Origin: Rhizobium sp. 9140
Lineage (GTDB): Bacteria; Pseudomonadota; Alphaproteobacteria; Rhizobiales; Rhizobiaceae
DNA: 64,000 nucleotides
Reading direction: 5' to 3'
Assembly (NCBI RefSeq): GCF_900067135.1
Contig: NZ_FJUR01000002.1
Span: 547,501-611,500 of the forward strand
Both the position numbers and the translations under genes were made by a program. Each line of letters begins with the position of its first letter. Positions within the stretch are counted from its first letter, which is position 1. Below are positions 1 to 64,000 of the stretch, in pieces. The notes beneath the pieces were generated by a model that was given only the letters and a program-made list of their open reading frames with translations, searched no databases and was not told where the DNA came from.

Positions 1-288
1 CAGCGCCGCCGCCCTCGTTGGTGTGCGGTTTATAGATCCGGCGATGACGTTTCGTCAACAGTCTCAGTCCGAAAAACTTCATAAAAGTGACAAGCCATTG
101 TAATGTCTGGCGAATTCCAGCCGGAACCATTCCCGCCCGGTTCCACCAACGAAAACGACGCCCGGAGCAGAAAGCTCGGGCGTCGTTTGGAAGACGTATC
201 AGTAGCGGGATCGGGTAGAGGCTCCGGAAACGACATCGGCGCGGCTGCGATCTTGTCGCGGCCGCGCCGATGGGGAGCGTTGCTGGTA
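1..288. other. Intergenic region downstream of minE
   Basis: I see no convincing gene here. The short reading frames have no ribosome binding site and resemble no family I recognise. The only clear structure is the hairpin annotated separately at 154-187. Confidence 0.5.
154..187 (-). terminator. Rho-independent terminator of minCDE
   Basis: An 11-bp perfect inverted repeat (AACGACGCCCG at 154-164, CGGGCGTCGTT at 177-187) is extended inward by a 3-bp stem with one bulged base. Read on the minus strand the stem is followed by a T run (complement of the A run at 152-155). It lies about 100 bp beyond the minE stop codon, so it fits as the end of the minCDE transcript. Confidence 0.8.
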
Positions 289-549
289 TCAGGCCGCCTG
301 CTTGGTGGCGTCCAGCGGGATCTCGACGTCGATCTCCAGGATCGACATATGTTCGTCCCGGTCCATCTTCACATGAACCTTGTCGCTGTCGATCTGCACA
401 TGCTTGGCGATGACAGCGAGGATTTCCTCGCGCAGGATGGCGACGAGGTCGGAACCGGCGGCACCGCGTTCATGCGCAAGCAGAACCTGCAGCCGCTCGC
501 GCGCCATCGGCGCGGACCTCTGTTTGGTGAAAAGGCGGAAAATGCTCAT
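289..549 (-). CDS. minE: Cell division topological specificity factor MinE
   Basis: An 86-residue protein of usual MinE length. It begins with the short membrane-targeting stretch MSIFRLF, followed by the helical MinD-binding segment ([18 protein letters not shown]) and the C-terminal dimerisation domain. In known systems MinE stimulates the ATPase of MinD and drives pole-to-pole oscillation, which keeps the MinC division inhibitor away from mid-cell. The start is the ATG at 549, which overlaps the minD stop by four bases (ATGA). Longer upstream starts would run into minD and add non-homologous sequence. It is the last gene of minC-minD-minE and is followed by a strong hairpin terminator. Confidence 0.96.
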
Positions 550-1361
550 GCAGCCCTCCGTGCGAAGATCTTGCCGAACAGGCTGCGCTTTTCGCCGGGG
601 ATCGTGACCGGCAGGGTTTCGCCTGCAAGACGGCGTGCGGCGTCGAAATAGGCCATCGCAGGGGGGCAACGCACGTCTGCGAGCGTGACCGGTGCGCCGA
701 TGTTGGAAGCGCGAAGCACATCCATGCTTTCCGGGATGATGCCGAGCAGCGGGATGGACAGGATTTCGAGCACGTCCTCCACCTTCAGCATGTCACCACG
801 CTCCGCGCGGACCGGATCGTAGCGGGTGAGGAGCAAGTGCTTTTCCATACGCTCGCCGTTTTCGGCCTTCAGCGTCTTGGAATCCAGCAGGCCGATGATG
901 CGATCGCTGTCGCGGACGGACGAGACTTCCGGATTGGTGACGACGACGGCGACATCCGCATGGCGCATGGCCAGCGTTGCCCCGCGCTCGATACCGGCTG
1001 GGCTGTCGCAAATAATCCAGTCGAAATGCTGCTTCAGCTCGGCGATGACGCGTTCGACGCCCTCTTCCGTGAGATTGTCCTTGTCGCGCGTCTGCGATGC
1101 CGGCAGCAGGAACAGGGTTTCCAACCGCTTGTCGCGGATCAGCGCCTGCGGCAGTTTGGCGTCGCCCTGGATGACGTTGATCAGATCGTAGACGACGCGG
1201 CGTTCCGCACCCATCACCAGATCGAGGTTGCGCAGCCCGACATCGAAATCGACCACGACGACCTTTTCATTCCTCTGAGCCAGGGCGGCACCGAGGGCGG
1301 CCGTGGACGTGGTCTTGCCGACCCCACCCTTGCCTGACGTAACGACGATGACTTTCCCCAT
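546..1361 (-). CDS. minD: Septum site-determining ATPase MinD
   Basis: A 271-residue ParA/MinD-type ATPase. The deviant Walker A motif [10 protein letters not shown] is at residues 9-18 and a switch region with CDSPAGIE lies in the middle. The C-terminus ([14 protein letters not shown]) is the basic amphipathic helix that anchors MinD to the inner membrane when ATP is bound. MinD recruits MinC to inhibit FtsZ and is released by MinE. The start at 1361 is where homology to the family begins; an in-frame extension to 1433 would add 24 unrelated residues. It lies between minC (29 bp gap) and minE (four-base overlap). Confidence 0.97.
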
Positions 1362-1390
1362 CTTGCTCTCCTGTTTTGGCCGTATCCGGC

Positions 1391-2137
1391 TCACTTGAGT
1401 TTCTCTGCCATGATCGCATCGTCCTCTAGCCACAGCTGGACGGGTTGTCCGCGGAGACCAGGGGCCATGTCTTCGGCCATTTTGTAGACGCCATCGATCG
1501 CGACCAGTTCGGCCTCGAGCTTCCGGCAGAAGATTCGTGCGGTGGCGTTGCCGACGGCGCCCGCCATGGCGCGGCCGCGCAGCGCGCCGTAGATATGGAT
1601 CGACCCACCCGCGATGATCTCGGCGCCCGAGGCCACCGAACCGACGACGGTGACATCGCCTTCCGTAAAGACGACGGATTGCCCGGACCTGACCGGTTCG
1701 CGGATGACGAGCGACTGGAGCGCCGGGCGGGGTTCTTCTGCACGGACCTCACCGGTCTCGGGTTCCCTATCGTTCGTCGTCCCGGTTTCGGCCGGATCGC
1801 TGGTCGTCACCTCGAAGTCGGAGGCCGGACGTCCACCCTTCAACGCCGGGGGCATTCCGGGCGCGATCGCGGAGGGACGCGCGCCTTCGATGCCCATGAT
1901 GCTGACATTGCGGCTGGTCAGTTCATCGACCAGCTCTCTCAACTGGGTCCGGTCAAGCTTCAGATCGGCGACATCCAGAACGGCTGGGCGGCCGAAGAAG
2001 AAGCCGGCAGAACGCGCGGCGAGGTCGTCCAGCCGGATCAGCCACGCATCGAGCGGCAGGTCCGGGGAGAGAACGACCGCGAGAAAGGAGCGGCCCTTGA
2101 TACGGATCGAGCGGGCGTCTGTTGGCACTTTGTTCAT
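1391..2137 (-). CDS. minC: Septum site-determining protein MinC
   Basis: A 248-residue MinC. The N-terminal domain (residues 1 to about 90) is the FtsZ-antagonising part. A variable linker rich in Glu, Pro and Thr follows, then a C-terminal beta-helical domain (about 145-235) with the typical run VVGSVASGAEIIAGGSIHIYG and a GRAMAG turn, which dimerises and binds MinD. It is the first gene of the operon. The AT-rich stretch 2138-2200 upstream is the likely promoter, shared with the divergent kinase-like gene. The length and gene order are normal for rhizobia. Confidence 0.95.
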   Translation of the reverse strand: MNKVPTDARSIRIKGRSFLAVVLSPDLPLDAWLIRLDDLAARSAGFFFGRPAVLDVADLKLDRTQLRELVDELTSRNVSIMGIEGARPSAIAPGMPPALKGGRPASDFEVTTSDPAETGTTNDREPETGEVRAEEPRPALQSLVIREPVRSGQSVVFTEGDVTVVGSVASGAEIIAGGSIHIYGALRGRAMAGAVGNATARIFCRKLEAELVAIDGVYKMAEDMAPGLRGQPVQLWLEDDAIMAEKLK

Positions 2138-2344
2138 CTAGGTTAAGGATTCGTTTACAATATGTATCGCTAGGACGGTTAACGAAAGGTTAACAGGAAC
2201 GGCCTTGCCCAAGGCTTGCGAAATGGTCGTAAGCGGCTGTTTCCATCCCATTTTAGGGGTTTCGGCGATGCCGGGCGGAGCCTCACGGGAACATCCGCTG
2301 CAGCGGTACGTTGCGAGCGCACTTGCAGATGAAGGGATCGATGA
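2138..2344. promoter_or_regulatory. Divergent promoter region minC / ROK-like gene
   Basis: A 207-bp intergenic stretch between minC (minus) and the kinase-like gene (plus). The half next to minC is AT-rich (TTAACGAAAGGTTAAC around 2179-2194 is a near-palindrome). No specific regulator site can be named. Confidence 0.4.
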
Positions 2345-2347
2345 TTG

Positions 2348-3439
2348 ATGGGTACGTCAAAGACTGCGACACAGGATCAGGCCGCCGGACCCCTGACGAA
2401 TGGAGCCCTCGACTTACCAGCCCTCAACATCGACGATTACAACATCGAGGTTCGCGACAGGCAAGGCTTCATCGGCGACAAGGCGACGAAGGGTAAGTTT
2501 CGCGAGAAGCTGCATCGCTGGCGAAAGGTGATGCGTGAGGTGGGCATCGACCCGATCGGGAAGGTTGCGACAGCCGATCTTCCCAAGCGCGACATCGATG
2601 CACTGCTCAAGGGTAAGGACGCGCAGGCGGCAGCGTTGGTGTGGAGTGCGATCGAGGATTTCTCACAGGAATTTGCCGATGTCGTTGCGTGCTTCCTGAA
2701 GCAGAAGCATTGGGCTGGCACCGAACGGATCGTGGTCGGGGGCGGCTTTCGTCAGAGCCGCTCCGGCGAACTTGCCATTGCACGCACGGAGATGCTGCTT
2801 GCCGAGCGCGACGTGAACGTCCATCTGGTCCCGGTGGTTCATCACCCTGACGATGCCGGGCTGATCGGTTCGGTTCACCTGATGCCCGCATGGATGCTAA
2901 AGGGGCACAAGGCGATCTTCGCCGTCGATATCGGCGGCACGAATATTCGCGCCGGTGTTGTCGACCTCGGCAAGGCGAAGAGCGACGACAAGCACTATCT
3001 GGAAGAAGCGGCTGTCTGGCAATCGGAGATCTGGCGGCATTCGGCTGATCGTCCAAGCCGTAGTGTGGCCGTCGAGCGTCTGATCGCGATGCTAAAGGAC
3101 CTGATCGCACGCGCCGAGAAGGAGAAGCTGGCGCCGGCGCCGCTGATCGGTATCGGTTGCCCAGGCATCATCCAAGCGGACGGATCGATCGAGCGCGGCG
3201 GGCAGAATCTCCCAGGCGGAAATTGGGAGAGCGACATCTTCAACCTGCCCGCCGCGATCAAGAAGGCCATTCCCGAGATCGACGGACACGAGACCTTCGT
3301 AATGATGCACAACGATGCCGTCGTTCAGGGGCTGTCGCAGATCCCTTTCATGCACGACGTCTCCAAATGGGCCGTGCTGACCATTGGTACCGGCCTCGGC
3401 AACGCCCATTTCGTCAACAAGGCGAAGGCCCATACGTAA
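2348..3439 (+). CDS. ROK-family sugar kinase-like protein with permuted motif order
   Basis: A 363-residue protein carrying all the main ROK kinase motifs in rotated order. The part that is normally C-terminal comes first: a helical stretch, VGGGF at about 130-134 and DDAGLIG at about 168-174. The part that is normally N-terminal follows: the phosphate loop DIGGT at about 194-198, GCPG at 270, HNDA with the presumed catalytic Asp323, and GTGLGN at 347-352. The chain ends 11 residues after that motif. The ROK zinc motif (CxCGxxGC) is not visible. By analogy it may phosphorylate a hexose using ATP. The start could be the ATG at 2348 or the TTG at 2345; a GAAGGGA Shine-Dalgarno lies at 2331. No sugar transporter is adjacent, so the substrate is unknown. 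Confidence 0.75.
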   Translation: MGTSKTATQDQAAGPLTNGALDLPALNIDDYNIEVRDRQGFIGDKATKGKFREKLHRWRKVMREVGIDPIGKVATADLPKRDIDALLKGKDAQAAALVWSAIEDFSQEFADVVACFLKQKHWAGTERIVVGGGFRQSRSGELAIARTEMLLAERDVNVHLVPVVHHPDDAGLIGSVHLMPAWMLKGHKAIFAVDIGGTNIRAGVVDLGKAKSDDKHYLEEAAVWQSEIWRHSADRPSRSVAVERLIAMLKDLIARAEKEKLAPAPLIGIGCPGIIQADGSIERGGQNLPGGNWESDIFNLPAAIKKAIPEIDGHETFVMMHNDAVVQGLSQIPFMHDVSKWAVLTIGTGLGNAHFVNKAKAHT

Positions 3440-3531
3440 GCGCTGAGCCCGTCGTTGCCGAACTTGTGAAGCGACGTAGGTCCTGTTCCGCTTTACCTTC
3501 AGCGGCAACGGGATGAGAGGGAGACTTTTCG

Positions 3532-4419
3532 ATGACGCGTCTGACGGCCAGAGATTTCGATCCGGAACTGCTGGAACTTTACGACTACTATGCGCATGGG
3601 AAGATCTCCAAGCGCGAGTTCCTCGACCGCGCAGCCAAGTTTGCAATCGGCGGACTGACGGCCGCGGCCATTCTCTCCTCCATGAGCCCCGACTACGCAC
3701 TGGCGCAGCAGGTCGCCTTTGCCGATCCCGACATCGCTGCAGAGTATATCACTTATCCCTCCCCCAGGGGGCATGGCGAGGTTCGAGGCTATCTCGTGCG
3801 GCCGGTCAAGGCGCAGGGTAAGGTTCCAGCCGTCGTGATTGTGCATGAGAACCGCGGCCTCAACCCCTACATCGAAGACGTCGCACGGCGTGCGGCGAAG
3901 GCTGGCTTCATCGCCTTGGCGCCCGATGGCTTAAGCTCCGTCGGCGGCTATCCCGGCAATGACGAAAAAGGGCGCGAACTTCAAAAGAGCGTCGATCCGA
4001 CGAAGCTGATGAACGATTTCTTTGCCGCCGTCGAGTTCATGATGACGCACGACGCCGCGACCGGAAAAGTCGGCATGACCGGTTTCTGCTATGGCGGTGG
4101 CGTTTCCAATGCAACGGCCGTTGCCTATCCGGAACTGGCCGCCGCCGTGCCGTTCTATGGCCGTCAGCCGAAAGCCGAGGACGTGCCGCGCATCAAGGCG
4201 CCCTTGCTTCTGCATTACGGCGAGTTGGACAAAGGCGTCAACGAGGGCTGGCCACCTTACGAGGCAGCCCTGAAAGCGGCGGGCACGACCTATGAGGCCT
4301 ATATTTATTCCGGCGCCAACCACGGATTCCACAATGACTCGACGCCACGCTATGACGAGGCTGCGGCCGAGCTTGCCTGGGACCGGACGATCGCCTGGTT
4401 CAATCGGTATCTGGCATAG
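3532..4419 (+). CDS. Dienelactone hydrolase family protein (YghX-like)
   Basis: A 295-residue alpha/beta hydrolase of the dienelactone hydrolase group. The catalytic triad is visible as Cys186 in GFCYGG, Asp233 in GELDKG and His264 in GANHGFH. An N-terminal extension (residues 1-60) contains [16 protein letters not shown] followed by a hydrophobic stretch and ALAQQ, which looks like a Tat-type export signal, though the twin arginines are not canonical. Family members hydrolyse dienelactones or related esters; this branch is poorly characterised. A GAGAGGGAG Shine-Dalgarno lies just upstream. The 92-bp gap after the kinase-like gene allows co-transcription, but no functional link is evident. 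Confidence 0.85.
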
Positions 4420-4461
4420 GGCGCCGAGCGGCCAGACAAGCTCTTACAGCGATGCCGATCC

Positions 4462-6192
4462 TCAGACGCCCTCGGCAAGCGGCGCCTGAAGACGGCGGTA
4501 GCGACTGTCGGGCATAGCGAGCAGATCGGCATGCGTGCCCTGTTCGGCAATCCGTCCATCCTCCACCACCATGATGCGGTCGGCATTGGCGATCGTCGCC
4601 AGCCGATGAGCGATCACGAGGGTGGTGCGCCCTTCCGCAAGCTCGCTCAGGGACTGCTGGATGGCGCGCTCGGTTTCCGTATCGAGTGCCGAGGTCGCTT
4701 CGTCCAGAATGAGGATCGGCGGATTCTTGAGAAAGATGCGCGCGATCGCCAGCCTCTGCTTCTGCCCGCCGGACAGCTTGACACCGCGTTCGCCGATCAC
4801 CGTTTCCAGCCCCTCCGGCAGCGCCGCGATGACGGCGTCGAGACGTGCGCGTTTGGCGGCCTCGAGAATATCGGCTTCGGATGCGCCCAGGCGCCCATAG
4901 GCGATATTCTCACGGATCGTTCCGGCGAAGAGGAAGACGTCCTGCTGGACGATGCCGATGTTGGAGCGCAGCGATCTCAGCGTCATGTCGCGAATGTCGA
5001 TGCCGTCGATGGTGATTGTCCCCTCGGTGATGTCGTAAAACCGCGGAAGCAGCGAGCAGATGGTGGTCTTGCCAGCGCCTGATGGCCCGACGAAGGCGAC
5101 GGTCTCGCCTGCGCGCACAGAAAGGTCGAGATCGCGCAGGATCGAGCGTCCGCCCTGGTAGCCGAAGCCGGCACCGCGATAGACAATATCGCCTCTCAGA
5201 CGATCGACCGGCACCGCATCGGCGCGATCGGCGATGTCTGGTTCGGTCTGCAGAAACTGCTGGTAGCGCTGGAACCCGGCAATGCCCTTCGGATAGGTCT
5301 CGATGACGGAGTTGATCTTGTCGATCGGACGGAAGAACACGCCGACGAGGAGCAGGAAGCCGACGAAGCCGCCTGCGGTAAGTTCGCCACGAACCACGAA
5401 CCATGCACCCGCCAGCATCACCGCCACCTGCACGAGGCGCATCGAGAGATAGGAGAGCGAGGTCGATGCCGCCATGAACTTGTAGGCTTCGAGCTTGGTG
5501 CGCTGGTAACCGGCATTGTTCTGCGCGAACAACGCGCGCTCATGATCCTCGTTCGCAAAGGCCTGAACGACGCGAATGCCGCCGACATTCTCCTCGATGC
5601 GCGCGTTGAACTCGGCGACCTTGCCGTAGAGCGCATGCGAATTGACCGTCATCCGCGTTCCATAGCGCGTGGTGACGAAGGCGGCGAGCGGTACGATGAG
5701 CGCCGTGATCAGCGCGAGGGGCACATGCACGAACATCATCAGGATGAAGGCGCCGACGAGCGTCATGACCGCGATGAAGACATCCTCGGGTCCGTGATGG
5801 GCCACCTCGCCGATTTCGTCGAGGTCCTTCGTCAGCCGCGCGACGAGATGGCCGGTCTTGTGGTTGTCGAAATAGCCGAAAGAGAGTTTCTGAAGATGGT
5901 CAAAGGCCTTGCGCCGCATCTCCGTCTCGATGCGGATACCGAGCATGTGCCCCCAATAGGTGACCACGACCTGAAGGCCGGCATTCACGACATAGATGAC
6001 GAGCAGGCCGAGACCGGCAAGACCGATCAGGCTGAACTGGTTGGTCGGCAGCAGCCGGTCGACGAAGAGCTTGACGGCAAGCGGGAAGACCAGTTCAAGC
6101 AGACCCGCCGAGATCGCGCAGGAGAAATCCAGCAGGAAGAGATTGCGGTGCGGCCGATAATAGGTGGCAAACTGCCTGATAAGATCATTCAT
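4462..6192 (-). CDS. MsbA-like ABC exporter (fused membrane and ATPase domains)
   Basis: A 576-residue half-transporter. About 310 residues form a six-helix type IV exporter membrane domain, followed by an ABC ATPase with Walker A GPSGAGKTT, signature LSGGQKQR, Walker B ILILDEATSALD and the switch His in IAHR. It should act as a homodimer in the inner membrane, exporting a lipid, glycan or drug; the substrate cannot be read from the sequence. The start at 6192 (MNDLIRQF) is where the membrane domain begins; the 59-residue in-frame extension upstream crosses the terminator hairpin of the preceding gene and is rejected. It is convergent with the hydrolase gene, with a 42-bp gap. Confidence 0.9.
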   Translation of the reverse strand: MNDLIRQFATYYRPHRNLFLLDFSCAISAGLLELVFPLAVKLFVDRLLPTNQFSLIGLAGLGLLVIYVVNAGLQVVVTYWGHMLGIRIETEMRRKAFDHLQKLSFGYFDNHKTGHLVARLTKDLDEIGEVAHHGPEDVFIAVMTLVGAFILMMFVHVPLALITALIVPLAAFVTTRYGTRMTVNSHALYGKVAEFNARIEENVGGIRVVQAFANEDHERALFAQNNAGYQRTKLEAYKFMAASTSLSYLSMRLVQVAVMLAGAWFVVRGELTAGGFVGFLLLVGVFFRPIDKINSVIETYPKGIAGFQRYQQFLQTEPDIADRADAVPVDRLRGDIVYRGAGFGYQGGRSILRDLDLSVRAGETVAFVGPSGAGKTTICSLLPRFYDITEGTITIDGIDIRDMTLRSLRSNIGIVQQDVFLFAGTIRENIAYGRLGASEADILEAAKRARLDAVIAALPEGLETVIGERGVKLSGGQKQRLAIARIFLKNPPILILDEATSALDTETERAIQQSLSELAEGRTTLVIAHRLATIANADRIMVVEDGRIAEQGTHADLLAMPDSRYRRLQAPLAEGV

Positions 6193-6340
6193 GCCGTGGC
6201 TCTTGATACGCGTGTGGCCGCTCCGCAGAAAGCCGATGCAGCCTTCTAACGCATGTTGCCCGAAAGTATGCAGCGGTTCGGGAGCCGAACATGCGTCCGG
6301 CGGAAGATGTAGAGCAAAGACCCAACGGACTGAAAACGAT

Positions 6341-6369
6341 ATGCGGGCAAGCTGGTGGCTTGCCCGCAT
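6341..6369 (-). terminator. Terminator of the heme receptor gene
   Basis: A 12-bp perfect stem (ATGCGGGCAAGC at 6341-6352, GCTTGCCCGCAT at 6358-6369) with a 5-base loop. On the minus strand it is followed after four bases by a T run (complement of AAAA near 6333). It lies 63 bp beyond the receptor stop codon. Confidence 0.75.
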
Positions 6370-6431
6370 CTTAACCTCGCGATTGTGTCCTCGAGGTCAC
6401 GCAGAGGAGAATATGGGCTCTCTCCGTCGGC

Positions 6432-8636
6432 TCAGAACTTCTGCGTCAGGGAAATCTTGAAATAGCGTCCGGCTTCCGAATAAAACTCGGATGCGTTGGC
6501 GATTTCCTTGACTTCGAGAGCGTCGAAATAGGTCTTGTCGAACAGATTGTAGACGCCGCCCTGAATGCGCAGGCCCTTGGTCTGCTCAGGCTCCCACCAG
6601 CCGGTCAGGTTGACGATGCCGTAGCCGCCCGGCTTGGTTGCGGCAATGGAATCGTCGTCCACGGCAGCGGCGGTGACGAGGCTGAGATCCGTTCCCCAGA
6701 ACGCGGTATTGTAACCGACGCCGACGATCGCCTTCAGCGGCGCGACCGAGGCGAGCAGTTCGTCCGTGTCGAGATCGGTCCCGCGGGCATAGGCGAGCGA
6801 TCCGTGGAGGTCGATACCGGACGAGAAGGTCTTCTGCGCGCGGGCCTCGACGCCGGAAATCCGGACACGGGCGCGGTTGAAGTATTCGATGCTTCCGACG
6901 CGATACCCTGCCTCGGGCGTCGTTTCCGTGTCGATGAAGTTCTTGTAGCGCGTGGTGTAGGCCGCAATCCGCCCGCCGAAATCCTCATCGCCGAAGTTCG
7001 CGCCTGCTTCGAAGCCGTAGCTCGTTTCGGGGTCGAGATCCGGATTGCCGATCTGCCTGTAGAGCGGTGCATTGTCATAGTTGCTGTAGAGTTGCGAGAC
7101 GTTCGGCGCCTTGAAACCCGTGGTGACCTGCGCGAACAGTTCGACATCCGGGCGTACCTGCCAGGCGGCGCGGAGCTTCGGAGAAAGCCGGAAATCGCTC
7201 TGGCCCTCGGGAAGATCCGGGCTGTTGCCGATGCTGGTATAGGTCGAGGTTTCCTGCGGATCGTGGCGATACCAGTCGAGGCGCAGGCCGGGGGTCAGAG
7301 ACACCCCGCTATTGCCGAGGCCGATCTTGTCTTCCGCAAAGAGGCCTACCATCAGGCTGTCGGTGTCGGGCATATCCGAGCGGTTGTTGTGATAGTTGGC
7401 GCAGGCCGGCGCGAAAACGACGTCGCAGGTGTCGTCGCCCTTCTGGTACTGGCTTGTCCGGGTAAAGTCGATATTGCCGCCGAAGGTGACCTGATGATCG
7501 AGCAGGCCGGTATCGAAGCTGGAATTGGCATAACCGCTTGCGCCGTAGGAGCGTGCTTCGTTATCGCTGGAACGCATATAGGTGCCGATCGGGCCTGTCA
7601 GGCGCGTGCCGTGCGTGCCTTCGATGCGCTCCGCCCTCTGAAAATAGACGGTGGCAAAAGCGCTGTCGATCCAGCTGTCGCCGCTCGTTGCGTCGAAGAA
7701 ATAGTCGAGCGACAGGCGATCGCGCTTCTTGTCAGAATCGCGGTCATAGTCATCGGCCTGGTAGGTCCCACCCTGCGTCTGACGCAGGTTCGTGGTCGTG
7801 TTCTGGTCGTAGTGCTCGGCCGTCATGCCGATCGTGTGGCCGCCTTCCAGCGACTGACGGACCTTGAAGAGAATGTTGCGACGGTTGAGATCCATCGGAT
7901 CTGCCTCGGTGCGGGTCGCACCGTAACCGCCGACATCCCCGCCCGTCTCCTCTTCGCGTCCATACTTGTAGGAGGTCTGGAAGAGCACGGAGGTATTGTC
8001 GAAGCGCTTGGCGACGGCTGCGGCGCCGATCAGCGAACGGTCTGAGCCGTCATAGCCGAGCTTGGCGACGCCACCGACGGTGGCTCCGTCCGCAATCAGG
8101 TCTTCCGGCTCCAGCGTGCGCAGGATGACGGCACCGCCGAGAGCCCCCGAGCCCGCACGGCTGGAATCGGCACCTCGCAGGATATCGACGGTGCCGAGTG
8201 ACGCGAAGTCGTAGGTATCGACACCGCCCTGTGAGTTGCGCACGCCGTCCGACAAATACGGCACCGGAATGCCGTCGATCGTCGTCAGGACGCGGTCGGC
8301 TTCCAGGCCGCGGATATTGACGCTTTTCGTTGCCGAAACGAAGCTGACGCCCGGCTCCGTGGTATCGCCGAGGTCGTCGAGATCGTCGATATCCTTCTCG
8401 GCGATCTGTTCGGCCGTGGTGCGGGTCGCGAGCGGGGAATCTTCCGGGGCGCCCTGCCGCACGCGCTTGCCCTTGACGATGATCGTCGGCAGCGCCGTCT
8501 GCTCCTGCGAAGCGGCCGTGCCCTGCGCCGGAGGCGCATTCTGGGCGAAGACCGGCGACGTCATGGACGCAAACGCGCTGACGACCACGAGAGATGAGCA
8601 GGCAAGGAGTAGTGACCGCAAGCCCCGGGATACCAT
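6432..8636 (-). CDS. TonB-dependent heme/hemoglobin receptor (ShmR/HmuR-like)
   Basis: A 734-residue outer-membrane receptor. A signal peptide (about 1-32, ending SPVFAQ) is followed by the plug domain with a TonB-box-like region (LPTIIVKGKR), the plug motif VNIRGLEADRVLTTIDG and DILRGADSSRAGSGALGG. The beta-barrel carries FKAPNVSQLY and NPDLDPETSYGFE, the region corresponding to the FRAP/NPNL box of heme receptors, and ends in the barrel signal KISLTQKF. It should import heme using TonB energy. The start at 8636 has a good AAAGGAAA Shine-Dalgarno; the 25-residue longer form is rejected. A TGA-N9-TCA element about 125 bp upstream suggests iron control. No heme ABC transporter genes are adjacent. 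Confidence 0.9.
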   Translation of the reverse strand: MVSRGLRSLLLACSSLVVVSAFASMTSPVFAQNAPPAQGTAASQEQTALPTIIVKGKRVRQGAPEDSPLATRTTAEQIAEKDIDDLDDLGDTTEPGVSFVSATKSVNIRGLEADRVLTTIDGIPVPYLSDGVRNSQGGVDTYDFASLGTVDILRGADSSRAGSGALGGAVILRTLEPEDLIADGATVGGVAKLGYDGSDRSLIGAAAVAKRFDNTSVLFQTSYKYGREEETGGDVGGYGATRTEADPMDLNRRNILFKVRQSLEGGHTIGMTAEHYDQNTTTNLRQTQGGTYQADDYDRDSDKKRDRLSLDYFFDATSGDSWIDSAFATVYFQRAERIEGTHGTRLTGPIGTYMRSSDNEARSYGASGYANSSFDTGLLDHQVTFGGNIDFTRTSQYQKGDDTCDVVFAPACANYHNNRSDMPDTDSLMVGLFAEDKIGLGNSGVSLTPGLRLDWYRHDPQETSTYTSIGNSPDLPEGQSDFRLSPKLRAAWQVRPDVELFAQVTTGFKAPNVSQLYSNYDNAPLYRQIGNPDLDPETSYGFEAGANFGDEDFGGRIAAYTTRYKNFIDTETTPEAGYRVGSIEYFNRARVRISGVEARAQKTFSSGIDLHGSLAYARGTDLDTDELLASVAPLKAIVGVGYNTAFWGTDLSLVTAAAVDDDSIAATKPGGYGIVNLTGWWEPEQTKGLRIQGGVYNLFDKTYFDALEVKEIANASEFYSEAGRYFKISLTQKF

Positions 8637-8759
8637 GTTGTTTCCTTTCAGCGGGCACACGAAAGCCTTTCGCCGCAGGGTTCTGCGGAGATGACATGAC
8701 GTGGCCGACAAGTGAACTGACAGACGGATGCCTGCCCCCGATCCGACAGCTATTAAACA

Positions 8760-8774
8760 TGAGTATTTGTGTCA
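8760..8774 (-). promoter_or_regulatory. Candidate iron-responsive (RirA IRO-type) box
   Basis: TGA at 8760-8762 and TCA at 8772-8774 are separated by exactly nine bases inside an AT-rich stretch, matching the TGA-N9-TCA form described for rhizobial iron-responsive operators. It lies upstream of the heme receptor, a typical RirA target. The motif is short, so chance occurrence is possible. Confidence 0.5.
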
Positions 8775-8931
8775 ATATTAAAAATCAGCGTCTGCGAGGA
8801 TCGCCTAGAGGCACGGCTCCTGCGAAAACCGTCGGCGACATGGACAAGATTGTGGCCGCTTCTAGTTGGTACGGGAAACGCATGGGCGAAAGCCGGAGAA
8901 GGCCACACACGACGACGAGGGAGAACTGATT

Positions 8932-9244
8932 GTGGAAAAGACCGTGATCTCGAAGATCACCTGGAAACTGATGCCGTTTCTCGGCATCCTGTACCTGATC
9001 GCCTATATCGACCGTCAGAACGTCAGCTATGCCAAGCTCGACATGGTCGGAGCGCTCGGCGCGCGAACGTTGTTCGCCCGCATCCTCTTCACTTGGGGAA
9101 TGGTCGGTAGCGCTTGCCTACTTCAGCGCCATCGCACCGATATTTTTCTCGACGGCATGCCTGACCGTTGCCGGCCTGCTCGTCATCATGACCGCGCGGA
9201 TCACGGCCCGGCGTACCGCGAGAGAAGAAACGAGCCTCGCATGA
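8932..9244 (+). pseudogene. Decayed MFS transporter gene (two large deletions)
   Basis: The 5' end is a clear MFS permease N-terminus: GTG start at 8932 with a GAGGGAGA Shine-Dalgarno, then ITWKLMPFLGILYLIAYIDRQNVSYAK. After GALG the frame jumps to ARTLFARILFTWGMV, which in intact relatives follows one or two membrane helices later. After about 9110 the same frame becomes nonsense, but the overlapping frame reads VALAYFSAIAPIFFSTACLTVAGLLV and a polar tail ending at 9244, like the last helix and tail of an MFS protein. Only about 100 codons of a roughly 430-codon gene survive. The original substrate is unknown. Confidence 0.7.
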
Positions 9245-9278
9245 ACAGAGCCGTAGCAAGCCCCTTGATCGGATATTC

Positions 9279-9956
9279 ATGCTCGTCGTTCTAGAAGATG
9301 TGTCGAAGAGCTATCGGACGGCGGAAGGACCGCTTCCCGTCTTGCAGGGCATCGACCTCTCGCTTGATGCCGGTCAAAGCTTGGCGCTGACCGGCGAATC
9401 CGGCAGCGGCAAGAGCACGCTCCTCCATCTGGTCGCCGGCCTCGATCATCCCGACCATGGTCGAATCATTATCGCTGGGCACGAGATCGGCGGGCTCGAC
9501 GACAACGGGCGTGCCGCTCTCCGCCGATCGACGGTGGGGCTGGTCTTTCAGCAGTTCAACCTCATACCCTCGCTGACCGTTGCAGCGAACCTGGCCTTTC
9601 ACGCGCGCCTCGCCGGGCGTTTCGATGCGGCCTGGCAGCAGGCGTTGACCGCGAGGCTCGGGCTCGAGCCGTTGCTGGCCCGCTACCCCGAGCAATTGTC
9701 CGGCGGCCAGCAGCAACGCGTTGCCATCGGGCGGACCCTGGCCGCGCGGCCGAAACTGGTTCTGGCGGACGAGCCGACCGGCAATCTCGATGAGGCCACG
9801 GGGGACGCCGTGATGACGCTGATGCTGTCGCTCGTCGTAGAAACCGGATCGTCGCTGCTGATGGTCACACACTCCCATCGCCTCGCAGGACAACTCGATC
9901 GCCGCATCCATTTGCGCTCAGGCCGCATCGACAAGACCGTGGAACGGCCCGTATGA
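9279..9956 (+). CDS. ABC transporter ATPase (LolD/AttE-like)
   Basis: A 225-residue ATPase of the LolD/MacB type. It has Walker A GESGSGKST near residue 40, a Q-loop in VFQQFNLIPSLT, signature LSGGQQQR, Walker B LVLADEPTGNLD and the switch His in VTHSH. It should power the FtsX-type permease encoded next, whose start overlaps its stop by four bases. With the lipocalin gene behind it the set matches the ATPase-permease-AttH order of the Agrobacterium attEFGH locus. The start at 9279 lies 34 bp after the MFS remnant. Confidence 0.9.
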   Translation: MLVVLEDVSKSYRTAEGPLPVLQGIDLSLDAGQSLALTGESGSGKSTLLHLVAGLDHPDHGRIIIAGHEIGGLDDNGRAALRRSTVGLVFQQFNLIPSLTVAANLAFHARLAGRFDAAWQQALTARLGLEPLLARYPEQLSGGQQQRVAIGRTLAARPKLVLADEPTGNLDEATGDAVMTLMLSLVVETGSSLLMVTHSHRLAGQLDRRIHLRSGRIDKTVERPV

Positions 9957-12364
9957 TGCGCCGCACGGCGATGAGCGCGCTCCTGTCTCACTGGCGCAGA
10001 CGGCCCCTTCAGCTGGTCATGCTGCTCCTCGGCCTGTCACTGGCGACAGCCCTCTGGTCCGGCGTGCAGGCGATCAACACGGAGGCGCGCGCAAGCTATG
10101 ATCGCGCTGCCGCAACGCTCGGGCAGGACCGTCTTGACCGGATCGTCAGCGGCACCGGTGCGTCGATCGCGCAATCCGAGTTTATCGCACTTCGCCGCGC
10201 CGGCTGGCTCGTCTCCCCTGTGATCGAGGGAACGCTCCGTCTCGGGCCGACACGCCTGCACCTCATCGGCATCGATCCTCTGACCCTGCCGGCCGAGGGG
10301 ATGACGGGAGATATTGGTGCAACAACCGATCTCCTCGCCTTCCTCACGCCACCCGGCCTGCTCTATGTTTCCGCGGAGACGGCTGAGAGACTTTCCGGAC
10401 AATCCCTGCCACCGCTGAAGGTCTCCGCGTCGCCTCTTGCTGGCGTCGGCATGACCGATATCGGCACCGCGCAGCAGCTTCTCGGCAAGCCGGGGGAGAT
10501 CAGCCAGCTGATCGTGGCGCCCGGGCAGCGGCAGGGCCTGCGCCCAGTCGAGCAGATCGCTCCGGGCCTGGTTGTCAAGGCACCGGACGCACAGGGCGAT
10601 CTTGCACGCCTGACCGACAGCTTTCACCTCAACCTCACCGCCTTCGGGTTTCTCGCCTTCGCCGTTGGCCTCTTCATCGTTTATTCCGCCATCGGGCTCG
10701 CCTTCGAGCAGCGCCGCGCGACCTTTCGCACGCTCCGCTCTCTCGGCCTGCCCGCGACGACGCTAACGGGCCTGCTTCTGGCAGAACTGGTCGGCTTCGC
10801 GATTGTGGCCGGTATCGCAGGCGTCCTGCTCGGCTATCTCGTGGGGTCAGTCCTTCTGCCCGGTGTCGCCGCAACCCTGCAGGGACTCTACGGCGCCAGC
10901 GTTCCCGGCACCCTGACGCTGCGGCCGCAATGGTGGGCGTCCGGGCTCGCAATCGCGCTTTTCGGAACGCTGGCTGCGGCCGCGCAGAGCCTCTGGCGGG
11001 TCTGGCGCATGCCGCTTCTGGCACCGGCCCAGCCGCGGGCCTGGGTCCGCGCCTCGGAGTCCGGGCTTCGCCTGCAGGCGGCAGCGGCCATTGCGCTGTT
11101 TGCGGCGACAATTGCTCTTGCAGTTTTCGGCTCGGGGCTTGTGGCCGGCTTTTCTGTGCTCGGCGGCTTGCTTCTCGGTGCCGCACTGCTGCTGCCGGTG
11201 CTCCTTGCCCTGTTCCTCGCCCTCATGCAGCGACTGAGCAGGCGGCCGATCGCCGAATGGTTCTGGGCAGATACGCGCCAGCAGCTGCCGGGCCTGTCGC
11301 TCGCCCTGATGGCGCTGCTCCTCGCGCTTTCCGCCAATATCGGCGTGGGAACGATGGTTTCGAGCTTCCGGCTGACCTTTACTGGCTGGCTCGACCAAAG
11401 GCTCGCCGCTGAACTTTACGTGACCGCCCGCGACGAGGCGCAGGCGGCGGATCTGCGCACCTGGCTCGCCGGCCGGGTCGATGCGGTTCTGCCGATCTGG
11501 AGCGTTTCCGGCGAGGTGCGCGGCGCGCCTGCGGAGATCTTCGGTGTTGCCAACGAACCGACCTACCGCGACAACTGGCCCCTTCTCGCACGCGTTCCGG
11601 ACACGTGGGATCGCGTGGCGGCGGGGACGGGTGCACTGGTTAACGAGCAATTGTCGCGCCGCGATGACTTGGTGATCGGCGACAGTCTGGTCCTTCCCGG
11701 CGGCTGGACGACGACGGTCGCCGGCATCTACTCCGACTATGGCAACCCCCTCCCCCAGGTGATGATCGGCATCGACACGCTGACGACGCACTATCCCGAC
11801 GTTGCGCGCCTGCGCTACGGTCTGCGCCTGCCGGTCGACAATGTCGGTGTGCTTTCCGAAGCACTGCGCGAGCGGTTCGACTTGCCACCGGAGAATCTCG
11901 TCGATCAGGCGAGCCTCAAGCGGCGCTCGCTCGACATCTTCGAACAGACCTTTTCAGTCACCGCCGCGCTCAACATCCTCACCCTTGGCGTCGCTGGCCT
12001 CGCCATGTTTGCGAGCCTCATGACGCTCTCGACCATGCGCCTGCCGCAGCTCGCGCCCATCTGGGCCATGGGTCTGACGCGTCGGCAACTCGTCCTTCTG
12101 GAGCTTGCCCGAACCCTCGTCCTCGCCGCGATCACGCTTCTGGCGGCCCTTCCCGTCGGGCTCGGGCTCGCCTGGGTGTTGCTGTCCGTTGTCAATGTCG
12201 AGGCTTTCGGCTGGCAGCTTCCGATGCACATCTTTCCCGCCGATTGGGTGCGTCTCGCCGCGCTCGCGCTCGCCGCGAGCCTGCTTTCGGCCTTCATCCC
12301 CCTGCGCCAGCTTGCAGCGGTGTCGCCTTCGGATCTTCTGAAAGTTTTTGCCAATGAACGGTAG
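9953..12364 (+). CDS. FtsX-like ABC transporter permease (AttFG-like, large form)
   Basis: An 803-residue membrane protein with an N-terminal helix (about 20-40), a periplasmic region, an FtsX block of helices around 220-340, further helices around 370-470, a second soluble domain, and a C-terminal FtsX block (about 670-795) ending near LRQLAAVSPSDLLKVF. The duplicated FtsX plan suggests that it does the work of two permease subunits. Such permeases extract lipoproteins or lipids from the inner membrane, or act as mechanotransmitters, instead of moving solutes through a channel. It is coupled by a four-base overlap to the ATPase gene and abuts the AttH-like gene. Confidence 0.85.
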   Translation: MMRRTAMSALLSHWRRRPLQLVMLLLGLSLATALWSGVQAINTEARASYDRAAATLGQDRLDRIVSGTGASIAQSEFIALRRAGWLVSPVIEGTLRLGPTRLHLIGIDPLTLPAEGMTGDIGATTDLLAFLTPPGLLYVSAETAERLSGQSLPPLKVSASPLAGVGMTDIGTAQQLLGKPGEISQLIVAPGQRQGLRPVEQIAPGLVVKAPDAQGDLARLTDSFHLNLTAFGFLAFAVGLFIVYSAIGLAFEQRRATFRTLRSLGLPATTLTGLLLAELVGFAIVAGIAGVLLGYLVGSVLLPGVAATLQGLYGASVPGTLTLRPQWWASGLAIALFGTLAAAAQSLWRVWRMPLLAPAQPRAWVRASESGLRLQAAAAIALFAATIALAVFGSGLVAGFSVLGGLLLGAALLLPVLLALFLALMQRLSRRPIAEWFWADTRQQLPGLSLALMALLLALSANIGVGTMVSSFRLTFTGWLDQRLAAELYVTARDEAQAADLRTWLAGRVDAVLPIWSVSGEVRGAPAEIFGVANEPTYRDNWPLLARVPDTWDRVAAGTGALVNEQLSRRDDLVIGDSLVLPGGWTTTVAGIYSDYGNPLPQVMIGIDTLTTHYPDVARLRYGLRLPVDNVGVLSEALRERFDLPPENLVDQASLKRRSLDIFEQTFSVTAALNILTLGVAGLAMFASLMTLSTMRLPQLAPIWAMGLTRRQLVLLELARTLVLAAITLLAALPVGLGLAWVLLSVVNVEAFGWQLPMHIFPADWVRLAALALAASLLSAFIPLRQLAAVSPSDLLKVFANER

Positions 12365-12368
12365 GCCC

Positions 12369-13445
12369 ATGACCGCTCGAACTGTCATCTCGTTCCTGAT
12401 GTCTCTTCTGCTCGGCCTTTGCCCGCCGCTTGCGGCAACGGCTCAGGGATTCGCGGGGCTCGGCACGACCGCGGAAGGCTTTGCCGTGCCACAGCCCGGC
12501 AAGGCCTTTATCTTTCCGCGCGATCATGCCGCACATCCCAACTTCCGCATCGAGTGGTGGTACATCACCGGCAACCTGACCGGCGCCGACGGCAAGGCCT
12601 ATGGCGTGCAGTGGACACTCTTCCGCTCGGCTCTGCAGCCAGGAGAGCGCGAAGGCTGGAGCAGCCCGCAGATCTGGATGGGACATGCGGCGGTGACGAC
12701 GCCGGAGCGGCATTTCGTGTCCGAGCGCCTCGCCCGTGGCGGCATCGGGCAGGCCGGTGTGACGGCAGAACCATTCGATGCCTGGATCGACGACTGGCAG
12801 ATGCAGGCGACGGCTCCGGCGGCCGGACGCGATGCCGTAGCGGATGTGACGCTCAAGGCTGCGGGACAGGATTTCAGCTACGCGCTCGACCTCACGGCGA
12901 AAGGCCCGATCGTCCGTCAGGGGCAAGGGGGCTACTCGGTCAAATCGGCGGCCGGGCAGGCGAGCTATTATTACTCCCAACCCTTTTATGACGTGCGTGG
13001 CACGCTCTCCCTCCCAAGCGGCGATGTTGCCGTCACCGGACAGGCCTGGCTCGATCGCGAATGGTCCTCGCAACCGCTGGCTGCCGACCAGACCGGCTGG
13101 GACTGGTTTTCCCTTCATCTCGACAGTGGCGAGAAGCTGATGGGCTTTCGTCTGCGCGACAGCGGTTCTGGCTACACCTCGGCCACCTGGATTGCAGCCA
13201 ACGGCATCCCCTCCCCGCTTCCGCCCGGCGCGCTTTCCGTATCACCGGTGAGTACAGCAGAGGTCGCCGGACGAACGGTGGCCGTCGGCTGGCACCTGAC
13301 CATTCCCGCCCGCGGTCTCGACATCACCACGACGGCCATCAACCCGCAGGCGTGGATGGCGACCCGCACCCCCTATTGGGAGGGGCCAATCACCTTTGAC
13401 GGAAGCCATACCGGACGTGGATATCTCGAAATGACGGGGTATTGA
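12369..13445 (+). CDS. AttH/CrtC-type lipocalin-like secreted protein
   Basis: A 358-residue protein with a signal peptide (MTARTVISFLMSLLLGLCPPLAATAQG) and the paired lipocalin-like domains of the AttH / hydroxyneurosporene-dehydratase family. Characteristic stretches are FRIEWWYITGNL, WTLFRSA, WMGHAA, YYYSQPF and WLDREWSSQPL followed by GWDWFSLHLDSG. CrtC members hydrate carotenoids; AttH members are linked to ABC exporters and have no firmly known reaction. Linkage here to an FtsX-type exporter supports the AttH role in handling a hydrophobic substrate in the periplasm. In-frame starts at 12348 (TTG) and 12354 (ATG) are possible; 12369 gives the cleanest signal peptide. Confidence 0.85.
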   Translation: MTARTVISFLMSLLLGLCPPLAATAQGFAGLGTTAEGFAVPQPGKAFIFPRDHAAHPNFRIEWWYITGNLTGADGKAYGVQWTLFRSALQPGEREGWSSPQIWMGHAAVTTPERHFVSERLARGGIGQAGVTAEPFDAWIDDWQMQATAPAAGRDAVADVTLKAAGQDFSYALDLTAKGPIVRQGQGGYSVKSAAGQASYYYSQPFYDVRGTLSLPSGDVAVTGQAWLDREWSSQPLAADQTGWDWFSLHLDSGEKLMGFRLRDSGSGYTSATWIAANGIPSPLPPGALSVSPVSTAEVAGRTVAVGWHLTIPARGLDITTTAINPQAWMATRTPYWEGPITFDGSHTGRGYLEMTGY

Positions 13446-13533
13446 TGCGCGGATGAAGTGACGGCGACAACAGAGCATCGCCCAGAGCGGTACTAACGCT
13501 GAATTGACCGCATCGTCCCGCGAATAGGATTAG

Positions 13534-13547
13534 ACGTTTTAAAACGT
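13534..13547. promoter_or_regulatory. 14-bp perfect palindrome upstream of the KaiC-like gene
   Basis: ACGTTTTAAAACGT is a perfect 14-bp palindrome in an AT-rich stretch about 130 bp upstream of the KaiC-like start. It has the symmetry of a dimeric regulator site, but I cannot assign a regulator. It could also overlap a promoter. Confidence 0.4.
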
Positions 13548-13677
13548 AAGAGATAAATTTACAGACAACGAACGCAGCGTTTTCACTCGAAAACAGAGCC
13601 GAGCCGGAGTCTCGCTCTCAGGACGCGGCAGATAAAATAGACGTCGGTGCGTGCGCCGCCGAGGGATGGAAAAGACG

Positions 13678-15186
13678 ATGACGATAGATTTGGGTTCGAT
13701 GGCCCTGATCGGCGTAAAAGGCCTCGATGACGTGCTTGCCGGTGGATTGTCCCGCCGCCACGTCTTTCTGCTGGAAGGGTCCCCCGGTACCGGCAAGACG
13801 ACCATCTCCTTGCAATTTCTGCTCGAGGGTGCAGCGCATGGCGAACGCTGCCTCTACATCACCCTTTCCGAAACGGAAGACGAACTGCGCAAAAGCGCCG
13901 CGTCGCACGGCATGGAGCTCGGTGAGAACATCACCATCTTCGAGTTGGTGCCGCCGGAAAGCCTGCTGGATGCTGATCAGCAGCAGAGCCTGCTCTATTC
14001 GTCCGACCTTGAACTGGGCGAAACCACCAAGCTGATCTTCGAGGCGTTCGAGCGCATGCGCCCGAGCCGCGTCGTCATCGACAGCCTGTCGGAAATCCGC
14101 CTGCTCGCGCAAAGTTCGCTGCGCTATCGGCGTCAGATCCTTGCGCTGAAGCACTATTTCTCGAAATCCGGCGCGACCGTTCTTCTCCTTGACGATCTGA
14201 CCGCCGATACGCTCGACAAGACCGTCCATAGCGTCGTCCACGGTGTCATCCATCTGGAGGAACTGGCGCCGAACTATGGTGCAGAACGCCGCCGCATGCG
14301 CGTCATCAAGTATCGCGGCAAGGCCTATCGCGGCGGGTATCACGACTACATCATCGAGACCGGCGGCGTCGTGGTCTTCCCGCGCCTGCGCGCCACCGAA
14401 CATCGCACGGACTTCGAACGAACGGTGCTGAGCAGTGGTATTCCAGCACTCGACGGTCTTCTCGGGGGCGGCATCTCGCGCGGATCGAGCACGCTTTTGA
14501 TCGGGCCGGCCGGCACGGGCAAAAGCCTGTTCGGGATTCAGTTCGTCGATGCCGCCATCAAGCGGGGTGAGACCGCCGCCATCTTCGTTTTCGACGAGGA
14601 ACTGGGCCTTCTCTTCTCCCGTACCCGCAGCATGGGACTGGATCTGGAAGCCATGCGCGACGCCGGGAGCCTTTACATCGAGCAACTGGATGCGGCAGAA
14701 CTGTCTCCGGGGGAATTCGCCCAGCGCGTCCGCGAGAGCGTCACCCGCTTCAACGCGAAGACGGTTCTGATCGACAGCGTCAACGGCTATCAGGCCGCGA
14801 TGCCTGAAGAAAACGCGCTGATCCTTCATATCCACGAACTGCTGCAATACCTCAACCGCCAAGGCGCCAACACCTTCCTGACGGTTGCCCAGCACGGGCT
14901 GGTCGGCGATATGAAATCACCCGTCGACGTCACCTATCTCGCCGACACGGTCATTCTGCTGCGCTATTTCGAGGCCATGGGAACCGTGCGCCGAGCCGTC
15001 TCCGTCATCAAGAAACGGACCGGGCAGCATGAGGATACGATCCGCGAGTACCGCATCGGCTCCGACGGCCTCCGCCTCGGCGAGCCGCTTTCCGGCTTCC
15101 AGGGCGTGCTTCGCGGCGTACCGGTGCTGACCAGCGATGGCCAGACGATGATGCCGCTTGCCGGTGGGAGTGGCGACAATTTCTGA
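13678..15186 (+). CDS. KaiC-like double-domain ATPase (RecA/RAD55 family)
   Basis: A 502-residue protein with two RecA-like KaiC domains. Domain I has Walker A GSPGTGKTT, a Walker B strand RVVIDSLSEI and an acidic ETEDE following TLS. Domain II has Walker A GPAGTGKSL, FDEEL in the catalytic-Glu position and Walker B TVLIDSVNGY. KaiC of cyanobacteria is the clock ATPase/kinase; proteobacterial homologues without KaiA are thought to modulate signalling or stress responses. No kaiB is adjacent. The gene overlaps the start of a hybrid histidine kinase gene, so the two are probably co-translated and work together. Start codons at 13651 (GTG) and 13666 (ATG) are also in frame. Confidence 0.88.
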   Translation: MTIDLGSMALIGVKGLDDVLAGGLSRRHVFLLEGSPGTGKTTISLQFLLEGAAHGERCLYITLSETEDELRKSAASHGMELGENITIFELVPPESLLDADQQQSLLYSSDLELGETTKLIFEAFERMRPSRVVIDSLSEIRLLAQSSLRYRRQILALKHYFSKSGATVLLLDDLTADTLDKTVHSVVHGVIHLEELAPNYGAERRRMRVIKYRGKAYRGGYHDYIIETGGVVVFPRLRATEHRTDFERTVLSSGIPALDGLLGGGISRGSSTLLIGPAGTGKSLFGIQFVDAAIKRGETAAIFVFDEELGLLFSRTRSMGLDLEAMRDAGSLYIEQLDAAELSPGEFAQRVRESVTRFNAKTVLIDSVNGYQAAMPEENALILHIHELLQYLNRQGANTFLTVAQHGLVGDMKSPVDVTYLADTVILLRYFEAMGTVRRAVSVIKKRTGQHEDTIREYRIGSDGLRLGEPLSGFQGVLRGVPVLTSDGQTMMPLAGGSGDNF

Positions 15187-17233
15187 TCGCGTTGCGACCG
15201 TTCTCGTTCTGGCGCCGGCCGGGCGCGATGCCCAGATTGCCGCATCCCTGCTTGCCGAAGCCGGGATGGCATCCAGGCCTGCGGCGACCATGGGGCAATT
15301 CGTCGAGGGACTGGGCGACGATGTGGCTTTCGGCGTCATCACCGAAGAGACGCTCCGCTCCGCCGATCTGAAATCGCTCTCAGGATGGATTTCGGCACAG
15401 CCGAGCTGGTCCGACCTGCCCTTTATCGTGCTGACACAACGCGGCGGCGGACCTGAGCGCAATCCTGCGGCGGCTCGTCTGTCGGAGGTGCTTGGAAACG
15501 TCAGCTTCATCGAGCGGCCCTTCCATGCAACGACCTTCATCAGCGTCGCGCGCACGGCCATGCGCGGCCGACGCCGCCAGTTCGAGGCGCGGCTGCGCAT
15601 GCAGGCGCTGGACGATGGCGAAAGGCGGCTGGCAACGGCGCTCGAAGCAGGACGGCTGGGCGCATGGGAGCTCGACCTCGCAACGCAAACGCTGACGACC
15701 TCGGTCATGTGCCGATCCACATTCGGGCGGAGTGCTTCGGAAACGCTGAGCTATGAGGAGCTGATCTCCAGTATTCACCCGGAGGACCGGGCGCGCATGA
15801 TTGCGGCCGTCAGCAAGACCGTTGAGACGGGGCAGGACTATTCGATCGAGTCCAAGGTCATCTGGCCGGATGGCTCGCTGCACTGGGCCGAAATCCGCGC
15901 GCAGGTCTACCGGGACCGGAGCGGACGCCCGGCAAAGCTTGTCGGTGTTTCCGCTGATATCACCGAGCGCCGCCGGGTGGAGGATCAGCAGCGGCAGCTC
16001 AACGAAACGCTGGAAGAACGTGTGACGAAGCGGACGGCGGAGCTTGAGGAAGCCCACGCCGTCGTCATGAGCGAGGTGGCCCAACGCGAGAAAGCGGAGG
16101 AGCAGCTGCGACAGGCCCTGAAAATGGAGGCTATCGGGCAGCTGACGGGCGGTGTCGCGCACGATTTCAACAACCTGCTGATGGCCGTGCTTGGTAATCT
16201 CGAACTGCTGCGCAAACATGTCGATGGCGATGCCAAGGCGGTTCGGCTGATCGACGGCGCCGTTCAGGGCGCGCGCCGCGGCGCCTCGCTGACCCAGCGC
16301 CTGCTTGCCTTTGCCCGCCGGCAGGATCTTCAGGTCGGGCCTGTCGACCTGCGAAAGCTTATAGGCGAAATGGAGGACCTGCTGCGCCGCTCGGTCGGCT
16401 CCGCCATCACCCTGCAGAGCGAGATCGCGGACGATCTGCCACCGGCCGAAGCGGACGGCAACCAGCTGGAACTTGCCCTCCTCAACCTCGTCGTCAACGC
16501 GCGCGACGCGATGCCGGACGGCGGAACCATCACCATTCGCCTTGATGTGGAGGATCGCCCGACAGCCACGGACGTTCTTTCGGCCGGGCGTTATCTTACG
16601 CTGTCCGTTACCGATACGGGTGTCGGTATGAACCCGGAAACGCTTCGGAAGGCGATCGACCCTTTCTTTTCGACCAAGGAGCTGGGCAAGGGCACCGGGC
16701 TCGGACTGTCCATGATCCACGGGCTCGCCATTCAGCTGAAAGGCGAACTGCAGCTGTCGAGCCGCCCCGGAGAAGGCACGACGGCCGTGCTGCGCCTGCC
16801 CGTCGCGCGCGCAGGCGATCTTAGCGAAAAGGCGTTGCCGCCGGAGGTTCCACCGATGGAAAAGTCAGAGAGATCGGAAGCCCTTCGTATTCTCATGGTC
16901 GATGACGACGCTCTGATCGCGATGAGCACGGTAGATATGCTGGAAGATCTCGGTCACAGCGTCGTGGAGGCCAATTCCGGACGCCAAGCCTTGGGCGTGC
17001 TGGAAAGCGGGGATGCCTTCGATCTGATGATCACGGACTTCTCGATGCCGGGCATGAACGGTGCAGAACTTGCCCGCCAGGCACTTGCCCTGCGGCCCGA
17101 CCTGAAGATCCTGATCGCGACCGGCTATGCCGAGCTGCCGGCCGGCACCGAGTTGAACATTCCAAGGCTTGGCAAGCCATATTCGCAGGATCAACTGGCA
17201 ACCGAGATTGCAAGGCTCGTCTGCCAGCCGTAA
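15170..17233 (+). CDS. Hybrid sensor histidine kinase / response regulator
   Basis: About 687 residues. Residues 1 to about 130 look like a receiver fold without the phospho-acceptor Asp (GVITEETL at that position, FIERPF near the C-terminal end), so it is a pseudoreceiver. A PAS domain follows (about 150-275, ending in GVSADITERRR), then a coiled coil, the HisKA box GGVAHDFNNLL with His at about 331, an HATPase domain with NLVVNARDAMPDGG and DTGVGM, and a C-terminal receiver with phospho-acceptor Asp in MITDFSMPGMNG. No transmembrane segment is seen, so it should be cytoplasmic. Its start lies inside the 3' end of the KaiC-like gene (candidates at 15158, 15164 and 15170). Confidence 0.9.
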   Translation: MATISDRVATVLVLAPAGRDAQIAASLLAEAGMASRPAATMGQFVEGLGDDVAFGVITEETLRSADLKSLSGWISAQPSWSDLPFIVLTQRGGGPERNPAAARLSEVLGNVSFIERPFHATTFISVARTAMRGRRRQFEARLRMQALDDGERRLATALEAGRLGAWELDLATQTLTTSVMCRSTFGRSASETLSYEELISSIHPEDRARMIAAVSKTVETGQDYSIESKVIWPDGSLHWAEIRAQVYRDRSGRPAKLVGVSADITERRRVEDQQRQLNETLEERVTKRTAELEEAHAVVMSEVAQREKAEEQLRQALKMEAIGQLTGGVAHDFNNLLMAVLGNLELLRKHVDGDAKAVRLIDGAVQGARRGASLTQRLLAFARRQDLQVGPVDLRKLIGEMEDLLRRSVGSAITLQSEIADDLPPAEADGNQLELALLNLVVNARDAMPDGGTITIRLDVEDRPTATDVLSAGRYLTLSVTDTGVGMNPETLRKAIDPFFSTKELGKGTGLGLSMIHGLAIQLKGELQLSSRPGEGTTAVLRLPVARAGDLSEKALPPEVPPMEKSERSEALRILMVDDDALIAMSTVDMLEDLGHSVVEANSGRQALGVLESGDAFDLMITDFSMPGMNGAELARQALALRPDLKILIATGYAELPAGTELNIPRLGKPYSQDQLATEIARLVCQP

Positions 17234-17251
17234 GCCTATGGCCTCAGCCCA

Positions 17252-17710
17252 TCAGCGCTTGATCCGCAGAATCGTCTCGATTTCGACCGTCATGCCGTTG
17301 GGAAGCGAGCCCATGCCGATGGCGGACCGCGCGTGGCGGCCGTCTTCGCCCATGACCTCGATCAGGAGGTCCGAAAAGCCATTGATGACAAAGGGGTGCT
17401 CGGTGAATTCCGGCACGGCATTGACCATGCCGAAAACCTTGACGACCTCCACCGCGTCGAGATCGCCAACCGCATGCTGCACGGTCGACAGAACCTGCAG
17501 CGCAACGATGCGGGCATGGCCGCGGGCCTCCTCGATCGAAACATCGCGACCGACCTTGCCGGTGTGCCATCCCCCCTCCACACGCGCGGCACCCTGCCCT
17601 GCCAGATAAAGCATGTCACCGGCTCTCTTAGCCGGCACATAATTGCCGCCGGGTGCCAGCGGCACCGGCAAGACCAACCCCAATTCCTCAAGCCGCCGAT
17701 AGACGCTCAT
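17252..17710 (-). CDS. RidA/YjgF family protein
   Basis: A 152-residue RidA-like protein. Family members hydrolyse reactive enamine/imine intermediates from PLP enzymes. Typical features are the N-terminal GNYVPAKRAGDMLYLAGQ strand and LSTVQHAVGDLDAVEVVKV helix. The segment usually holding the substrate Arg (in RSAIGMGSLPNGMTVEIE) is recognisable. It is somewhat longer than canonical RidA (about 130), as in the YjgF-like branch found in rhizobia. The start at 17710 has a strong AGGGGAGGGG Shine-Dalgarno. It follows the Lrp/AsnC gene by 17 bp on the same strand, so they likely form an operon, possibly tied to an amino acid imine product. Confidence 0.9.
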   Translation of the reverse strand: MSVYRRLEELGLVLPVPLAPGGNYVPAKRAGDMLYLAGQGAARVEGGWHTGKVGRDVSIEEARGHARIVALQVLSTVQHAVGDLDAVEVVKVFGMVNAVPEFTEHPFVINGFSDLLIEVMGEDGRHARSAIGMGSLPNGMTVEIETILRIKR

Positions 17711-17727
17711 AGCCGCCCCTCCCCTTC

Positions 17728-18183
17728 TCAGACACTGCTTAAAAGCAAGCTTGTCTCGCTGTTGGACACGCCTTCGATCATCCGCACCTCGCGCAGAACC
17801 CGGTCGAAATCCGACAAGGTCGCGGACCGCATATTGGCAACGAGATCCCAATTTCCGTTGGTCGTGTGGAGCGCGTAGATCTCCGGAATGGTGCGCAAAC
17901 GGCGAATGACCTGCGTCGTCGCTTTCCCAACCACCTCGATCATCATGACCGCATGGATGGTCTGCGCATCGAAATCCTCGCGCACCCGCACGGTAAAGCC
18001 AAGCAGCGTTCCCGTCTCCAGAAGGCGATCCAGCCGGTTCTGAACGGTGCCGCGGGCAACACCGAGTGCGTCCGAAAGCTTCGACAGCGACGCCCGACCA
18101 TCGACCCTGAGATGGGCGATGATGCGCCTGTCGAGGTCGTCAGGGACATAGGTCGCGGATGTCGCGTTTCGGGTATATTTCAC
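17728..18183 (-). CDS. Lrp/AsnC family transcriptional regulator
   Basis: A 151-residue regulator. An N-terminal winged helix-turn-helix (DDLDRRIIAHLRVDGRASLSKL followed by GTVQNRLDRLLETG) is joined to a C-terminal RAM ligand-binding domain (VMMIEVVG, IYALHTTNGNWDLVANM). These proteins sense amino acids or related compounds as octamers and often control the adjacent gene, here ridA. The start codon is GTG at 18183; family homology begins within the first 20 residues, so the choice is reasonable. Confidence 0.92.
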   Translation of the reverse strand: MKYTRNATSATYVPDDLDRRIIAHLRVDGRASLSKLSDALGVARGTVQNRLDRLLETGTLLGFTVRVREDFDAQTIHAVMMIEVVGKATTQVIRRLRTIPEIYALHTTNGNWDLVANMRSATLSDFDRVLREVRMIEGVSNSETSLLLSSV

Positions 18184-18269
18184 AGCGCGGCATTCCGTTT
18201 GTTCAGTTCTCTGGCGGATCTAACACCGTTTCTTGCGGTTTGTCATCCAAGTTGGCGAACTCCACATGC

Positions 18270-18301
18270 AAAATGCCGCCGAACCATAGGCTCGGCGGCA
18301 T
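18270..18301 (-). terminator. Terminator of the RND pump operon
   Basis: ATGCCGCCGA at 18273-18282 pairs with TCGGCGGCAT at 18292-18301 around a 9-base loop. On the minus strand the stem is followed by TTTT (complement of 18270-18273). It lies 26 bp beyond the pump stop codon. Confidence 0.8.
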
Positions 18302-18326
18302 GTCGTCTGTGACGTTCCTTGATCCG

Positions 18327-21300
18327 TTACTCGGCCGGAACAAGATGTGTGTCGTGCGCGTCCGTCGAGATCTTCAGCGGGCGGTTTCCGGCAAGCTTGC
18401 GCACCAACACATAGAAGACCGGCGTCATGAAGATGCCGAAGAAGGTCACGCCGATCATGCCGGAGAAGACGGCGATACCCATGGCGGCGCGCATCTCGGC
18501 CCCTGCCCCGGTCGAGATCACCAGAGGGACAACACCCATGATGAATGCCATCGAGGTCATCAGGATCGGCCGCAATCGCAGCCGGCTCGCCTCGACAGCC
18601 GCCTGAACCGGCGTTCGTCCTTCGAACTCGAGTTCCCGGGCGAATTCCACGATCAGGATCGCGTTCTTCGCCGACAAGCCCACAAGGACCACGAGCCCGA
18701 TCTGGGTAAAGATGTTGTTGTCTCCCCCCGTCAACCAGACCCCGGTCAGCGCTGCGAGCACGCCCATCGGGACGATCATGACGATGGCGACCGGTAGCGT
18801 CAGGCTCTCATACTGTGCCGCGAGGACCAGATAGACCAGCAGCAAAGCGAGCGGGAAGACGAGGAAGCCGGAGCTTCCCGCCAGGATCTGCTGATAGGTC
18901 AGATCCGTCCACTCGAAGTCGATACCCGGCGGCAACGTTTCCCGGGCGATCTGCTCGATAGCCGCCTGGGCCTGACCGGACGAGAAGCCCGGTGCCGGCG
19001 CGCCATTCACATCGGCAGCAAGGAAGCCGTTGTAGCGTGTCGTACGCTCCGGCCCTGTGGTCGCATCCACCTTCAGAAGCGCCGAGAGCGGGATCATCTG
19101 GCCCGTCTGCGAGCGGACCTTCAGCTGTCCGATATCCTCCGGCTTTGCCCGATATTTCGCATCCGCCTGAACCCGAACGCTGTAGGTTCGGCCAAAGGCA
19201 TTGAAATCGTTGACATAGAGCGAGCCAAGATAGATCTGCAACGCATCAAAGACGTCGGTGACGGACACGCCGAGCTGTTCGGCTTTCGTGCGGTCGAGAT
19301 CCGCGAAAAGCTGCGGCACGTTGATCTGGAAGCTCGAGAAGATGCCTGCGAGTTCCGGCGTCTGGTAGGCCTTGGCGATGAACGCCTTCGTCGCCTCGTC
19401 CAGCGCCTGATAGCCGAAGCCGGCGCGATCCTCGATCTGCAACTTGAAGCCACCCGTGGAGCCCAGACCGTTGACCGGCGGCGGCGGGAACATGGCGATG
19501 AAGGCATCCTGGATGCCGGCATATTTCTGGTTCAGCTGCATGGCGATGGCCCCACCCGAAAGCTCCGGCGTCGTGCGCTTCTCGAAGTCGTCGAGGATGG
19601 CGAAGACGATGCCGGCATTCGAGCCTATCGTGAAGCCGTTGATCGACAGTCCGGGGAAGGCGATCGCGTTCTTCACGCCCGGCTGTTGCAGGGCGATATC
19701 GCTCATCTTCTTGATGACGCTCTCTGTTCTGTCGAGCGTTGCTCCATCGGGAAGCTGTGCGAAACCAATGAGATACTGTTTATCCTGCGCCGGCACGAAG
19801 CCGCCCGGCACCGCGTTGAACATACCGTAGGTGGCGCCGGCAAGCGCGAGATAGATGACCATGACCACGCTCTTGCGCGACAGGAGCCCGCCGACGCTGC
19901 GACCGTAACCGTTGGATGCGGCGCCGAAGGCACGGTTGAACCCGCGGAAGAACCAGCCGAACGCCTTGTCCATGACGATCGTCAGCTTGTCCTTTTTGGC
20001 GTCGTGGCCTTTCAGAAGCAGGGCTGCGAGCGCCGGCGACAGGGTGAGCGAGTTGATGGCGGAAATGACAGTGGAAATCGCGATGGTCAGGGCGAACTGA
20101 CGATAAAACTGCCCGGAAAGCCCTGTGATGAATGCCAACGGCACAAAAACCGCGACCAGAACCAGCGCGATCGCGATGATCGGCCCGGAGACTTCCTGCA
20201 TCGCACGATAGGTTGCCTCGCGCGGCGCAAGCCCGTTCTCAATGTTGCGCTCAACATTTTCCACGACGACGATCGCGTCGTCGACGACGATACCGATGGC
20301 AAGCACGAGACCGAACAGCGTCAGCGCGTTCACCGAGAAGCCGAAGACATACATGACCGCGAAGGTGCCGATGATCGAGACGGGAACCGCGATCAAGGGA
20401 ATGATCGACGCCCGCCATGTCTGGAGAAAGACGATAACCACGACCACGACGAGCGCAATTGCTTCAAGCAACGTATCGATGACCTTCTCGATCGACGCAC
20501 GAACGAATTCCGTCGTGTCATAGACGATCTCGAACGTGACGCCTTCCGGCATGGCTTTGGACAGTTCCGCCATGGTTGCGCGGACATCGTCAGATATGGC
20601 GATGGCATTGGAGCCCGGTGCCTGGAACACGGGCACAGCCACGGCCGGCTCGCCATCCAGCAAGGAGCGGAGCGTGTAGTCGGCAGCACCCATCTCGATA
20701 CGGGCAACGTCGCGGAGCCGGGTTATTTCGCCATTGGCGCCGCTTTTGACGATGATATTACCGAACTGTTCCGGCGTCTGCAGGCGGCCTTGTGCGTTGA
20801 CCGAAAGCTGCAGATCGACGCCGGGCAGCGTGGGCGATGCTCCGATGATGCCAGCGGCCGCCTGGACGTTTTGCTGGCGAATGGCTGTGGTGATATCGCT
20901 CGCAGCAAGGGAGTATTCGGCGGCCTTCTGCGGATCGATCCAGACGCGCATGGAGTAATCCCCCGCGCCGAAGACCTGCACCTGCCCGACACCTTCGATG
21001 CGGGCCAGCCGGTCCTTGATGTTCAGAACGGCGTAGTTGCGAAGATAGGTGAGATCGTAGCGCCCGCCGGCGGAAACGAGGTTGACGACCATCATCAGGT
21101 CGGGCGAGCTTTTGACCGTAGTGACACCGAGCGCCCGCACCTCTGCCGGCAGACGCGGTTCCGCCTGAGATACGCGGTTCTGAACCAGCTGCTGGGCCTT
21201 GTCTGGATCCGTGCCCAGCTTGAAGGTCACCGTCAGCGTAAGAACCCCGTCGGCCGTGGCTTGGCTCGACATGTAGAGCATGTCCTCGACGCCGTTGATG

Positions 21301-21509
21301 GACTCTTCGAGCGGCGTTGCCACCGTTTCCGCGATGACTTTCGGGTTGGCACCCGGGTAGGTGCCGCGCACGACGATGGATGGCGGAACGACGTCCGGAT
21401 ACTCGGAAATCGGCAGTGCGCGCATGCCGATCAGGCCTGCGACGACGATAAGAACCGACAGAACACCAGCAAAGACCGGCCTGTCGATGAAGAATCGGGA
21501 AATATTCAT
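18327..21509 (-). CDS. RND multidrug efflux pump, inner-membrane subunit (HAE1 type)
   Basis: A 1060-residue RND transporter of full length. It starts with the typical MNISRFFIDRPVFAGVLSVLIV helix. The proton-relay motif GIVVDDAIVVVENVERN is in helix 4 with two Asp residues, and the two porter/docking blocks repeat as expected (FVPAQDKQYLIGFAQLPDGATLDRT opens the second). It forms a trimer that exports drugs, solvents or plant phenolics together with the adaptor encoded upstream and an outer-membrane channel that is not in this window. The closest familiar type is MexF/OqxB. A 197-bp gap with two stem-loops separates it from the adaptor gene. Confidence 0.95.
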   Translation of the reverse strand: MNISRFFIDRPVFAGVLSVLIVVAGLIGMRALPISEYPDVVPPSIVVRGTYPGANPKVIAETVATPLEESINGVEDMLYMSSQATADGVLTLTVTFKLGTDPDKAQQLVQNRVSQAEPRLPAEVRALGVTTVKSSPDLMMVVNLVSAGGRYDLTYLRNYAVLNIKDRLARIEGVGQVQVFGAGDYSMRVWIDPQKAAEYSLAASDITTAIRQQNVQAAAGIIGASPTLPGVDLQLSVNAQGRLQTPEQFGNIIVKSGANGEITRLRDVARIEMGAADYTLRSLLDGEPAVAVPVFQAPGSNAIAISDDVRATMAELSKAMPEGVTFEIVYDTTEFVRASIEKVIDTLLEAIALVVVVVIVFLQTWRASIIPLIAVPVSIIGTFAVMYVFGFSVNALTLFGLVLAIGIVVDDAIVVVENVERNIENGLAPREATYRAMQEVSGPIIAIALVLVAVFVPLAFITGLSGQFYRQFALTIAISTVISAINSLTLSPALAALLLKGHDAKKDKLTIVMDKAFGWFFRGFNRAFGAASNGYGRSVGGLLSRKSVVMVIYLALAGATYGMFNAVPGGFVPAQDKQYLIGFAQLPDGATLDRTESVIKKMSDIALQQPGVKNAIAFPGLSINGFTIGSNAGIVFAILDDFEKRTTPELSGGAIAMQLNQKYAGIQDAFIAMFPPPPVNGLGSTGGFKLQIEDRAGFGYQALDEATKAFIAKAYQTPELAGIFSSFQINVPQLFADLDRTKAEQLGVSVTDVFDALQIYLGSLYVNDFNAFGRTYSVRVQADAKYRAKPEDIGQLKVRSQTGQMIPLSALLKVDATTGPERTTRYNGFLAADVNGAPAPGFSSGQAQAAIEQIARETLPPGIDFEWTDLTYQQILAGSSGFLVFPLALLLVYLVLAAQYESLTLPVAIVMIVPMGVLAALTGVWLTGGDNNIFTQIGLVVLVGLSAKNAILIVEFARELEFEGRTPVQAAVEASRLRLRPILMTSMAFIMGVVPLVISTGAGAEMRAAMGIAVFSGMIGVTFFGIFMTPVFYVLVRKLAGNRPLKISTDAHDTHLVPAE

Positions 21510-21542
21510 GTCATAACCCCTCTCCGGGAATGATCAGAAGAC

Positions 21543-21575
21543 AAAAGGCCCCGCTCGCGGCTTTGCGACCGCGAG
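21543..21575 (-). terminator. Intercistronic hairpin between adaptor and pump genes
   Basis: CTCGCGG at 21554-21560 pairs with CCGCGAG at 21569-21575 around an 8-base loop. Read on the minus strand it is followed by a GC stretch and TTTT (complement of 21543-21546). It could partially terminate transcription between adaptor and pump, or mark a 3' end processed from a joint mRNA. Confidence 0.4.
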
Positions 21576-21642
21576 TTCAGGCGTATGGAAGAATGGTATG
21601 GCGGCGTCGATCCGGGCTCGGACCGACGCTCTGAGGCTGAAA

Positions 21643-21659
21643 GCACACGGATCGTGTGC
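21643..21659. repeat. 17-bp inverted repeat between adaptor and pump genes
   Basis: GCACACG, GAT, CGTGTGC at 21643-21659 is a perfect 7-bp inverted repeat with a 3-base centre. The short spacer suits a protein-binding palindrome better than an RNA hairpin. No regulator can be assigned. Confidence 0.4.
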
Positions 21660-21706
21660 CTCTGCCTCGTCCGGCAACCTGCAAAATGCCGGTTCCTGTC
21701 CGATCG

Positions 21707-22894
21707 TTACTGCTGCGCGACCTTGGCTTCCGTCTGCGGATCGACCAGCGCGCCGGGACGGATGCGCTGCAATCCATTGACCACGATGCGATCGCCGGCA
21801 TTCAAGCCCTTCTCGACGATCCTCTGACCATCAACGGCACTGCCGAGCTCGATCTGACGATAGGCAACCGTGTTCTGGGGATCGACGACGAAGACGAACT
21901 TCTTGTCCTGATCGGTCCCGACGGCCTTTTCGCTGATCATCAGGTGATTTTCAGGCGTGGGCTCGCCCATGCGGATACGCACGAACTGGCCCGGCAGCAA
22001 TTGGCCGCCCGGATTGTCGAAGATGGCGCGAAGCCGAACCGTACCGCTCTGCGTGTTGACTTCGTTGTCGATCAACTGCAGCTTTCCACGGATCGCCGTC
22101 CCCTCCCCTGCCCCGGTGGCCAGTTCGACAGGTATCACGGCGAGATCCGGTGTTTCCGCGGCGTTGCCGCCGAGTTGCGCGAGCGTACGGCCGATGAGAT
22201 CCTCGTTGACGTCGAAGCTGGCATAGATTGGATCGACCGATACCAAAGTCGTCAAAACAGGCGAGCCGGATCCTGCAGCCACGAGATTACCCTCAGTGAT
22301 CTCCCGGCGACCCACCCGTCCCGAAATCGGCGCACGAACCTCGGTATAGCCGAGTTCCAATCCGGCAACGCGCAGGGCAGCTTTGGCGGATTGCACCGCA
22401 GCGACAGCTTCGGCCTTGGCGCTGCGACGCTGTGCGAGATCGCTGTCGGAGAGCACGTTCTTCGACGTCAGTCGCTCGCCGCGCTCAAGCTCGGTGGTGG
22501 CGTAATCCAGCCGCGCTTCGGCCGATGCAACCTGCCCCTCTGCCTGCGCCACGGCTGCCTTGTAGGGTTCGGGATCGATCGTGAGAAGAAGATCCCCGGC
22601 CTTGACCAGTGTGCCCTCACGAAATTCGATCGACTGGATCGCTCCGGCCACACGCGGACGGATCTGAACCCGGCCGACGGCCTCAAGACGACCGGAAAAT
22701 TCCTGCCAGGTCGCGACGTTTCGCGTCTCGACGGCTGCAACGGTTACAGGAATGGCTTGCGGCGCTGCCGCGGCGGCCGGTTCCGCGGCCACAGCCCCTT
22801 CCATCCTTTCGAAGTAGAACGCTGCCCCCGCAACGGACGCAGCAACGGTCAGGCCGGCGCCCATCAGGGCCCAGCGGTTGTTCTTTGCTGTCAT
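21707..22894 (-). CDS. RND efflux periplasmic adaptor (MexE/AcrA-like)
   Basis: A 395-residue membrane fusion protein. An N-terminal signal/anchor helix (WALMGAGLTVAASVAGAAFYF) is followed by the split lipoyl domain (RVAGAIQSIEFREGTLVKAGDLLLTIDP and APISGRVGRREITEGNLV) around a long helical hairpin, then beta-barrel and membrane-proximal domains. It bridges the RND pump and an outer-membrane channel in the periplasm. The start at 22894 has an AAGGAG Shine-Dalgarno at good spacing; a GTG two codons upstream is less likely. The next gene upstream on the same strand is the esterase-like gene, 29 bp away. Confidence 0.93.
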   Translation of the reverse strand: MTAKNNRWALMGAGLTVAASVAGAAFYFERMEGAVAAEPAAAAAPQAIPVTVAAVETRNVATWQEFSGRLEAVGRVQIRPRVAGAIQSIEFREGTLVKAGDLLLTIDPEPYKAAVAQAEGQVASAEARLDYATTELERGERLTSKNVLSDSDLAQRRSAKAEAVAAVQSAKAALRVAGLELGYTEVRAPISGRVGRREITEGNLVAAGSGSPVLTTLVSVDPIYASFDVNEDLIGRTLAQLGGNAAETPDLAVIPVELATGAGEGTAIRGKLQLIDNEVNTQSGTVRLRAIFDNPGGQLLPGQFVRIRMGEPTPENHLMISEKAVGTDQDKKFVFVVDPQNTVAYRQIELGSAVDGQRIVEKGLNAGDRIVVNGLQRIRPGALVDPQTEAKVAQQ

Positions 22895-22923
22895 GGTCAC
22901 TCCTTGGCTCTCAGCGAGCCGCT

Positions 22924-23763
22924 TTAAACTCTTGCCCGATCTCCTGATCGGAGTTCATCGACAAAGGCCGAGAACCCGGCGCCTACCGCCTCGATCCAAG
23001 GACCCATGTGTTCTCTGTAAATCCCCGTCCACCCGAAGTTCGCGGGCAAGACCTGCTCCCGGACACGAACGCCCGCGCCTCTCAGCCGTTCTGCATAGGA
23101 CTTGGCCTCATCACGCAAGGGATCGTCCTCCGACGTCACCAGAAGAGCAGGGGCCACGCCGGTGAGGCGAGAGCATTCGCAAGGGGCGGCATAGGGATGC
23201 TGCCCGCCGCAGACGGCGCGCATATAGTGCCGCCAACCGTCTGCCCATCGCTCGCGCAGACTGATGTCGGCTTCGCGCATCGAGATAGACGTCATCCGCG
23301 GGTCGATCAGCGGTGAGAGAAGCATTTGTCCAGCCAGACGCCCGGGAAACCGGTCTCGGGCCTTGAGTGCGACGCCTGCCGCAATATTGCCCCCAGCTTC
23401 GTTGCCCACCACAAAAATCGGTGATTTCGCCGTTCCGCCCAGGTGTTTGCGCTGCTCGTCTACGAAGCGAAGTGCCGAACAGGCATGGTCCAAAACCTGA
23501 GGAAAGCAGAAATCCGACGCTTCGCCGTATTCGGCCTCCACCACGACCGCACCGGTGTCGGCAATCACCCTTGGAATCGGCCGCTCCGTTTCTGGACGCT
23601 CCCCACCGAGAAACGCCCCTCCATGAAAGTAGAGAACAAGCGGAAGAGGCTTCTGCGAATGCTTGCCTTTGTAGACGCGCGCACCCAAGGTTTGACCGAC
23701 CTCTGTTGCTATATCGATTGTATGCCAAGGCGCATTCATGTCGATCGTTCCATGTACGAGCAT
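22924..23763 (-). CDS. Esterase-like alpha/beta hydrolase, catalytic Ser replaced
   Basis: A 279-residue protein of the hormone-sensitive-lipase branch. The oxyanion-hole motif is present (LYFHGGAFLGG, residues 44-54). The nucleophile elbow, normally GDSAG, reads GNEAG with Glu122 in place of Ser. An acidic residue in SEDDPLRDE sits where the catalytic Asp belongs, but the usual HGF near the C-terminus is replaced by NFGW, so the His also seems lost. It is therefore probably not an active esterase; it may bind a ligand or be degenerating. It is first in the minus-strand operon with the RND adaptor and pump and is divergent from a LysR gene. An internal ATG at 23739 is an alternative start. 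Confidence 0.75.
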   Translation of the reverse strand: MLVHGTIDMNAPWHTIDIATEVGQTLGARVYKGKHSQKPLPLVLYFHGGAFLGGERPETERPIPRVIADTGAVVVEAEYGEASDFCFPQVLDHACSALRFVDEQRKHLGGTAKSPIFVVGNEAGGNIAAGVALKARDRFPGRLAGQMLLSPLIDPRMTSISMREADISLRERWADGWRHYMRAVCGGQHPYAAPCECSRLTGVAPALLVTSEDDPLRDEAKSYAERLRGAGVRVREQVLPANFGWTGIYREHMGPWIEAVGAGFSAFVDELRSGDRARV

Positions 23764-23880
23764 CTTGCTCGTCGTTGGCCATATCTAGTATTGTTCCTGT
23801 CAGCTTCACAAGCTGCCGTCATTCGATATCAATGTTCCGAAAATCCGAACAATCGCAGTGCAAGCACAGGAAACGCTCAA

Positions 23881-24792
23881 ATGGATCAGCTGTCTGCCAT
23901 GCGTGTTTTTATTCGTGTCGTGGAGACTGGCAACTTCACCCGTGCTGCCGCTACGTTGGGCATGCCGAAGACGACAGTCACGAATTTGGTCCAGAGCCTG
24001 GAAGCCCGGTTGAAAACCACGCTTTTGAACCGAACGACGCGACGTGTGATCGTGACCACGGATGGGGCACTCTATTACGAGCGCGCAATCCAGATTCTGT
24101 CCGAGCTGGATGAGTTGGACAACAGTCTGAGCAACTCCCAATCTCAGCCCAGTGGAAGGTTGCGTGTTGAGATGGCGGGTGCCTTCGCCGATCTCGTCGT
24201 CATCCCTGCCCTTTGCGACTTTTACCAACGTTATCCCCAGATCAAGCTCGATATCGGTGTTGGCGACAGGCTTGTGGATTACGTTGCCGAAAATGTCGAT
24301 TGCGCCCTCCGCGGGGGAACGCCGACCGATCAGTCTCTCATCGCCCGCAAGGTTGGTGAGATGTCTATGAAGGCTTGCGCTGCTCCATTCTACCTCCAAA
24401 AGTTTGGTAGGCCGAGTGAGCCCGAGGATCTTGCCCGTGATCACGTCGCTGTTGGTTATCTGATGGCACAGTCTGGTCGCGTTCTCGATCTTGAGTTTAT
24501 CGGTGACGAACGCACCATCGAGATCATCCCCAACTACATTCTGTCCGTGAATGATGCCCGCTCTTATGTGAATGCTGCAATCGGCGGTCTCGGAATCGCC
24601 GTCGCACCCGGGTTCATGATCAACGGCGCTCTTGAAAATGGCACGCTGGTCGAGGTTCTCCCGGGCTGGTCTATCGAACCGGTTCCGCTCTACATCGTCT
24701 ATCCGCAACGGCGGCATTTGAGCAATAAAGTCCGTGTATTCGTCGATTGGCTCGCCAAGCTCATGCAAACCTTGCCAGCTGACAGGGTTTGA
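23881..24792 (+). CDS. LysR family transcriptional regulator
   Basis: A 303-residue LysR regulator. The N-terminal helix-turn-helix reads MDQLSAMRVFIRVVETGNFTRAAATLG with TTVTNLVQSLEARL as recognition helix, followed by the linker and effector-binding domain (about 90-295). The start at 23881 is where the LysR family normally begins; the longer in-frame extension is antisense to the esterase-like gene. It is divergent from the esterase-adaptor-pump operon across a 117-bp gap, the classic arrangement for LysR control of that operon. The inducer is not evident. Confidence 0.92.
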   Translation: MDQLSAMRVFIRVVETGNFTRAAATLGMPKTTVTNLVQSLEARLKTTLLNRTTRRVIVTTDGALYYERAIQILSELDELDNSLSNSQSQPSGRLRVEMAGAFADLVVIPALCDFYQRYPQIKLDIGVGDRLVDYVAENVDCALRGGTPTDQSLIARKVGEMSMKACAAPFYLQKFGRPSEPEDLARDHVAVGYLMAQSGRVLDLEFIGDERTIEIIPNYILSVNDARSYVNAAIGGLGIAVAPGFMINGALENGTLVEVLPGWSIEPVPLYIVYPQRRHLSNKVRVFVDWLAKLMQTLPADRV

Positions 24793-24832
24793 GGAGAATA
24801 TTGCTGGGTGACGATCGCAGTCTTTGGAGACC

Positions 24833-24968
24833 GTCCGAAAAAATGTTCAATTTTTGCATAGCTTTCGCAGCATGATTCTGATGGATGCCAGTTTCAGGAA
24901 TGCGAGAGCGTCTCTCGATAGGTTTTCGAAGTCCTTGGCCATGGCCTGCGGCCGGTTTTTCGGACACG
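24833..24968 (-). mobile_element. IS5-family transposase 3' remnant
   Basis: On the minus strand a frame reads PKNRPQAMAKDFENLSRDAL and continues through ALAFLKLASIRIMLRKLCKN to a stop near 24847. This matches the C-terminal tail common in IS5-type transposases (pattern KNRRxxAKDFE, then ALAFLxLASIRLMLRKL). Only about 40 codons remain, and upstream it abuts the IS3-type fragment. GTCCGAAAAA occurs as an inverted pair at 24833-24842 and 24956-24965. It is non-functional debris. Confidence 0.6.
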
Positions 24969-24971
24969 AGG

Positions 24972-25426
24972 TTAAGCTAATCCGACCTTGGTTTCAAAAT
25001 CATTTGGGCTGAGATAGCCCAGTGTCGAGTGGCGGCGCTTCGGATTGTAGAAGCGCTCGATGTAATCGAACACATCTGCTCTAGCGTCGTTCCTGCTCCT
25101 GTAGACCTTGCGAGCTGTTCTCTCCGTTTTCAGTGACGAGAAGAAGCTCTCCATCGCTGCGTTGTCCCAGACATTTCCAGAGCGGCTCATCGAGCAGGTG
25201 ATGCCATGATCGCGCATGAGGCGTTGGAACTGCTCGCTTGTATATTGGCTTCCCTGATCGGAATGATGCAGGAGCGCATCTGGTTTTCCTCGACGCCAGA
25301 TCGCCATGATCAGCGCATCTGTGACGAGCTGGGCCGTCATGTTGGCATTCATCGACCAGCCGACGACACGGCGTGAGAACAGGTCAATAACAGCGGCGAC
25401 ATACAGCCAGCCTTCTGCGGTCCAGA
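24972..25426 (-). mobile_element. IS3-family transposase (OrfB) C-terminal fragment
   Basis: About 150 residues of an IS3-type DDE integrase, from WTAEGWLYVAAVIDLFSRRVVGW to the stop at 24972. The second catalytic Asp (HHSDQGSQYTS) and the catalytic Glu (NAAMESFFSSLKTE) are present. The first Asp, normally in a TDITYI-like motif just before WTAEG, is missing because the fragment starts at the group II intron junction. The 5' part of the element is not found on the other side of the mobile cluster, so the gene is dead. Confidence 0.85.
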
Positions 25427-25461
25427 GTGGAGTAAGAAGCGCAGATGCGCTTCTCCTCCCC

Positions 25462-25495
25462 GAACCGTACGTGCACCTTTCAGCGCATACGGCTC
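25462..25495 (-). ncRNA. Group II intron domain V
   Basis: A 34-nt hairpin on the minus strand begins GAGCCGTATGCG and ends GCACGTACGGTTC, closely matching the consensus domain V of bacterial group II introns, including the length and the GAAA tetraloop region. It is the catalytic core of the ribozyme and lies directly downstream of the reverse transcriptase stop codon, as expected. Confidence 0.88.
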
Positions 25496-25500
25496 TCCGT

Positions 25501-26981
25501 TCAAGCTTGGCCCATGGCCATAGCAACGTCATGGTAGTGAGACGTGACGGTACTGCGGTTCTCGATCCGGAAGATGTATGGGTTTTCCTCCGGATTGCGC
25601 CACCGGAATTGCGCCTTGGGGCTTGAGATAAGCCGGTGTAGCGCTTTTCCGACGGGTTTACCGCGTTCATTTCGACCAAACATGAGCCAGGTTTTCGCCT
25701 TGCCCGGTTCCGGGACCCTGACCCATTTCCGCATCAAGGGTTTGATGCGGGATCGGTACTTGTGTCCCAGCCAATGCGCCATTTTCCAGAACACAACATG
25801 GTCGATGCGCCGGAAGACGTACGCCGTGAAGTCGGTGAACTTGTAGAACGCCGCCCATCCCACCAATTGGCGGTTCAGGCTGGAGATCATGTCGACCGTG
25901 CTGACACTATGATTGCCGGAAAGGGTTTCGGTAAGTCTGCGAACAAACCCCTTGGCCTTTTCCTTGGGTATCGTCGTGACGACGGACATCCGTCCGTGTG
26001 CCCCTCGCTTGCGAATGATCCGGTGTCCCAGAAAGACGAAGCCGTCATTGACGTGTGTCACATGGGTCTTTTCCATGTTCAGCGCCAACTTCAACTCACC
26101 TTCCAGAAACGCCCGGCATTCCTCGCGGATTTCCTCTGCCTGAGCCCTGGTTCCTTTTACGATCACGACGAAGTCGTCAGCGTATCGGCAATAGGCAACG
26201 GCCGGTTTCCATTGCCGGTTCTCGCGAACCGTGATGGGGCGGCCCTGCTTGATGCCGAAGTTCCATGCCCATCGGTCCTTGCGAGCCTTGTCGCTCAAAT
26301 ATTTCGCCTCCAACCAGGCATCAAACTCGTGGAGCATGATGTTGGACAGGAGCGGTGACAGAACGCCGCCTTGCGGGACACCCTCGCTTGAGGCCGTAAA
26401 CAGGCCACGGTCGATGTGGCCTGCCTTTAGGAACCGATAGAGAAGATCAACGAACCGTCCGTCCAGCACCCTTCGCCGCACGCATTTCAGAAGCAGCCGG
26501 TGATGGACCGTGTCGAAGTAGCTGGCCAGATCACCTTCGATGATCCAGCGGCCCCTCGTCGTGTCGGCACCATCCTGAAGCTGTATCCTCACGGTGCGGA
26601 CGGCATGATGCACGCTCCGTTCCGGCCGGAAGCCATAGGATAAACGATGGAAATCGCTCTCCCAGATTGGCTCCATGGCCATCAGCATGGCGCGTTGGAC
26701 AATGCGATCCGTCAGGGTCGGAATACCCAGTGGTCTTAGCTTGCCGTTGGGTTTCGGGATATAGATGCGCTTGACCGGCTGGGGGCAATAAGTCTCCTCC
26801 AGCAGGCTTGCCCGCAGGTCGTCCAGATGCTGATCCAGTTTGACCTGCAGTTTTTGCTTGTCCATTCCGTCGATACCCGGCGTTCGTGCGCCGCTTGACG
26901 CCAGAACCATCCGAGCGGCCTCGGCAAGCCATTCCCGATTGGCAATCAACCGAAGAAGACGATCAAACCGTCGGTTTGGCT
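25501..26981 (-). pseudogene. ltrA: Group II intron reverse transcriptase/maturase, 5'-truncated
   Basis: About 490 codons remain. The RT domain shows PKPNGKLRPLGIPTLTDRIVQ, SYGFRPERSVHHA, GDLASYFDTVHH, EGVPQGGVLSPLLSN and the catalytic YADDFVV; domain X (maturase) follows. The C-terminus ends without the Cys-rich HNH endonuclease motif, so the protein belongs to the endonuclease-lacking type. The N-terminal residues are replaced by the IS21 terminal repeat, starting just before KPNRRFDRLL. The open frame running into the IS (to 27246) is a chimera and not a real start. Confidence 0.88.
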
Positions 26982-27033
26982 TGTCAACGGCGGAGTAAAA
27001 TCCTGCCACGCGGCGGCGCAAAAGTCGGCCACT
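26982..27033. repeat. IS21 left terminal repeats
   Basis: The outer copy starts TGTCAACGGCGGAGTAAAAT and the inner copy reads GGCGGCGCAAAAGTCGGCCAC, ending near 27032. They are related to each other and inverted relative to the right end. Confidence 0.8.
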
Positions 27034-27113
27034 TGTGGCGCGCGCATGAGACCGCCGGGAGGGCTTAGGCCCGAGCGGGGGTCTCATGCGCGCGTTGCGA
27101 TTTTCGAAGGGCG

Positions 27114-27872
27114 TCAGCCGGCCTTTCGGGCGCGGCTTTGGGCGAGACGATAGCTGTCGCCGTTCATCTCGAGGATGCTGACGTGATGGGTGATGCGGTC
27201 GAGCAAAGCGCCGGTCAGGCGCTCGGACCCCAAGGTTTCCGTCCATTCGTCAAAAGGAAGGTTGCTGGTGATCAGGGTCGCGCCTCGCTCGTATCGTTGC
27301 GAGATCAGCTCGAACAGCAATTCCGCGCCGGTCTTTGACAGCGGCACGAAGCCCAGTTCATCGATGATCAACAGCTGGTAGGCGGCCATCTGCTTCTGGA
27401 ACCGGATGAGACGCCGCTCGTCGCGCGCCTCCATCATCTCGCTGACCAGTGCGGCCGCTGTCGTGAACCCAACGGACAGGCCCTTCTGGCAGGCGGCCAG
27501 GCCGAGGCCGAGCGCCACATGGGTCTTGCCCGTGCCGCTGGGGCCGAGAGCGATAACGTTCTCCCTGCGCTCGATCCATTCGCAGCGCGCCAGTTCCAGC
27601 ACCTGCATCCTGTTCAGCTTTGGGATGGCGGCGAAGTCGAAACTGTCGAGGCTTTTGACGACCGGGAACCTGGCCGCCTTGATGCGACGCTCGACCTTGC
27701 GACGGTCCCGTTCGATCATCTCCCGCTCGGCAAGCCGGGTGAGGTATCCGACATGATCGACGCCTTCGGTGGCGCACAGCCGGGCCAGCTTCTGGTACTC
27801 GCGCTGGAAACTCGGCAGCTTCAGGGTTTTGAGATAATGGGTGAGAAGGATCTCGGGTGCTTGGGTGTTCAT
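27114..27872 (-). CDS. istB: IS21 helper ATPase IstB
   Basis: A 252-residue AAA+ ATPase related to DnaC. Walker A is GPSGTGKTH and Walker B is LLIIDELGF, followed by the sensor stretch LITSNLPFDEW. IstB works with the IstA transposase in target selection and transposition. The start at 27872 overlaps the istA stop by four bases (ATGA), the normal IS21 arrangement. The in-frame extension to 28001 overlaps istA and is rejected. Confidence 0.95.
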   Translation of the reverse strand: MNTQAPEILLTHYLKTLKLPSFQREYQKLARLCATEGVDHVGYLTRLAEREMIERDRRKVERRIKAARFPVVKSLDSFDFAAIPKLNRMQVLELARCEWIERRENVIALGPSGTGKTHVALGLGLAACQKGLSVGFTTAAALVSEMMEARDERRLIRFQKQMAAYQLLIIDELGFVPLSKTGAELLFELISQRYERGATLITSNLPFDEWTETLGSERLTGALLDRITHHVSILEMNGDSYRLAQSRARKAG

Positions 27873-29365
27873 GCGACTTCTCCCGCATCCGACGACAGGA
27901 GACGCATATACGCCTTCGCCGATGTCGTCTCGACCGTCGCCCTCGGCAAATACGGGTAGATGGACAGGTCCAGTCTGGGCGGCCGGCGTTCCACCCGGCA
28001 CAGGATCAGATGCTTGACGGCGTCAAAGCCAATGGCGCCAAGCTGGATCGCCTGCTTCACCGCCGCATGCAGATCGGCGAGTTCGAAGCTCTCCAGCAGG
28101 CGGAGGACCTGCACGTACTCACGCCGGCCGTGTTTGGCCATGCGGCCTTCCATCAACCGGCGCAGCGTAGCGAACTCTTGCGGCAAGTCCCAGCCCTGGA
28201 GGGGCGCTGCCTGATCCAGCGAATTGATCTTCTGCTCGATCAGCGGCAGGTAATGGACAGGATCGAAGACGACGTCTTCCCGTTCCCAGCACCGAGGATG
28301 GCGGGCGATGATCTCGCCACGGCCACCAATGACCACTTCGTTGACATAGCCGCGCACCCACACATCCTGATGGCCATAGGCGACCGGGACGGAATAGTCG
28401 TTGGTCTTGTAGCGCACCAGCGACTGCGCCGTCACCTTGGCACTTGCCTGGTCGCAGGCATCAAATGGCGAGGCTGGCAAGGCGCGCATGGCAGCCAGAT
28501 CGCGCCGCAAGCGCTCGCCGATCGTCTCGCTCTCGCCGCGCAGCCTGTCGCGCTGGCGCTTCCGGCACTGCTCCTCCAGAAAGGTGTTGAACGCCTCCCA
28601 TGTCGCAAACTGCGGGATCGGTACCATGAAGTTGCGCCGGGCATAGCCGACGAGACCCTCGACGTTCCCCTTGTCGTTGCCCTTGCCGGGACGGCCATAG
28701 CGATCCCGGATAAGGTAGTGGGACAGGAAGCCGCTGAACAACGTCGCGCGCTTGCGGGTGCCGTCAGGCAAAATCTTCGCCACCAGGCAACGGTCGTTGT
28801 CGTAGACGATCGATTGCGGCACGGCGCCGAAGAAAGCGAACGCATGGACATGGCCATCGACCCAGGCCTCGGCCACTGCCGCCGGATAGGCCCGCACGTA
28901 GCAGCCGTCGCTGTGCGGAAGGTCGAGCACGAAGAAATGCGCCTTCTGCTCGACACCGCCGATGACCACCATCGCCTCACCGAAATCGGCCTGCGCATGG
29001 CCGGGCGGATGCGACAGCGGCACGAACACTTCCTGGCGGCGCTGATCCCGCTCGCGCATGTAATCCTTGATGATCGTATAGCCGCCAGTGAACCCGCATT
29101 CGTCTCGAAGCCGGTCAAACACCCGCTTGGCCGTATGGCGCTGCTTGCGCGGCACTTGTCTGTCTTCGTCCAGCCAGTGATCGATCGTCGAGACAAACGC
29201 ATCCAGCTTGGGCCGCCGGATCGGTGATTGTCGCTGATAGCCAGGTGGCGTCGAATAGGACAGCATCTTGGAAACGCTGTCGCGCGATATGTTGAAATGC
29301 TTTGCAGCCTGACGCCGGCTCATGCCTTCCGAGCAAGCCAGTCGAACCTTCAGATATAATTCCAC
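27869..29365 (-). CDS. istA: IS21 transposase IstA
   Basis: A 498-residue transposase with an N-terminal helix-turn-helix (MSRRQAAKHFNISRDSVSKML), a DDE integrase core (QADFGEAMVV, then VYDNDRCLV, then GNDKGNVEGLVGY carrying the acidic residues) and a C-terminal beta-rich domain. The length is usual for the family and there is no stop or frameshift. The start is GTG at 29365. It cuts and joins the element ends together with IstB. Confidence 0.95.
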   Translation of the reverse strand: MELYLKVRLACSEGMSRRQAAKHFNISRDSVSKMLSYSTPPGYQRQSPIRRPKLDAFVSTIDHWLDEDRQVPRKQRHTAKRVFDRLRDECGFTGGYTIIKDYMRERDQRRQEVFVPLSHPPGHAQADFGEAMVVIGGVEQKAHFFVLDLPHSDGCYVRAYPAAVAEAWVDGHVHAFAFFGAVPQSIVYDNDRCLVAKILPDGTRKRATLFSGFLSHYLIRDRYGRPGKGNDKGNVEGLVGYARRNFMVPIPQFATWEAFNTFLEEQCRKRQRDRLRGESETIGERLRRDLAAMRALPASPFDACDQASAKVTAQSLVRYKTNDYSVPVAYGHQDVWVRGYVNEVVIGGRGEIIARHPRCWEREDVVFDPVHYLPLIEQKINSLDQAAPLQGWDLPQEFATLRRLMEGRMAKHGRREYVQVLRLLESFELADLHAAVKQAIQLGAIGFDAVKHLILCRVERRPPRLDLSIYPYLPRATVETTSAKAYMRLLSSDAGEVA

Positions 29366-29411
29366 GGTATAGATCCCCAGGCCCTCCTGCGCTCATTGCA
29401 GAAGAGAAATA

Positions 29412-29487
29412 GGTGGCCGACTTTTACGCCGCCCGAAGCGGGACAATCCCGCCGCTACCGTGGTCTAATTTTGCACCGCCGCTCTCA
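29412..29487. repeat. IS21 right terminal repeats
   Basis: Reading inward from 29487 the outer copy is TGAGAGCGGCGGTGCAAAAT and the inner copy, around 29412-29433, is GGCGGCGTAAAAGTCGGCCAC. The inner copy matches the left inner copy at 20 of 21 positions. Confidence 0.8.
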
Positions 29488-29725
29488 CCTACCATCGCGG
29501 CCCGGAAAAACCGGTCGTCCGTCACTTCCTGACGATCAACCGTCCCGGCGCTGCTTAAGCAAGCGTCTGCATGCCTGAAGATGACGGACAGCGTAACGAA
29601 TGCCTCCCGATCATTGCGAAAACGGCAATTAACTCGACAGTCTTGCGGCAATTGTGTGAGCCGGCGCTTTCCGACAAAATCGCTTCATCAGACAGAGCCC
29701 AACCCAGACACAGGAAACCAGCACC
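29488..29725 (+). other. Flank of the IS21 element and upstream region of the hydrolase gene
   Basis: A 238-bp stretch. Directly at the IS edge a short frame reads YHRGPEKPVVRHFLTINRPGAA and stops near 29556; it could be the 3' end of a gene cut by the insertion, but I cannot assign it. No IS3 or group II intron sequence is recognisable here, although it would be expected if the IS had simply inserted in the intron. The rest probably holds the hydrolase promoter. Confidence 0.4.
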
Positions 29726-30562
29726 ATGAGCACCATCACCACACAGGACGGCGTCGAGATCTTCTTCAAGGATTGGGGAAGCAAGGACGCGCAGCCGATC
29801 GTTTTCCACCATGGCTGGCCGCTGTCATCCGACGACTGGGATGCCCAGATGCTGTTCTTCGTCTCCAGGGGCTACCGCGTCGTCGCCCATGACCGGCGCG
29901 GCCACGGACGTTCGGCCCAGGTCGCGGATGGCCACGACATGGATCATTATGCCGCCGATGCCTTTGCGGTCGCCGAACATCTCGATCTTAAGAATGCGGT
30001 TCATATCGGTCACTCCACAGGCGGCGGCGAAGTTGCGCGCTACGTCGCCAGACACGGCCAGCCGGCCGGCCGCGTGGCCAAGGCCGTGCTCGTTTCCGCC
30101 GTGCCGCCGCTGATGCTGAAGACCGAAGGCAACCCGGACGGCCTGTCGATGGAGGTGTTCGACGGTTTCCGCTCGGCGCTGGCTGCCAACCGTGCCCAGT
30201 TCTTCCGCGATGTCCCGGCAGGTCCGTTCTACGGCTTCAATCGTGACGGCGCCACGGTGCACGAAGGCGTGATCCAGAATTGGTGGCGTCAGGGCATGAT
30301 GGGCGGCGCGAAGGCCCATTATGATGGCATCAAGGCTTTCTCCGAAACCGACCAGATCGAAGACCTCAAGGCCATCACGGTTCCCACGCTGGTGCTGCAC
30401 GGCGAGGACGACCAAATCGTTCCGATCGGCGCTTCGGCCCATAAATCCGTGAAGCTGCTCGTAAACGGCACGCTGAAGACCTATCCCGGCTTCTCGCACG
30501 GCATGCTTACCGTCAATGCCGACGTGCTCAACGCCGACCTCCTGACCTTCGTAGAAGCCTGA
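29726..30562 (+). CDS. Cofactor-free haloperoxidase-type alpha/beta hydrolase
   Basis: A 278-residue alpha/beta hydrolase of the non-heme chloroperoxidase / aryl esterase group. The catalytic triad is visible as Ser in GHSTGGGE (near residue 95), Asp in HGEDDQIVP (near 228) and His in PGFSHGM (near 257). The N-terminal [12 protein letters not shown] provides the oxyanion hole, and the aromatic segment AGPFYGFNR is typical of the family. Such enzymes are esterases with perhydrolase activity that can oxidise halides in the presence of acetate and peroxide; the natural substrate is usually unknown. The gene stands downstream of the mobile cluster and upstream of the ChaC-like gene. Confidence 0.9.
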
Positions 30563-30643
30563 TAATGGCCACGGCGACGGGTGCACTCCCGCATCCGTCG
30601 CCCGTGCCGACAACGAACGTGCCGACAACGAGACGGTGATGAT

Positions 30644-31336
30644 ATGACCCGCAACGCCACAGCCCTGAAGCTTACCCCGGAGCTCGTCGCAAAGACGTTG
30701 CGGGTGGTCGAGGATCAGGGACCGGAGCCGAACCGGACGCCTATCTCGCCGGCGCAACTGGACGCCCTCGTTTCCCGCATCGAGGCGGAAGCGGACGGTG
30801 ACATCTGGGTCTTCGCCTATGGCTCCCTGATGTGGAACCCGGGCTTTGCGGTCTCGGCCAGCGAGCCTGCCTTAGCTTACGGATGGCACCGGGCCTTCTC
30901 GTTGCGTATCGAGCGCCTGCGGGCGACGTCGGCGGCACCGGGCCTGATGCTCGCGTTAAGACAGGGCGGAAGCTGCGCCGGCCGCATTCTGAAGCTGCCG
31001 TCCGAGACGCAGCGGGCAGATCTCCGCACGCTTCTCGCTCGCGAAATTCGCTATGCCGAAGTCTCCGACATGGTGCGCTGGGTCACCGTCAGAACGTCTT
31101 CCGGCACGCGCAGGGTTCTCACCTTCTGGGCCAGTGCGCGGCAGTGTCCCCTGACGGAAAGCATCCGCCTCGAAGAAGCCGCCGTGCTCATCGCCCAGGC
31201 CTGCGGCCCCGCCGGATCCTGTGCGGAATACCTGCACCGCACTGTCTGCGATCTTGCAAAACGCAACATTCTCGACCGCAATCTCTGGCGCCTTCAGGAA
31301 ATGGTTGCCGCAAGGCTGACCGCTCTTCCGGCGTGA
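30644..31336 (+). CDS. ChaC-like gamma-glutamylcyclotransferase
   Basis: A 230-residue protein with the hallmark [13 protein letters not shown] motif (near residues 45-57), which forms the substrate-binding loop of ChaC enzymes. Further typical elements are YGWHRAFSL and the C-terminal [11 protein letters not shown]. ChaC enzymes release 5-oxoproline from glutathione in the cytoplasm. The start at 30644 follows the family N-terminus; the 21-residue extension to 30581 is not supported. The 81-bp gap after the hydrolase gene permits co-transcription, but no link is known. The position of the general-base Glu cannot be fixed confidently by eye. Confidence 0.88.
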
Positions 31337-31643
31337 CGCGAGGGCCGCCGGAGGCGCAAGGTCTTCACATCTTCGCGATTACACGCGAAATCATATGCCG
31401 AAACGTTGGAGATATCGGTCATCTTCTTGCGTAAATGCTCGATTATTTTTACAAATCCGTCGCTTACGATGGGAGCCAAACATGGCCGCATCGCGGGGTC
31501 GAGGGCCTGCCCTCGGCTTTCCTCCGACGACAACTACAGAAAACGGCGTCGGACGGCGGGAAGACCCCGAGCAGAATGACCAGCGGGTCGGGAGGCTCGC
31601 GTTCCCTCGCGTTCCCTCCCCCCTGCGTCCCAAGGAGACGGAT
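31337..31643. other. Intergenic region upstream of the LivJ-like gene
   Basis: 307 bp without a supported gene. The first half is AT-richer (around 31435-31455) and could hold the promoter. There is a small inverted repeat CGAGGG/CCCTCG at 31500-31515 and a direct duplication of TCGCGTTCCC near 31599-31617. A strong AAGGAG Shine-Dalgarno at 31632 belongs to the next gene. Confidence 0.4.
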
Positions 31644-32759
31644 ATGACATTGAAGACAATCACCGCGGCGTTGGCGGCAACGCTTGCCTTTTCGCCGCTT
31701 GCGGCAACGGCCGCCCATGCCGATATCACCATCGGCCTCGTCGCACCGCTGACGGGTCCGGTTGCCGCCATCGGCGCTCAGATCAAGAACGGCGCGGAAA
31801 CAGCCGTCGAGGAGCTGAACAAGAAGGGCGGCGTCAATGGCGAAAAGCTCGTTCTCAAGATTGCCGACGATGCCGGCGAGCCGAAGCAGGGCGTCTCCGC
31901 TGCCAACCAGCTGATCGCCGAGGACATCCGCTTCGTGGTCGGCCCGGTCACGTCGGGCGTTTCGATCCCCGCCTCCGTCGCCTTTGCCGAGAACGGCACG
32001 CTGATGGTCACCCCCACCGCGACGTCGCCGGAACTGACCGCGCGCGGCCTCACCACCGTCTTTCGCACCTGCGGCCGGGACGACCAGCAGGCGGACGTTG
32101 CCGCGAAGTATGTCGTCGAGAACTTCAAGGGCAAGAAGATCGCGATCCTCAACGACAAGGGTCAGTACGGCAAGGGCCTTGCCGATGCCTTCAAGACCTC
32201 GCTGAACGCCGCCGGCATCACGGAGATCTTCAACGATGCGCTGACGGCCGGCGACAAGGATTTCAGTGCGCTCGTGACACGCATGAAGGCGGAAGGCGTC
32301 GAGGTTCTCTACTTCGGCGGTTACCACCCGGAAGCGGGCCTTCTGGTGCGCCAGATGAAGGATGCCGGCATGACCGTGCAGCTGATCGCCGGCGATGGCC
32401 TGTCGAACAGCGAGTTCATCGCCACCGGCGGCGATGACGCCAACGGCACCATCTATACCAATGCCGCCGACGCGCTGAAGAGCGCCGACAGCAAGGCCGC
32501 AGCCGACGCGCTGACGGCGAAGAACATTCCGGTCGAAGCCTTCACGCTCAATGCCTATGCCGCCGTCGAAGTCATCGCCGCCGGCATCACCAAAGCGGGC
32601 AGCAAGGACGATGCCGAAGCCGTCGCGCAGGCCCTGAAGGACGGGACCCCCATCAAGACCGCCATCGGCGATCTGACCTACGGCGAAACCGGCGACCTCA
32701 CCTCGCAGAGCTTCTCCGTGTACAAGTGGGAAGGCGGCAAGACCGTCGCCGCCGAGTAA
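31644..32759 (+). CDS. Branched-chain amino acid ABC transporter substrate-binding protein (LivJ-like)
   Basis: A 371-residue periplasmic binding protein with a signal peptide (about 1-26, ending AAHA) and the type I fold of the LivJ/LivK family: [26 protein letters not shown], then [19 protein letters not shown] and [10 protein letters not shown] motifs that contact the ligand. It binds leucine-type or other amino acids in the periplasm. The start at 31644 has an AAGGAG Shine-Dalgarno six bases upstream. No permease or ATPase genes are adjacent, so this is an orphan binding protein that must dock on a Liv system encoded elsewhere. A strong terminator follows, so it is monocistronic. Confidence 0.94.
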
Positions 32760-32781
32760 TCGAGCCATCGCCGATCCGCTG

Positions 32782-32802
32782 CGGGCGCCTTCGTGGCGCC
32801 CG
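32782..32802 (+). terminator. Terminator of the LivJ-like gene
   Basis: CGGGCGCC at 32782-32789 pairs with GGCGCCCG at 32795-32802 around a 5-base loop containing TTCG, followed by TTTGCGTTT. It lies 22 bp after the stop codon. Confidence 0.85.
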
Positions 32803-32887
32803 TTTGCGTTTGTGTCGTGCTTAAATCGATGTCGGTCGAAGGCGTTATGCCTTAAGAGACGGCAAAACGGTATTTGGAGACCATGAA

Positions 32888-33133
32888 TTGAGCAATGACT
32901 GGAACAAGGGTGTAACGCTTGCGCTGGAAGGGCCGGGAACGTTCACCACGATCACCAACAATCAGCAGGCCTCCTGGGCGCTGATCGAAGACTGGCCGCT
33001 CGAAGACGGCGAAGCGCTGGATGCGGCGCTTCTGACGCTGGAGGCCGCAATGAAGGGCAAGAAGTCGGCGGAAGCCGCGCGGTTGTCCTTCATTGCCGCC
33101 GCCCATGAAGCCGGCATCGAGATCAAGGAATAG
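32888..33133 (+). CDS. DUF982 domain protein
   Basis: An 81-residue acidic protein with the DUF982 pattern: an aromatic-rich first half (SWALIEDWPLEDGEALDAAL) and an AAMKGKKSAEAARLSFIAAAHEAGI second half. This family is small, largely confined to rhizobia and relatives, and has no known function. The start is TTG at 32888, preceded by GGAGA at seven bases; a nearby ATG at 32883 is out of frame and closes at once. It stands alone between the LivJ terminator and the convergent anti-sigma gene. Confidence 0.8.
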   Translation: MSNDWNKGVTLALEGPGTFTTITNNQQASWALIEDWPLEDGEALDAALLTLEAAMKGKKSAEAARLSFIAAAHEAGIEIKE

Positions 33134-33176
33134 CGGTCGGGCCGACGTCGAACGCCTTCACAAATCGAACCGCCTG

Positions 33177-33881
33177 TTACCGCGCGATCTTGGCAAATCC
33201 CTTTGCGAGGATCAGGCCGGTCGGCCTGCCGGTCGGGGAGCCGCCAGCCTGCTCCAGCGTGAGCTCGTAGAGCTGGCTGTCATGCGGCTCGGGCAAGGAA
33301 GGCCCGTTCAGGCGCACAGAGCGGGCGTCATCGATCAGACCGAGCGAGACCGGGCCGCGTTCGGCCGACGGCAGGGTCCAGACCTCGATCGTCTTGCCCT
33401 CGGGAACCGTAAAGTCCGCCAGCAGCCGCACGGCGGCATTCTCGTTGCCGAAATCCTCCACGATCGCCTTCACATCGCCGGCCTCGTTGACGAGCACCGC
33501 GACGACGAGCGGTTCGACGGTGCGCATGAGGTTGAACGAAAGTGCCACGGCAAGAATGACGGCCGCGGCCATGGCCGCGAGCGCCGTCGCCCGCCAGCCG
33601 CCAGGCCTGTTGTCGTTTGCCGTCGGCTTGTGTACGGCCTCAGTCCGCGAATCCTGCGCCGGCAGCGCGGCATCGATGCGGCTCCAGAGATCGTCACCGA
33701 GAACGGTTGGCTCCGCCGTGTCGTCCAGCGGCAGAAAACGCTCCCGGCTGGCGGCGATCGCGGCCTTGAGGTCAGGATCGCGCTCGATATCGGCCTCGAC
33801 CTGTCGCGCCTGCATCGCATCCAGCAAGCCCAGCACATATTCGTCGGCAATGATGCCGATATCGGTCCGGTCTTCGCTCAT
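33177..33881 (-). CDS. Anti-sigma factor, RskA type
   Basis: A 234-residue single-pass membrane protein. The cytoplasmic N-terminal domain (about 1-90, starting ADEYVLGLLDAMQARQVEADIERDPDL) binds the sigma factor. One transmembrane helix lies at about 95-117 (ALAAMAAAVILAVALSFNLM), followed by a periplasmic RskA C-terminal domain with FTVPEGKTIEVWTLP. It lacks the zinc-binding HxxxCxxC of the ChrR/RsrA type. Its start overlaps the sigma gene stop by four bases. By family analogy it holds the sigma factor inactive until regulated proteolysis. Confidence 0.92.
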   Translation of the reverse strand: MSEDRTDIGIIADEYVLGLLDAMQARQVEADIERDPDLKAAIAASRERFLPLDDTAEPTVLGDDLWSRIDAALPAQDSRTEAVHKPTANDNRPGGWRATALAAMAAAVILAVALSFNLMRTVEPLVVAVLVNEAGDVKAIVEDFGNENAAVRLLADFTVPEGKTIEVWTLPSAERGPVSLGLIDDARSVRLNGPSLPEPHDSQLYELTLEQAGGSPTGRPTGLILAKGFAKIAR

Positions 33882-34429
33882 GTCATGCACTCCCGCAATG
33901 CGGAAAGACCGCGCCGGATCCAGGACTTCGTCGTGCCGAGTGGAATACGCAGCCGGCCGGCGATCTCGCCATGGGAATATCCGCCGATATAGGCCATGAG
34001 AATGCCGCGCCTTTTGGTGTCGTCGAGAGCACCCAGGCAATCGTGAAGCCGGGAGGTTCGATCGAGCTGGTGCCAGGCCGCCATGACGTGATCCACCTGA
34101 TCGCGCTCGCGCAGGACCTCGACATCTTCGACGGTATATTCCCGCTTTCCGTCGCGCAGCAGGTTGAGGGCGCGGTTGCGAACGATGGCGTAGATCCAGC
34201 CGCGGGCAGAGCCGCGATCCGGCTGATACTGATGGGCCTGCGTCCAGATGCGGATGAAGCTTTCCTGAACCACCTCTTCGGCAAGATCACGCCGCCGCAC
34301 GATACGCTCGGCAATCGTCACCAGACGGCCGGCCTCCCGATCGAAGATGGCGCGCAATGCTGTGCGATCACCCTTGGCGCAGGCGGCCAGTGCCGTCGTC
34401 AGATCGTCCGGCGCTGCGCCCATCGACAT
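33878..34429 (-). CDS. ECF sigma factor, SigK/ECF19-like
   Basis: A 183-residue sigma factor with region 2 (IVRRRDLAEEVVQESFIRIWTQAHQYQPDRGSARGWIYAIVRNRALNLLR) and region 4 (GILMAYIGGYSHGEIAGRLRIPLGTTKSWIRRGL). Pairing with an RskA-type anti-sigma places it in the SigK-like group. The ATG at 34429 has AAAGG at suitable spacing; a GTG seven codons upstream is less likely. It is divergent from the DUF4394 gene, and the shared intergenic region has a mirrored GCATCCA element, suggesting that the sigma factor transcribes both itself and that gene. Confidence 0.93.
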   Translation of the reverse strand: MSMGAAPDDLTTALAACAKGDRTALRAIFDREAGRLVTIAERIVRRRDLAEEVVQESFIRIWTQAHQYQPDRGSARGWIYAIVRNRALNLLRDGKREYTVEDVEVLRERDQVDHVMAAWHQLDRTSRLHDCLGALDDTKRRGILMAYIGGYSHGEIAGRLRIPLGTTKSWIRRGLSALRECMT

Positions 34430-34498
34430 TCGAGACCTTTCATATCGCACCGCGCCTTCGGCGCGATCTTACATACTCTACCCGCCGATCGGCAAAAA

Positions 34499-34538
34499 TG
34501 GATGCGTGCTAAAAATATTTTTCAACCTGCTGCATCCA
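34499..34538. promoter_or_regulatory. Mirrored candidate ECF promoters
   Basis: GCATCCA occurs on the plus strand at 34532-34538 and on the minus strand at 34505-34499. In both directions it is followed after 14 bases by a CGnGT element (CGTGTC toward the DUF4394 gene, CGGGTA toward the sigma gene). Such -35/-10 pairs are expected for an autoregulated ECF sigma factor and its divergent target, and the -35-like part resembles the CCATCC that I recall for SigK. It is inferred from pattern only. Confidence 0.5.
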
Positions 34539-34630
34539 GACGGGTCAGCTCCCGTGTCTTCAAGACAGGAAGCATCGCCGTCCACGCGCAGATGCCTTCC
34601 GAAAATGGATCAACACACGGGAGAATTTCC

Positions 34631-35419
34631 ATGAAGACCGTTCGTTTCGCCTTGATCGCCTCCACCCTTCTCGTTGCCGGCACCAGCAGCCTTCTTGCCG
34701 CGCCCGTCCTCGGCCTCACCGGCGACAAGACCCTCGTCATGTTCGACACGGAGAAGCCCGCCGTCACAAAGAGCATGGATGTTACGGGCGTCGACAAGCT
34801 CGTCGGCATCGACTTCCGCCCCGGAAACAAGACCGTCATCGGCGTCACCCCGGAGAACGAGATCGTCTCGATCAACCTCGAGACGGGTGCTGCGACGTCG
34901 GTCGCCAAGATGGACAAGATGCTGACGATGACGGCCGCGCCCGTGGTGATCGATTTCAACCCGATGGCCGACCGTCTGCGCTTCATGACCGGCACCACCA
35001 ACCACCGCGTCCACCCGGATACCGGCGCCGTCACGGTCGATGGCGCGCTCGCATACGAGGACGGCGACATGCACAAGGGCGAGACGCCCGAGATCGTCGC
35101 TGCGGCCTACACGAACTCGATCGGCAAGCCGGAGAAGACGGCGATGTACAACATCGACGCGACGATCGGCGCCCTGATCCAGCAGACGAAGCCGAATGAC
35201 GGCACCTTGAAAGCCATCGGCAAGCTCGGCCTGAAGGACAAGCCGGCCACCTATGCCTTCGACATTCAGGGCATGGAAAGCGGTGGCAACGCCGCTTATC
35301 TCGCCGCCGGCAAGACGCTCTACACGGTGAACCTTGAGACCGGCGCCGCCACCGAAGTCGGTGCGATCACAGGTCTCGACAATGATCTGCGCGATATCGC
35401 GATCCTGCCGGCGATGTAA
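34631..35419 (+). CDS. DUF4394 domain secreted protein
   Basis: A 262-residue protein with a signal peptide (MKTVRFALIASTLLVAGTSS to about residue 23) and a repetitive beta-propeller-like body in which blocks such as GIDFRPGNKTVIGVTPENEI and VIDFNPMADRLRFMTGT recur, matching DUF4394. The function is unknown; the protein should be periplasmic or secreted. A GGGAG Shine-Dalgarno lies eight bases upstream. It is divergent from the ECF sigma/anti-sigma pair and is the best candidate target of that sigma factor. Confidence 0.88.
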   Translation: MKTVRFALIASTLLVAGTSSLLAAPVLGLTGDKTLVMFDTEKPAVTKSMDVTGVDKLVGIDFRPGNKTVIGVTPENEIVSINLETGAATSVAKMDKMLTMTAAPVVIDFNPMADRLRFMTGTTNHRVHPDTGAVTVDGALAYEDGDMHKGETPEIVAAAYTNSIGKPEKTAMYNIDATIGALIQQTKPNDGTLKAIGKLGLKDKPATYAFDIQGMESGGNAAYLAAGKTLYTVNLETGAATEVGAITGLDNDLRDIAILPAM

Positions 35420-35433
35420 TCGTCGCCAGACCT

Positions 35434-35461
35434 GTGCGGCCGTGCTGGTGCGCGGCCGCAC
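35434..35461 (+). terminator. Possible terminator between convergent DUF4394 and LacI genes
   Basis: GTGCGGCC at 35434-35441 pairs with GGCCGCAC at 35454-35461 around a 12-base loop, 15 bp after the DUF4394 stop. No T run follows, so its strength is uncertain. Confidence 0.4.
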
Positions 35462-35490
35462 CTCTGTGCCCTTGTCCGCGTCTTCGTCGT

Positions 35491-36591
35491 TTACAAGCTC
35501 CGGATGCGGGGACCGGCGGATTGGTTGCCCCGGACCGCGACGGACCCGCGTTCCACCAGCAGGGTCGGAAGGACCAGATGTCGCGGCGCACACGGCTCAC
35601 CGCTCAGCCTTTCGATCAGCATTTTCGCGGCCGCCTCTCCCATTTCGTAGACAGGCTGGCGGACGACCGTGACCGGTGGCGTCGTCACCGCCGTCCATGC
35701 CGCGTCGTGGAAGGTGACGAGCGACAGGGCCTCCGGCATTTCGATGCCTAGCTGGCGCCCCACCTTGAAGATCTCCAGTGCGATGAGGCTGTCAGACGCG
35801 ATGATGGCGCTGGGGGGCGTGCCCTCGCGCAGCAGGTCGATCGTCAACCGGCGCGTCGCCTCCGGCGTGTTGGCACCCAGCCGCACCCATCGCGGCATCT
35901 CGGCGATGCCGGCCTGCGCGCCGACCTCAAGGAACCCCTCGATGCGTTCGCGCACGGATGCCGTCAGGATGTCGCTCGTGTCGCGATAGTGGTGCGTCGG
36001 CGTATCGCAGGCCGTGACATAGGCGATCTCGCGGTGGCCACGCTCGACCAGCAGGCGCGTTACGGCTTCCGCGGCCTGCCGGTCGTCCGCCGTGACGCTG
36101 TCGACCGCCAGCGCGGCGATGGCGCGATCCAGCAGGACCAGCGGCCGGCCCGCCTGCCCGATCTCTTCGAGATGGCCGATCGCACTGTCCTGCGCCGGCG
36201 ACACGATCAGGCCATCGACCCGCTTGGCCACCAAGGTCTCGATCGCCGCGCGCTCGGCCGCAACATCCTCACCGGAATTGGCAAGGACGACATTGAAGCC
36301 GCTCGCCCGGGCCGCATCCGAAATGCCCCGCACGGCCGACCCGAAAAACGGGTTCTCAATATCGCCGACGACGACGCCGATCGTTCCCGAGCGGCCGGTG
36401 GTCATGCTGCGGGCCAATTCGTTGGGCCGATAATCGAGCTCCTGCGCAGCCAGCATCACCGCATCCCGCGCCTTGTCGCTGACGGTTCCGTAGCCGCCAA
36501 GCACGCGCGCAGCGGTGGCTTTCGATACGCCTGACAGTCGCGCCACGTCTGCCACCGTTGCAGCGGTCGTTTTCGGCTGAGGTTCTTTCAT
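35491..36591 (-). CDS. LacI family transcriptional regulator
   Basis: A 366-residue LacI/GalR repressor. The N-terminal helix-turn-helix (ATVADVARLSGVSKATAARVLGGYGTVSDKARDAV) is followed by the hinge (YRPNELARSMTTGRSGTIGVVVGD) and a periplasmic-binding-protein-like effector domain. It is divergent from the binding protein/ABC transporter/oxidase genes, and two near-identical GAGACCGGTCTC operators lie between them, so it most likely represses that set and itself until a ligand is present. The ligand is not evident. Confidence 0.93.
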   Translation of the reverse strand: MKEPQPKTTAATVADVARLSGVSKATAARVLGGYGTVSDKARDAVMLAAQELDYRPNELARSMTTGRSGTIGVVVGDIENPFFGSAVRGISDAARASGFNVVLANSGEDVAAERAAIETLVAKRVDGLIVSPAQDSAIGHLEEIGQAGRPLVLLDRAIAALAVDSVTADDRQAAEAVTRLLVERGHREIAYVTACDTPTHHYRDTSDILTASVRERIEGFLEVGAQAGIAEMPRWVRLGANTPEATRRLTIDLLREGTPPSAIIASDSLIALEIFKVGRQLGIEMPEALSLVTFHDAAWTAVTTPPVTVVRQPVYEMGEAAAKMLIERLSGEPCAPRHLVLPTLLVERGSVAVRGNQSAGPRIRSL

Positions 36592-36656
36592 GCACCAGCT
36601 TTACAAGAGATGTTGACGACGGGTCAACGCGTATATATCAATCGTAAAGCTCATAA

Positions 36657-36668
36657 GAGACCGGTCTC
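36657..36668. promoter_or_regulatory. LacI-type operator O1
   Basis: GAGACCGGTCTC is a perfect 12-bp palindrome with the central CG symmetry usual for LacI/GalR operators, 66 bp upstream of the LacI start. Confidence 0.65.
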
Positions 36669-36677
36669 ATTTTAGAA

Positions 36678-36689
36678 GAAACCGGTCTC
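36678..36689. promoter_or_regulatory. LacI-type operator O2
   Basis: GAAACCGGTCTC differs from O1 at one position. The two sites are 21 bp apart start to start, about two helical turns, so bound dimers would lie on the same face of the DNA. Confidence 0.6.
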
Positions 36690-36815
36690 AGGCATTATCA
36701 TAACGAGATCGGCTCATGACATCGTGATCACGCCGGAGGGAGATCCTCTGTCCGGCAAGGCCTCATCATGTCCTGCAAAGCCGATCCGCCCCAACCCCAG
36801 AGACGGAGAACCATC

Positions 36816-37673
36816 ATGACCCCTGCAGCTTCGCCGAAAATCTCGCTCCCCGCACGCCTGCGAACGGCAGCCCTTGCCGTGACGCTCGCTCTTTCCGGCG
36901 GCCTCGTGTTTTCGGGCAATGTGGCCACGTCGGCGCTGGCCGCCGAGAACCCCTACGGCCTGATCGACCCGCAAACCATCAGCGTCGGCACGATGGGCGA
37001 CGCCAAGCCCTATACCTTCACCACGGTCGATGGCGGCTTCACCGGTTTCGATATCGAGCTGTTCCTCGATATCGCCAAGCGCATGGGCTTCACGAAGGAT
37101 CAGGTCATCTTCACGGGCCAGGAATTCTCCGCTTTGATGCCATCCGTTGCCAACGGCCGGTTCGACGTTGCCGTTGCCGCCATCGGCACGACAGACAAGC
37201 GCAAGCAGACGGTCGATTTCTCGGACGGCTATCTCGCCGGTTACCTCTCCGTCGTCACGCCGGAGGCCGCGATCACCGATGCAGCCTCCCTCAAGGGCAA
37301 GCGCCTCGGCGTGGTGCAGGGAACCTTGCAGGAGATCTATGCGGAAAAGACGTTCACCGGCACCGATCTCGTCAAGTTCCCGGACAATAATTCCGCGATT
37401 TCGGGCCTCAACAACGGCACCGTCGATGCGCATTTCCTCGATTACGAGGCCGCGAAGGACTACACGACACGCTATCCCGCGCTGAAGGTCGCCATCAATA
37501 TCCCGAGCTTCGACGCGCCGGCCGGCTTCGTCATCCGCAAGGGCAACGACGCCCTGCGGACAGCGTTCAACAAGGCTCTCCATGAGGCCATGCAGGACGG
37601 CACCTGGAAGACGCTCTATGAGAAGTGGTTCCCCGGCTCGCCGATGCCGGATGCCTACCTCCCCAAGAAGTGA
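36816..37673 (+). CDS. Amino-acid-type ABC transporter substrate-binding protein
   Basis: A 285-residue periplasmic binding protein of the glutamine/polar-amino-acid class. A long signal peptide runs to about residue 44 (ending SALAAE). The ligand-binding pattern follows: [55 protein letters not shown] and [18 protein letters not shown]. It delivers an amino acid or amine-like solute to the fused permease-ATPase encoded next. The start at 36816 has GGAGAA five bases upstream. It is preceded by the LacI operators and followed by a hairpin at 37692. Confidence 0.92.
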
Positions 37674-37691
37674 CGCCACCGAGCATGTCCG

Positions 37692-37713
37692 GCCGAAGCG
37701 GAATCGCTTCGGC
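37692..37713 (+). terminator. Intercistronic hairpin after the binding-protein gene
   Basis: GCCGAAGCG at 37692-37700 pairs with CGCTTCGGC at 37705-37713 around GAAT; flanking GTCCG/CGGAC can extend the stem. There is no T run. This suits an mRNA 3'-end stabiliser or partial terminator that raises binding-protein expression above the transporter. Confidence 0.55.
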
Positions 37714-37835
37714 TTCGGACAATGCGGCAAGACACGTGACGAGAGCCGGGCGCATGTCGCGGCCGGGTATTCGTCCGCTGCCGCCCGGCATCGCCTGTGC
37801 CGGCGGCCGCTGGAGACACTTTGAAGGAAGACCGC

Positions 37836-39350
37836 ATGAACTGGTTCGATAATATCAGCCGGAGCTTCTTCGACTGGAACGCGATGGCCGAAGTTCTGCC
37901 GGCGATGATCACGGTCGGGCTCAAGAATACCCTCATTCTCGCCTTCGCCTCCACGGTTTTCGGCGTCGTCATCGGCATGATCCTCGCCATCATGGGCATA
38001 TCCCGCTCTGCATGGCTGCGCATTCCCGCCCGGCTCTACACCGATATCTTCCGGGGACTTCCCGCCATCGTCACCATCCTGCTGATCGGCCAGGGTTTTG
38101 CACGGATCGGGCGGGACCTCTTCGGCCCCTCGCCCTATCCGCTCGGCATTCTCGCGCTCAGCCTCATCGCCGGCGCCTATATCGGCGAGATCTTCCGCTC
38201 GGGCATCCAGAGCGTGGATCGCGGGCAGATGGAAGCGTCGCGGGCGCTCAGCATGAGCTATTCCCAAGGCATGCGGATCATCGTCGTGCCGCAGGGCGTG
38301 CGCCGGGTGCTGCCGGCACTGGTCAACCAGTTCATCGGCAATGTGAAGGATTCGAGCCTCGTCTACTTCCTCGGCCTTCTCGCCTCCGAGCGCGAAATCT
38401 TCCGCGTGGGGCAGGATCAGGCCGTGGTCACGGGCAACCTTTCTCCGCTGCTTCTGGCCGGCGTCTTCTATCTGGTCATCACCGTGCCTCTGACGCATGT
38501 GGTCAACACCATCGACACGCGCCTGCGGATCGGCAAGCAGAAGACGATCACCGTCACGAGCGGCCTGGAGGAAGTCTCCGAACTCGACCGCGCGCAACAG
38601 ACCAAGGACACCAGCGCCGCCTTCAAGGGCGGCAGCCTCGAGGTGCGCGACCTGACCATGGCCTATGGCGAGCTCGACGTGCTGAAGGGCGTCGATCTCA
38701 CCGTCAAGCCGGGCAGCGTGACCTGCATCATCGGCCCGTCCGGCTCCGGCAAGTCGACGCTGCTGCGTTGCCTCAACCGCCTTGTCGAGCCGAAAGGCGG
38801 AACGCTGCTTCTGGATGGCGACAGCATTCTCGCGATGAAGCCGGAAAAGCTGCGCCGGCGCGTCGGCATGGTGTTCCAGCACTTCAACCTCTTTCCAGAT
38901 CACACCGCGCTCGACAACGTCATGCTGTCGCTCACGAAGATCAAGCACATGCCGCGCGATCAGGCCGAGCGGATCGCCATGGCCCGGCTTGCCGATGTCG
39001 GCCTTGCCAGCCGCCAGCATCACCGCCCCGGCGGACTGTCCGGCGGCCAGCAGCAGCGCGTCGCCATCGCCCGGGCGCTGGCCATGGAGCCGGAGGTGAT
39101 CCTGTTCGATGAGGTCACGAGCGCGCTGGATCCCGAACTGGTCAAGGGCGTCCTGAACCTGATGGCAGACCTCGGGGGACGCGGCATGACCATGGTCGTC
39201 GTCACCCACGAAATGGGCTTTGCCCGGCGGGTGGCCGATCAGGTCGTGTTCATGGACGAGGGCCGGGTGGTGGAAGCCGGCACGCCGGCGCAGATCTTCG
39301 ACGATCCGCAAAGCCCGCGCCTGCGCCGCTTCCTCGCCGAAGTGCTGTGA
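37836..39350 (+). CDS. Fused amino acid ABC transporter permease-ATPase
   Basis: A 504-residue fusion. Residues 1 to about 235 form a HisMQ-type permease with the EAA-like loop (GQMEASRALSMSYSQGMRIIVVPQGVRRVLPAL) and five or so membrane helices. Residues about 262-504 form a GlnQ-type ATPase with Walker A GPSGSGKST, signature LSGGQQQR, Walker B VILFDEVTSALDPEL and switch His in VTHEMGF. One polypeptide thus supplies membrane and motor parts of the importer, probably as a homodimer. The start at 37836 has AAGGAAG at five bases. It works with the binding protein upstream; the oxidoreductase gene follows 75 bp later. Confidence 0.93.
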   Translation: MNWFDNISRSFFDWNAMAEVLPAMITVGLKNTLILAFASTVFGVVIGMILAIMGISRSAWLRIPARLYTDIFRGLPAIVTILLIGQGFARIGRDLFGPSPYPLGILALSLIAGAYIGEIFRSGIQSVDRGQMEASRALSMSYSQGMRIIVVPQGVRRVLPALVNQFIGNVKDSSLVYFLGLLASEREIFRVGQDQAVVTGNLSPLLLAGVFYLVITVPLTHVVNTIDTRLRIGKQKTITVTSGLEEVSELDRAQQTKDTSAAFKGGSLEVRDLTMAYGELDVLKGVDLTVKPGSVTCIIGPSGSGKSTLLRCLNRLVEPKGGTLLLDGDSILAMKPEKLRRRVGMVFQHFNLFPDHTALDNVMLSLTKIKHMPRDQAERIAMARLADVGLASRQHHRPGGLSGGQQQRVAIARALAMEPEVILFDEVTSALDPELVKGVLNLMADLGGRGMTMVVVTHEMGFARRVADQVVFMDEGRVVEAGTPAQIFDDPQSPRLRRFLAEVL

Positions 39351-39425
39351 CACGCCCCTTTTAATTCTGCCGCCCGGCAGCCTGACGTCCGCTCTCCTTT
39401 TATCGTCAACACCGAAAGACCTCCC

Positions 39426-40550
39426 ATGCCCGACAACACCATCTCTTCCGCCGTCATCATCGGTGCCGGCATCTTCGGCGTCTCGACAGCCGTGCAGCTT
39501 CTGCGGCGCGGCGTTTCCGTCACCCTCGTGAATGACGGCCCGGTCGCCAACGGCGCTTCCGGCCGCTCCCTGTCCTGGCTGAACTCCGCCCGCATGCGCT
39601 CCAACCCCTATCATCTGCTGCGCATGGCCGGCATCGACCGATACAGGACGCTGGCGAGCCGCATCGGCCCTGTCGACTGGCTCCACTTCGATGGCGGACT
39701 GACCTGGGACGCCGATGACGAGACCAACGAGATCGCCGCGGCCTATGCCCATGAAGTGTCGCTTGCCTACGACGCGCAGCATCTGGCGCCCGGCGACGTT
39801 GCCACGGTGACGCCCGGCGTCGATGCCTCCGCCATCACCGGCAATGCGGCGATCTTCAATCCCGGCGAAGGCTGGGTCGATCTGCCATCGCTCATTGCAT
39901 TGCTGCTCGCCGATTTCACCGCTCTCGGCGGCACGCTCGTCACCACCGAGGGCAGCGCCAGCGTCATCGTCGAGAACGACCGCGCGACGGGCGTGCAAAC
40001 GAAAGCCGGCATGCGGCATATGGCGGATGCCGTGCTGATCGCCACCGGCCCTGCCGTGCCGGCCATGGCTGCCGACCTCGGCGCGACGATCCTCGATGGC
40101 ACCCCCATCGCCCTTCTGGTCACGACGAAGCCGCTCGACCATCCGCTGAAGGCCGTGCTCAACACGCCTCGCGTCGCCGTGCGTCCCGCACCGGGCGGCG
40201 CCTTCGTTATCGATGCGGACTGGGCCGCAGACGAGGTCGTCTCGCATGCGGACGGCTCCTACGCGGTGAAAGACGCGACGATATCGGGCCTTCTGGCCGA
40301 GGCGTCCAGCGTCCTTGCCGGCCATCCCAGGCTGGAACTCGCCTCCTTTGCCGCCGGGCGCAAGCCTATCCCGCACGATGGCGATCCGGTGCTGGGCATG
40401 CTGCCGAACCTCCCGGGCTGCCACGTCGCCTTCAGCCACAGCGGCGCGACGCTCGGCCTCATCGTCGGCGAACTCACCGCCTATGAAATGGCAACCGGCC
40501 AGCGCCACCCGCTGCTCGAAACCTTCCGGCCGGAGCGCTTCGGCGCCTGA
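39426..40550 (+). CDS. FAD-dependent oxidoreductase, D-amino acid oxidase (DAO) family
   Basis: A 374-residue flavoprotein. The dinucleotide-binding GAGIFGVSTAVQLLRRG motif is at residues 13-28, followed by GASGRSLSWLN, a substrate domain, and the C-terminal FAD contact region HVAFSHSGATLGLIVG. DAO-family members oxidise secondary or primary amines such as sarcosine, glycine, D-amino acids or opine-like compounds. Its place behind an amino acid importer under LacI control suggests that it oxidises the imported compound. The exact substrate cannot be read from the sequence. Confidence 0.88.
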   Translation: MPDNTISSAVIIGAGIFGVSTAVQLLRRGVSVTLVNDGPVANGASGRSLSWLNSARMRSNPYHLLRMAGIDRYRTLASRIGPVDWLHFDGGLTWDADDETNEIAAAYAHEVSLAYDAQHLAPGDVATVTPGVDASAITGNAAIFNPGEGWVDLPSLIALLLADFTALGGTLVTTEGSASVIVENDRATGVQTKAGMRHMADAVLIATGPAVPAMAADLGATILDGTPIALLVTTKPLDHPLKAVLNTPRVAVRPAPGGAFVIDADWAADEVVSHADGSYAVKDATISGLLAEASSVLAGHPRLELASFAAGRKPIPHDGDPVLGMLPNLPGCHVAFSHSGATLGLIVGELTAYEMATGQRHPLLETFRPERFGA

Positions 40551-40614
40551 TACGGCTCCGGTCGATCAGCCGGAAACCCATATGAGACGGCCCGCGTCCG
40601 CCGGGAGGCCGGGA

Positions 40615-41946
40615 TTAGACGGACGGGCTGAACCCGTCCGGGCCGGCGTCCCGGAAGCTGTCGAAGACGGCGGCGATCAGGCGGACGAAGGGGCGGCCCT
40701 TGTCCGTCATGGCGATGACGTTGGAGCTCATCTGGATCAGACCCTGCGCGGCATAGGGTCGCAGCAGCGCGAGTTCGTCCGCATAGCGCGCAGCCGAGCC
40801 GAGATCGACGCGGAACGCGCACATCAGGGCCTCGATGATGTCGGCACGCGCGCAATCCTCGTCGGCAAAAGCGTGACCGCGTGCGGCCGGCAGGCGTCCG
40901 TCGGCAATGGCGCGCTTGTAGGGGGCAATACCGGTCACCGACTGGACATAGCCTTGCGAGAAGCGGCTGATAGACGAGCAGCCGAAGCCGAGCAGCGTCT
41001 GCCTGTCGTCATCGGTATAGCCTTGAAAATTCCGGTGAAGGCGCTTCTCGCCTGCCGCGATGGCGAGGCTGTCGTCGGGACGGGCGAAATGATCGATACC
41101 GATCGGCACATAGCCCGCGTCCAGAAACACCTGCGCGACGACGCCGGCCTGGCGCAACCGCGCCTCGGGGTCGGGCAGGCTCGCGGCGTCGATCAGCCTT
41201 TGATTGCCGCGCCGCGCCGGCATATGGGCATAGCCGTAAACGGCGATGCGGTCGGGCCGGAGCGCCGAGACGGCGTGGCAGGTCGCGCGCAGGCTCTCTT
41301 CCGTCTGGTGCGGCAGGCCGTAGATCAGGTCGAAATTGATCGAGCCGATGCCGGCGTTTCTCAGATGGCGGACGGCTGCGGCAACCGTCTCTCCGGGCTG
41401 CACCCGGCCGATGGCCGCCTGCACATCGGGATCGAGATCCTGCACTCCGAGGCTGGCGCGGTTGACCCCGAGCCGGGCGAGCCCCTCCACGAAGGTCTCG
41501 TCGATGACGCGGGGATCGAGCTCGATCGCATGTTCGTGGCCGGGTTCGAGATCGAAATGCGTTTTCAGTACGTCGATCACCGAAGAGAGCCCGGCAAGCT
41601 CGAGGATCGACGGCGTTCCGCCGCCCCAGGCGATGCGGGCGATCTTCCGCCGCGCGGGAAGATGCGTAGCGACGAGCGCGATCTCGGCCTCCAGCGCCCG
41701 CCGATAATCCTCGACCGGCTGCTCCTTGCGGACCGCCTTTGCGTGGCAGCCGCAATAATAGCAGATCTCCCGGCAATAGGGCACGTGCAGATAGACCGAC
41801 ACTGCCTCCTCCTCTTCCGGCAATTGCCGCAGCCAGGACGCCTGCTCGGCGGGGCCGACCGCCGGGGTGAAGTCGGCCGCGGTCGGGTAGGAGGTGTAGC
41901 GTGGCACCTGTACGCGGGCGAGGCGCCCAAGCAGATCCGTGCTCAT
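40615..41946 (-). CDS. hemN: Oxygen-independent coproporphyrinogen III dehydrogenase
   Basis: A 443-residue radical SAM enzyme. The [4Fe-4S] cluster motif CREICYYCGCH is at residues 58-68, with the HemN-specific fourth Cys. GGGTPS, a SAM-binding element, lies at about 113, and the C-terminal HemN domain has QGLIQMSSNVIAMTDKGRPFVR. It decarboxylates coproporphyrinogen III to protoporphyrinogen IX without oxygen in heme synthesis. The start at 41946 overlaps the cydX stop by four bases; the longer in-frame form to 42099 overlaps cydX and is rejected. Co-transcription with cydABX links heme supply to the bd oxidase. Confidence 0.95.
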   Translation of the reverse strand: MSTDLLGRLARVQVPRYTSYPTAADFTPAVGPAEQASWLRQLPEEEEAVSVYLHVPYCREICYYCGCHAKAVRKEQPVEDYRRALEAEIALVATHLPARRKIARIAWGGGTPSILELAGLSSVIDVLKTHFDLEPGHEHAIELDPRVIDETFVEGLARLGVNRASLGVQDLDPDVQAAIGRVQPGETVAAAVRHLRNAGIGSINFDLIYGLPHQTEESLRATCHAVSALRPDRIAVYGYAHMPARRGNQRLIDAASLPDPEARLRQAGVVAQVFLDAGYVPIGIDHFARPDDSLAIAAGEKRLHRNFQGYTDDDRQTLLGFGCSSISRFSQGYVQSVTGIAPYKRAIADGRLPAARGHAFADEDCARADIIEALMCAFRVDLGSAARYADELALLRPYAAQGLIQMSSNVIAMTDKGRPFVRLIAAVFDSFRDAGPDGFSPSV

Positions 41947-42101
41947 GCAGCCGGATCTCCGCGTGTTTGATGATCGGGCGCGGGAGGCGCCGCCGGGAGC
42001 GCCGACAGGCGCCGGTCCTCCCGCATCTCGAACCACATGGCGTTGAGGATGGCGAAGACGCAGGCAAGGCCGACGCCGAGAACCCAGGAAAAATACCACA
42101 T
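41943..42101 (-). CDS. cydX: Cytochrome bd oxidase small subunit CydX
   Basis: A 52-residue protein that is easily missed. It begins MWYFSWVLGVGLACVFAILNAMW, which is the CydX signature of one transmembrane helix right after the start, followed by Glu-Met-Arg and a polar tail. CydX is a third, essential small subunit of the bd quinol oxidase and stabilises its hemes. It lies 26 bp after cydB and overlaps hemN by ATGA at 41946. The tail is longer than in the E. coli form (37 residues), as in other alphaproteobacteria. Confidence 0.93.
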   Translation of the reverse strand: MWYFSWVLGVGLACVFAILNAMWFEMREDRRLSALPAAPPAPDHQTRGDPAA

Positions 42102-42127
42102 GCGACAGCGTCCTTTCAGTCAGCGGG

Positions 42128-43276
42128 TCAGTAGGCGTTGGGGTTTCGACCGATGGAGGTCGCGTTCACGGGGCCGCGCATGACGCGGTAGACCCAGGCG
42201 GTGTAGGCGAGAACCAGCGGCAGGAAGACCACGGTTGCCAGAAGCATGATGAACAGGGTGAGGTGGCTGGAGGATGCATCCCAGACCGTGAGGCTGACGG
42301 CGGGATCGAGCGAGGACGGCAGCAGGAACGGGAAGAGCGAGAGCCCCGCCGTGGAGATGATGCCGAAGATGGCGAGGCCGGAACCGATGAGCGCCATTTT
42401 GAAGTGGCGCAGCGACAGGCAGAGAAGCGTGACGAGCGGCGCGACGAGGCCGAGAGCGGGTGCGGCGAGCATCCAGCCATGGGCGTGGTAGTTGCGCAGC
42501 CAGGCGCCGCTTTGCGTCACCACGGTCTTTGCCAGCGGATCGGAAGGGCCGGCCATGTCCTGAAGACTGGTGACGACATAGCCGTCCATGCCGAGCGCCA
42601 CCCAGAGGCCGGCGAGCGCGAAGAGAGCGGTGGTGGCGATGGCGGCGATGCCGCCGTAGATGCGGGCGCGTGTCGCCACCGGTTCGCTGCATCGCATGGC
42701 CGTGACCACCGCGCCGTGCGTGACGAGCATGGACAGGCTGACGAGGCCGGAGAGCAGCGCGAAGGGGCGCAGCAGGCCGAAGACATTGCCGGTGTAATGC
42801 GGGCGCAGCGTTGCATCGAGACCGAAGGGAACGCCGAGCAGCACGTTGCCGACGGCGACGCCGAAGATCAGCACCGGCACGAAGCCGCCGATGAAGAGCG
42901 CCCAGTCCCAGGTGCTGCGCCAGCGCGGATCCTCGATCTTGCCGCGAAACTTGAAGGCGACCGGCCGGAGGATGAGCGCGAGAAGGATCGCGATCATCGC
43001 AAGGTAGAAGCCCGAGAAGGACACGGCGTAGAGCGCCGGCCAGGCGGCGAAGATCGCGCCGCCGCCGAGCACCAGCCAGACCTGGTTGCCTTCCCAGGTC
43101 GGCCCGATGAGGTTGATCATCACGCGCCGCTCCGCATCTGTGCGCGCGGCAAACGGCAGGAGCACGCCGACGCCGAGGTCGTAGCCGTCGGTGAGGGCAA
43201 AGCCGATGAGGAGGATGCCGAGCAGCAGCCACCAGACGATCCTGAGCGTCTCATAGTCGAGAGGTATGTGGGTCAT
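42128..43276 (-). CDS. cydB: Cytochrome bd ubiquinol oxidase subunit II
   Basis: A 382-residue membrane protein with the CydB pattern: an N-terminal [28 protein letters not shown] helix, then [23 protein letters not shown], and a C-terminal [13 protein letters not shown]. It pairs with CydA in the inner membrane to form the high-affinity quinol oxidase. It lies 26 bp downstream of cydA. Confidence 0.97.
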
Positions 43277-43302
43277 GTCTTTGACTTTCGAGAAAGGAGA
43301 GG

Positions 43303-44886
43303 TCAGCGATCGGGCACGGCGGCCGCACCCTGCGGGATGGCAGGCGAACCGCCGATGCCGTCGATCAGCACGTTACGAGCGCTCGGTCCCGCCTTGATTA
43401 CCTTCAGCATCAGCATGACCATGATGACGGCGAGCGTCGTGTAGACGGTGAGGAAGAAGCCGAGGCTGATGGCGAGATCGACGAGGGTCAGGCCGGATGC
43501 GGCGTAGAAGGTCGGCAGCACGCCTTCCACCACCCAGGGCTGGCGGCCGTATTCCGCCACGAGCCAGCCGAGTTCGATGGCGACCCAGGGCAGCGGCAGG
43601 CTGAACAGCGCGATCCAGAGCAGCGTGCGGCTGTCGCCGAGCCTGTGGCGCGAGGCGAGGTAGAAGGCAGTGCCGAAGAAGACGATGAGATAGAGACCGA
43701 CCGCCACCATCAGGCGGAAGCTCCAGAAGAGGACCGGCACATCCGGCACGGTGTCCCAGGCGGCCTTTTCGATCTCTTCCGGCGTCGCGTTCGGCACATC
43801 GTCGCGGTAGCGCTTGAGAAGCAGGGCATAGCCGAGATCGTGCCAGCTATCGGCAAAGGTCTGGCGGGCCGCCATGTCGGCGCGGTCGGCGCGGATGCGG
43901 TCGAGCGCGGCATAGGCCGTCATGCCGTTGCGGATACGCTCGCCCGCCCTTTCCACGAGCGGCAGGATGCCGGGGACCTCGGTCGAGAGCGAGCGGGTGG
44001 TGATGAGGCCGAGCACGTAAGGCACCTTCACCTCGTAGGTGTTCTGGCGCACGCCCGGTATGGCGAAGAGGTTGAGGCCGGCGGGCGCGGCTTCGGTCTC
44101 CCACATGCCTTCCATCGCCGCGATCTTCATCTTCTGGTGTTCGGTCGCGACATAGCCGCTCTCGTCGCCCAGCACGACGACGGAAAGGGCGGAGGCGAGA
44201 CCGAAGCTCGCGGCAACGGCCATCGACCGCTTGGCAAGCTCGATATGGCGCCCCGAAAGCAGGAACCAGGCACTGATCGCCATGACGAACATGGCGCCCG
44301 TGACATAGCCCGCGCTAACCGTGTGGACGAACTTCGCCTGCGCCACCGGATTGAAGATGACCGATGCGAAATCGGTGATCTCCATGCGCATCGTGTCGGG
44401 ATTGAACGTGGAGCCGACGGGGTTCTGCATCCAGCCATTGGCGATGAGGATCCACAGCGCGGAGAAGTTCGCGCCGAGCGCAACGAGCCAGGTGACGGCG
44501 AGATGCCCGACCTTCGACAGCCGGTCCCAGCCGAAGAAGAAGATGCCGATGAAGGTCGCCTCCAGGAAGAAGGCCATCAGCCCCTCGATGGCGAGCGGCG
44601 CACCGAAGATATCGCCGACATAATGGCTGTAATAGCTCCAGTTCATGCCGAACTGGAACTCCATGACGATGCCGGTGGCGACGCCCATGGCGAAATTGAT
44701 GCCGAACAGCGTACCCCAGAACAGCGTCATGCGCCGCCAGATCTCTCGTCCCGTCATCACGTAGACGCTTTCCATGATGGCCATCAGGAAGGACAGCCCC
44801 AGGGTCAGGGGAACGAAAAGGAAGTGATACATCGCCGTCGCCGCAAATTGCAGTCGCGACAGGTCGACGACCGTGAAGTCGATCAT
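43303..44886 (-). CDS. cydA: Cytochrome bd ubiquinol oxidase subunit I
   Basis: A 527-residue subunit carrying hemes b558, b595 and d. The first axial His is in [17 protein letters not shown] (His21), a second His in [14 protein letters not shown], and the quinol-oxidase signature GRQPW lies in [15 protein letters not shown]. The length is close to E. coli CydA. It oxidises quinol and reduces O2 to water under microaerobic conditions. A perfect FNR/FixK box lies 82 bp upstream of the start. It is the first gene of cydA-cydB-cydX-hemN. Confidence 0.97.
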
Positions 44887-44967
44887 GGCTCTACCCGCCT
44901 GTTCTCAGAAAGACCGGTCGAACTGCCGGCTCGAAACGATCTCTAGCGCCGGGTTCGCAACGCCGCC

Positions 44968-44981
44968 TTGATTTGAATCAA
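44968..44981. promoter_or_regulatory. FNR/FixK anaerobox between cydA and cydD
   Basis: TTGATTTGAATCAA matches the TTGAT-N4-ATCAA consensus exactly. It lies in the 151-bp gap between the divergent cydA (82 bp away) and cydD (56 bp away) starts, so a single site could activate both. An FnrN-type regulator is encoded at 48465-49223. Confidence 0.88.
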
Positions 44982-45037
44982 TGCGGCCTCGCATTTCGGC
45001 CGGATAGAAAAGGAGGAACAGGAAGCGGTGAGCGGAT

Positions 45038-46843
45038 ATGACGAAGACAGTGGAACATCCAGCGGACCCGGCGCCAGCATCAGCGTCGCAGCGGGCGCAG
45101 CTTGCCGGCCTGCGCCGTCATGGCGGCATCGCGCTCGCCACCGCCATCGCCCTGCCGCTGGCCGCCGGGCTCGTGCTCGTCGGGCAGGCCTTCCTCCTGT
45201 CGCGCATTTTGGGCGACGCCATCTCCGGTGGGCGACCGCTTGATGATCTCGCCCCCGATATCGCCGCCTTTGCCGCGCTTCTTCTCCTGCGGATCGCGCT
45301 GGTGTTTCTCGGCGAATGCGCCGCCGCCAGAGCTTCCGAGCGCATCAAGCGTCGGCTCCGCAACGCGCTGACCGCCCGCCTGATCGAAAAGCAACCGGAC
45401 TGGGTGCACGCCCGCCCCTCCGGCGCGCTCGCCGGCGCGATCGTCGATCAGGTCGAGGCGCTCGACGGCTTTTTCTCGCGCTTCCTGCCCGCCACCATCC
45501 AGGCCGGCCTGCTACCCCTCCTCTTCGCCGCCGCCGTCCTGCCGTTCGACGGGGTGGTCTGTCTTCTTTTCCTGCTGACCGTGCCGATGATCCCGCTGTT
45601 CATGGCGCTGGTCGGCTGGGGTGCGCAGGCGGCGAGCGATGCGCAGGCGGATGCGCTCTCGCGGCTTTCGGGCCTCTTTGCCGATCGGTTGCGCGGCCTG
45701 CAGACGCTGATGCTGTTCGGCCGCATGGAGGCGGAGGCCGAAGCGATGCGGAGCGCCACGGACGAGCTGCGCCGGCGAACCCTGCGCGTGCTGCGCATCG
45801 CGTTCCTGTCATCCGCCGTGCTGGAATTCTTCGCCGCCCTCGGCGTTGCCGGCGTGGCGCTCTATGTCGGGCTCACATTTCTCGACATGGTGGACGTGCG
45901 GTTCACGAGCCTGTCGCTTCAGGCCGGCCTCTTCTGCCTGATCATGGCGCCGGACGTGTACCAGCCGTTGCGACAGCTTGCGACGCATTATCACGATCGC
46001 GCCCACGCCAGGGCCGCATTGGCCGAGATCACCCGCCAGTTCGAGGAGATCCCGCCCGACGTCATGCCTGTTGCAGCGACCGGCGCGCCGGCATCCTTTA
46101 CGGGACGTCCGGGGCCGCTCGGCATCACCGTCCGCGGCCTCTCCCTCCAGACCCCGGACGGCCAGACCCCGGACGGCCAGACCCCGAACCGCCGGACCAC
46201 ACTGCTGCTTCCGACGGATCTGGTCATCCCCGCCGGCCGGCACGTCGCCCTTCTCGGCACGAGCGGCATCGGCAAATCGACGCTGCTGAACGCGCTGGCA
46301 AGGCTTCGTCCTTTCGAAGGCTCGCTCCACTTCGGCGAAGACCGGCTGGAGGATATTCCAGAGGCGGACCTCAGGCGAAAGCTTGCCATCGTCGGCCAGC
46401 GGCCGCGCCTCTTCCACGGCACGATTGCCGACAATATCCGCCTTGGTTGCCGCAATGCCGACGATGCGGCGGTGCGTCATGCGGCCGATATCGCCTGCGT
46501 CACCGCCTTCAGCGACCGCCTGCCCGCCGGTCTTCAGACCCCCGTCGGCGAGAACGGTCTCGGGCTCTCCGGCGGCGAGGCGCAGCGCGTGGCGCTTGCC
46601 CGACTCTATCTCACAGACCCCTCCATCATCCTTCTCGACGAGCCGACGGCCCATCTCGATCCCGACATGCAAGCGCGCGTGCTCGATGGCATCCTCGCTT
46701 TTGCCGCCGGCCGCACGCTCGTCGTCGCCACCCATGCCGCAGCCGTGGCCGACCGCATGGACATGGTCCTCACCATCCGCGATGCACGCCTGACGACCGC
46801 CGCCTGCCGCCCTGCCCTTCTCGTCCGGGATCACGCCGCATGA
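45038..46843 (+). CDS. cydD: Cysteine/glutathione exporter subunit CydD
   Basis: A 601-residue ABC half-transporter. A type IV membrane domain (about 1-330) with LSGLFADRLRGLQTLMLFGR is typical of CydD. The ATPase has Walker A GTSGIGKST, signature LSGGEAQR and Walker B IILLDEPTAHLD. With CydC it exports cysteine and glutathione to the periplasm, which is needed for bd oxidase assembly. A 15-bp tandem duplication lies in the linker at 46151. It overlaps cydC by four bases. The start at 45038 fits; a nearby GTG at 45028 is out of frame. Confidence 0.94.
   Translation: MTKTVEHPADPAPASASQRAQLAGLRRHGGIALATAIALPLAAGLVLVGQAFLLSRILGDAISGGRPLDDLAPDIAAFAALLLLRIALVFLGECAAARASERIKRRLRNALTARLIEKQPDWVHARPSGALAGAIVDQVEALDGFFSRFLPATIQAGLLPLLFAAAVLPFDGVVCLLFLLTVPMIPLFMALVGWGAQAASDAQADALSRLSGLFADRLRGLQTLMLFGRMEAEAEAMRSATDELRRRTLRVLRIAFLSSAVLEFFAALGVAGVALYVGLTFLDMVDVRFTSLSLQAGLFCLIMAPDVYQPLRQLATHYHDRAHARAALAEITRQFEEIPPDVMPVAATGAPASFTGRPGPLGITVRGLSLQTPDGQTPDGQTPNRRTTLLLPTDLVIPAGRHVALLGTSGIGKSTLLNALARLRPFEGSLHFGEDRLEDIPEADLRRKLAIVGQRPRLFHGTIADNIRLGCRNADDAAVRHAADIACVTAFSDRLPAGLQTPVGENGLGLSGGEAQRVALARLYLTDPSIILLDEPTAHLDPDMQARVLDGILAFAAGRTLVVATHAAAVADRMDMVLTIRDARLTTAACRPALLVRDHAA
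46151..46195 (+). repeat. 15-bp tandem repeat within cydD
   Basis: ACCCCGGACGGCCAG occurs twice in a row (46151-46165, 46166-46180), followed by a degenerate third copy. It encodes TPDGQ-TPDGQ-TPNRR in the loop before the ATPase core. Copies stay in frame, so length changes would be tolerated. Confidence 0.85.
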
Positions 46844-48522
46844 ACGCTCTTCTCTCGTTTCGCCCCCTCTTTGCCCGGCATCGCGGCGGTTTCCTCACGG
46901 CCCTGCTCCTGTCGCTTCTGACGCTGACGGCCGGCATCGTGCTTCTCGGCCTTTCCGGCTGGTTCCTCACGGCCGCTTTCCTGACGACAGCCGCCATGAG
47001 CTTCAACCTGTTCGGACCCTCTGCGGCCGTGCGCGGCCTGTCGCTCCTGCGCATCCTGTCGCGCTACGGGGAGAAGCTTTCCGGGCACGATGCAACGCTG
47101 CGGGTGCTGGCCGACATCCGCAACTGGCTCTTTCGCCGCGTCGGCCTCGCCGCCGCCGCCCCCCACCTTGCTCTGCGGCGAGGCGATACGGTCTCGCGCC
47201 TGACAGCGGATGTCGACACGCTCGACAGCATCTTCATCGTTGCGGCGGGGCCGCTTGCGACCGGCATCGTGGTCGCCCTTGGCATGTCAGCGGTCCTGCT
47301 GGTTCTGCTGCCCGCCGCCGGCGCGGTCTATGCCGTGGCGATGACATTAGCGCTTCTCGTCGTTCCCGGCATCCTGTCCGCCCTCACCCGCCGCACGGGG
47401 GGATCGATCGTCCGCCTCTCCGCCGATCTCAGGATCGCCGCGTTCGACCTCATCGACGGACATGCGGATCTGATTGCGTTCGGTGCGACGGATGCCATGC
47501 GCGCAAGGTCCGGCGCGATCGCCGCAGACCTTGCAACCGCGCGGGAGCACCTCGCCCGCACCGCGGCTATGGCTACGTCCGCCATCGCTCTTCTCGCGGG
47601 CGTCGCGATCATCGCCGTTCTCGCCTTCGGCCTCGCAGCGATCGAGGCTCGGGCCTTGAGCGGCCCTCTCCTCGTCGGCCTGCTGCTGGCAACGCTCGGA
47701 AGCTTCGAGGCGACCGCCGCCGTCGTCCGGCAGGTCGCGAAGTTCGGCAATGCGCTGGCGGCAGCCGAACGCCTGAAGGCGCTTGCCGACCTGCCGGCAC
47801 CGGTCACGGATCCGCAGAACCCGCTCCCGCTCGGCCTTGGCGCATCGCTCGTGCTGGAAAACGTCACCTTCGGTCACGATGCCGCCCGCCCGGTGCTGAC
47901 ATCGCTCGATCTCGCTGTCGAAGCCGGTTCCCGCATCGCGATCCACGGCCCGAGCGGCGGCGGCAAGTCCACACTTGCCTCACTTCTCCTGCGACTGCGC
48001 GACCCGGATGCCGGACGCATCCGCGTAGGCGGTGTCGATCTGCGCGATGTTTCGCAAGCCGCGCTTCACAGGCGGATCGCCCTTCTCGAGCAGGATGCGC
48101 CCGTCTTCATCGGCACGATCCGCGACAATCTTCGGATCGCGCTGGACGATGCCGACGATGCCGCGTGCTGGGCAGTGCTTGCAAAGGCGCGGCTGGAAAG
48201 CACGGTGCGCGCCATGCCGATGGGGCTTGCGACACCGCACAGTGAAGCCGGGCTGACGCTATCGGCCGGTCAGGCACGGCGTCTGTGCCTTGCCCGCACG
48301 CTTCTCTCGGGCGCCGGCATTCTGGTGCTGGACGAACCGACGAGCGGTCTCGACCGCGCGACCGAGCTTGCCTTTCTCGACGACCTCGGCAAGGCGACGG
48401 CCGGCCGCACGGTGATCCTCATCACCCATGCCACCCTGCCCTCAGGCGTCGTCGATCGCGTGTTTCATCTGCGCGACGGTCGGCTCGACGATCCGTGCAG
48501 CTCGATCCCGGCCACGGCCTGA
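46840..48522 (+). CDS. cydC: Cysteine/glutathione exporter subunit CydC
   Basis: A 560-residue ABC half-transporter. The membrane domain opens LLLSLLTLTAGIVLLGLSGWFLTAAFL and contains LLRILSRYGEKLSGHDATLR, a CydC signature. The ATPase has Walker A GPSGGGKST, Walker B ILVLDEPTSGLD and switch His in ITHATLP; the signature is LSAGQARR. The start at 46840 overlaps the cydD stop (ATGA). The same frame is open far upstream through cydD (to 45316), but that part is a shadow. Its 3' end overlaps the convergent regulator gene by 58 bp. Confidence 0.94.
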   Translation: MNALLSFRPLFARHRGGFLTALLLSLLTLTAGIVLLGLSGWFLTAAFLTTAAMSFNLFGPSAAVRGLSLLRILSRYGEKLSGHDATLRVLADIRNWLFRRVGLAAAAPHLALRRGDTVSRLTADVDTLDSIFIVAAGPLATGIVVALGMSAVLLVLLPAAGAVYAVAMTLALLVVPGILSALTRRTGGSIVRLSADLRIAAFDLIDGHADLIAFGATDAMRARSGAIAADLATAREHLARTAAMATSAIALLAGVAIIAVLAFGLAAIEARALSGPLLVGLLLATLGSFEATAAVVRQVAKFGNALAAAERLKALADLPAPVTDPQNPLPLGLGASLVLENVTFGHDAARPVLTSLDLAVEAGSRIAIHGPSGGGKSTLASLLLRLRDPDAGRIRVGGVDLRDVSQAALHRRIALLEQDAPVFIGTIRDNLRIALDDADDAACWAVLAKARLESTVRAMPMGLATPHSEAGLTLSAGQARRLCLARTLLSGAGILVLDEPTSGLDRATELAFLDDLGKATAGRTVILITHATLPSGVVDRVFHLRDGRLDDPCSSIPATA

Positions 48523-49223
48523 AGTGCCGCCATATCCGCCACCTCGACCCGTTGCGGCTCGGGAAGGTGGATCAGGCCCTGATTGCGCAGCTTGGTGAAG
48601 GAACGGCTGACCGTCTCGATCGTCAGACCGAGATAATCCGCGATATCGGTGCGCGACATGGGAAGCGCCAGCGGATGGGCCGAAAGCTTGCGCTCGGATG
48701 CGCGCTGCGACAGCGTGACGAGGAAGGTCGCGAGCTTCTCCACCGGCGCGAGACGCCCGAGAACCATCTGGTTGTCCAACGCCTGACGGAGCGCCGAGCG
48801 CGTCATTGCATGCAGCCGGTCCTTGAGCAGCGGGAACCGCTCCATCAGCGCATCCATGTCGCGCACCGGGAACGAGCAGAGGCGAACATCGCCGATGGCT
48901 TCGGCCGTTGCCGAATGAAGGTCCTCGTCGGCAAGGCCGAGATAATCGCCGGGCATCAGGAAACCCGTGATCTGCCGTCGTCCATCCGGCAGGGCGATGG
49001 ACAGGCGCAACATGCCTGCCGTCAGGCTGAAGACCCGCGTCAGCGCGTCGCCCTCGCTCACCAGCATCTCGTCATGGGAAAGATGACGCGAGGTCATGAT
49101 GCGCTCGAGCGCTTCCACCTCGTCATCCGCCAGCGCCGCGCAGACGGCCATGGTGCGAACGTCGCAGGCGATGCACGCACCGCACGCCGTCGTTAATCGC
49201 AGTGCCGATGTCACCGTCAGCAT
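48465..49223 (-). CDS. fnrN: FnrN-type oxygen-sensing Crp/Fnr regulator
   Basis: A 252-residue regulator. The N-terminal cluster Cys14-X2-Cys17-X2-Cys20-X7-Cys28 plus Cys116 (DVRLCSF) provides ligands for an oxygen-labile [4Fe-4S] cluster as in Fnr/FnrN. The cyclic-nucleotide-type beta-roll (about 45-130) is followed by a helix-turn-helix with SRTDIADYLGLTIETVSRSFTKL, where Glu, Ser and Arg in ETVSR read the TTGAT half-site. It should activate the box at 44968 when oxygen is low. It is convergent with cydC, sharing 58 bp at the 3' ends. The name fnrN is given by domain features; fixK-type proteins usually lack the N-terminal cysteines. Confidence 0.9.
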   Translation of the reverse strand: MLTVTSALRLTTACGACIACDVRTMAVCAALADDEVEALERIMTSRHLSHDEMLVSEGDALTRVFSLTAGMLRLSIALPDGRRQITGFLMPGDYLGLADEDLHSATAEAIGDVRLCSFPVRDMDALMERFPLLKDRLHAMTRSALRQALDNQMVLGRLAPVEKLATFLVTLSQRASERKLSAHPLALPMSRTDIADYLGLTIETVSRSFTKLRNQGLIHLPEPQRVEVADMAALQAVAGIELHGSSSRPSRR

Positions 49224-49377
49224 GACGTTACCCCGTGATCCGGCGGAATTGCCGAGCCGGTGTATATCATCAAGGAACCGGCCATTCTATCCAGCTTGGA
49301 ACTGCCGGTCCGGGTCCGGATACGCTTACAGCGTAGCTTGCGGCCTTATACGGCGTCGATCGCCTTGAGCCACACCG

Positions 49378-50489
49378 TCACGGCAACAGCGCCGGCGTCG
49401 GGGTGTCCGAGCGCGCGATCTCCCAGATAGCTGGAGCCAGCGTTTCCACAGCGGCTACCGACGGCAGGACGCGCGACCTGTTTACCGCGCCGCCACGCGG
49501 CCAGGCCACGGCATCCGTCGGAGCGTCAATGGCAGCAAGGCTTTCGTCGTCGACATGGAGCACCGAGAGGGAAAAGCCCGGCATGTCGAGCGCCGAGAGA
49601 AACGTGCCGGCCCAGGCCCGCTCGACCGTTATGTCTCTCTCCTCCAGCCACCGGATGGCGGCGCGTGCAACGATGGAAAGCTCCATGGGCGGGGTCGAGC
49701 CGAGCCCGTTGACCAGAAGCGCGATACGATCACCGATCTTGAGCCTGCCGTCTGCCTCAATGGCTTCGAGCACGATGGAGGCGAGCCTATCGGCGGGCGC
49801 GATCCGCATTCGGTGCACACCCTGTTCGCCATGTATGCCAAGACCGACCTCGATCTCGCCATCCCCCAGCACGAAACCGGGTTTCCCGACCGAAGGTAGC
49901 GTGCAGGAGCCGAGCGAGACGCCCATGGACGACAGATTGCCGGCCGCTGCGCGCGCGATACGGGCGACATCCGCCAGTGGCAGCCCCTGCTCGCCGGCGG
50001 CGCCTGCGAGCTTATGGACGAGGACGGTGCCGGCAATGCCACGGCGGCGCTCGCCGGGAACGGTCTCCCTCAGAGCGACATCGTCGGCCACAACAATGAT
50101 TTCGACCGGTATGCCCTCGGCGCGGGCCAGTTCGGCGGCCAGACCGAAATTCAGACGGTCGCCTGTGTAGTTCTTGGCGATGACCACGGCGCCGGCGGGA
50201 CCGGCAGAGGCGCGAATACCGGCGAGGACGGCGTCCGTGCTTGGGACGTGAATACATCGCCGGCGACCGCCGCCGTCAGCATGCCCGCGCCGACATAGCC
50301 GGCATGGGCCGGCTCATGACCGCTGCCGTCCCCGGAGAGGACCGCGACCTTCCGGTTCGAAGCCTCGTGGAGACTCGACCGGATGACCACGTTTTCCTCG
50401 GCGAGGAGAACGGTCGCCGGGCTGAGAGCGACAACGCCTTCCAGCATCTCCCTGACGACGTCGGACGGGTCATTGATCAGCTTCTTCAT
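49378..50489 (-). pseudogene. dhaK: Dihydroxyacetone kinase subunit DhaK, frameshifted
   Basis: Two frames together give a near-complete DhaK. The 5' part starts MKKLINDPSDVVREMLEGV and runs to GDVFTS. The 3' part resumes at VVIAKNYTGDRLNFGLAAELA and contains the substrate-binding His in GLGIHGEQGVHR and GSTPPMEL. The frames join if one C is restored in the run on the minus strand near 50243-50245 (GGG on the plus strand). In addition the glycine loop reads SGDGSGHEP where the family has SGGGSGHEP. In DhaK the His covalently binds dihydroxyacetone for phosphorylation by DhaL-ATP. No dhaL is adjacent. It could be a sequencing error or a true pseudogene. Confidence 0.8.
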
Positions 50490-50598
50490 GTCGGTTCCTC
50501 GGTTCGTTTATGTCGTGGAGCGCTCGGCGCGGATGCTACCGGGCTGGACCACGAAGCCGGAACGGCATGTGGCAAGATACAGTCACAACCTCATTCGC

Positions 50599-51294
50599 TT
50601 ATACCGAGCGGCCGATCATGGTCAGTGCATTCCGGATGGCTGCACCCGAGGCCGTATTGTCGAACACACACCAGCTGTCGGCTGCGAGCAAGCGGCGGAA
50701 TCGATCGATCTCCGGATCTTCATAGGTGGAATAGTAGATTTTGGGTGCCCCGTGGAGCCGGACGTAGACCGGTGGCATTGGGAACGTATCGGCGGGCCAG
50801 ACCGGCGCCGGGTCCGCAAGGACACGATCGACAGCGTGACGTTCCAGCAGGGACAGAACTTCCGGGGACTGCCAGCTCTTGTGGCGCGTCTCGATGACGA
50901 TCTGCCTCTTGAACCTTTGACGCAGCGCGAAAAGAGCGGGCTCCACGACGACAGGGTCGTAGACAAGGCTTGGCGGCAGCTGGCAGAGGAGCGGTCCGAT
51001 CTTGTCGGCAAGCGGCTCGATCTCCTCCAGGAAGTCATCGAACAACGGCCCTATGTCGATCAGCCGTTGCTCGTGGGTGATGGCCTTGGGAAGCTTCAGC
51101 GCAAAACGGAAGTCGTCCGGCACGCTATCCGCCCAGCGGACATAGGTGGACGCCCTGTGCGGCTTGTAGAACGTCGAATTGACCTCGACGCCCTTGAACA
51201 CAGAGGCATAGCGGGTCAATCCGGAACCTTCGGCCGCAAAATGCTCGGCAACGCCCCTCGGGATCGACCAGGCTGCAGTCGCGATCACTGGCAT
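50599..51294 (-). CDS. DUF72 family protein (YecE-like)
   Basis: A 231-residue protein with the DUF72 TIM-barrel pattern: a GTAxW-like start (ATAAWSIPRGVAEHF), YASVFKGVEVNSTFYKPH, FRFALKLPKAITHEQRL, GPLLCQLPPSLVYD and a C-terminal VYVRLHGAPKIYYSTYED. The family is widespread but its biochemical role is not settled. It stands alone on the minus strand between dhaK and the small stress-type genes. Confidence 0.88.
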   Translation of the reverse strand: MPVIATAAWSIPRGVAEHFAAEGSGLTRYASVFKGVEVNSTFYKPHRASTYVRWADSVPDDFRFALKLPKAITHEQRLIDIGPLFDDFLEEIEPLADKIGPLLCQLPPSLVYDPVVVEPALFALRQRFKRQIVIETRHKSWQSPEVLSLLERHAVDRVLADPAPVWPADTFPMPPVYVRLHGAPKIYYSTYEDPEIDRFRRLLAADSWCVFDNTASGAAIRNALTMIGRSV

Positions 51295-51326
51295 GGCCTT
51301 ATCACGCGCCGCGAGACAAGATCCGG

Positions 51327-51641
51327 CTAACAGCTCGTCATATCGCGGGCACCTGCCTCCCGAAATGCGGCCTGCGCCTTGTCGATATCGTCAAGGGAGA
51401 GATCGACGGAGACCTGAAGCTGACCAACCAGCGCCGCATCCGGTCGAACGCCGTCCCCTTCGCGGTTCTCGACATCTCCCCCCGACGGCTTCGTGCCTGC
51501 GGTGTTCTCCGACCCTTTTGCCTCGACGAACACATCCGACCGATCGATGCCATATTGCTGAACGAGGTGCTCGATGGCGAGGTCGGCAGCCTCGCGCGTG
51601 TCGAAGGTGGCGGTAAGGGTTTTCACATTGTCGCTGGACAT
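51327..51641 (-). CDS. Small stress-protein-17M-like hypothetical protein
   Basis: A 104-residue acidic protein. Its first 40 residues (KTLTATFDTREAADLAIEHLVQQYGIDRSDVFVEA) follow the alpha/beta pattern seen at the start of general-stress 17M-type proteins, in which a strand is followed by a helix over paired residues. A disordered Gly/Glu-rich middle and a DLSLDDIDKAQAAFREAGA tail follow, the latter again strand-helix. It resembles the N-terminus of the protein encoded at 53296. The function is unknown; a stress-related role is inferred only from the resemblance. Confidence 0.7.
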   Translation of the reverse strand: MSSDNVKTLTATFDTREAADLAIEHLVQQYGIDRSDVFVEAKGSENTAGTKPSGGDVENREGDGVRPDAALVGQLQVSVDLSLDDIDKAQAAFREAGARDMTSC

Positions 51642-51836
51642 GCATCGTCTCCTGTTGCGTCACGGGAAACGGAATGGTGCTGCTGTGGTTCCGAGGGTAG
51701 ATCCGCGAAGGTGCTAAAAGCCGGGCGCCGGCCTGCGAGCGCAAGCGCTGGTCGGAGCGGTTTTCCGCAAGCCATGACTGAAACCGTTCGGCGGGGACAC
51801 GAAGCGTCTGCGCCCGTCTTGGCAGAACGCCGTCCG

Positions 51837-52643
51837 TCAGTCACCGAAACGCTGGCGGAGGAACGTCAGCGCCTCCTCTGCCTCTTCCGCCGAGATCGTA
51901 TGGCCGACACCGGGGAATATGCGTGATGTCACGGTAAAGCCTGCCGCCTTGAGCTGGCTTGCGGCAGCAACGGACGCTGCCGGTGGTATCGTCCGGTCGT
52001 TTCCGCCATGCATGAGGTAGACAGCGGTATCCGTTCCGGAGCGGTTGACCGGCGGGAATGGCATGAACCCTGCAAAGGTGACGAGTGCGCCGACCTTCCA
52101 GCGCCCGGTGGCAACGGCATCGAGCGCCATGATAGCGCCCTGCGACACGCCGACAAACGCCACCTTGTCGAGGTCGTTCTCAAATCCCGCCTTGTCGATG
52201 ATGCCGCCGACAAGCGTATCGAAGGCGCTGCGGGCAGCCATGATACGGTCGGGCCGCATGACCTGATCATCGACCGCGAACCATTGGTACCCCTGGGATC
52301 TGTTGGGAAAAGGCGCGTTGGGCGCGACAAACCGTGTGTCCGGCAGGCGGGCCTTCCAGGCGTTTCCGATCTGCGCCATGACTCGCCCCGAGCCTCTTAT
52401 GCCGTGCAGGAAGATGACGAGATGGCGCGATGTTGCAGTGGAACGGCGTGCAGCGCCGGCTTCCGGCATAGTCTTGCTGACGAAGATGCTCATGGGAGAG
52501 GATGTCTTCCCGACAGTGGACCATATCAAAGGCTCGCTGGTGGACGGTAACACCTCCGCTCCCGCATGGAGCGCCATGAGAGCGAACCACATCGTAACGA
52601 TGCATGGAAAGGACCATGAGGGGAGAGTATTGAAGCGCGCCAT
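51837..52643 (-). CDS. Phospholipase/carboxylesterase-type hydrolase, secreted
   Basis: A 268-residue alpha/beta hydrolase. A hydrophobic N-terminal segment (FPCIVTMWFALMALHAGAEV) suggests export. The triad is visible: Ser in VGVSQGAIM, Asp in GGNDRTIPP and His in GVGHTIS near the C-terminus; LVIFLHGIRGSG supplies the oxyanion hole. Related enzymes are carboxylesterases or lysophospholipases. The given start at 52643 includes the signal-like segment with an AAGG Shine-Dalgarno; the domain itself would also be complete from about residue 50. Confidence 0.82.
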   Translation of the reverse strand: MARFNTLPSWSFPCIVTMWFALMALHAGAEVLPSTSEPLIWSTVGKTSSPMSIFVSKTMPEAGAARRSTATSRHLVIFLHGIRGSGRVMAQIGNAWKARLPDTRFVAPNAPFPNRSQGYQWFAVDDQVMRPDRIMAARSAFDTLVGGIIDKAGFENDLDKVAFVGVSQGAIMALDAVATGRWKVGALVTFAGFMPFPPVNRSGTDTAVYLMHGGNDRTIPPAASVAAASQLKAAGFTVTSRIFPGVGHTISAEEAEEALTFLRQRFGD

Positions 52644-52948
52644 AGGTGACCTTGGTTTCGTCCATCACCGGAATCTCGGGGGCAACAAAACGTTCCACTT
52701 TTTTGCGACGTCCGTGATCGGTTTTGGGCGCCTCCCGTTTTGTCTTGCATGGCTGCGAAATAATACCCCACCGACAACGGTCCGATGCATGATCCGAACG
52801 ACGTCATAGCTGCAAACTCAAACATGGCTCCATGTTTTATTAGGCAACCCTTTCAGTACTGAAACGTACGGAAGTGCCGGAACATTCGGTATGGGTAAGT
52901 GTTTCCTATTCGAGACCTGAAACATGGTCTGGAATAGAGGACCCACAC
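52644..52948. other. Divergent intergenic region, esterase / PepSY-like gene
   Basis: 305 bp with no supported gene. It should hold the promoters of the esterase gene (minus) and the small secreted protein (plus). An AT-rich stretch lies around 52755-52860. No clear operator or hairpin was found. Confidence 0.4.
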
Positions 52949-53266
52949 ATGAAGAAGCTTTTTTTGGCTACGGCTATTCTTGCCGTTTCTGCATTCGGCG
53001 TGAACGCCCAGACAACACCGGCACCATCGGCAAATGGTGACACGCCAGCCGTTGCGACACCGGATTCGGGCAATGCGACGGCGCCCGTCGAAGGCGCGAA
53101 CTCGTTCACCGAAGCCCAGGCGAAGGAGCGCATCGAGGCAGCAGGTTATACGGAACTCGATGGTCTGATGCTCGACGACAAGGGGATCTGGCAGGCCAAG
53201 GCCATGAAGGACGGGAAATCGGCAGCGGTCTCCATGGACTATCAGGGCAACATCGTTTCGAAATAA
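52949..53266 (+). CDS. Small secreted PepSY-like protein
   Basis: A 105-residue protein with a signal peptide (MKKLFLATAILAVSAFGVNAQ), a Pro/Ala/Thr-rich linker (about 22-50) and a C-terminal domain of about 50 residues: FTEAQAKERIEAAGYTELDGLMLDDKGIWQAKAMKDGKSAAVSMDYQGNI. The helix-strand-strand pattern with a central Trp is that of short PepSY-type or BLIP-like domains seen in rhizobial secreted proteins. The role is unknown. It lies 29 bp upstream of the 203-residue stress-type gene, so they are probably co-transcribed. Confidence 0.75.
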   Translation: MKKLFLATAILAVSAFGVNAQTTPAPSANGDTPAVATPDSGNATAPVEGANSFTEAQAKERIEAAGYTELDGLMLDDKGIWQAKAMKDGKSAAVSMDYQGNIVSK

Positions 53267-53295
53267 TAAGCGCTCTTGCGCTGGAAAGTATGATC

Positions 53296-53907
53296 ATGAA
53301 GACCGTTACAGGACTGTTCGACGACTATAGCGATGCAAGCGCTGCCGTAAGCGCTCTGGAAGCACGCGGTATCCATTCCGACAACATCAGCATCGTGTCC
53401 AACAATGCGGACGGCCGCTACAAGGATGGCGACCATGACAGCAACGCTGCCGAAGGTGCCGGAACCGGCGCCGGGATCGGTGCCGTTGTCGGTGGTGCGG
53501 GCGGGCTCTTGACGGGCCTCGGCATCATGGCGATCCCGGGCGTAGGCCCGGTCGTCGCGGCCGGATGGCTCGCGGCTACCGCCCTCGGTGCGGTTGCCGG
53601 TGCTGCCGCCGGTGGCGCGACAGGTGGGTTGATAGGCGCTCTCACATCGTCGGGTGTGGATGAAGACCATGCGCATGTCTATGCCGAGGGTGTTCGTCGC
53701 GGCGGCACGCTCGTGACCGCCAAGGTTGATGACCACATGCAGTCGGAAGCCGAAGCGATCCTCCAAAAGTCGAACTGGGTCGATCCCGTCGAGCGACGCA
53801 ATGCCTATACCCAGCAGGGCTGGACGAAGTTCGACGACACCGCTGCACCTTATGGAGCGACCGAAGTCGAAGAAGAGCGCGCACGCTATCCGCGTCGCAC
53901 GCTGTAA
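53296..53907 (+). CDS. General-stress-protein-like membrane protein with Gly-rich core
   Basis: A 203-residue protein. The N-terminal 17M-like module (KTVTGLFDDYSDASAAVSALEARG, then NISIVS) is followed by a long Gly/Ala-rich hydrophobic stretch (about 55-120: AGTGAGIGAVVGGAGGLLTGLGIMAIPG and AATALGAVAGAAAGGATGGLIGAL), which may span or insert in a membrane as glycine-zipper helices. A soluble C-terminal part follows (DEDHAHVYAEGVRRGGTLVTAKV). Such proteins are common in stress-response regions of rhizobia with no known function. The ATG at 53296 has GGAAAG eight bases upstream; an ATG at 53290 is too close to it. Confidence 0.8.
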   Translation: MKTVTGLFDDYSDASAAVSALEARGIHSDNISIVSNNADGRYKDGDHDSNAAEGAGTGAGIGAVVGGAGGLLTGLGIMAIPGVGPVVAAGWLAATALGAVAGAAAGGATGGLIGALTSSGVDEDHAHVYAEGVRRGGTLVTAKVDDHMQSEAEAILQKSNWVDPVERRNAYTQQGWTKFDDTAAPYGATEVEEERARYPRRTL

Positions 53908-53929
53908 CGATCGGCGACAGAGGATATGC

Positions 53930-53955
53930 AAAGGGCCGGAGCAATCCGGCCCTTT
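53930..53955 (+). terminator. Rho-independent terminator
   Basis: AAAGGGCCGG at 53930-53939 pairs with CCGGCCCTTT at 53946-53955 around a 6-base loop. It lies 22 bp after the stress-protein stop codon. Confidence 0.88.
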
Positions 53956-54143
53956 CGCTGTGCGGACCAAAGATATATCCGTCGGTGGAAGAGCGACAGG
54001 CCGGTGCGGCGTTGCGTATTGTCGTCAGAACGCCTTGCGTTCGACCAGATCGCTCTCTATTTCATCCCTATACAAAAAAGCTCAAGGCTTATGCTCGCTT
54101 TGCGACGCCATGGCCTGTGCGCATCGTTCTCAAAGGACATTTC

Positions 54144-54287
54144 ATGACCAATATCGAAAAACCGTACGAGCCCGTTTCATTTGCCAAAAAGCACCGGATT
54201 TCCGTGGAAGACGCCACCGCCATCCTGAAGCAGGCTGACGGCAACAAGAAACTCGCAGACAAAGAAGGCCGCCGGGTCGCAGTCTGA
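54144..54287 (+). CDS. 47-residue hypothetical protein
   Basis: A short basic protein: MTNIEKPYEPVSFAKKHRIS, then VEDATAILKQADGNKKLADKEGRRVAV. The ATG at 54144 has a clear AAAGGA Shine-Dalgarno six bases upstream, which supports a real gene. The middle has a helix-turn-helix-like alternation (FAKKHRISVEDATAIL), reminiscent of small DNA-associated proteins, but no family can be named with confidence. It stands between a terminator and the convergent GntR gene. Confidence 0.6.
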   Translation: MTNIEKPYEPVSFAKKHRISVEDATAILKQADGNKKLADKEGRRVAV

Positions 54288-54388
54288 GCGGATATTGGCG
54301 CGTCGTTCTGCCGGTCTATACGCCGGCGATGGGTCGCATTTGCGATAACGGCCTACGCCGCGTTCGGTGAAAAGCGCAAGCGCGCTTT

Positions 54389-55078
54389 CTACTGCGATAC
54401 CGACATGTAGCGGCTGAGAATTTCCGAAATGTCGGTATCTTCCTCGCGGTCATCGACCTTCGCCCGGTCTTCAACGGCGTGAAGATGATGGTCCATGATC
54501 CTGCAGGCAGCGGCCTGATCCTGATTCTTCAGGGCTTCGATCAGCTGAACATGCTCGTCGATCCCGCATTCGGCCGAGTGTGGGCGGCCGAAGCGTGCAA
54601 GGATCAAGGACGAGCGAGAGACGACCTGCGTCACGAATTCGATCAGAAGCTTCGAATTCGTCAATTCTGCCAGCAGAATATGAAATTCTCCAGCCAGGCG
54701 GATCGACCGCGGCAGGGACGCCCGCAACGCGCGTTCTTCCTCGCGAACATGCGAGACAAGCGTGTCGATGCCGTCTTTCGGCATGCGTTTGCACAGCCGG
54801 TCAACCACTTCTCTTTCCAGGCAACGCCGTAGAGAAAACACCTCCACAGCTTCCTCCAGCGTCGGCATGGCCACCGACGCGCCGCGGTTCGGCTTGATGT
54901 CGACCAATCCGTCCGCTGAAAGACGCAAAAGCGCATTGCGCGCACTTGTCCGGCTGACGCCGAACGTGTCGCCGATGGAATCCTCCGGCAATTTGACGCC
55001 GGGTTTCAGCGCCTGCTCGAGGATAGCGCGGCGCAGGGACGCATAGATCGCGTCGCTGCGGCTTTGCTGAGTGGACAT
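54389..55078 (-). CDS. GntR family regulator (FCD/FadR subfamily)
   Basis: A 229-residue regulator. An N-terminal winged helix (YASLRRAILEQALKPGVKLPEDSIGDTFGVSRTSARNALLRLSADGLVDIKPNRGASVAMP) is followed by an all-helical FCD effector domain with the metal/ligand His residues in EFHILLAEL and MDHHLHAVE. It is divergent from the transporter/amidohydrolase operon and probably represses it until the substrate or a product binds. Two ATTGCATGCAAT-like palindromes lie in the shared intergenic region. Confidence 0.92.
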   Translation of the reverse strand: MSTQQSRSDAIYASLRRAILEQALKPGVKLPEDSIGDTFGVSRTSARNALLRLSADGLVDIKPNRGASVAMPTLEEAVEVFSLRRCLEREVVDRLCKRMPKDGIDTLVSHVREEERALRASLPRSIRLAGEFHILLAELTNSKLLIEFVTQVVSRSSLILARFGRPHSAECGIDEHVQLIEALKNQDQAAACRIMDHHLHAVEDRAKVDDREEDTDISEILSRYMSVSQ

Positions 55079-55178
55079 TGATTGCCTCCGCAGAATTCAG
55101 GCCGTTGGTTCGGCTGTGGTTATAAACCAGTCTTTGCATTTTTTCTTGTGCTATTTTCGTATTCAAAAATATCTTGCG

Positions 55179-55190
55179 ATTGCATGCAAT
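55179..55190. promoter_or_regulatory. Candidate GntR operator 1
   Basis: ATTGCATGCAAT, a perfect 12-bp palindrome, about 100 bp upstream of the GntR start and about 145 bp upstream of the binding-protein gene. Confidence 0.5.
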
Positions 55191-55306
55191 TCAGATTAGC
55201 CTTAGCGAACGATCGATAACAAGCCACCATGCGAGAGGCAGCTCAACCACCAGATTTCAGCGGTTTGCGCGCCCGGACATACGATCGTCTCATGTCATTT
55301 CTGATC

Positions 55307-55318
55307 ATTGCATGCAGT
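55307..55318. promoter_or_regulatory. Candidate GntR operator 2
   Basis: ATTGCATGCAGT, identical to operator 1 at 11 of 12 positions, just upstream of the binding-protein start, where a bound repressor would block transcription or elongation. Confidence 0.45.
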
Positions 55319-55333
55319 TCACTGGGGAACATG

Positions 55334-56890
55334 ATGAACACGATCTCAAAATTCTGTCTTGCCAGTGCGGCCATTCTCGCGCTTGCGCTACCGGCTACAG
55401 CCGAAACCTTTCGCTGGGGCGCATCCCGCGACATCGGCTCCCTCGATCCCTATTCCTATGGTGACAGCTTTACGCTCGGCGTCCTGAACCATGTTTATGA
55501 AGGACTTGCCCGCTACGATCGCAACCTGAAGATAGAGCCGGCCCTGGCGGTCTCCTGGGACGTGGTCTCGCCGAAGACCTGGCGATTCAAGCTCCGTGAA
55601 GGCGTGAAATTCCAGAACGGTGCGGATTTCACCGCTGACGACGTTCAGGCGTCCCTCAAGCGCGCCTCGGATCCGAAATCACCGCTGAAGGGCAATATCC
55701 CCGCCTACAAGGGATCTCGCGTGATCGATGCGCACACCATCGAGATCGACGTGACCGAGAACTATCCGCTTCTCCTCAATGACCTCACAACGATCTACAT
55801 CTTCGACGCCGACTGGCTGAAGACGAACAAGGCGGAAGCTCCGACCGATGTCGGCTCCGGCGTCGAGGGCTATGCGACCTACAACGCCAACGGCACGGGG
55901 CCTTTCAAGGTCGAAAGCCGGCAGCCCGATGCGAAGTCGGTCTTCGTCAAGTTCGACGGCTGGTGGGACAAGCCGGCGCATAATATCGACCGGATCGAGT
56001 TCACGCCGATCGCCTCCGATGCCACGCGCGTGGCGGCGCTTCTCGCCGGCGACATCGACTTTACCGACAAGGCGCCGGTGCAGGATATTCCGCGTCTTGC
56101 AGCCTCCCCCACCGTCAAGCTTCTCGAAGGAACGGACCTGCGAACCGTCATGATCGGCTTCAGCCAGCGGGATCAGCTTCTGTCTGGCACAGCCAATCCG
56201 ATGAAGGATCTGCGCGTCCGTCAGGCCCTGCAGCTGGCGATCGATCTCGATCTCATCCAGAAGCGGGTGATGCGCGGCAAATCGCGCAATGCCGGAGCGC
56301 TCGTCGCGCCCGCCATTCCCGGCTACGACGTAAGCCTCGACACGCCGGTGAAGGCGGATCCCGAAAAGGCAAAGGCGTTGCTGGCGGAAGCGGGTGCCGA
56401 AGGTTTCGAGTTCGATTTCAACTGCACCGACACGCTCGTCAACGAGGAGCAGATCTGCCAGGCCATCGCCTCCATGTGGTCGCGCATCGGCCTGAAGCCG
56501 AAGCTCGATCAGGCGCCGCGCGCCGTACAGACTCCGAAGCGATCCGCCGGCAAGGTCGACGTGTACACGCTCGGCTGGGCCACCTTGCCGATGCTCGATG
56601 CCTACAGCCTTACCTCTCAGGTGCTCCACACCAAGGAGGACACGTTCGGCATCTTCAACTGGGGCGGCTGGTCGGACAAGGAATTCGATGCGCTGACGGA
56701 AGCCTCCGCGGTGGAACTCGATACGACCAAGCGTCTCGCGCTCGAAGCGCAGTCCCTCAAGGTCGCCAAGGAGCACGCCCTGATGATCCCGCTGCACCAG
56801 CAGCCGCTGACCTGGGCAACGACGGACAAGGTCGCAGACCTGCCGCTGTTCTCCGACAACCTGCCCCGGCTGTGGCTGGTGAAGAAGTAA
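55334..56890 (+). CDS. Oligopeptide/nickel-type ABC substrate-binding protein
   Basis: A 518-residue periplasmic binding protein of the DppA/OppA class (SBP family 5). A signal peptide (about 1-25, ending LPATAE) precedes FRWGASRDIGSLDPYSYGDSFTLGVLNHVYEGL, the family signature YDRNLKIEPALAVSWDVVSPKTWRFKLREGVKFQNG, and NVARDPKIRQAL-equivalent DLRVRQALQLAIDLDLI. It captures the solute for the permeases and ATPases of the same operon. The ATG at 55334 is favoured over 55331 by GGGGA spacing. Linkage with amidohydrolases suggests a cyclic amide or heterocycle instead of a simple peptide. Confidence 0.93.
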   Translation: MNTISKFCLASAAILALALPATAETFRWGASRDIGSLDPYSYGDSFTLGVLNHVYEGLARYDRNLKIEPALAVSWDVVSPKTWRFKLREGVKFQNGADFTADDVQASLKRASDPKSPLKGNIPAYKGSRVIDAHTIEIDVTENYPLLLNDLTTIYIFDADWLKTNKAEAPTDVGSGVEGYATYNANGTGPFKVESRQPDAKSVFVKFDGWWDKPAHNIDRIEFTPIASDATRVAALLAGDIDFTDKAPVQDIPRLAASPTVKLLEGTDLRTVMIGFSQRDQLLSGTANPMKDLRVRQALQLAIDLDLIQKRVMRGKSRNAGALVAPAIPGYDVSLDTPVKADPEKAKALLAEAGAEGFEFDFNCTDTLVNEEQICQAIASMWSRIGLKPKLDQAPRAVQTPKRSAGKVDVYTLGWATLPMLDAYSLTSQVLHTKEDTFGIFNWGGWSDKEFDALTEASAVELDTTKRLALEAQSLKVAKEHALMIPLHQQPLTWATTDKVADLPLFSDNLPRLWLVKK

Positions 56891-56905
56891 CGGCCAGCTT
56901 CCGAC

Positions 56906-56929
56906 CCCCGTGTCTGCAATGCCACGGGG
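56906..56929 (+). terminator. Intercistronic hairpin after the binding-protein gene
   Basis: CCCCGTG at 56906-56912 pairs with CACGGGG at 56923-56929 around a 10-base loop, 15 bp after the stop codon. No T run follows, so it more likely sets mRNA stability or partial read-through than full termination. It is followed by short GATCACAG repeats. Confidence 0.5.
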
Positions 56930-56998
56930 ATCACAGGATCACAGGCTCACGGGCTTTTTTCCGAAACGCGGTTTCCGTCCGCAAGGATTTCGAACGCC

Positions 56999-57964
56999 AT
57001 GATCGTCTTTCTCGTCAAGCGTATCGGCAACGCCGCCCTTGTCATGCTCGCCGTCGCGTTTCTCGCCTTCCTCATCTTCCGCTTCCTCGGCGATCCCGTG
57101 GAGATGATGATGAACGAGAGTGCCACCCAGGTGGAGCGCGATGAATTGCGGGGCCGCCTCGGCCTCAATGACGGCTTTCTGACCCAATATGGTCGCTTCG
57201 TCTTCAACGCGGCACAGGGCGAATTCGGCCTGTCCTGGCGCAATCAGCAGGCCGTGGTCGGGCTGATCGCCGAACGTTTTCCCGCAACCTTCGAACTCGT
57301 CATCATCGCCACGCTGATCTCGCTCGTCATCGGCATTCCCCTCGGCGTGTTCACGGCCATCGGACGCGGACGCTGGTGGGCGGAGGGCCTGCAATTTACC
57401 TCCGTCGTCGGGGTTTCCCTGCCGAGCTTCCTCGTTGGCATCCTGCTCATTCTCGTCTTTTCCGTCTCGCTCGGCTGGTTGCCCGGTTACGGCCGCGGCG
57501 ATGTCGTGCGGATCGGCTGGTGGTCGACGGGACTTCTCACACCGTCGGGCCGCGCGGCTCTCGTGCTTCCTGCGCTGTCGCTTTCCCTGTTCCAGATCAC
57601 GCTCGTCATGCGGCTGGTGCGGGCCGAGATGCTGGAGACGCTGCGTACGGATTTCATCAAGTTCGCCAAGGCGCGCGGTGTTCCCCGCCGCTCCCTGTGG
57701 TTCCGCCACGCGCTGAAGAACTGTCTGATGCCGGTGATCACGCTGACGGCCATGCAGATCGGAAACCTGATCGCCTTCGCCCTCGTAACCGAAACCGTGT
57801 TCCAGTGGCCCGGTATGGGCATGCTGTTCATGCAGGCCGTAACCTTCGTCGATATCCCGGTCATGGCCGCCTATCTCTGCATCGTTTCCTTCATCTTCGT
57901 CGCGCTCAACACCGTCGTCGATATCGCCTATGCGATCATCGATCCACGCCTGCGCAAAGCCTGA
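56999..57964 (+). CDS. ABC transporter permease (DppB-like)
   Basis: A 321-residue permease with six predicted helices. The N-terminus (VKRIGNAALVMLAVAFLAFLIFRFLGDP) and the EAA loop (EMLETLRTDFIKFAKARGVPRRSLWFRHALKNCLMP) are typical of DppB/OppB, and a FQWPGMG segment lies near the C-terminus. It forms the membrane channel with the DppC-like partner encoded next, 16 bp downstream. Confidence 0.94.
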   Translation: MIVFLVKRIGNAALVMLAVAFLAFLIFRFLGDPVEMMMNESATQVERDELRGRLGLNDGFLTQYGRFVFNAAQGEFGLSWRNQQAVVGLIAERFPATFELVIIATLISLVIGIPLGVFTAIGRGRWWAEGLQFTSVVGVSLPSFLVGILLILVFSVSLGWLPGYGRGDVVRIGWWSTGLLTPSGRAALVLPALSLSLFQITLVMRLVRAEMLETLRTDFIKFAKARGVPRRSLWFRHALKNCLMPVITLTAMQIGNLIAFALVTETVFQWPGMGMLFMQAVTFVDIPVMAAYLCIVSFIFVALNTVVDIAYAIIDPRLRKA

Positions 57965-57980
57965 GGCAGAGGAACCCTTC

Positions 57981-58952
57981 ATGACCATCCTGGAACCCGC
58001 CGCCTCGCCGACCGTGCCCTCGCCCCCGGCACCCGCGAAGCGCACCCGCCTTGCCCGCCTGCGCCAGTCGGATCTCTGGTACAGCTTCACCCACCACCCC
58101 TCCGCCGTGGTCGCGGCCATCCTGCTGATATTGCTGGTCTTTTCGGCGTTCCTGGCCCCCCTGTTCGTGCCACAGAACCCGTACGATCTCGCTGCGCTGG
58201 ATCTGCTCAATGCCGAGATCCCGCCGATCTGGCATGCCGACGGGCAGTGGCCGTTCCTGCTCGGCACCGACCTTCAGGGCCGCGACATGCTCTCGGCTAT
58301 CCTCTACGGGTCGCGGGCGTCCATCATCATCGGGGCAGCGTCGGTCGCGGTATCGCTGACCATCGGTGCATCGCTCGGGCTCGTAGCCGGCTACTACGGC
58401 AAATGGGCGGATGGTCTGCTGATGCGCGTCGGCGACGTGCTCCTGTCCATGCCGACCATGCTGATCGCCATTCTCGTCTCGGCCGTCGCCCGCGAACTAC
58501 TGCCGCCGAACCTGCGGGAAACCGGAGCCTCCGCCGTCATCGTGCTCGCCATCTCGCTTTCGGCCTGGGTCCAATATGCCCGCACCGTGCGCGCCTCGAC
58601 CATGGTGGAGCGCAACAAGGAATATGTGCAGGCGGCCCGGCTGATCCGCGTGCCGGCCCGCCGCATTCTTCTGAAGCACATTCTGCCGAACACCACGACG
58701 CCGCTGCTCGTCACGGCCACGCTGAATTTCGGCCTCGGTATTCTTATCGAGGCGACGCTGTCCTTCCTCGGCGTCGGCATGCCGCTGGAGCAGCCCTCCC
58801 TCGGCACGCTCATCCGCATCGGCAACCAGTACCTGTTCTCCGGGCTCTGGTGGATCGTGCTCTTCCCCGCTTTGCAACTCTGCCTTCTCGTCGTGTCGAT
58901 CAACGTGCTTGGCGACTGGCTGCGCGACGCGCTCAATCCTAGACTTCGCTGA
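57981..58952 (+). CDS. ABC transporter permease (DppC-like)
   Basis: A 323-residue permease. A Pro/Ala-rich cytoplasmic start is followed by the first helix (VVAAILLILLVFSAFLAPLF), the DppC hallmark LGTDLQGRDMLSAILYGSRASIIIG, and the EAA loop (ERNKEYVQAARLIRVPARRILLKHILPNT). The start at 57981 (AGAGGAA Shine-Dalgarno) is preferred to the in-frame 57930, which overlaps the previous gene. Confidence 0.94.
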   Translation: MTILEPAASPTVPSPPAPAKRTRLARLRQSDLWYSFTHHPSAVVAAILLILLVFSAFLAPLFVPQNPYDLAALDLLNAEIPPIWHADGQWPFLLGTDLQGRDMLSAILYGSRASIIIGAASVAVSLTIGASLGLVAGYYGKWADGLLMRVGDVLLSMPTMLIAILVSAVARELLPPNLRETGASAVIVLAISLSAWVQYARTVRASTMVERNKEYVQAARLIRVPARRILLKHILPNTTTPLLVTATLNFGLGILIEATLSFLGVGMPLEQPSLGTLIRIGNQYLFSGLWWIVLFPALQLCLLVVSINVLGDWLRDALNPRLR

Positions 58953-58961
58953 GGTATCCCG

Positions 58962-60155
58962 ATGTCCGACCTTCTCATCAAGAACACGCGGCCGATGGGC
59001 AGCGACCCCGCCGACATCCTGATCCGCAACGGGCGGATCGACGCCATCGGCACGGATCTCGCAGCGGTGGGGATAAGGGTCGAAGATGCCGGCGGCCGGA
59101 TCGCCATTCCCGGCCTGGTGGATGCCCATACCCATCTCGACAAGTCCCTGCTCGGCTATCCCTGGTACAAGAACGAGGTCGGCCCGCGTCTTATCGACAA
59201 GATCGACAACGAGCGCAGCGTCAAGCGCGAATACGGCCTGGACGCGCACATCCAGTCGATGCGCCAGTCCCTGCAGTCGGCTTCCTACGGCACCACGCTC
59301 ATCCGCAGCCATGTCGATATCGACACCGACCAGGGGCTGATCGCGCTCGAAGGCGTCATGGAAACGCGGCGGCAGCTGGCGGGCATCGTGGAGATCGAGA
59401 TCGTCGCCTTTCCGCAGTCCGGGCTGATGCGCCGGACGGGAACGGCAGACCTCCTGGATCAGGCCATGGCCATGGGTGCCGATCTCGTCGGCGGCCTCGA
59501 CCCTTGCGGCATGGATCGCGACCCGAAGGGCCATCTCGACACGATCTTCGCGCTCTCGCAGAAGCACGGCAAGGGCATCGATATCCACCTGCATGAGATG
59601 GCGGAACTGGGTGCCTTTTCGATGGAGCTGATCTTCGAGCGTATCCGTGCCCTCGGGCTTCAGGGCAAGGTCGCCGTCAGCCACGCCTTCTGCCTCGGCC
59701 ATTCCGACTGGAAGGCAACACAGGCGATGATCGACACCTGCGCAGACCTCGACATCCCCATCCTCACCACCGCCCCGCCCTCGCGCGAGGTGCCGTCGCT
59801 GCAGCGGCTGAAGGCCGCCGGCGTACGGTTCGGCGCCGGCGTCGACGGATTTCGCGACACATGGGGTCCCTACGGCAATGGCGACATGCTGGAGCGCACC
59901 ATGCTTCTCGGCATGAAGAACAATCTGCGCCGCGACGACGAGCTGGCCGATGCTCTGCATGTGACCACCACGGGCGGTGCCCTCGTCATGGACCGGCCCG
60001 ACCATGCACTCGTTCCCGGCGGGCGCGGCGATGTCGTCCTCGTCGAGGGCGAAACGCTGGGCGAGGCGATCGTCACGCATTTGCCACGCCGACTGGTGGT
60101 TACCGCCGGCAATGTCGCCGCGCGCGACGGCGCAAGCCTGATGGTGCGCCCGTGA
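58962..60155 (+). CDS. Amidohydrolase, cytosine deaminase-like
   Basis: A 397-residue TIM-barrel metal hydrolase. Metal and catalytic residues are visible in order: DAHTHLDKS (HxH), HLHEMAE, VSHAFCLG and GVDGFRDTW (Asp). This arrangement matches the cytosine deaminase branch with a single metal and a catalytic Glu. It would hydrolyse a C-N bond in a cyclic or exocyclic amide of the imported compound. Its start lies 10 bp after the permease gene, and its stop overlaps the next amidohydrolase start (GTGA). Confidence 0.88.
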   Translation: MSDLLIKNTRPMGSDPADILIRNGRIDAIGTDLAAVGIRVEDAGGRIAIPGLVDAHTHLDKSLLGYPWYKNEVGPRLIDKIDNERSVKREYGLDAHIQSMRQSLQSASYGTTLIRSHVDIDTDQGLIALEGVMETRRQLAGIVEIEIVAFPQSGLMRRTGTADLLDQAMAMGADLVGGLDPCGMDRDPKGHLDTIFALSQKHGKGIDIHLHEMAELGAFSMELIFERIRALGLQGKVAVSHAFCLGHSDWKATQAMIDTCADLDIPILTTAPPSREVPSLQRLKAAGVRFGAGVDGFRDTWGPYGNGDMLERTMLLGMKNNLRRDDELADALHVTTTGGALVMDRPDHALVPGGRGDVVLVEGETLGEAIVTHLPRRLVVTAGNVAARDGASLMVRP

Positions 60156-61630
60156 GCTGGTCCCGCCTTCCGCTCGGCCAACGCCCGCACGGTCGTTGGG
60201 TCCTTGCCGCCCGCTTCGTCGTCGCCGACCTGCCCGAAGGACGTCGTCTGATCGAAAACGGCGAGGTCGTCATCGAGGACGACCGGATCGTCTGGGTCGG
60301 CCAGAGCTTTCAAGGCGAGACGGCTGCGCGCTATGATATGGGCGAGGCGTTGATCGGCCCGGGCTTCGTCGACCTCGACGCCCTGTCGGATCTCGATACC
60401 ACTATCCTGGCCATGGACAACCAGCCTGGCTGGAAGAAGGGCCGCGTCTGGCCAGTGGACTACGCTGCCCGTGCCTATGAAATGCTGACGCCCGACGAGT
60501 TGGCCTTCCAGAAACGTTATGCCTTCGCACAGCTGCTCCTCAACGGCATAACCTCCGCACTGCCCATCGCCTCCCTGTTCTATCGCGCCTGGGGCGAAAC
60601 GGTTTCCGAGTTCGAGGCGTCCGCGCAGGCCGCTGAGGACCTTGGCCTTCGCGTCTGGCTCGGACCGGCCTACCGCACCGGCGGCGTGATCCTCAACGAG
60701 GCCGGCACCATGCAGCCGTTTCTGGACGAGCCCCGCGGGCTGGCCGGACTTGCGGACGCCGCCGACTTTGTCGAGCGCATTCACGGCACGGCCGGCGGGC
60801 TCATTTCCGGACTGTTTGCGCCCGACCGCGTGGAAACCTGCACCGAAACCCTGCTGCGCAAAACCTTCGCCCGTGCCGAGGCCCTCGACATCCCCGTGCG
60901 CCTGCACATGGCACAGGGCGAGATGGAGCTCGAGACGGTGCGGCGGCTCCATGGCATGACCGCACCGGAATGGCTCGACGGTCTCGGCCTCCTGTCGCCG
61001 CGCCTGATCGCGCCGCATGCGACGGTTGCGACAGACGACGATCTCGACCGCTACGCCGCGCGGGGCGTCACCGTCGTCCACTGCCCCCTGGTCTCCGCCC
61101 GCCACGGCTCCGCACTTCGGTCTTTTTCGCGGCTGAAGGCGATGGGCATCCGCATCGGCATGGGCACCGACACCGCGCCGCCGGACATGGTGCTCAACCT
61201 GTCGGTCGGCATGATGATCAACCGTGTCGTGTCCGGCTCCGGCACGGCAGGGTCGGCCGCCGACTTCTACGACGCTGCGACGATTGCCGGCGCCGACGCG
61301 CTCTGCCGGCCAGATCTCGGCCGCATCGCCATCGGCGCCAAGGCGGATATCGCCGTGTTCGACATGGCCGACAGCAGGATCGCGCCGCGGATCGATCCCG
61401 TCCAGACGCTTCTCTACGGTGCCACCGGGCGCGTCACCCGCGCAACGATCGTCGATGGCAGGCTGGCGATGCGCGATGGTGAGGTCGCGGGCATCAACCT
61501 GAAGGCAGCGCGCGCGCAGGCTCAGGCGCAGTTCGATCGTCTCGTCTCGCTCTATCCCGAGCGCACCTACCTCCATCCGCCCGTCGCGGCGATCTTCCCG
61601 CCGAGCTACCCTCATCCGGAGCAGCCATGA
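60152..61630 (+). CDS. Amidohydrolase, chlorohydrolase/TRZ-like, HxH motif absent
   Basis: A 492-residue amidohydrolase superfamily protein starting at GTG 60152 inside the stop of the previous gene. The later metal motifs are present: RLHMAQGE (His), APHATVATDDD (His) and MGTDTAPPD (Asp), and the C-terminal IGAKADIAVFD is typical of the family. The first strand, normally GFVNTHTHL, reads GPGFVDLDALSDLD, so the usual HxH metal ligands are replaced by Asp/Leu. It may use a different metal arrangement or not bind the alpha metal. It overlaps the following ATPase gene by ATGA. Confidence 0.82.
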   Translation: MSWSRLPLGQRPHGRWVLAARFVVADLPEGRRLIENGEVVIEDDRIVWVGQSFQGETAARYDMGEALIGPGFVDLDALSDLDTTILAMDNQPGWKKGRVWPVDYAARAYEMLTPDELAFQKRYAFAQLLLNGITSALPIASLFYRAWGETVSEFEASAQAAEDLGLRVWLGPAYRTGGVILNEAGTMQPFLDEPRGLAGLADAADFVERIHGTAGGLISGLFAPDRVETCTETLLRKTFARAEALDIPVRLHMAQGEMELETVRRLHGMTAPEWLDGLGLLSPRLIAPHATVATDDDLDRYAARGVTVVHCPLVSARHGSALRSFSRLKAMGIRIGMGTDTAPPDMVLNLSVGMMINRVVSGSGTAGSAADFYDAATIAGADALCRPDLGRIAIGAKADIAVFDMADSRIAPRIDPVQTLLYGATGRVTRATIVDGRLAMRDGEVAGINLKAARAQAQAQFDRLVSLYPERTYLHPPVAAIFPPSYPHPEQP

Positions 61631-62616
61631 TGTATCAGGACAGCCAGACGCTTGCGCTCGAGGTCAACGGCCTGTCGGTCGAGTTCCCGTCCAGACGGGG
61701 CACGCTGACAGCCCTGTGCGAGATTTCCCTGACCATCCGGCAAGGCGAAATCCTCGGCGTCGTCGGCGAATCCGGTGCCGGGAAATCGATGACCGGCATG
61801 TCGGTTCTCGGCCTTCTGGAGCCGCCCGGCCGCATTTCCGCCGGAGAGATCCGCATTGCCGGACAGCGCACGGACAGGCTCAGCGAGGCCGAGATGTCGC
61901 ATGTGCGCGGCAGCATGGTCGGCGCGATTTTCCAGGATCCGCTGACCTCGCTCAATCCGCTGTTTTCCATCGGGCAGCAGCTGATCGAGACCATCCGGCT
62001 CCACTCGGACCTCAAGCGGCAGGCCGCCCGCATCCGCGCGATCGATCTTCTGAAGCAGGTCGGCATTCCCGGGGCGGAAGAACGGATCGATCATTATCCG
62101 CACCAGTTTTCCGGCGGCATGCGCCAGCGCGTGGTAATCGCGCTGGCGCTGGCTGGAAATCCTCGGTTGATCATCGCGGACGAACCGACGACGGCGCTCG
62201 ATGTGTCCATCCAGGCGCAGATTACCACCTTGCTCCGGAAACTCTGCCGCGACCATGGTGCCGGCGTCATGCTGGTAACCCATGACATGGGCGTGATCGC
62301 CGAGACGGCCGACCGTGTGGCCGTCATGTATGCCGGCCGCGTGGTGGAGATCGGCCCGGTCGACGCGGTCATCAACCGGCCGAGACATCCCTATACGCGC
62401 GGCCTGATGGGGTCGATCCCGGCGCTCGGTGCGCGCGTCGAACGGCTTGCGCAGATCGATGGCGCCATGCCGCGGCTCAATGCCATCCCGTCCGGATGCG
62501 CCTTTCATCCGCGCTGTCCGCAGGTCGGACCGCGTTGCCGGGCGGTGCGGCCCGCGCTTGTAACGGTCGGCGATGGTGCGGCCGCCTGTCTGCTTCATGA
62601 TGGAGGTGTGCAATGA
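61627..62616 (+). CDS. ABC transporter ATPase (DppD-like)
   Basis: A 329-residue ATPase with Walker [10 protein letters not shown], signature FSGGMRQR, Walker [15 protein letters not shown] and switch His in VTHDMG. The C-terminal oligopeptide-type extension has the Cys pattern [15 protein letters not shown], often linked to an iron-sulfur cluster in DppD/OppD proteins. It pairs with the DppF-like ATPase encoded next (ATGA overlap). Confidence 0.95.
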
Positions 62617-63599
62617 GAAGCCGGAACAACATTCTGGAAGTGGACCAGCTCACCCGCGTCTTCGACGTTTCCGCGCCCTGGCTGAACCGGGTGATCGAGC
62701 GCAAGCCGAAGCGCTATCTGCGGGCCGTGCAGGACGTGACCTTCACGGTCGGCAAAGGCAAGTGTCTGGCGCTCGTCGGTGAATCCGGCTGCGGCAAATC
62801 GACCGTGGCGCGGCTGGTCACGGGCCTCTACGCTCCGACGGAAGGCGCCATCCTGTTTGCGCCCGGCCGTAACGGCAAGCGAACAGAGGCGCAGATGATC
62901 TTTCAGGATCCGCATGCAAGCCTCAATCCCCGCTGGCGCGTCGGCGACGTCATCGCCGAGCCGATCCGCGAGTTCAAGCTGCGCGACAGCGAAGAAGAGA
63001 CCGCCGAGCGGGTCGCAGAGCTTCTGCGCACGGTCGGCCTCTCGCCCGACGATGCAAGCCGCTTCCCGCACGAATTTTCCGGCGGTCAGCGGCAGCGCAT
63101 CTCGATTGCCCGCGCTCTGGCCAGCGAGCCTGAATTCCTCGTCTGCGACGAGCCGACCTCGGCGCTCGACGTCTCGGTACAGGCCCAGATCCTCAATCTG
63201 ATGCGCGGGCTGCAGGACAGGCTCGGCCTCACCTACCTCTTCATCAGCCACAACCTCGCCGTCGTACGCCATATGGCGGATAAGATCGCCGTGATGTATC
63301 TTGGCCGGATCATCGAGGAGGCCGATACGGAAGCGCTGTTTGCCAACCCGCAGCATCCCTATACGCGGCTGCTCTTGCAGACGATCCCGGATGTCCGCGC
63401 GCCAAACCGCGACCGGGCGCTGATGGGCGGCGAGCCGCCGAGCCCGCTCGATCCGCCAAAGGGCTGCACCTTCCACCCGCGGTGTCCGATCGCGACCGAG
63501 CTTTGCAGCCGGGAAGCGCCGGAGCCTGTCAAACGTGCCGATGGCGGTCGCGTCGCCTGCCACTTTCCGCAGCTGAGCCCCGAACAGCGCGCCCTCTGA
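62613..63599 (+). CDS. ABC transporter ATPase (DppF-like)
   Basis: A 328-residue ATPase with Walker A GESGCGKST, signature FSGGQRQR, Walker B FLVCDEPTSALDVS and switch His in ISHNLAV. The C-terminal CTFHPRCPIATELC extension is present. It completes the two-ATPase, two-permease, one-binding-protein importer. The next gene starts 24 bp later. Confidence 0.95.
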   Translation: MRSRNNILEVDQLTRVFDVSAPWLNRVIERKPKRYLRAVQDVTFTVGKGKCLALVGESGCGKSTVARLVTGLYAPTEGAILFAPGRNGKRTEAQMIFQDPHASLNPRWRVGDVIAEPIREFKLRDSEEETAERVAELLRTVGLSPDDASRFPHEFSGGQRQRISIARALASEPEFLVCDEPTSALDVSVQAQILNLMRGLQDRLGLTYLFISHNLAVVRHMADKIAVMYLGRIIEEADTEALFANPQHPYTRLLLQTIPDVRAPNRDRALMGGEPPSPLDPPKGCTFHPRCPIATELCSREAPEPVKRADGGRVACHFPQLSPEQRAL

Positions 63600-63623
63600 C
63601 CGTATCCGCAACCGGGAGACCCC

Positions 63624-64000
63624 ATGACACGCTCCGAAACACTCTTCACCCATGCCAGGCTGATGGATGACACGCTGTGCGACATTGCCGTCGCCGACGG
63701 GCGCATCACCGCGATTTCCGCTGTCGGCACGCTTGCGCGGGTTGCCGACACCATCGATATCGCCGGTGCGCTGCTGGTGCCGGCCTTCGTCGAGGGGCAT
63801 ATCCACCTCGATACCAGCTTCTACGGCGACCGGTGGATTCCGCATCGTCCGTGCACGGATGGATTCGATGTGCATGAGCGGGTCGCCTTCCAGGCCGAGA
63901 ACATGGCCTCGGCCGCGCCGATGGACAAACGAGCGCGCGACCAACTCGACCTCTGCATCGCCAACGGCTCTTTGCAGATGCGCAGCCATGTGATGGTCGA
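63624..64000 (+). CDS. Amidohydrolase, N-terminal part (cut by window end)
   Basis: About 125 codons are visible. They begin with the usual small beta domain (LFTHARLMDDTLCDIAVADGRI) and continue to VPAFVEGHIHLDTSFYGDRW, where the HxH metal motif is intact, as in cytosine deaminase-like enzymes. The start at 63624 has GGGAGA seven bases upstream. It continues the operon as the third amidohydrolase gene; the C-terminal half lies outside the window. Confidence 0.82.
   Translation, partial: MTRSETLFTHARLMDDTLCDIAVADGRITAISAVGTLARVADTIDIAGALLVPAFVEGHIHLDTSFYGDRWIPHRPCTDGFDVHERVAFQAENMASAAPMDKRARDQLDLCIANGSLQMRSHVMV

Follow-up and report, generated by a model that had tools for sequence, protein, structure and literature searches.

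Kinases of the ROK family (PF00480), such as NanK (6q26/2yhy) and the ROK glucokinase 3vgk, carry a signature that normally runs from the GTG motif on to the ExGH region. The zinc motif CxCGxxGC is found in many, but not all, members of this family. Three other groups served for comparison: the polyphosphate/ATP-glucomannokinase PPGMK (1woq), the non-ROK glucokinases Glk (PF02685), and the beta-glucoside kinase BglK (NF042998).

The window analysed here, a stretch of 64,000 nucleotides from Rhizobium sp. 9140, contains a gene for a ROK-type kinase of a different architecture. Both halves of the encoded protein are homologous to ROK, their order is rotated and conserved, and the catalytic motifs are intact. 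The gene product is very probably a kinase of ROK descent with the ASKHA/hexokinase fold that has undergone natural circular permutation; most likely it is an ATP-dependent hexose 6-kinase, probably acting on glucose.

The permuted family (93 alignment rows) has the ROK motifs DxGGT, catalytic Asp, GTG, and GGG, with some variation at T198 (T in 88 rows, S in 5). It differs from ROK kinases in the rotated halves, the lack of CxCGxxGC, and about 60 residues (15–74) at the new N-terminus that have no confident ROK counterpart by sequence. PPGMK 1woq was the best PDB sequence match (C half, E 0.0045; 27% identity to this half in structural alignment) but has the canonical order and, with 253 residues in the structure, a shorter chain. 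Glk shares the GTGLG phosphate-2 motif and the general fold, but its order is canonical and its profile similarity to the N half does not exceed noise (19.2, hhalign). The PF02685 score was 12.8 bits, below the cut-off of 22.1. The best NCBIfam score was that of BglK (26.1 bits, cut-off 550; E 4.7e-6), the best stretch of this match being residues 335–359 only.

The search of the open-access PMC literature, a scope that leaves aside preprints and subscription journals, revealed no description of a permuted ROK kinase or of a permuted kinase from the wider hexokinase group, which for ROK enzymes agrees with the original prediction. The accessible part of a 2025 glucose-kinase review (PMC12696579) contains no word beginning with 'permut', and that of a 2005 kinase classification (PMC1079889) mentions circular permutation in general terms only.

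Motif order and the zinc segment

The kinase gene and its elements are as follows:

2348..3439, + strand: coding sequence of the permuted ROK-type kinase, 363 aa from ATG, followed by the stop codon (ORF list, PF00480 match)
2420..2881, + strand: residues 25–178, the C-terminal segment in canonical ROK kinases, with large-lobe helices, adenosine motif, and DAGLIG helix (hhalign and structure match)
2735..2749, + strand: VGGGF, residues 130–134, adenosine motif (GGG 131–133 invariant in 93/93 rows)
2849..2869, + strand: DDAGLIG, residues 168–174, located near the end of a usual ROK kinase (G171 and G174 invariant, 93/93)
2882..2911, + strand: new linker between the former C- and N-termini, residues 179–188, limits approximate (between the aligned blocks of the doubled-ROK alignment)
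2912..3421, + strand: residues 189–358, the N-terminal segment in canonical ROK kinases, with phosphate-1, putative catalytic Asp, and phosphate-2
2927..2941, + strand: DIGGT, residues 194–198, phosphate-1 motif (D194, G196, and G197 invariant, 93/93)
residues 270–273: GCPG
3206..3226, + strand: NLPGGNW, residues 287–293 (N287, L288, P289, and W293 invariant, 93/93)
3308..3319, + strand: HNDA, residues 321–324, with D323 (H321, N322, and D323 invariant, 93/93)
3386..3403, + strand: GTGLGN, residues 347–352, phosphate-2 motif (G347, T348, and G349 invariant, 93/93)

The gene is a single, uninterrupted open frame; an alternative in-frame start, TTG at 2345, would give a protein of 364 aa. The motifs follow one another in the order VGGGF, DDAGLIG, DIGGT, GCPG, NLPGGNW, HNDA, and GTGLGN, each core ROK motif occurring once, and the chain ends 11 residues past GTGLGN. 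Thus, the presence of all core motifs in rotated order and the early stop after GTGLGN, both predicted originally, are borne out by the ORF, and profile comparison confirms both halves. In canonical ROK kinases the sequence from GTG to ExGH is continuous, whereas the canonical order of the halves is not found in the permuted kinase. The motif NLPGGNW is similar to the NLPGW motif of ROK glucokinases. By analogy with ROK kinases, D323 would be the catalytic-base Asp.

The CxCGxxGC motif was present in none of the 106 permuted relatives. It was identified in 27 of 29 rows of the canonical ROK profile and in 34 of 39 canonical ORFs, although both proportions lean high because the script used to pick canonical ORFs favoured those bearing the motif. 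The canonical set was obtained from these 39 ORFs, of which 4 were left out by hand and 6 by a motif filter. Loss of the zinc itself, along with its motif, appears probable. The original prediction had placed the new termini after GTG, at the usual site of an absent zinc motif. The absence holds, while the site can be refined: the cut lies directly after the phosphate-2 hairpin, and residues 15–74 are found at the N-terminus, in the position expected for the rest of the ROK zinc segment, to which they show no confident alignment. Residues F41, G43, D44, and R59, located within the stretch 15–60 (window positions 2390–2527) in the place of the zinc segment, are invariant in all 93 rows. D44 was considered as a stand-in for the GCLE glutamate, an assignment that was dropped since hhalign aligns D44 otherwise. 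The zinc motif is also missing in four short (about 220–245 aa) PPGK-like ROK proteins from alphaproteobacterial relatives (L188, L199, L205, and L213); ten PPGK-like loci were taken, two of which gave no sequence.

Profile and structure comparisons

The protein matched PF00480 with 31.5 bits (curated cut-off 22.9), the best stretch being residues 191–358 on profile positions 2–142 of 294. Residues 81–178 matched positions 197–285 of 288 in the NCBIfam NanK model (E 0.003). Rotating the chain in the single-sequence Pfam search hardly raised the score (31.5 to 31.9 bits), and therefore profile–profile comparison was used. The profiles, built from 93 permuted homologues, 29 canonical ROK sequences, and 23 Glk sequences, were compared using hhalign. 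The C half aligned to columns 5–147 of the ROK profile with a score of 53.3. The N half alone aligned to columns 204–303 of 307 with a score of 51.5 (probability 92), while the reversed N half scored 19.3 and five column-shuffled copies scored 11.7–18.4.

The native chain scored 52.1 against one copy of the ROK profile, with just one half aligned, and 97.9 against a doubled copy, to which positions 75–355 aligned along one continuous path (columns 204–453). Rotation of the chain gave an alignment of nearly whole length to a single copy (2–354 to 5–303; score 86.4). In the controls, doubling brought no gain: the score went from 532.7 to 532.0 for canonical ROKs and from 84.9 to 84.8 for Glk. 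After removal of four divergent rows from the ROK profile, doubling still raised the score of the permuted profile from 41.7 to 73.2, lower than with the full ROK set.

The full-length predicted model was confident, except for residues 1–14 (pLDDT <50). A permuted model cannot be aligned whole by a sequential aligner; the structure was matched half by half. The predicted structures of the two halves match complementary parts of one solved kinase, with moderate scores for the N half; residues 25–169 of the model match residues 145–279 of 6q26_D. Residues 25–74 are assigned to the large lobe by structure only, as the profile alignment starts at column 75 of the permuted profile. In the Foldseek search, no match to the N-half model had an E value under 0.001, though the top rows were ROK kinases. 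The original suggestion that the two halves together make one full ROK fold agrees with both the continuous doubled-profile path and the complementary structural matches.

Distribution, selection, and origin of the permuted branch

The best 120 of at least 8000 scored homologues cover 94–100% of the query. Among 398 genomes of Pseudomonadota, 37 contained a match, which extended over both halves in 22 of them; the other 15 matches began only at residue 158, as expected of canonical ROKs. In the Rhizobiaceae, the family of the window, 7 of 101 genomes had a match, all over both halves. Scanning a single genome of each species yielded at least 595 pattern matches, 578 of these encoding a relative. 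The best 80 of at least 578 relatives, which were inspected, belonged to Rhizobium, Sinorhizobium/Ensifer, Shinella, Phyllobacterium, Bradyrhizobium, and their relatives. A search started from a divergent member of the branch had proteins from Acidovorax, Polaromonas, Rhodoferax, and Bordetella among its matches. Matching plasmid records numbered 207, mostly from Rhizobium (111) and Sinorhizobium (79). As judged from these sequences, the permuted kinase forms a conserved branch present in many rhizobia and some betaproteobacteria.

The rotated order, whose conservation across genomes had been named as a check, was found in all 106 relatives retained by the motif and score filter (102 by the first pattern; four have GGGM). 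These came from 116 examined loci (L011–L126); the window itself is among the 106, in which some genomes are represented twice. Ten loci were dropped: L033–L040 had entered through matches to the C half only, while L073 and L125 are relatives over both halves that failed the frame and motif test of the script. In L073 (Rhizobium sp. Leaf453, 6001–7065), the match spans the whole protein, whereas the mechanical ORF stops at 6828, which may reflect a broken copy or a sequence error. In public databases the relatives are named ROK family protein, glucokinase, NBD/HSP70 family sugar kinase, or hypothetical protein; none of the names seen mentions the rotation.

Both halves are under purifying selection. 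Comparison with three close relatives gave dN/dS values of 0.055–0.076; for two relatives at greater distance the value was about 0.18. Among the close relatives the N half is less constrained than the C half (0.085–0.113 versus 0.031–0.052).

In the tree of 42 rows, with permuted rows rotated, the 14 permuted sequences formed one clade (100/100), which makes a single origin of the permutation the simplest reading. The stem of this clade measures 2.89 changes per column, and no canonical ROK clade was resolved as its sister. Circular permutations usually arise through duplication, fusion, and trimming, and the same route may have produced the permuted kinase. Natural circular permutations of whole enzymes are uncommon, and the permuted branch is a ready natural example of an end-swapped protein kept by evolution. 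Its many members, together with the canonical ROK kinases in the genome of the window, make it testable how a permutation arises and how it affects lobe closure, zinc dependence, and substrate change.

Proposed function and genomic setting

The protein is likely an active kinase because D194, G196, G197, N322, D323, G347, T348, G349, and GGG 131–133 are invariant in all 93 rows. Catalysis, substrate, and phosphate donor are proposed here from sequence, with glucose and ATP as first choice and polyphosphate or a trehalose-related sugar as alternatives. The short linker would connect the old C-terminal helix with the old N-terminal DIGGT strand. With the new ends in the loop that follows the phosphate-2 hairpin, a single rotated chain would rebuild the two-lobed fold. 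D323 would activate the hydroxyl group of the sugar, the phosphates would be held by the DIGGT and GTG loops, and the nucleotide by the GGG loop.

Several other explanations were considered. There is virtually no chance that the gene is an assembly or annotation artefact (frameshift or chimera): nothing was found in favour of it, and the single open frame, the same order in other genomes, and purifying selection agree with the earlier statement that neither truncation nor frameshift is involved. A fusion of an unrelated N-terminal domain with a truncated ROK half could be suspected, given that the N-terminal part alone has no Pfam ROK match. Its sole Pfam match, baeRF_family10 (E 0.014), is below the cut-off and was taken as chance. 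The score of 51.5 against the ROK C lobe, compared with 12–19 for the six controls, the ROK kinases as best structure matches, and the expected order of GGG and DAGLIG inside the N half leave this explanation, which the original prediction had named as its refutation, a very slight chance. A permuted member of the Glk family would account for the weak PF02685 match at the GTGLG region (C half, E 0.01) and for the score of 46 between the C half and Glk. This is improbable, however, as the N half scores at shuffle level against Glk (19, versus 51.5 against ROK) and the permuted rows fall outside the Glk set in the tree (branch 100/100, the root being placed on Glk by choice).

Three readings concern function. 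According to the accessible part of PMC12696579, several ROK proteins act as regulators, and the protein may serve as a sugar sensor or regulator that lacks catalytic activity, comparable to NagC or Mlc. This seems unlikely, since Pfam revealed no DNA-binding domain, residues 1–14 have pLDDT <50, and neither the putative catalytic Asp nor the phosphate loops vary among the 93 rows. Use of polyphosphate, or of polyphosphate and ATP, in a PPGMK-like manner is suggested by the match to 1woq and by the shared absence of the zinc motif in the four short PPGK-like proteins. It is still rather unlikely: the NCBIfam PPGK model NF045942 gave 16.3 bits against a cut-off of 250 (E 0.0064), and the clade was not placed beside PPGK-like rows with support. 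There is likewise a small chance of a distinct kinase class, in which rotation, zinc loss, and a remodelled segment near the sugar site would have changed the substrate; beside otsB, such an enzyme would phosphorylate trehalose or a trehalose-derived sugar and set the level of trehalose 6-phosphate against OtsB. Under the preferred reading as an ATP-dependent hexose kinase, the enzyme encoded beside otsB would probably feed glucose 6-phosphate into trehalose metabolism.

Of 80 related loci (L041–L120), 36 have an otsB-type gene (one sequence cluster) upstream of the kinase gene, on the opposite strand. These loci come from Rhizobium, Shinella, a few Ensifer/Sinorhizobium, and others; the otsB-type gene adjoins the kinase ORF in 34 of them (mechanical ORF ends ≤125 bases apart or overlapping) and lies about 1.5 kb away in two. 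The single cluster member tested by Pfam was a trehalose-phosphatase (PF02358, E 1.2e-32), and the neighbour on pRL10 of Rhizobium johnstonii 3841 is annotated as such. No cluster member occurred in the Bradyrhizobium and Phyllobacterium loci among these 80, and no otsB adjoins the kinase gene in the S. meliloti pSymB record examined. The setting suggests that otsB and the permuted kinase share regulation; no open-access paper on ROK or glucokinase with trehalose in Rhizobium was found. The divergent pair is seen in many rhizobia (for example, L217, 3097–5086).

The kinase gene is flanked in the window by minCDE, encoded on the opposite strand, and by a dienelactone hydrolase gene (3532–4419) that follows it and has an N-terminal YqhI-like segment. 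The genome of Rhizobium sp. 9140 contains 12 PF00480 places, including the permuted kinase gene, a separate canonical Glk, and a trehalose-phosphatase gene on another contig. Two of the ROK places (G000:C3:3111–4025 and G000:C3:152573–153487) have identical scores and lie on a 163 kb contig, each <11 kb from an end; they represent either a duplication or an assembly overlap.
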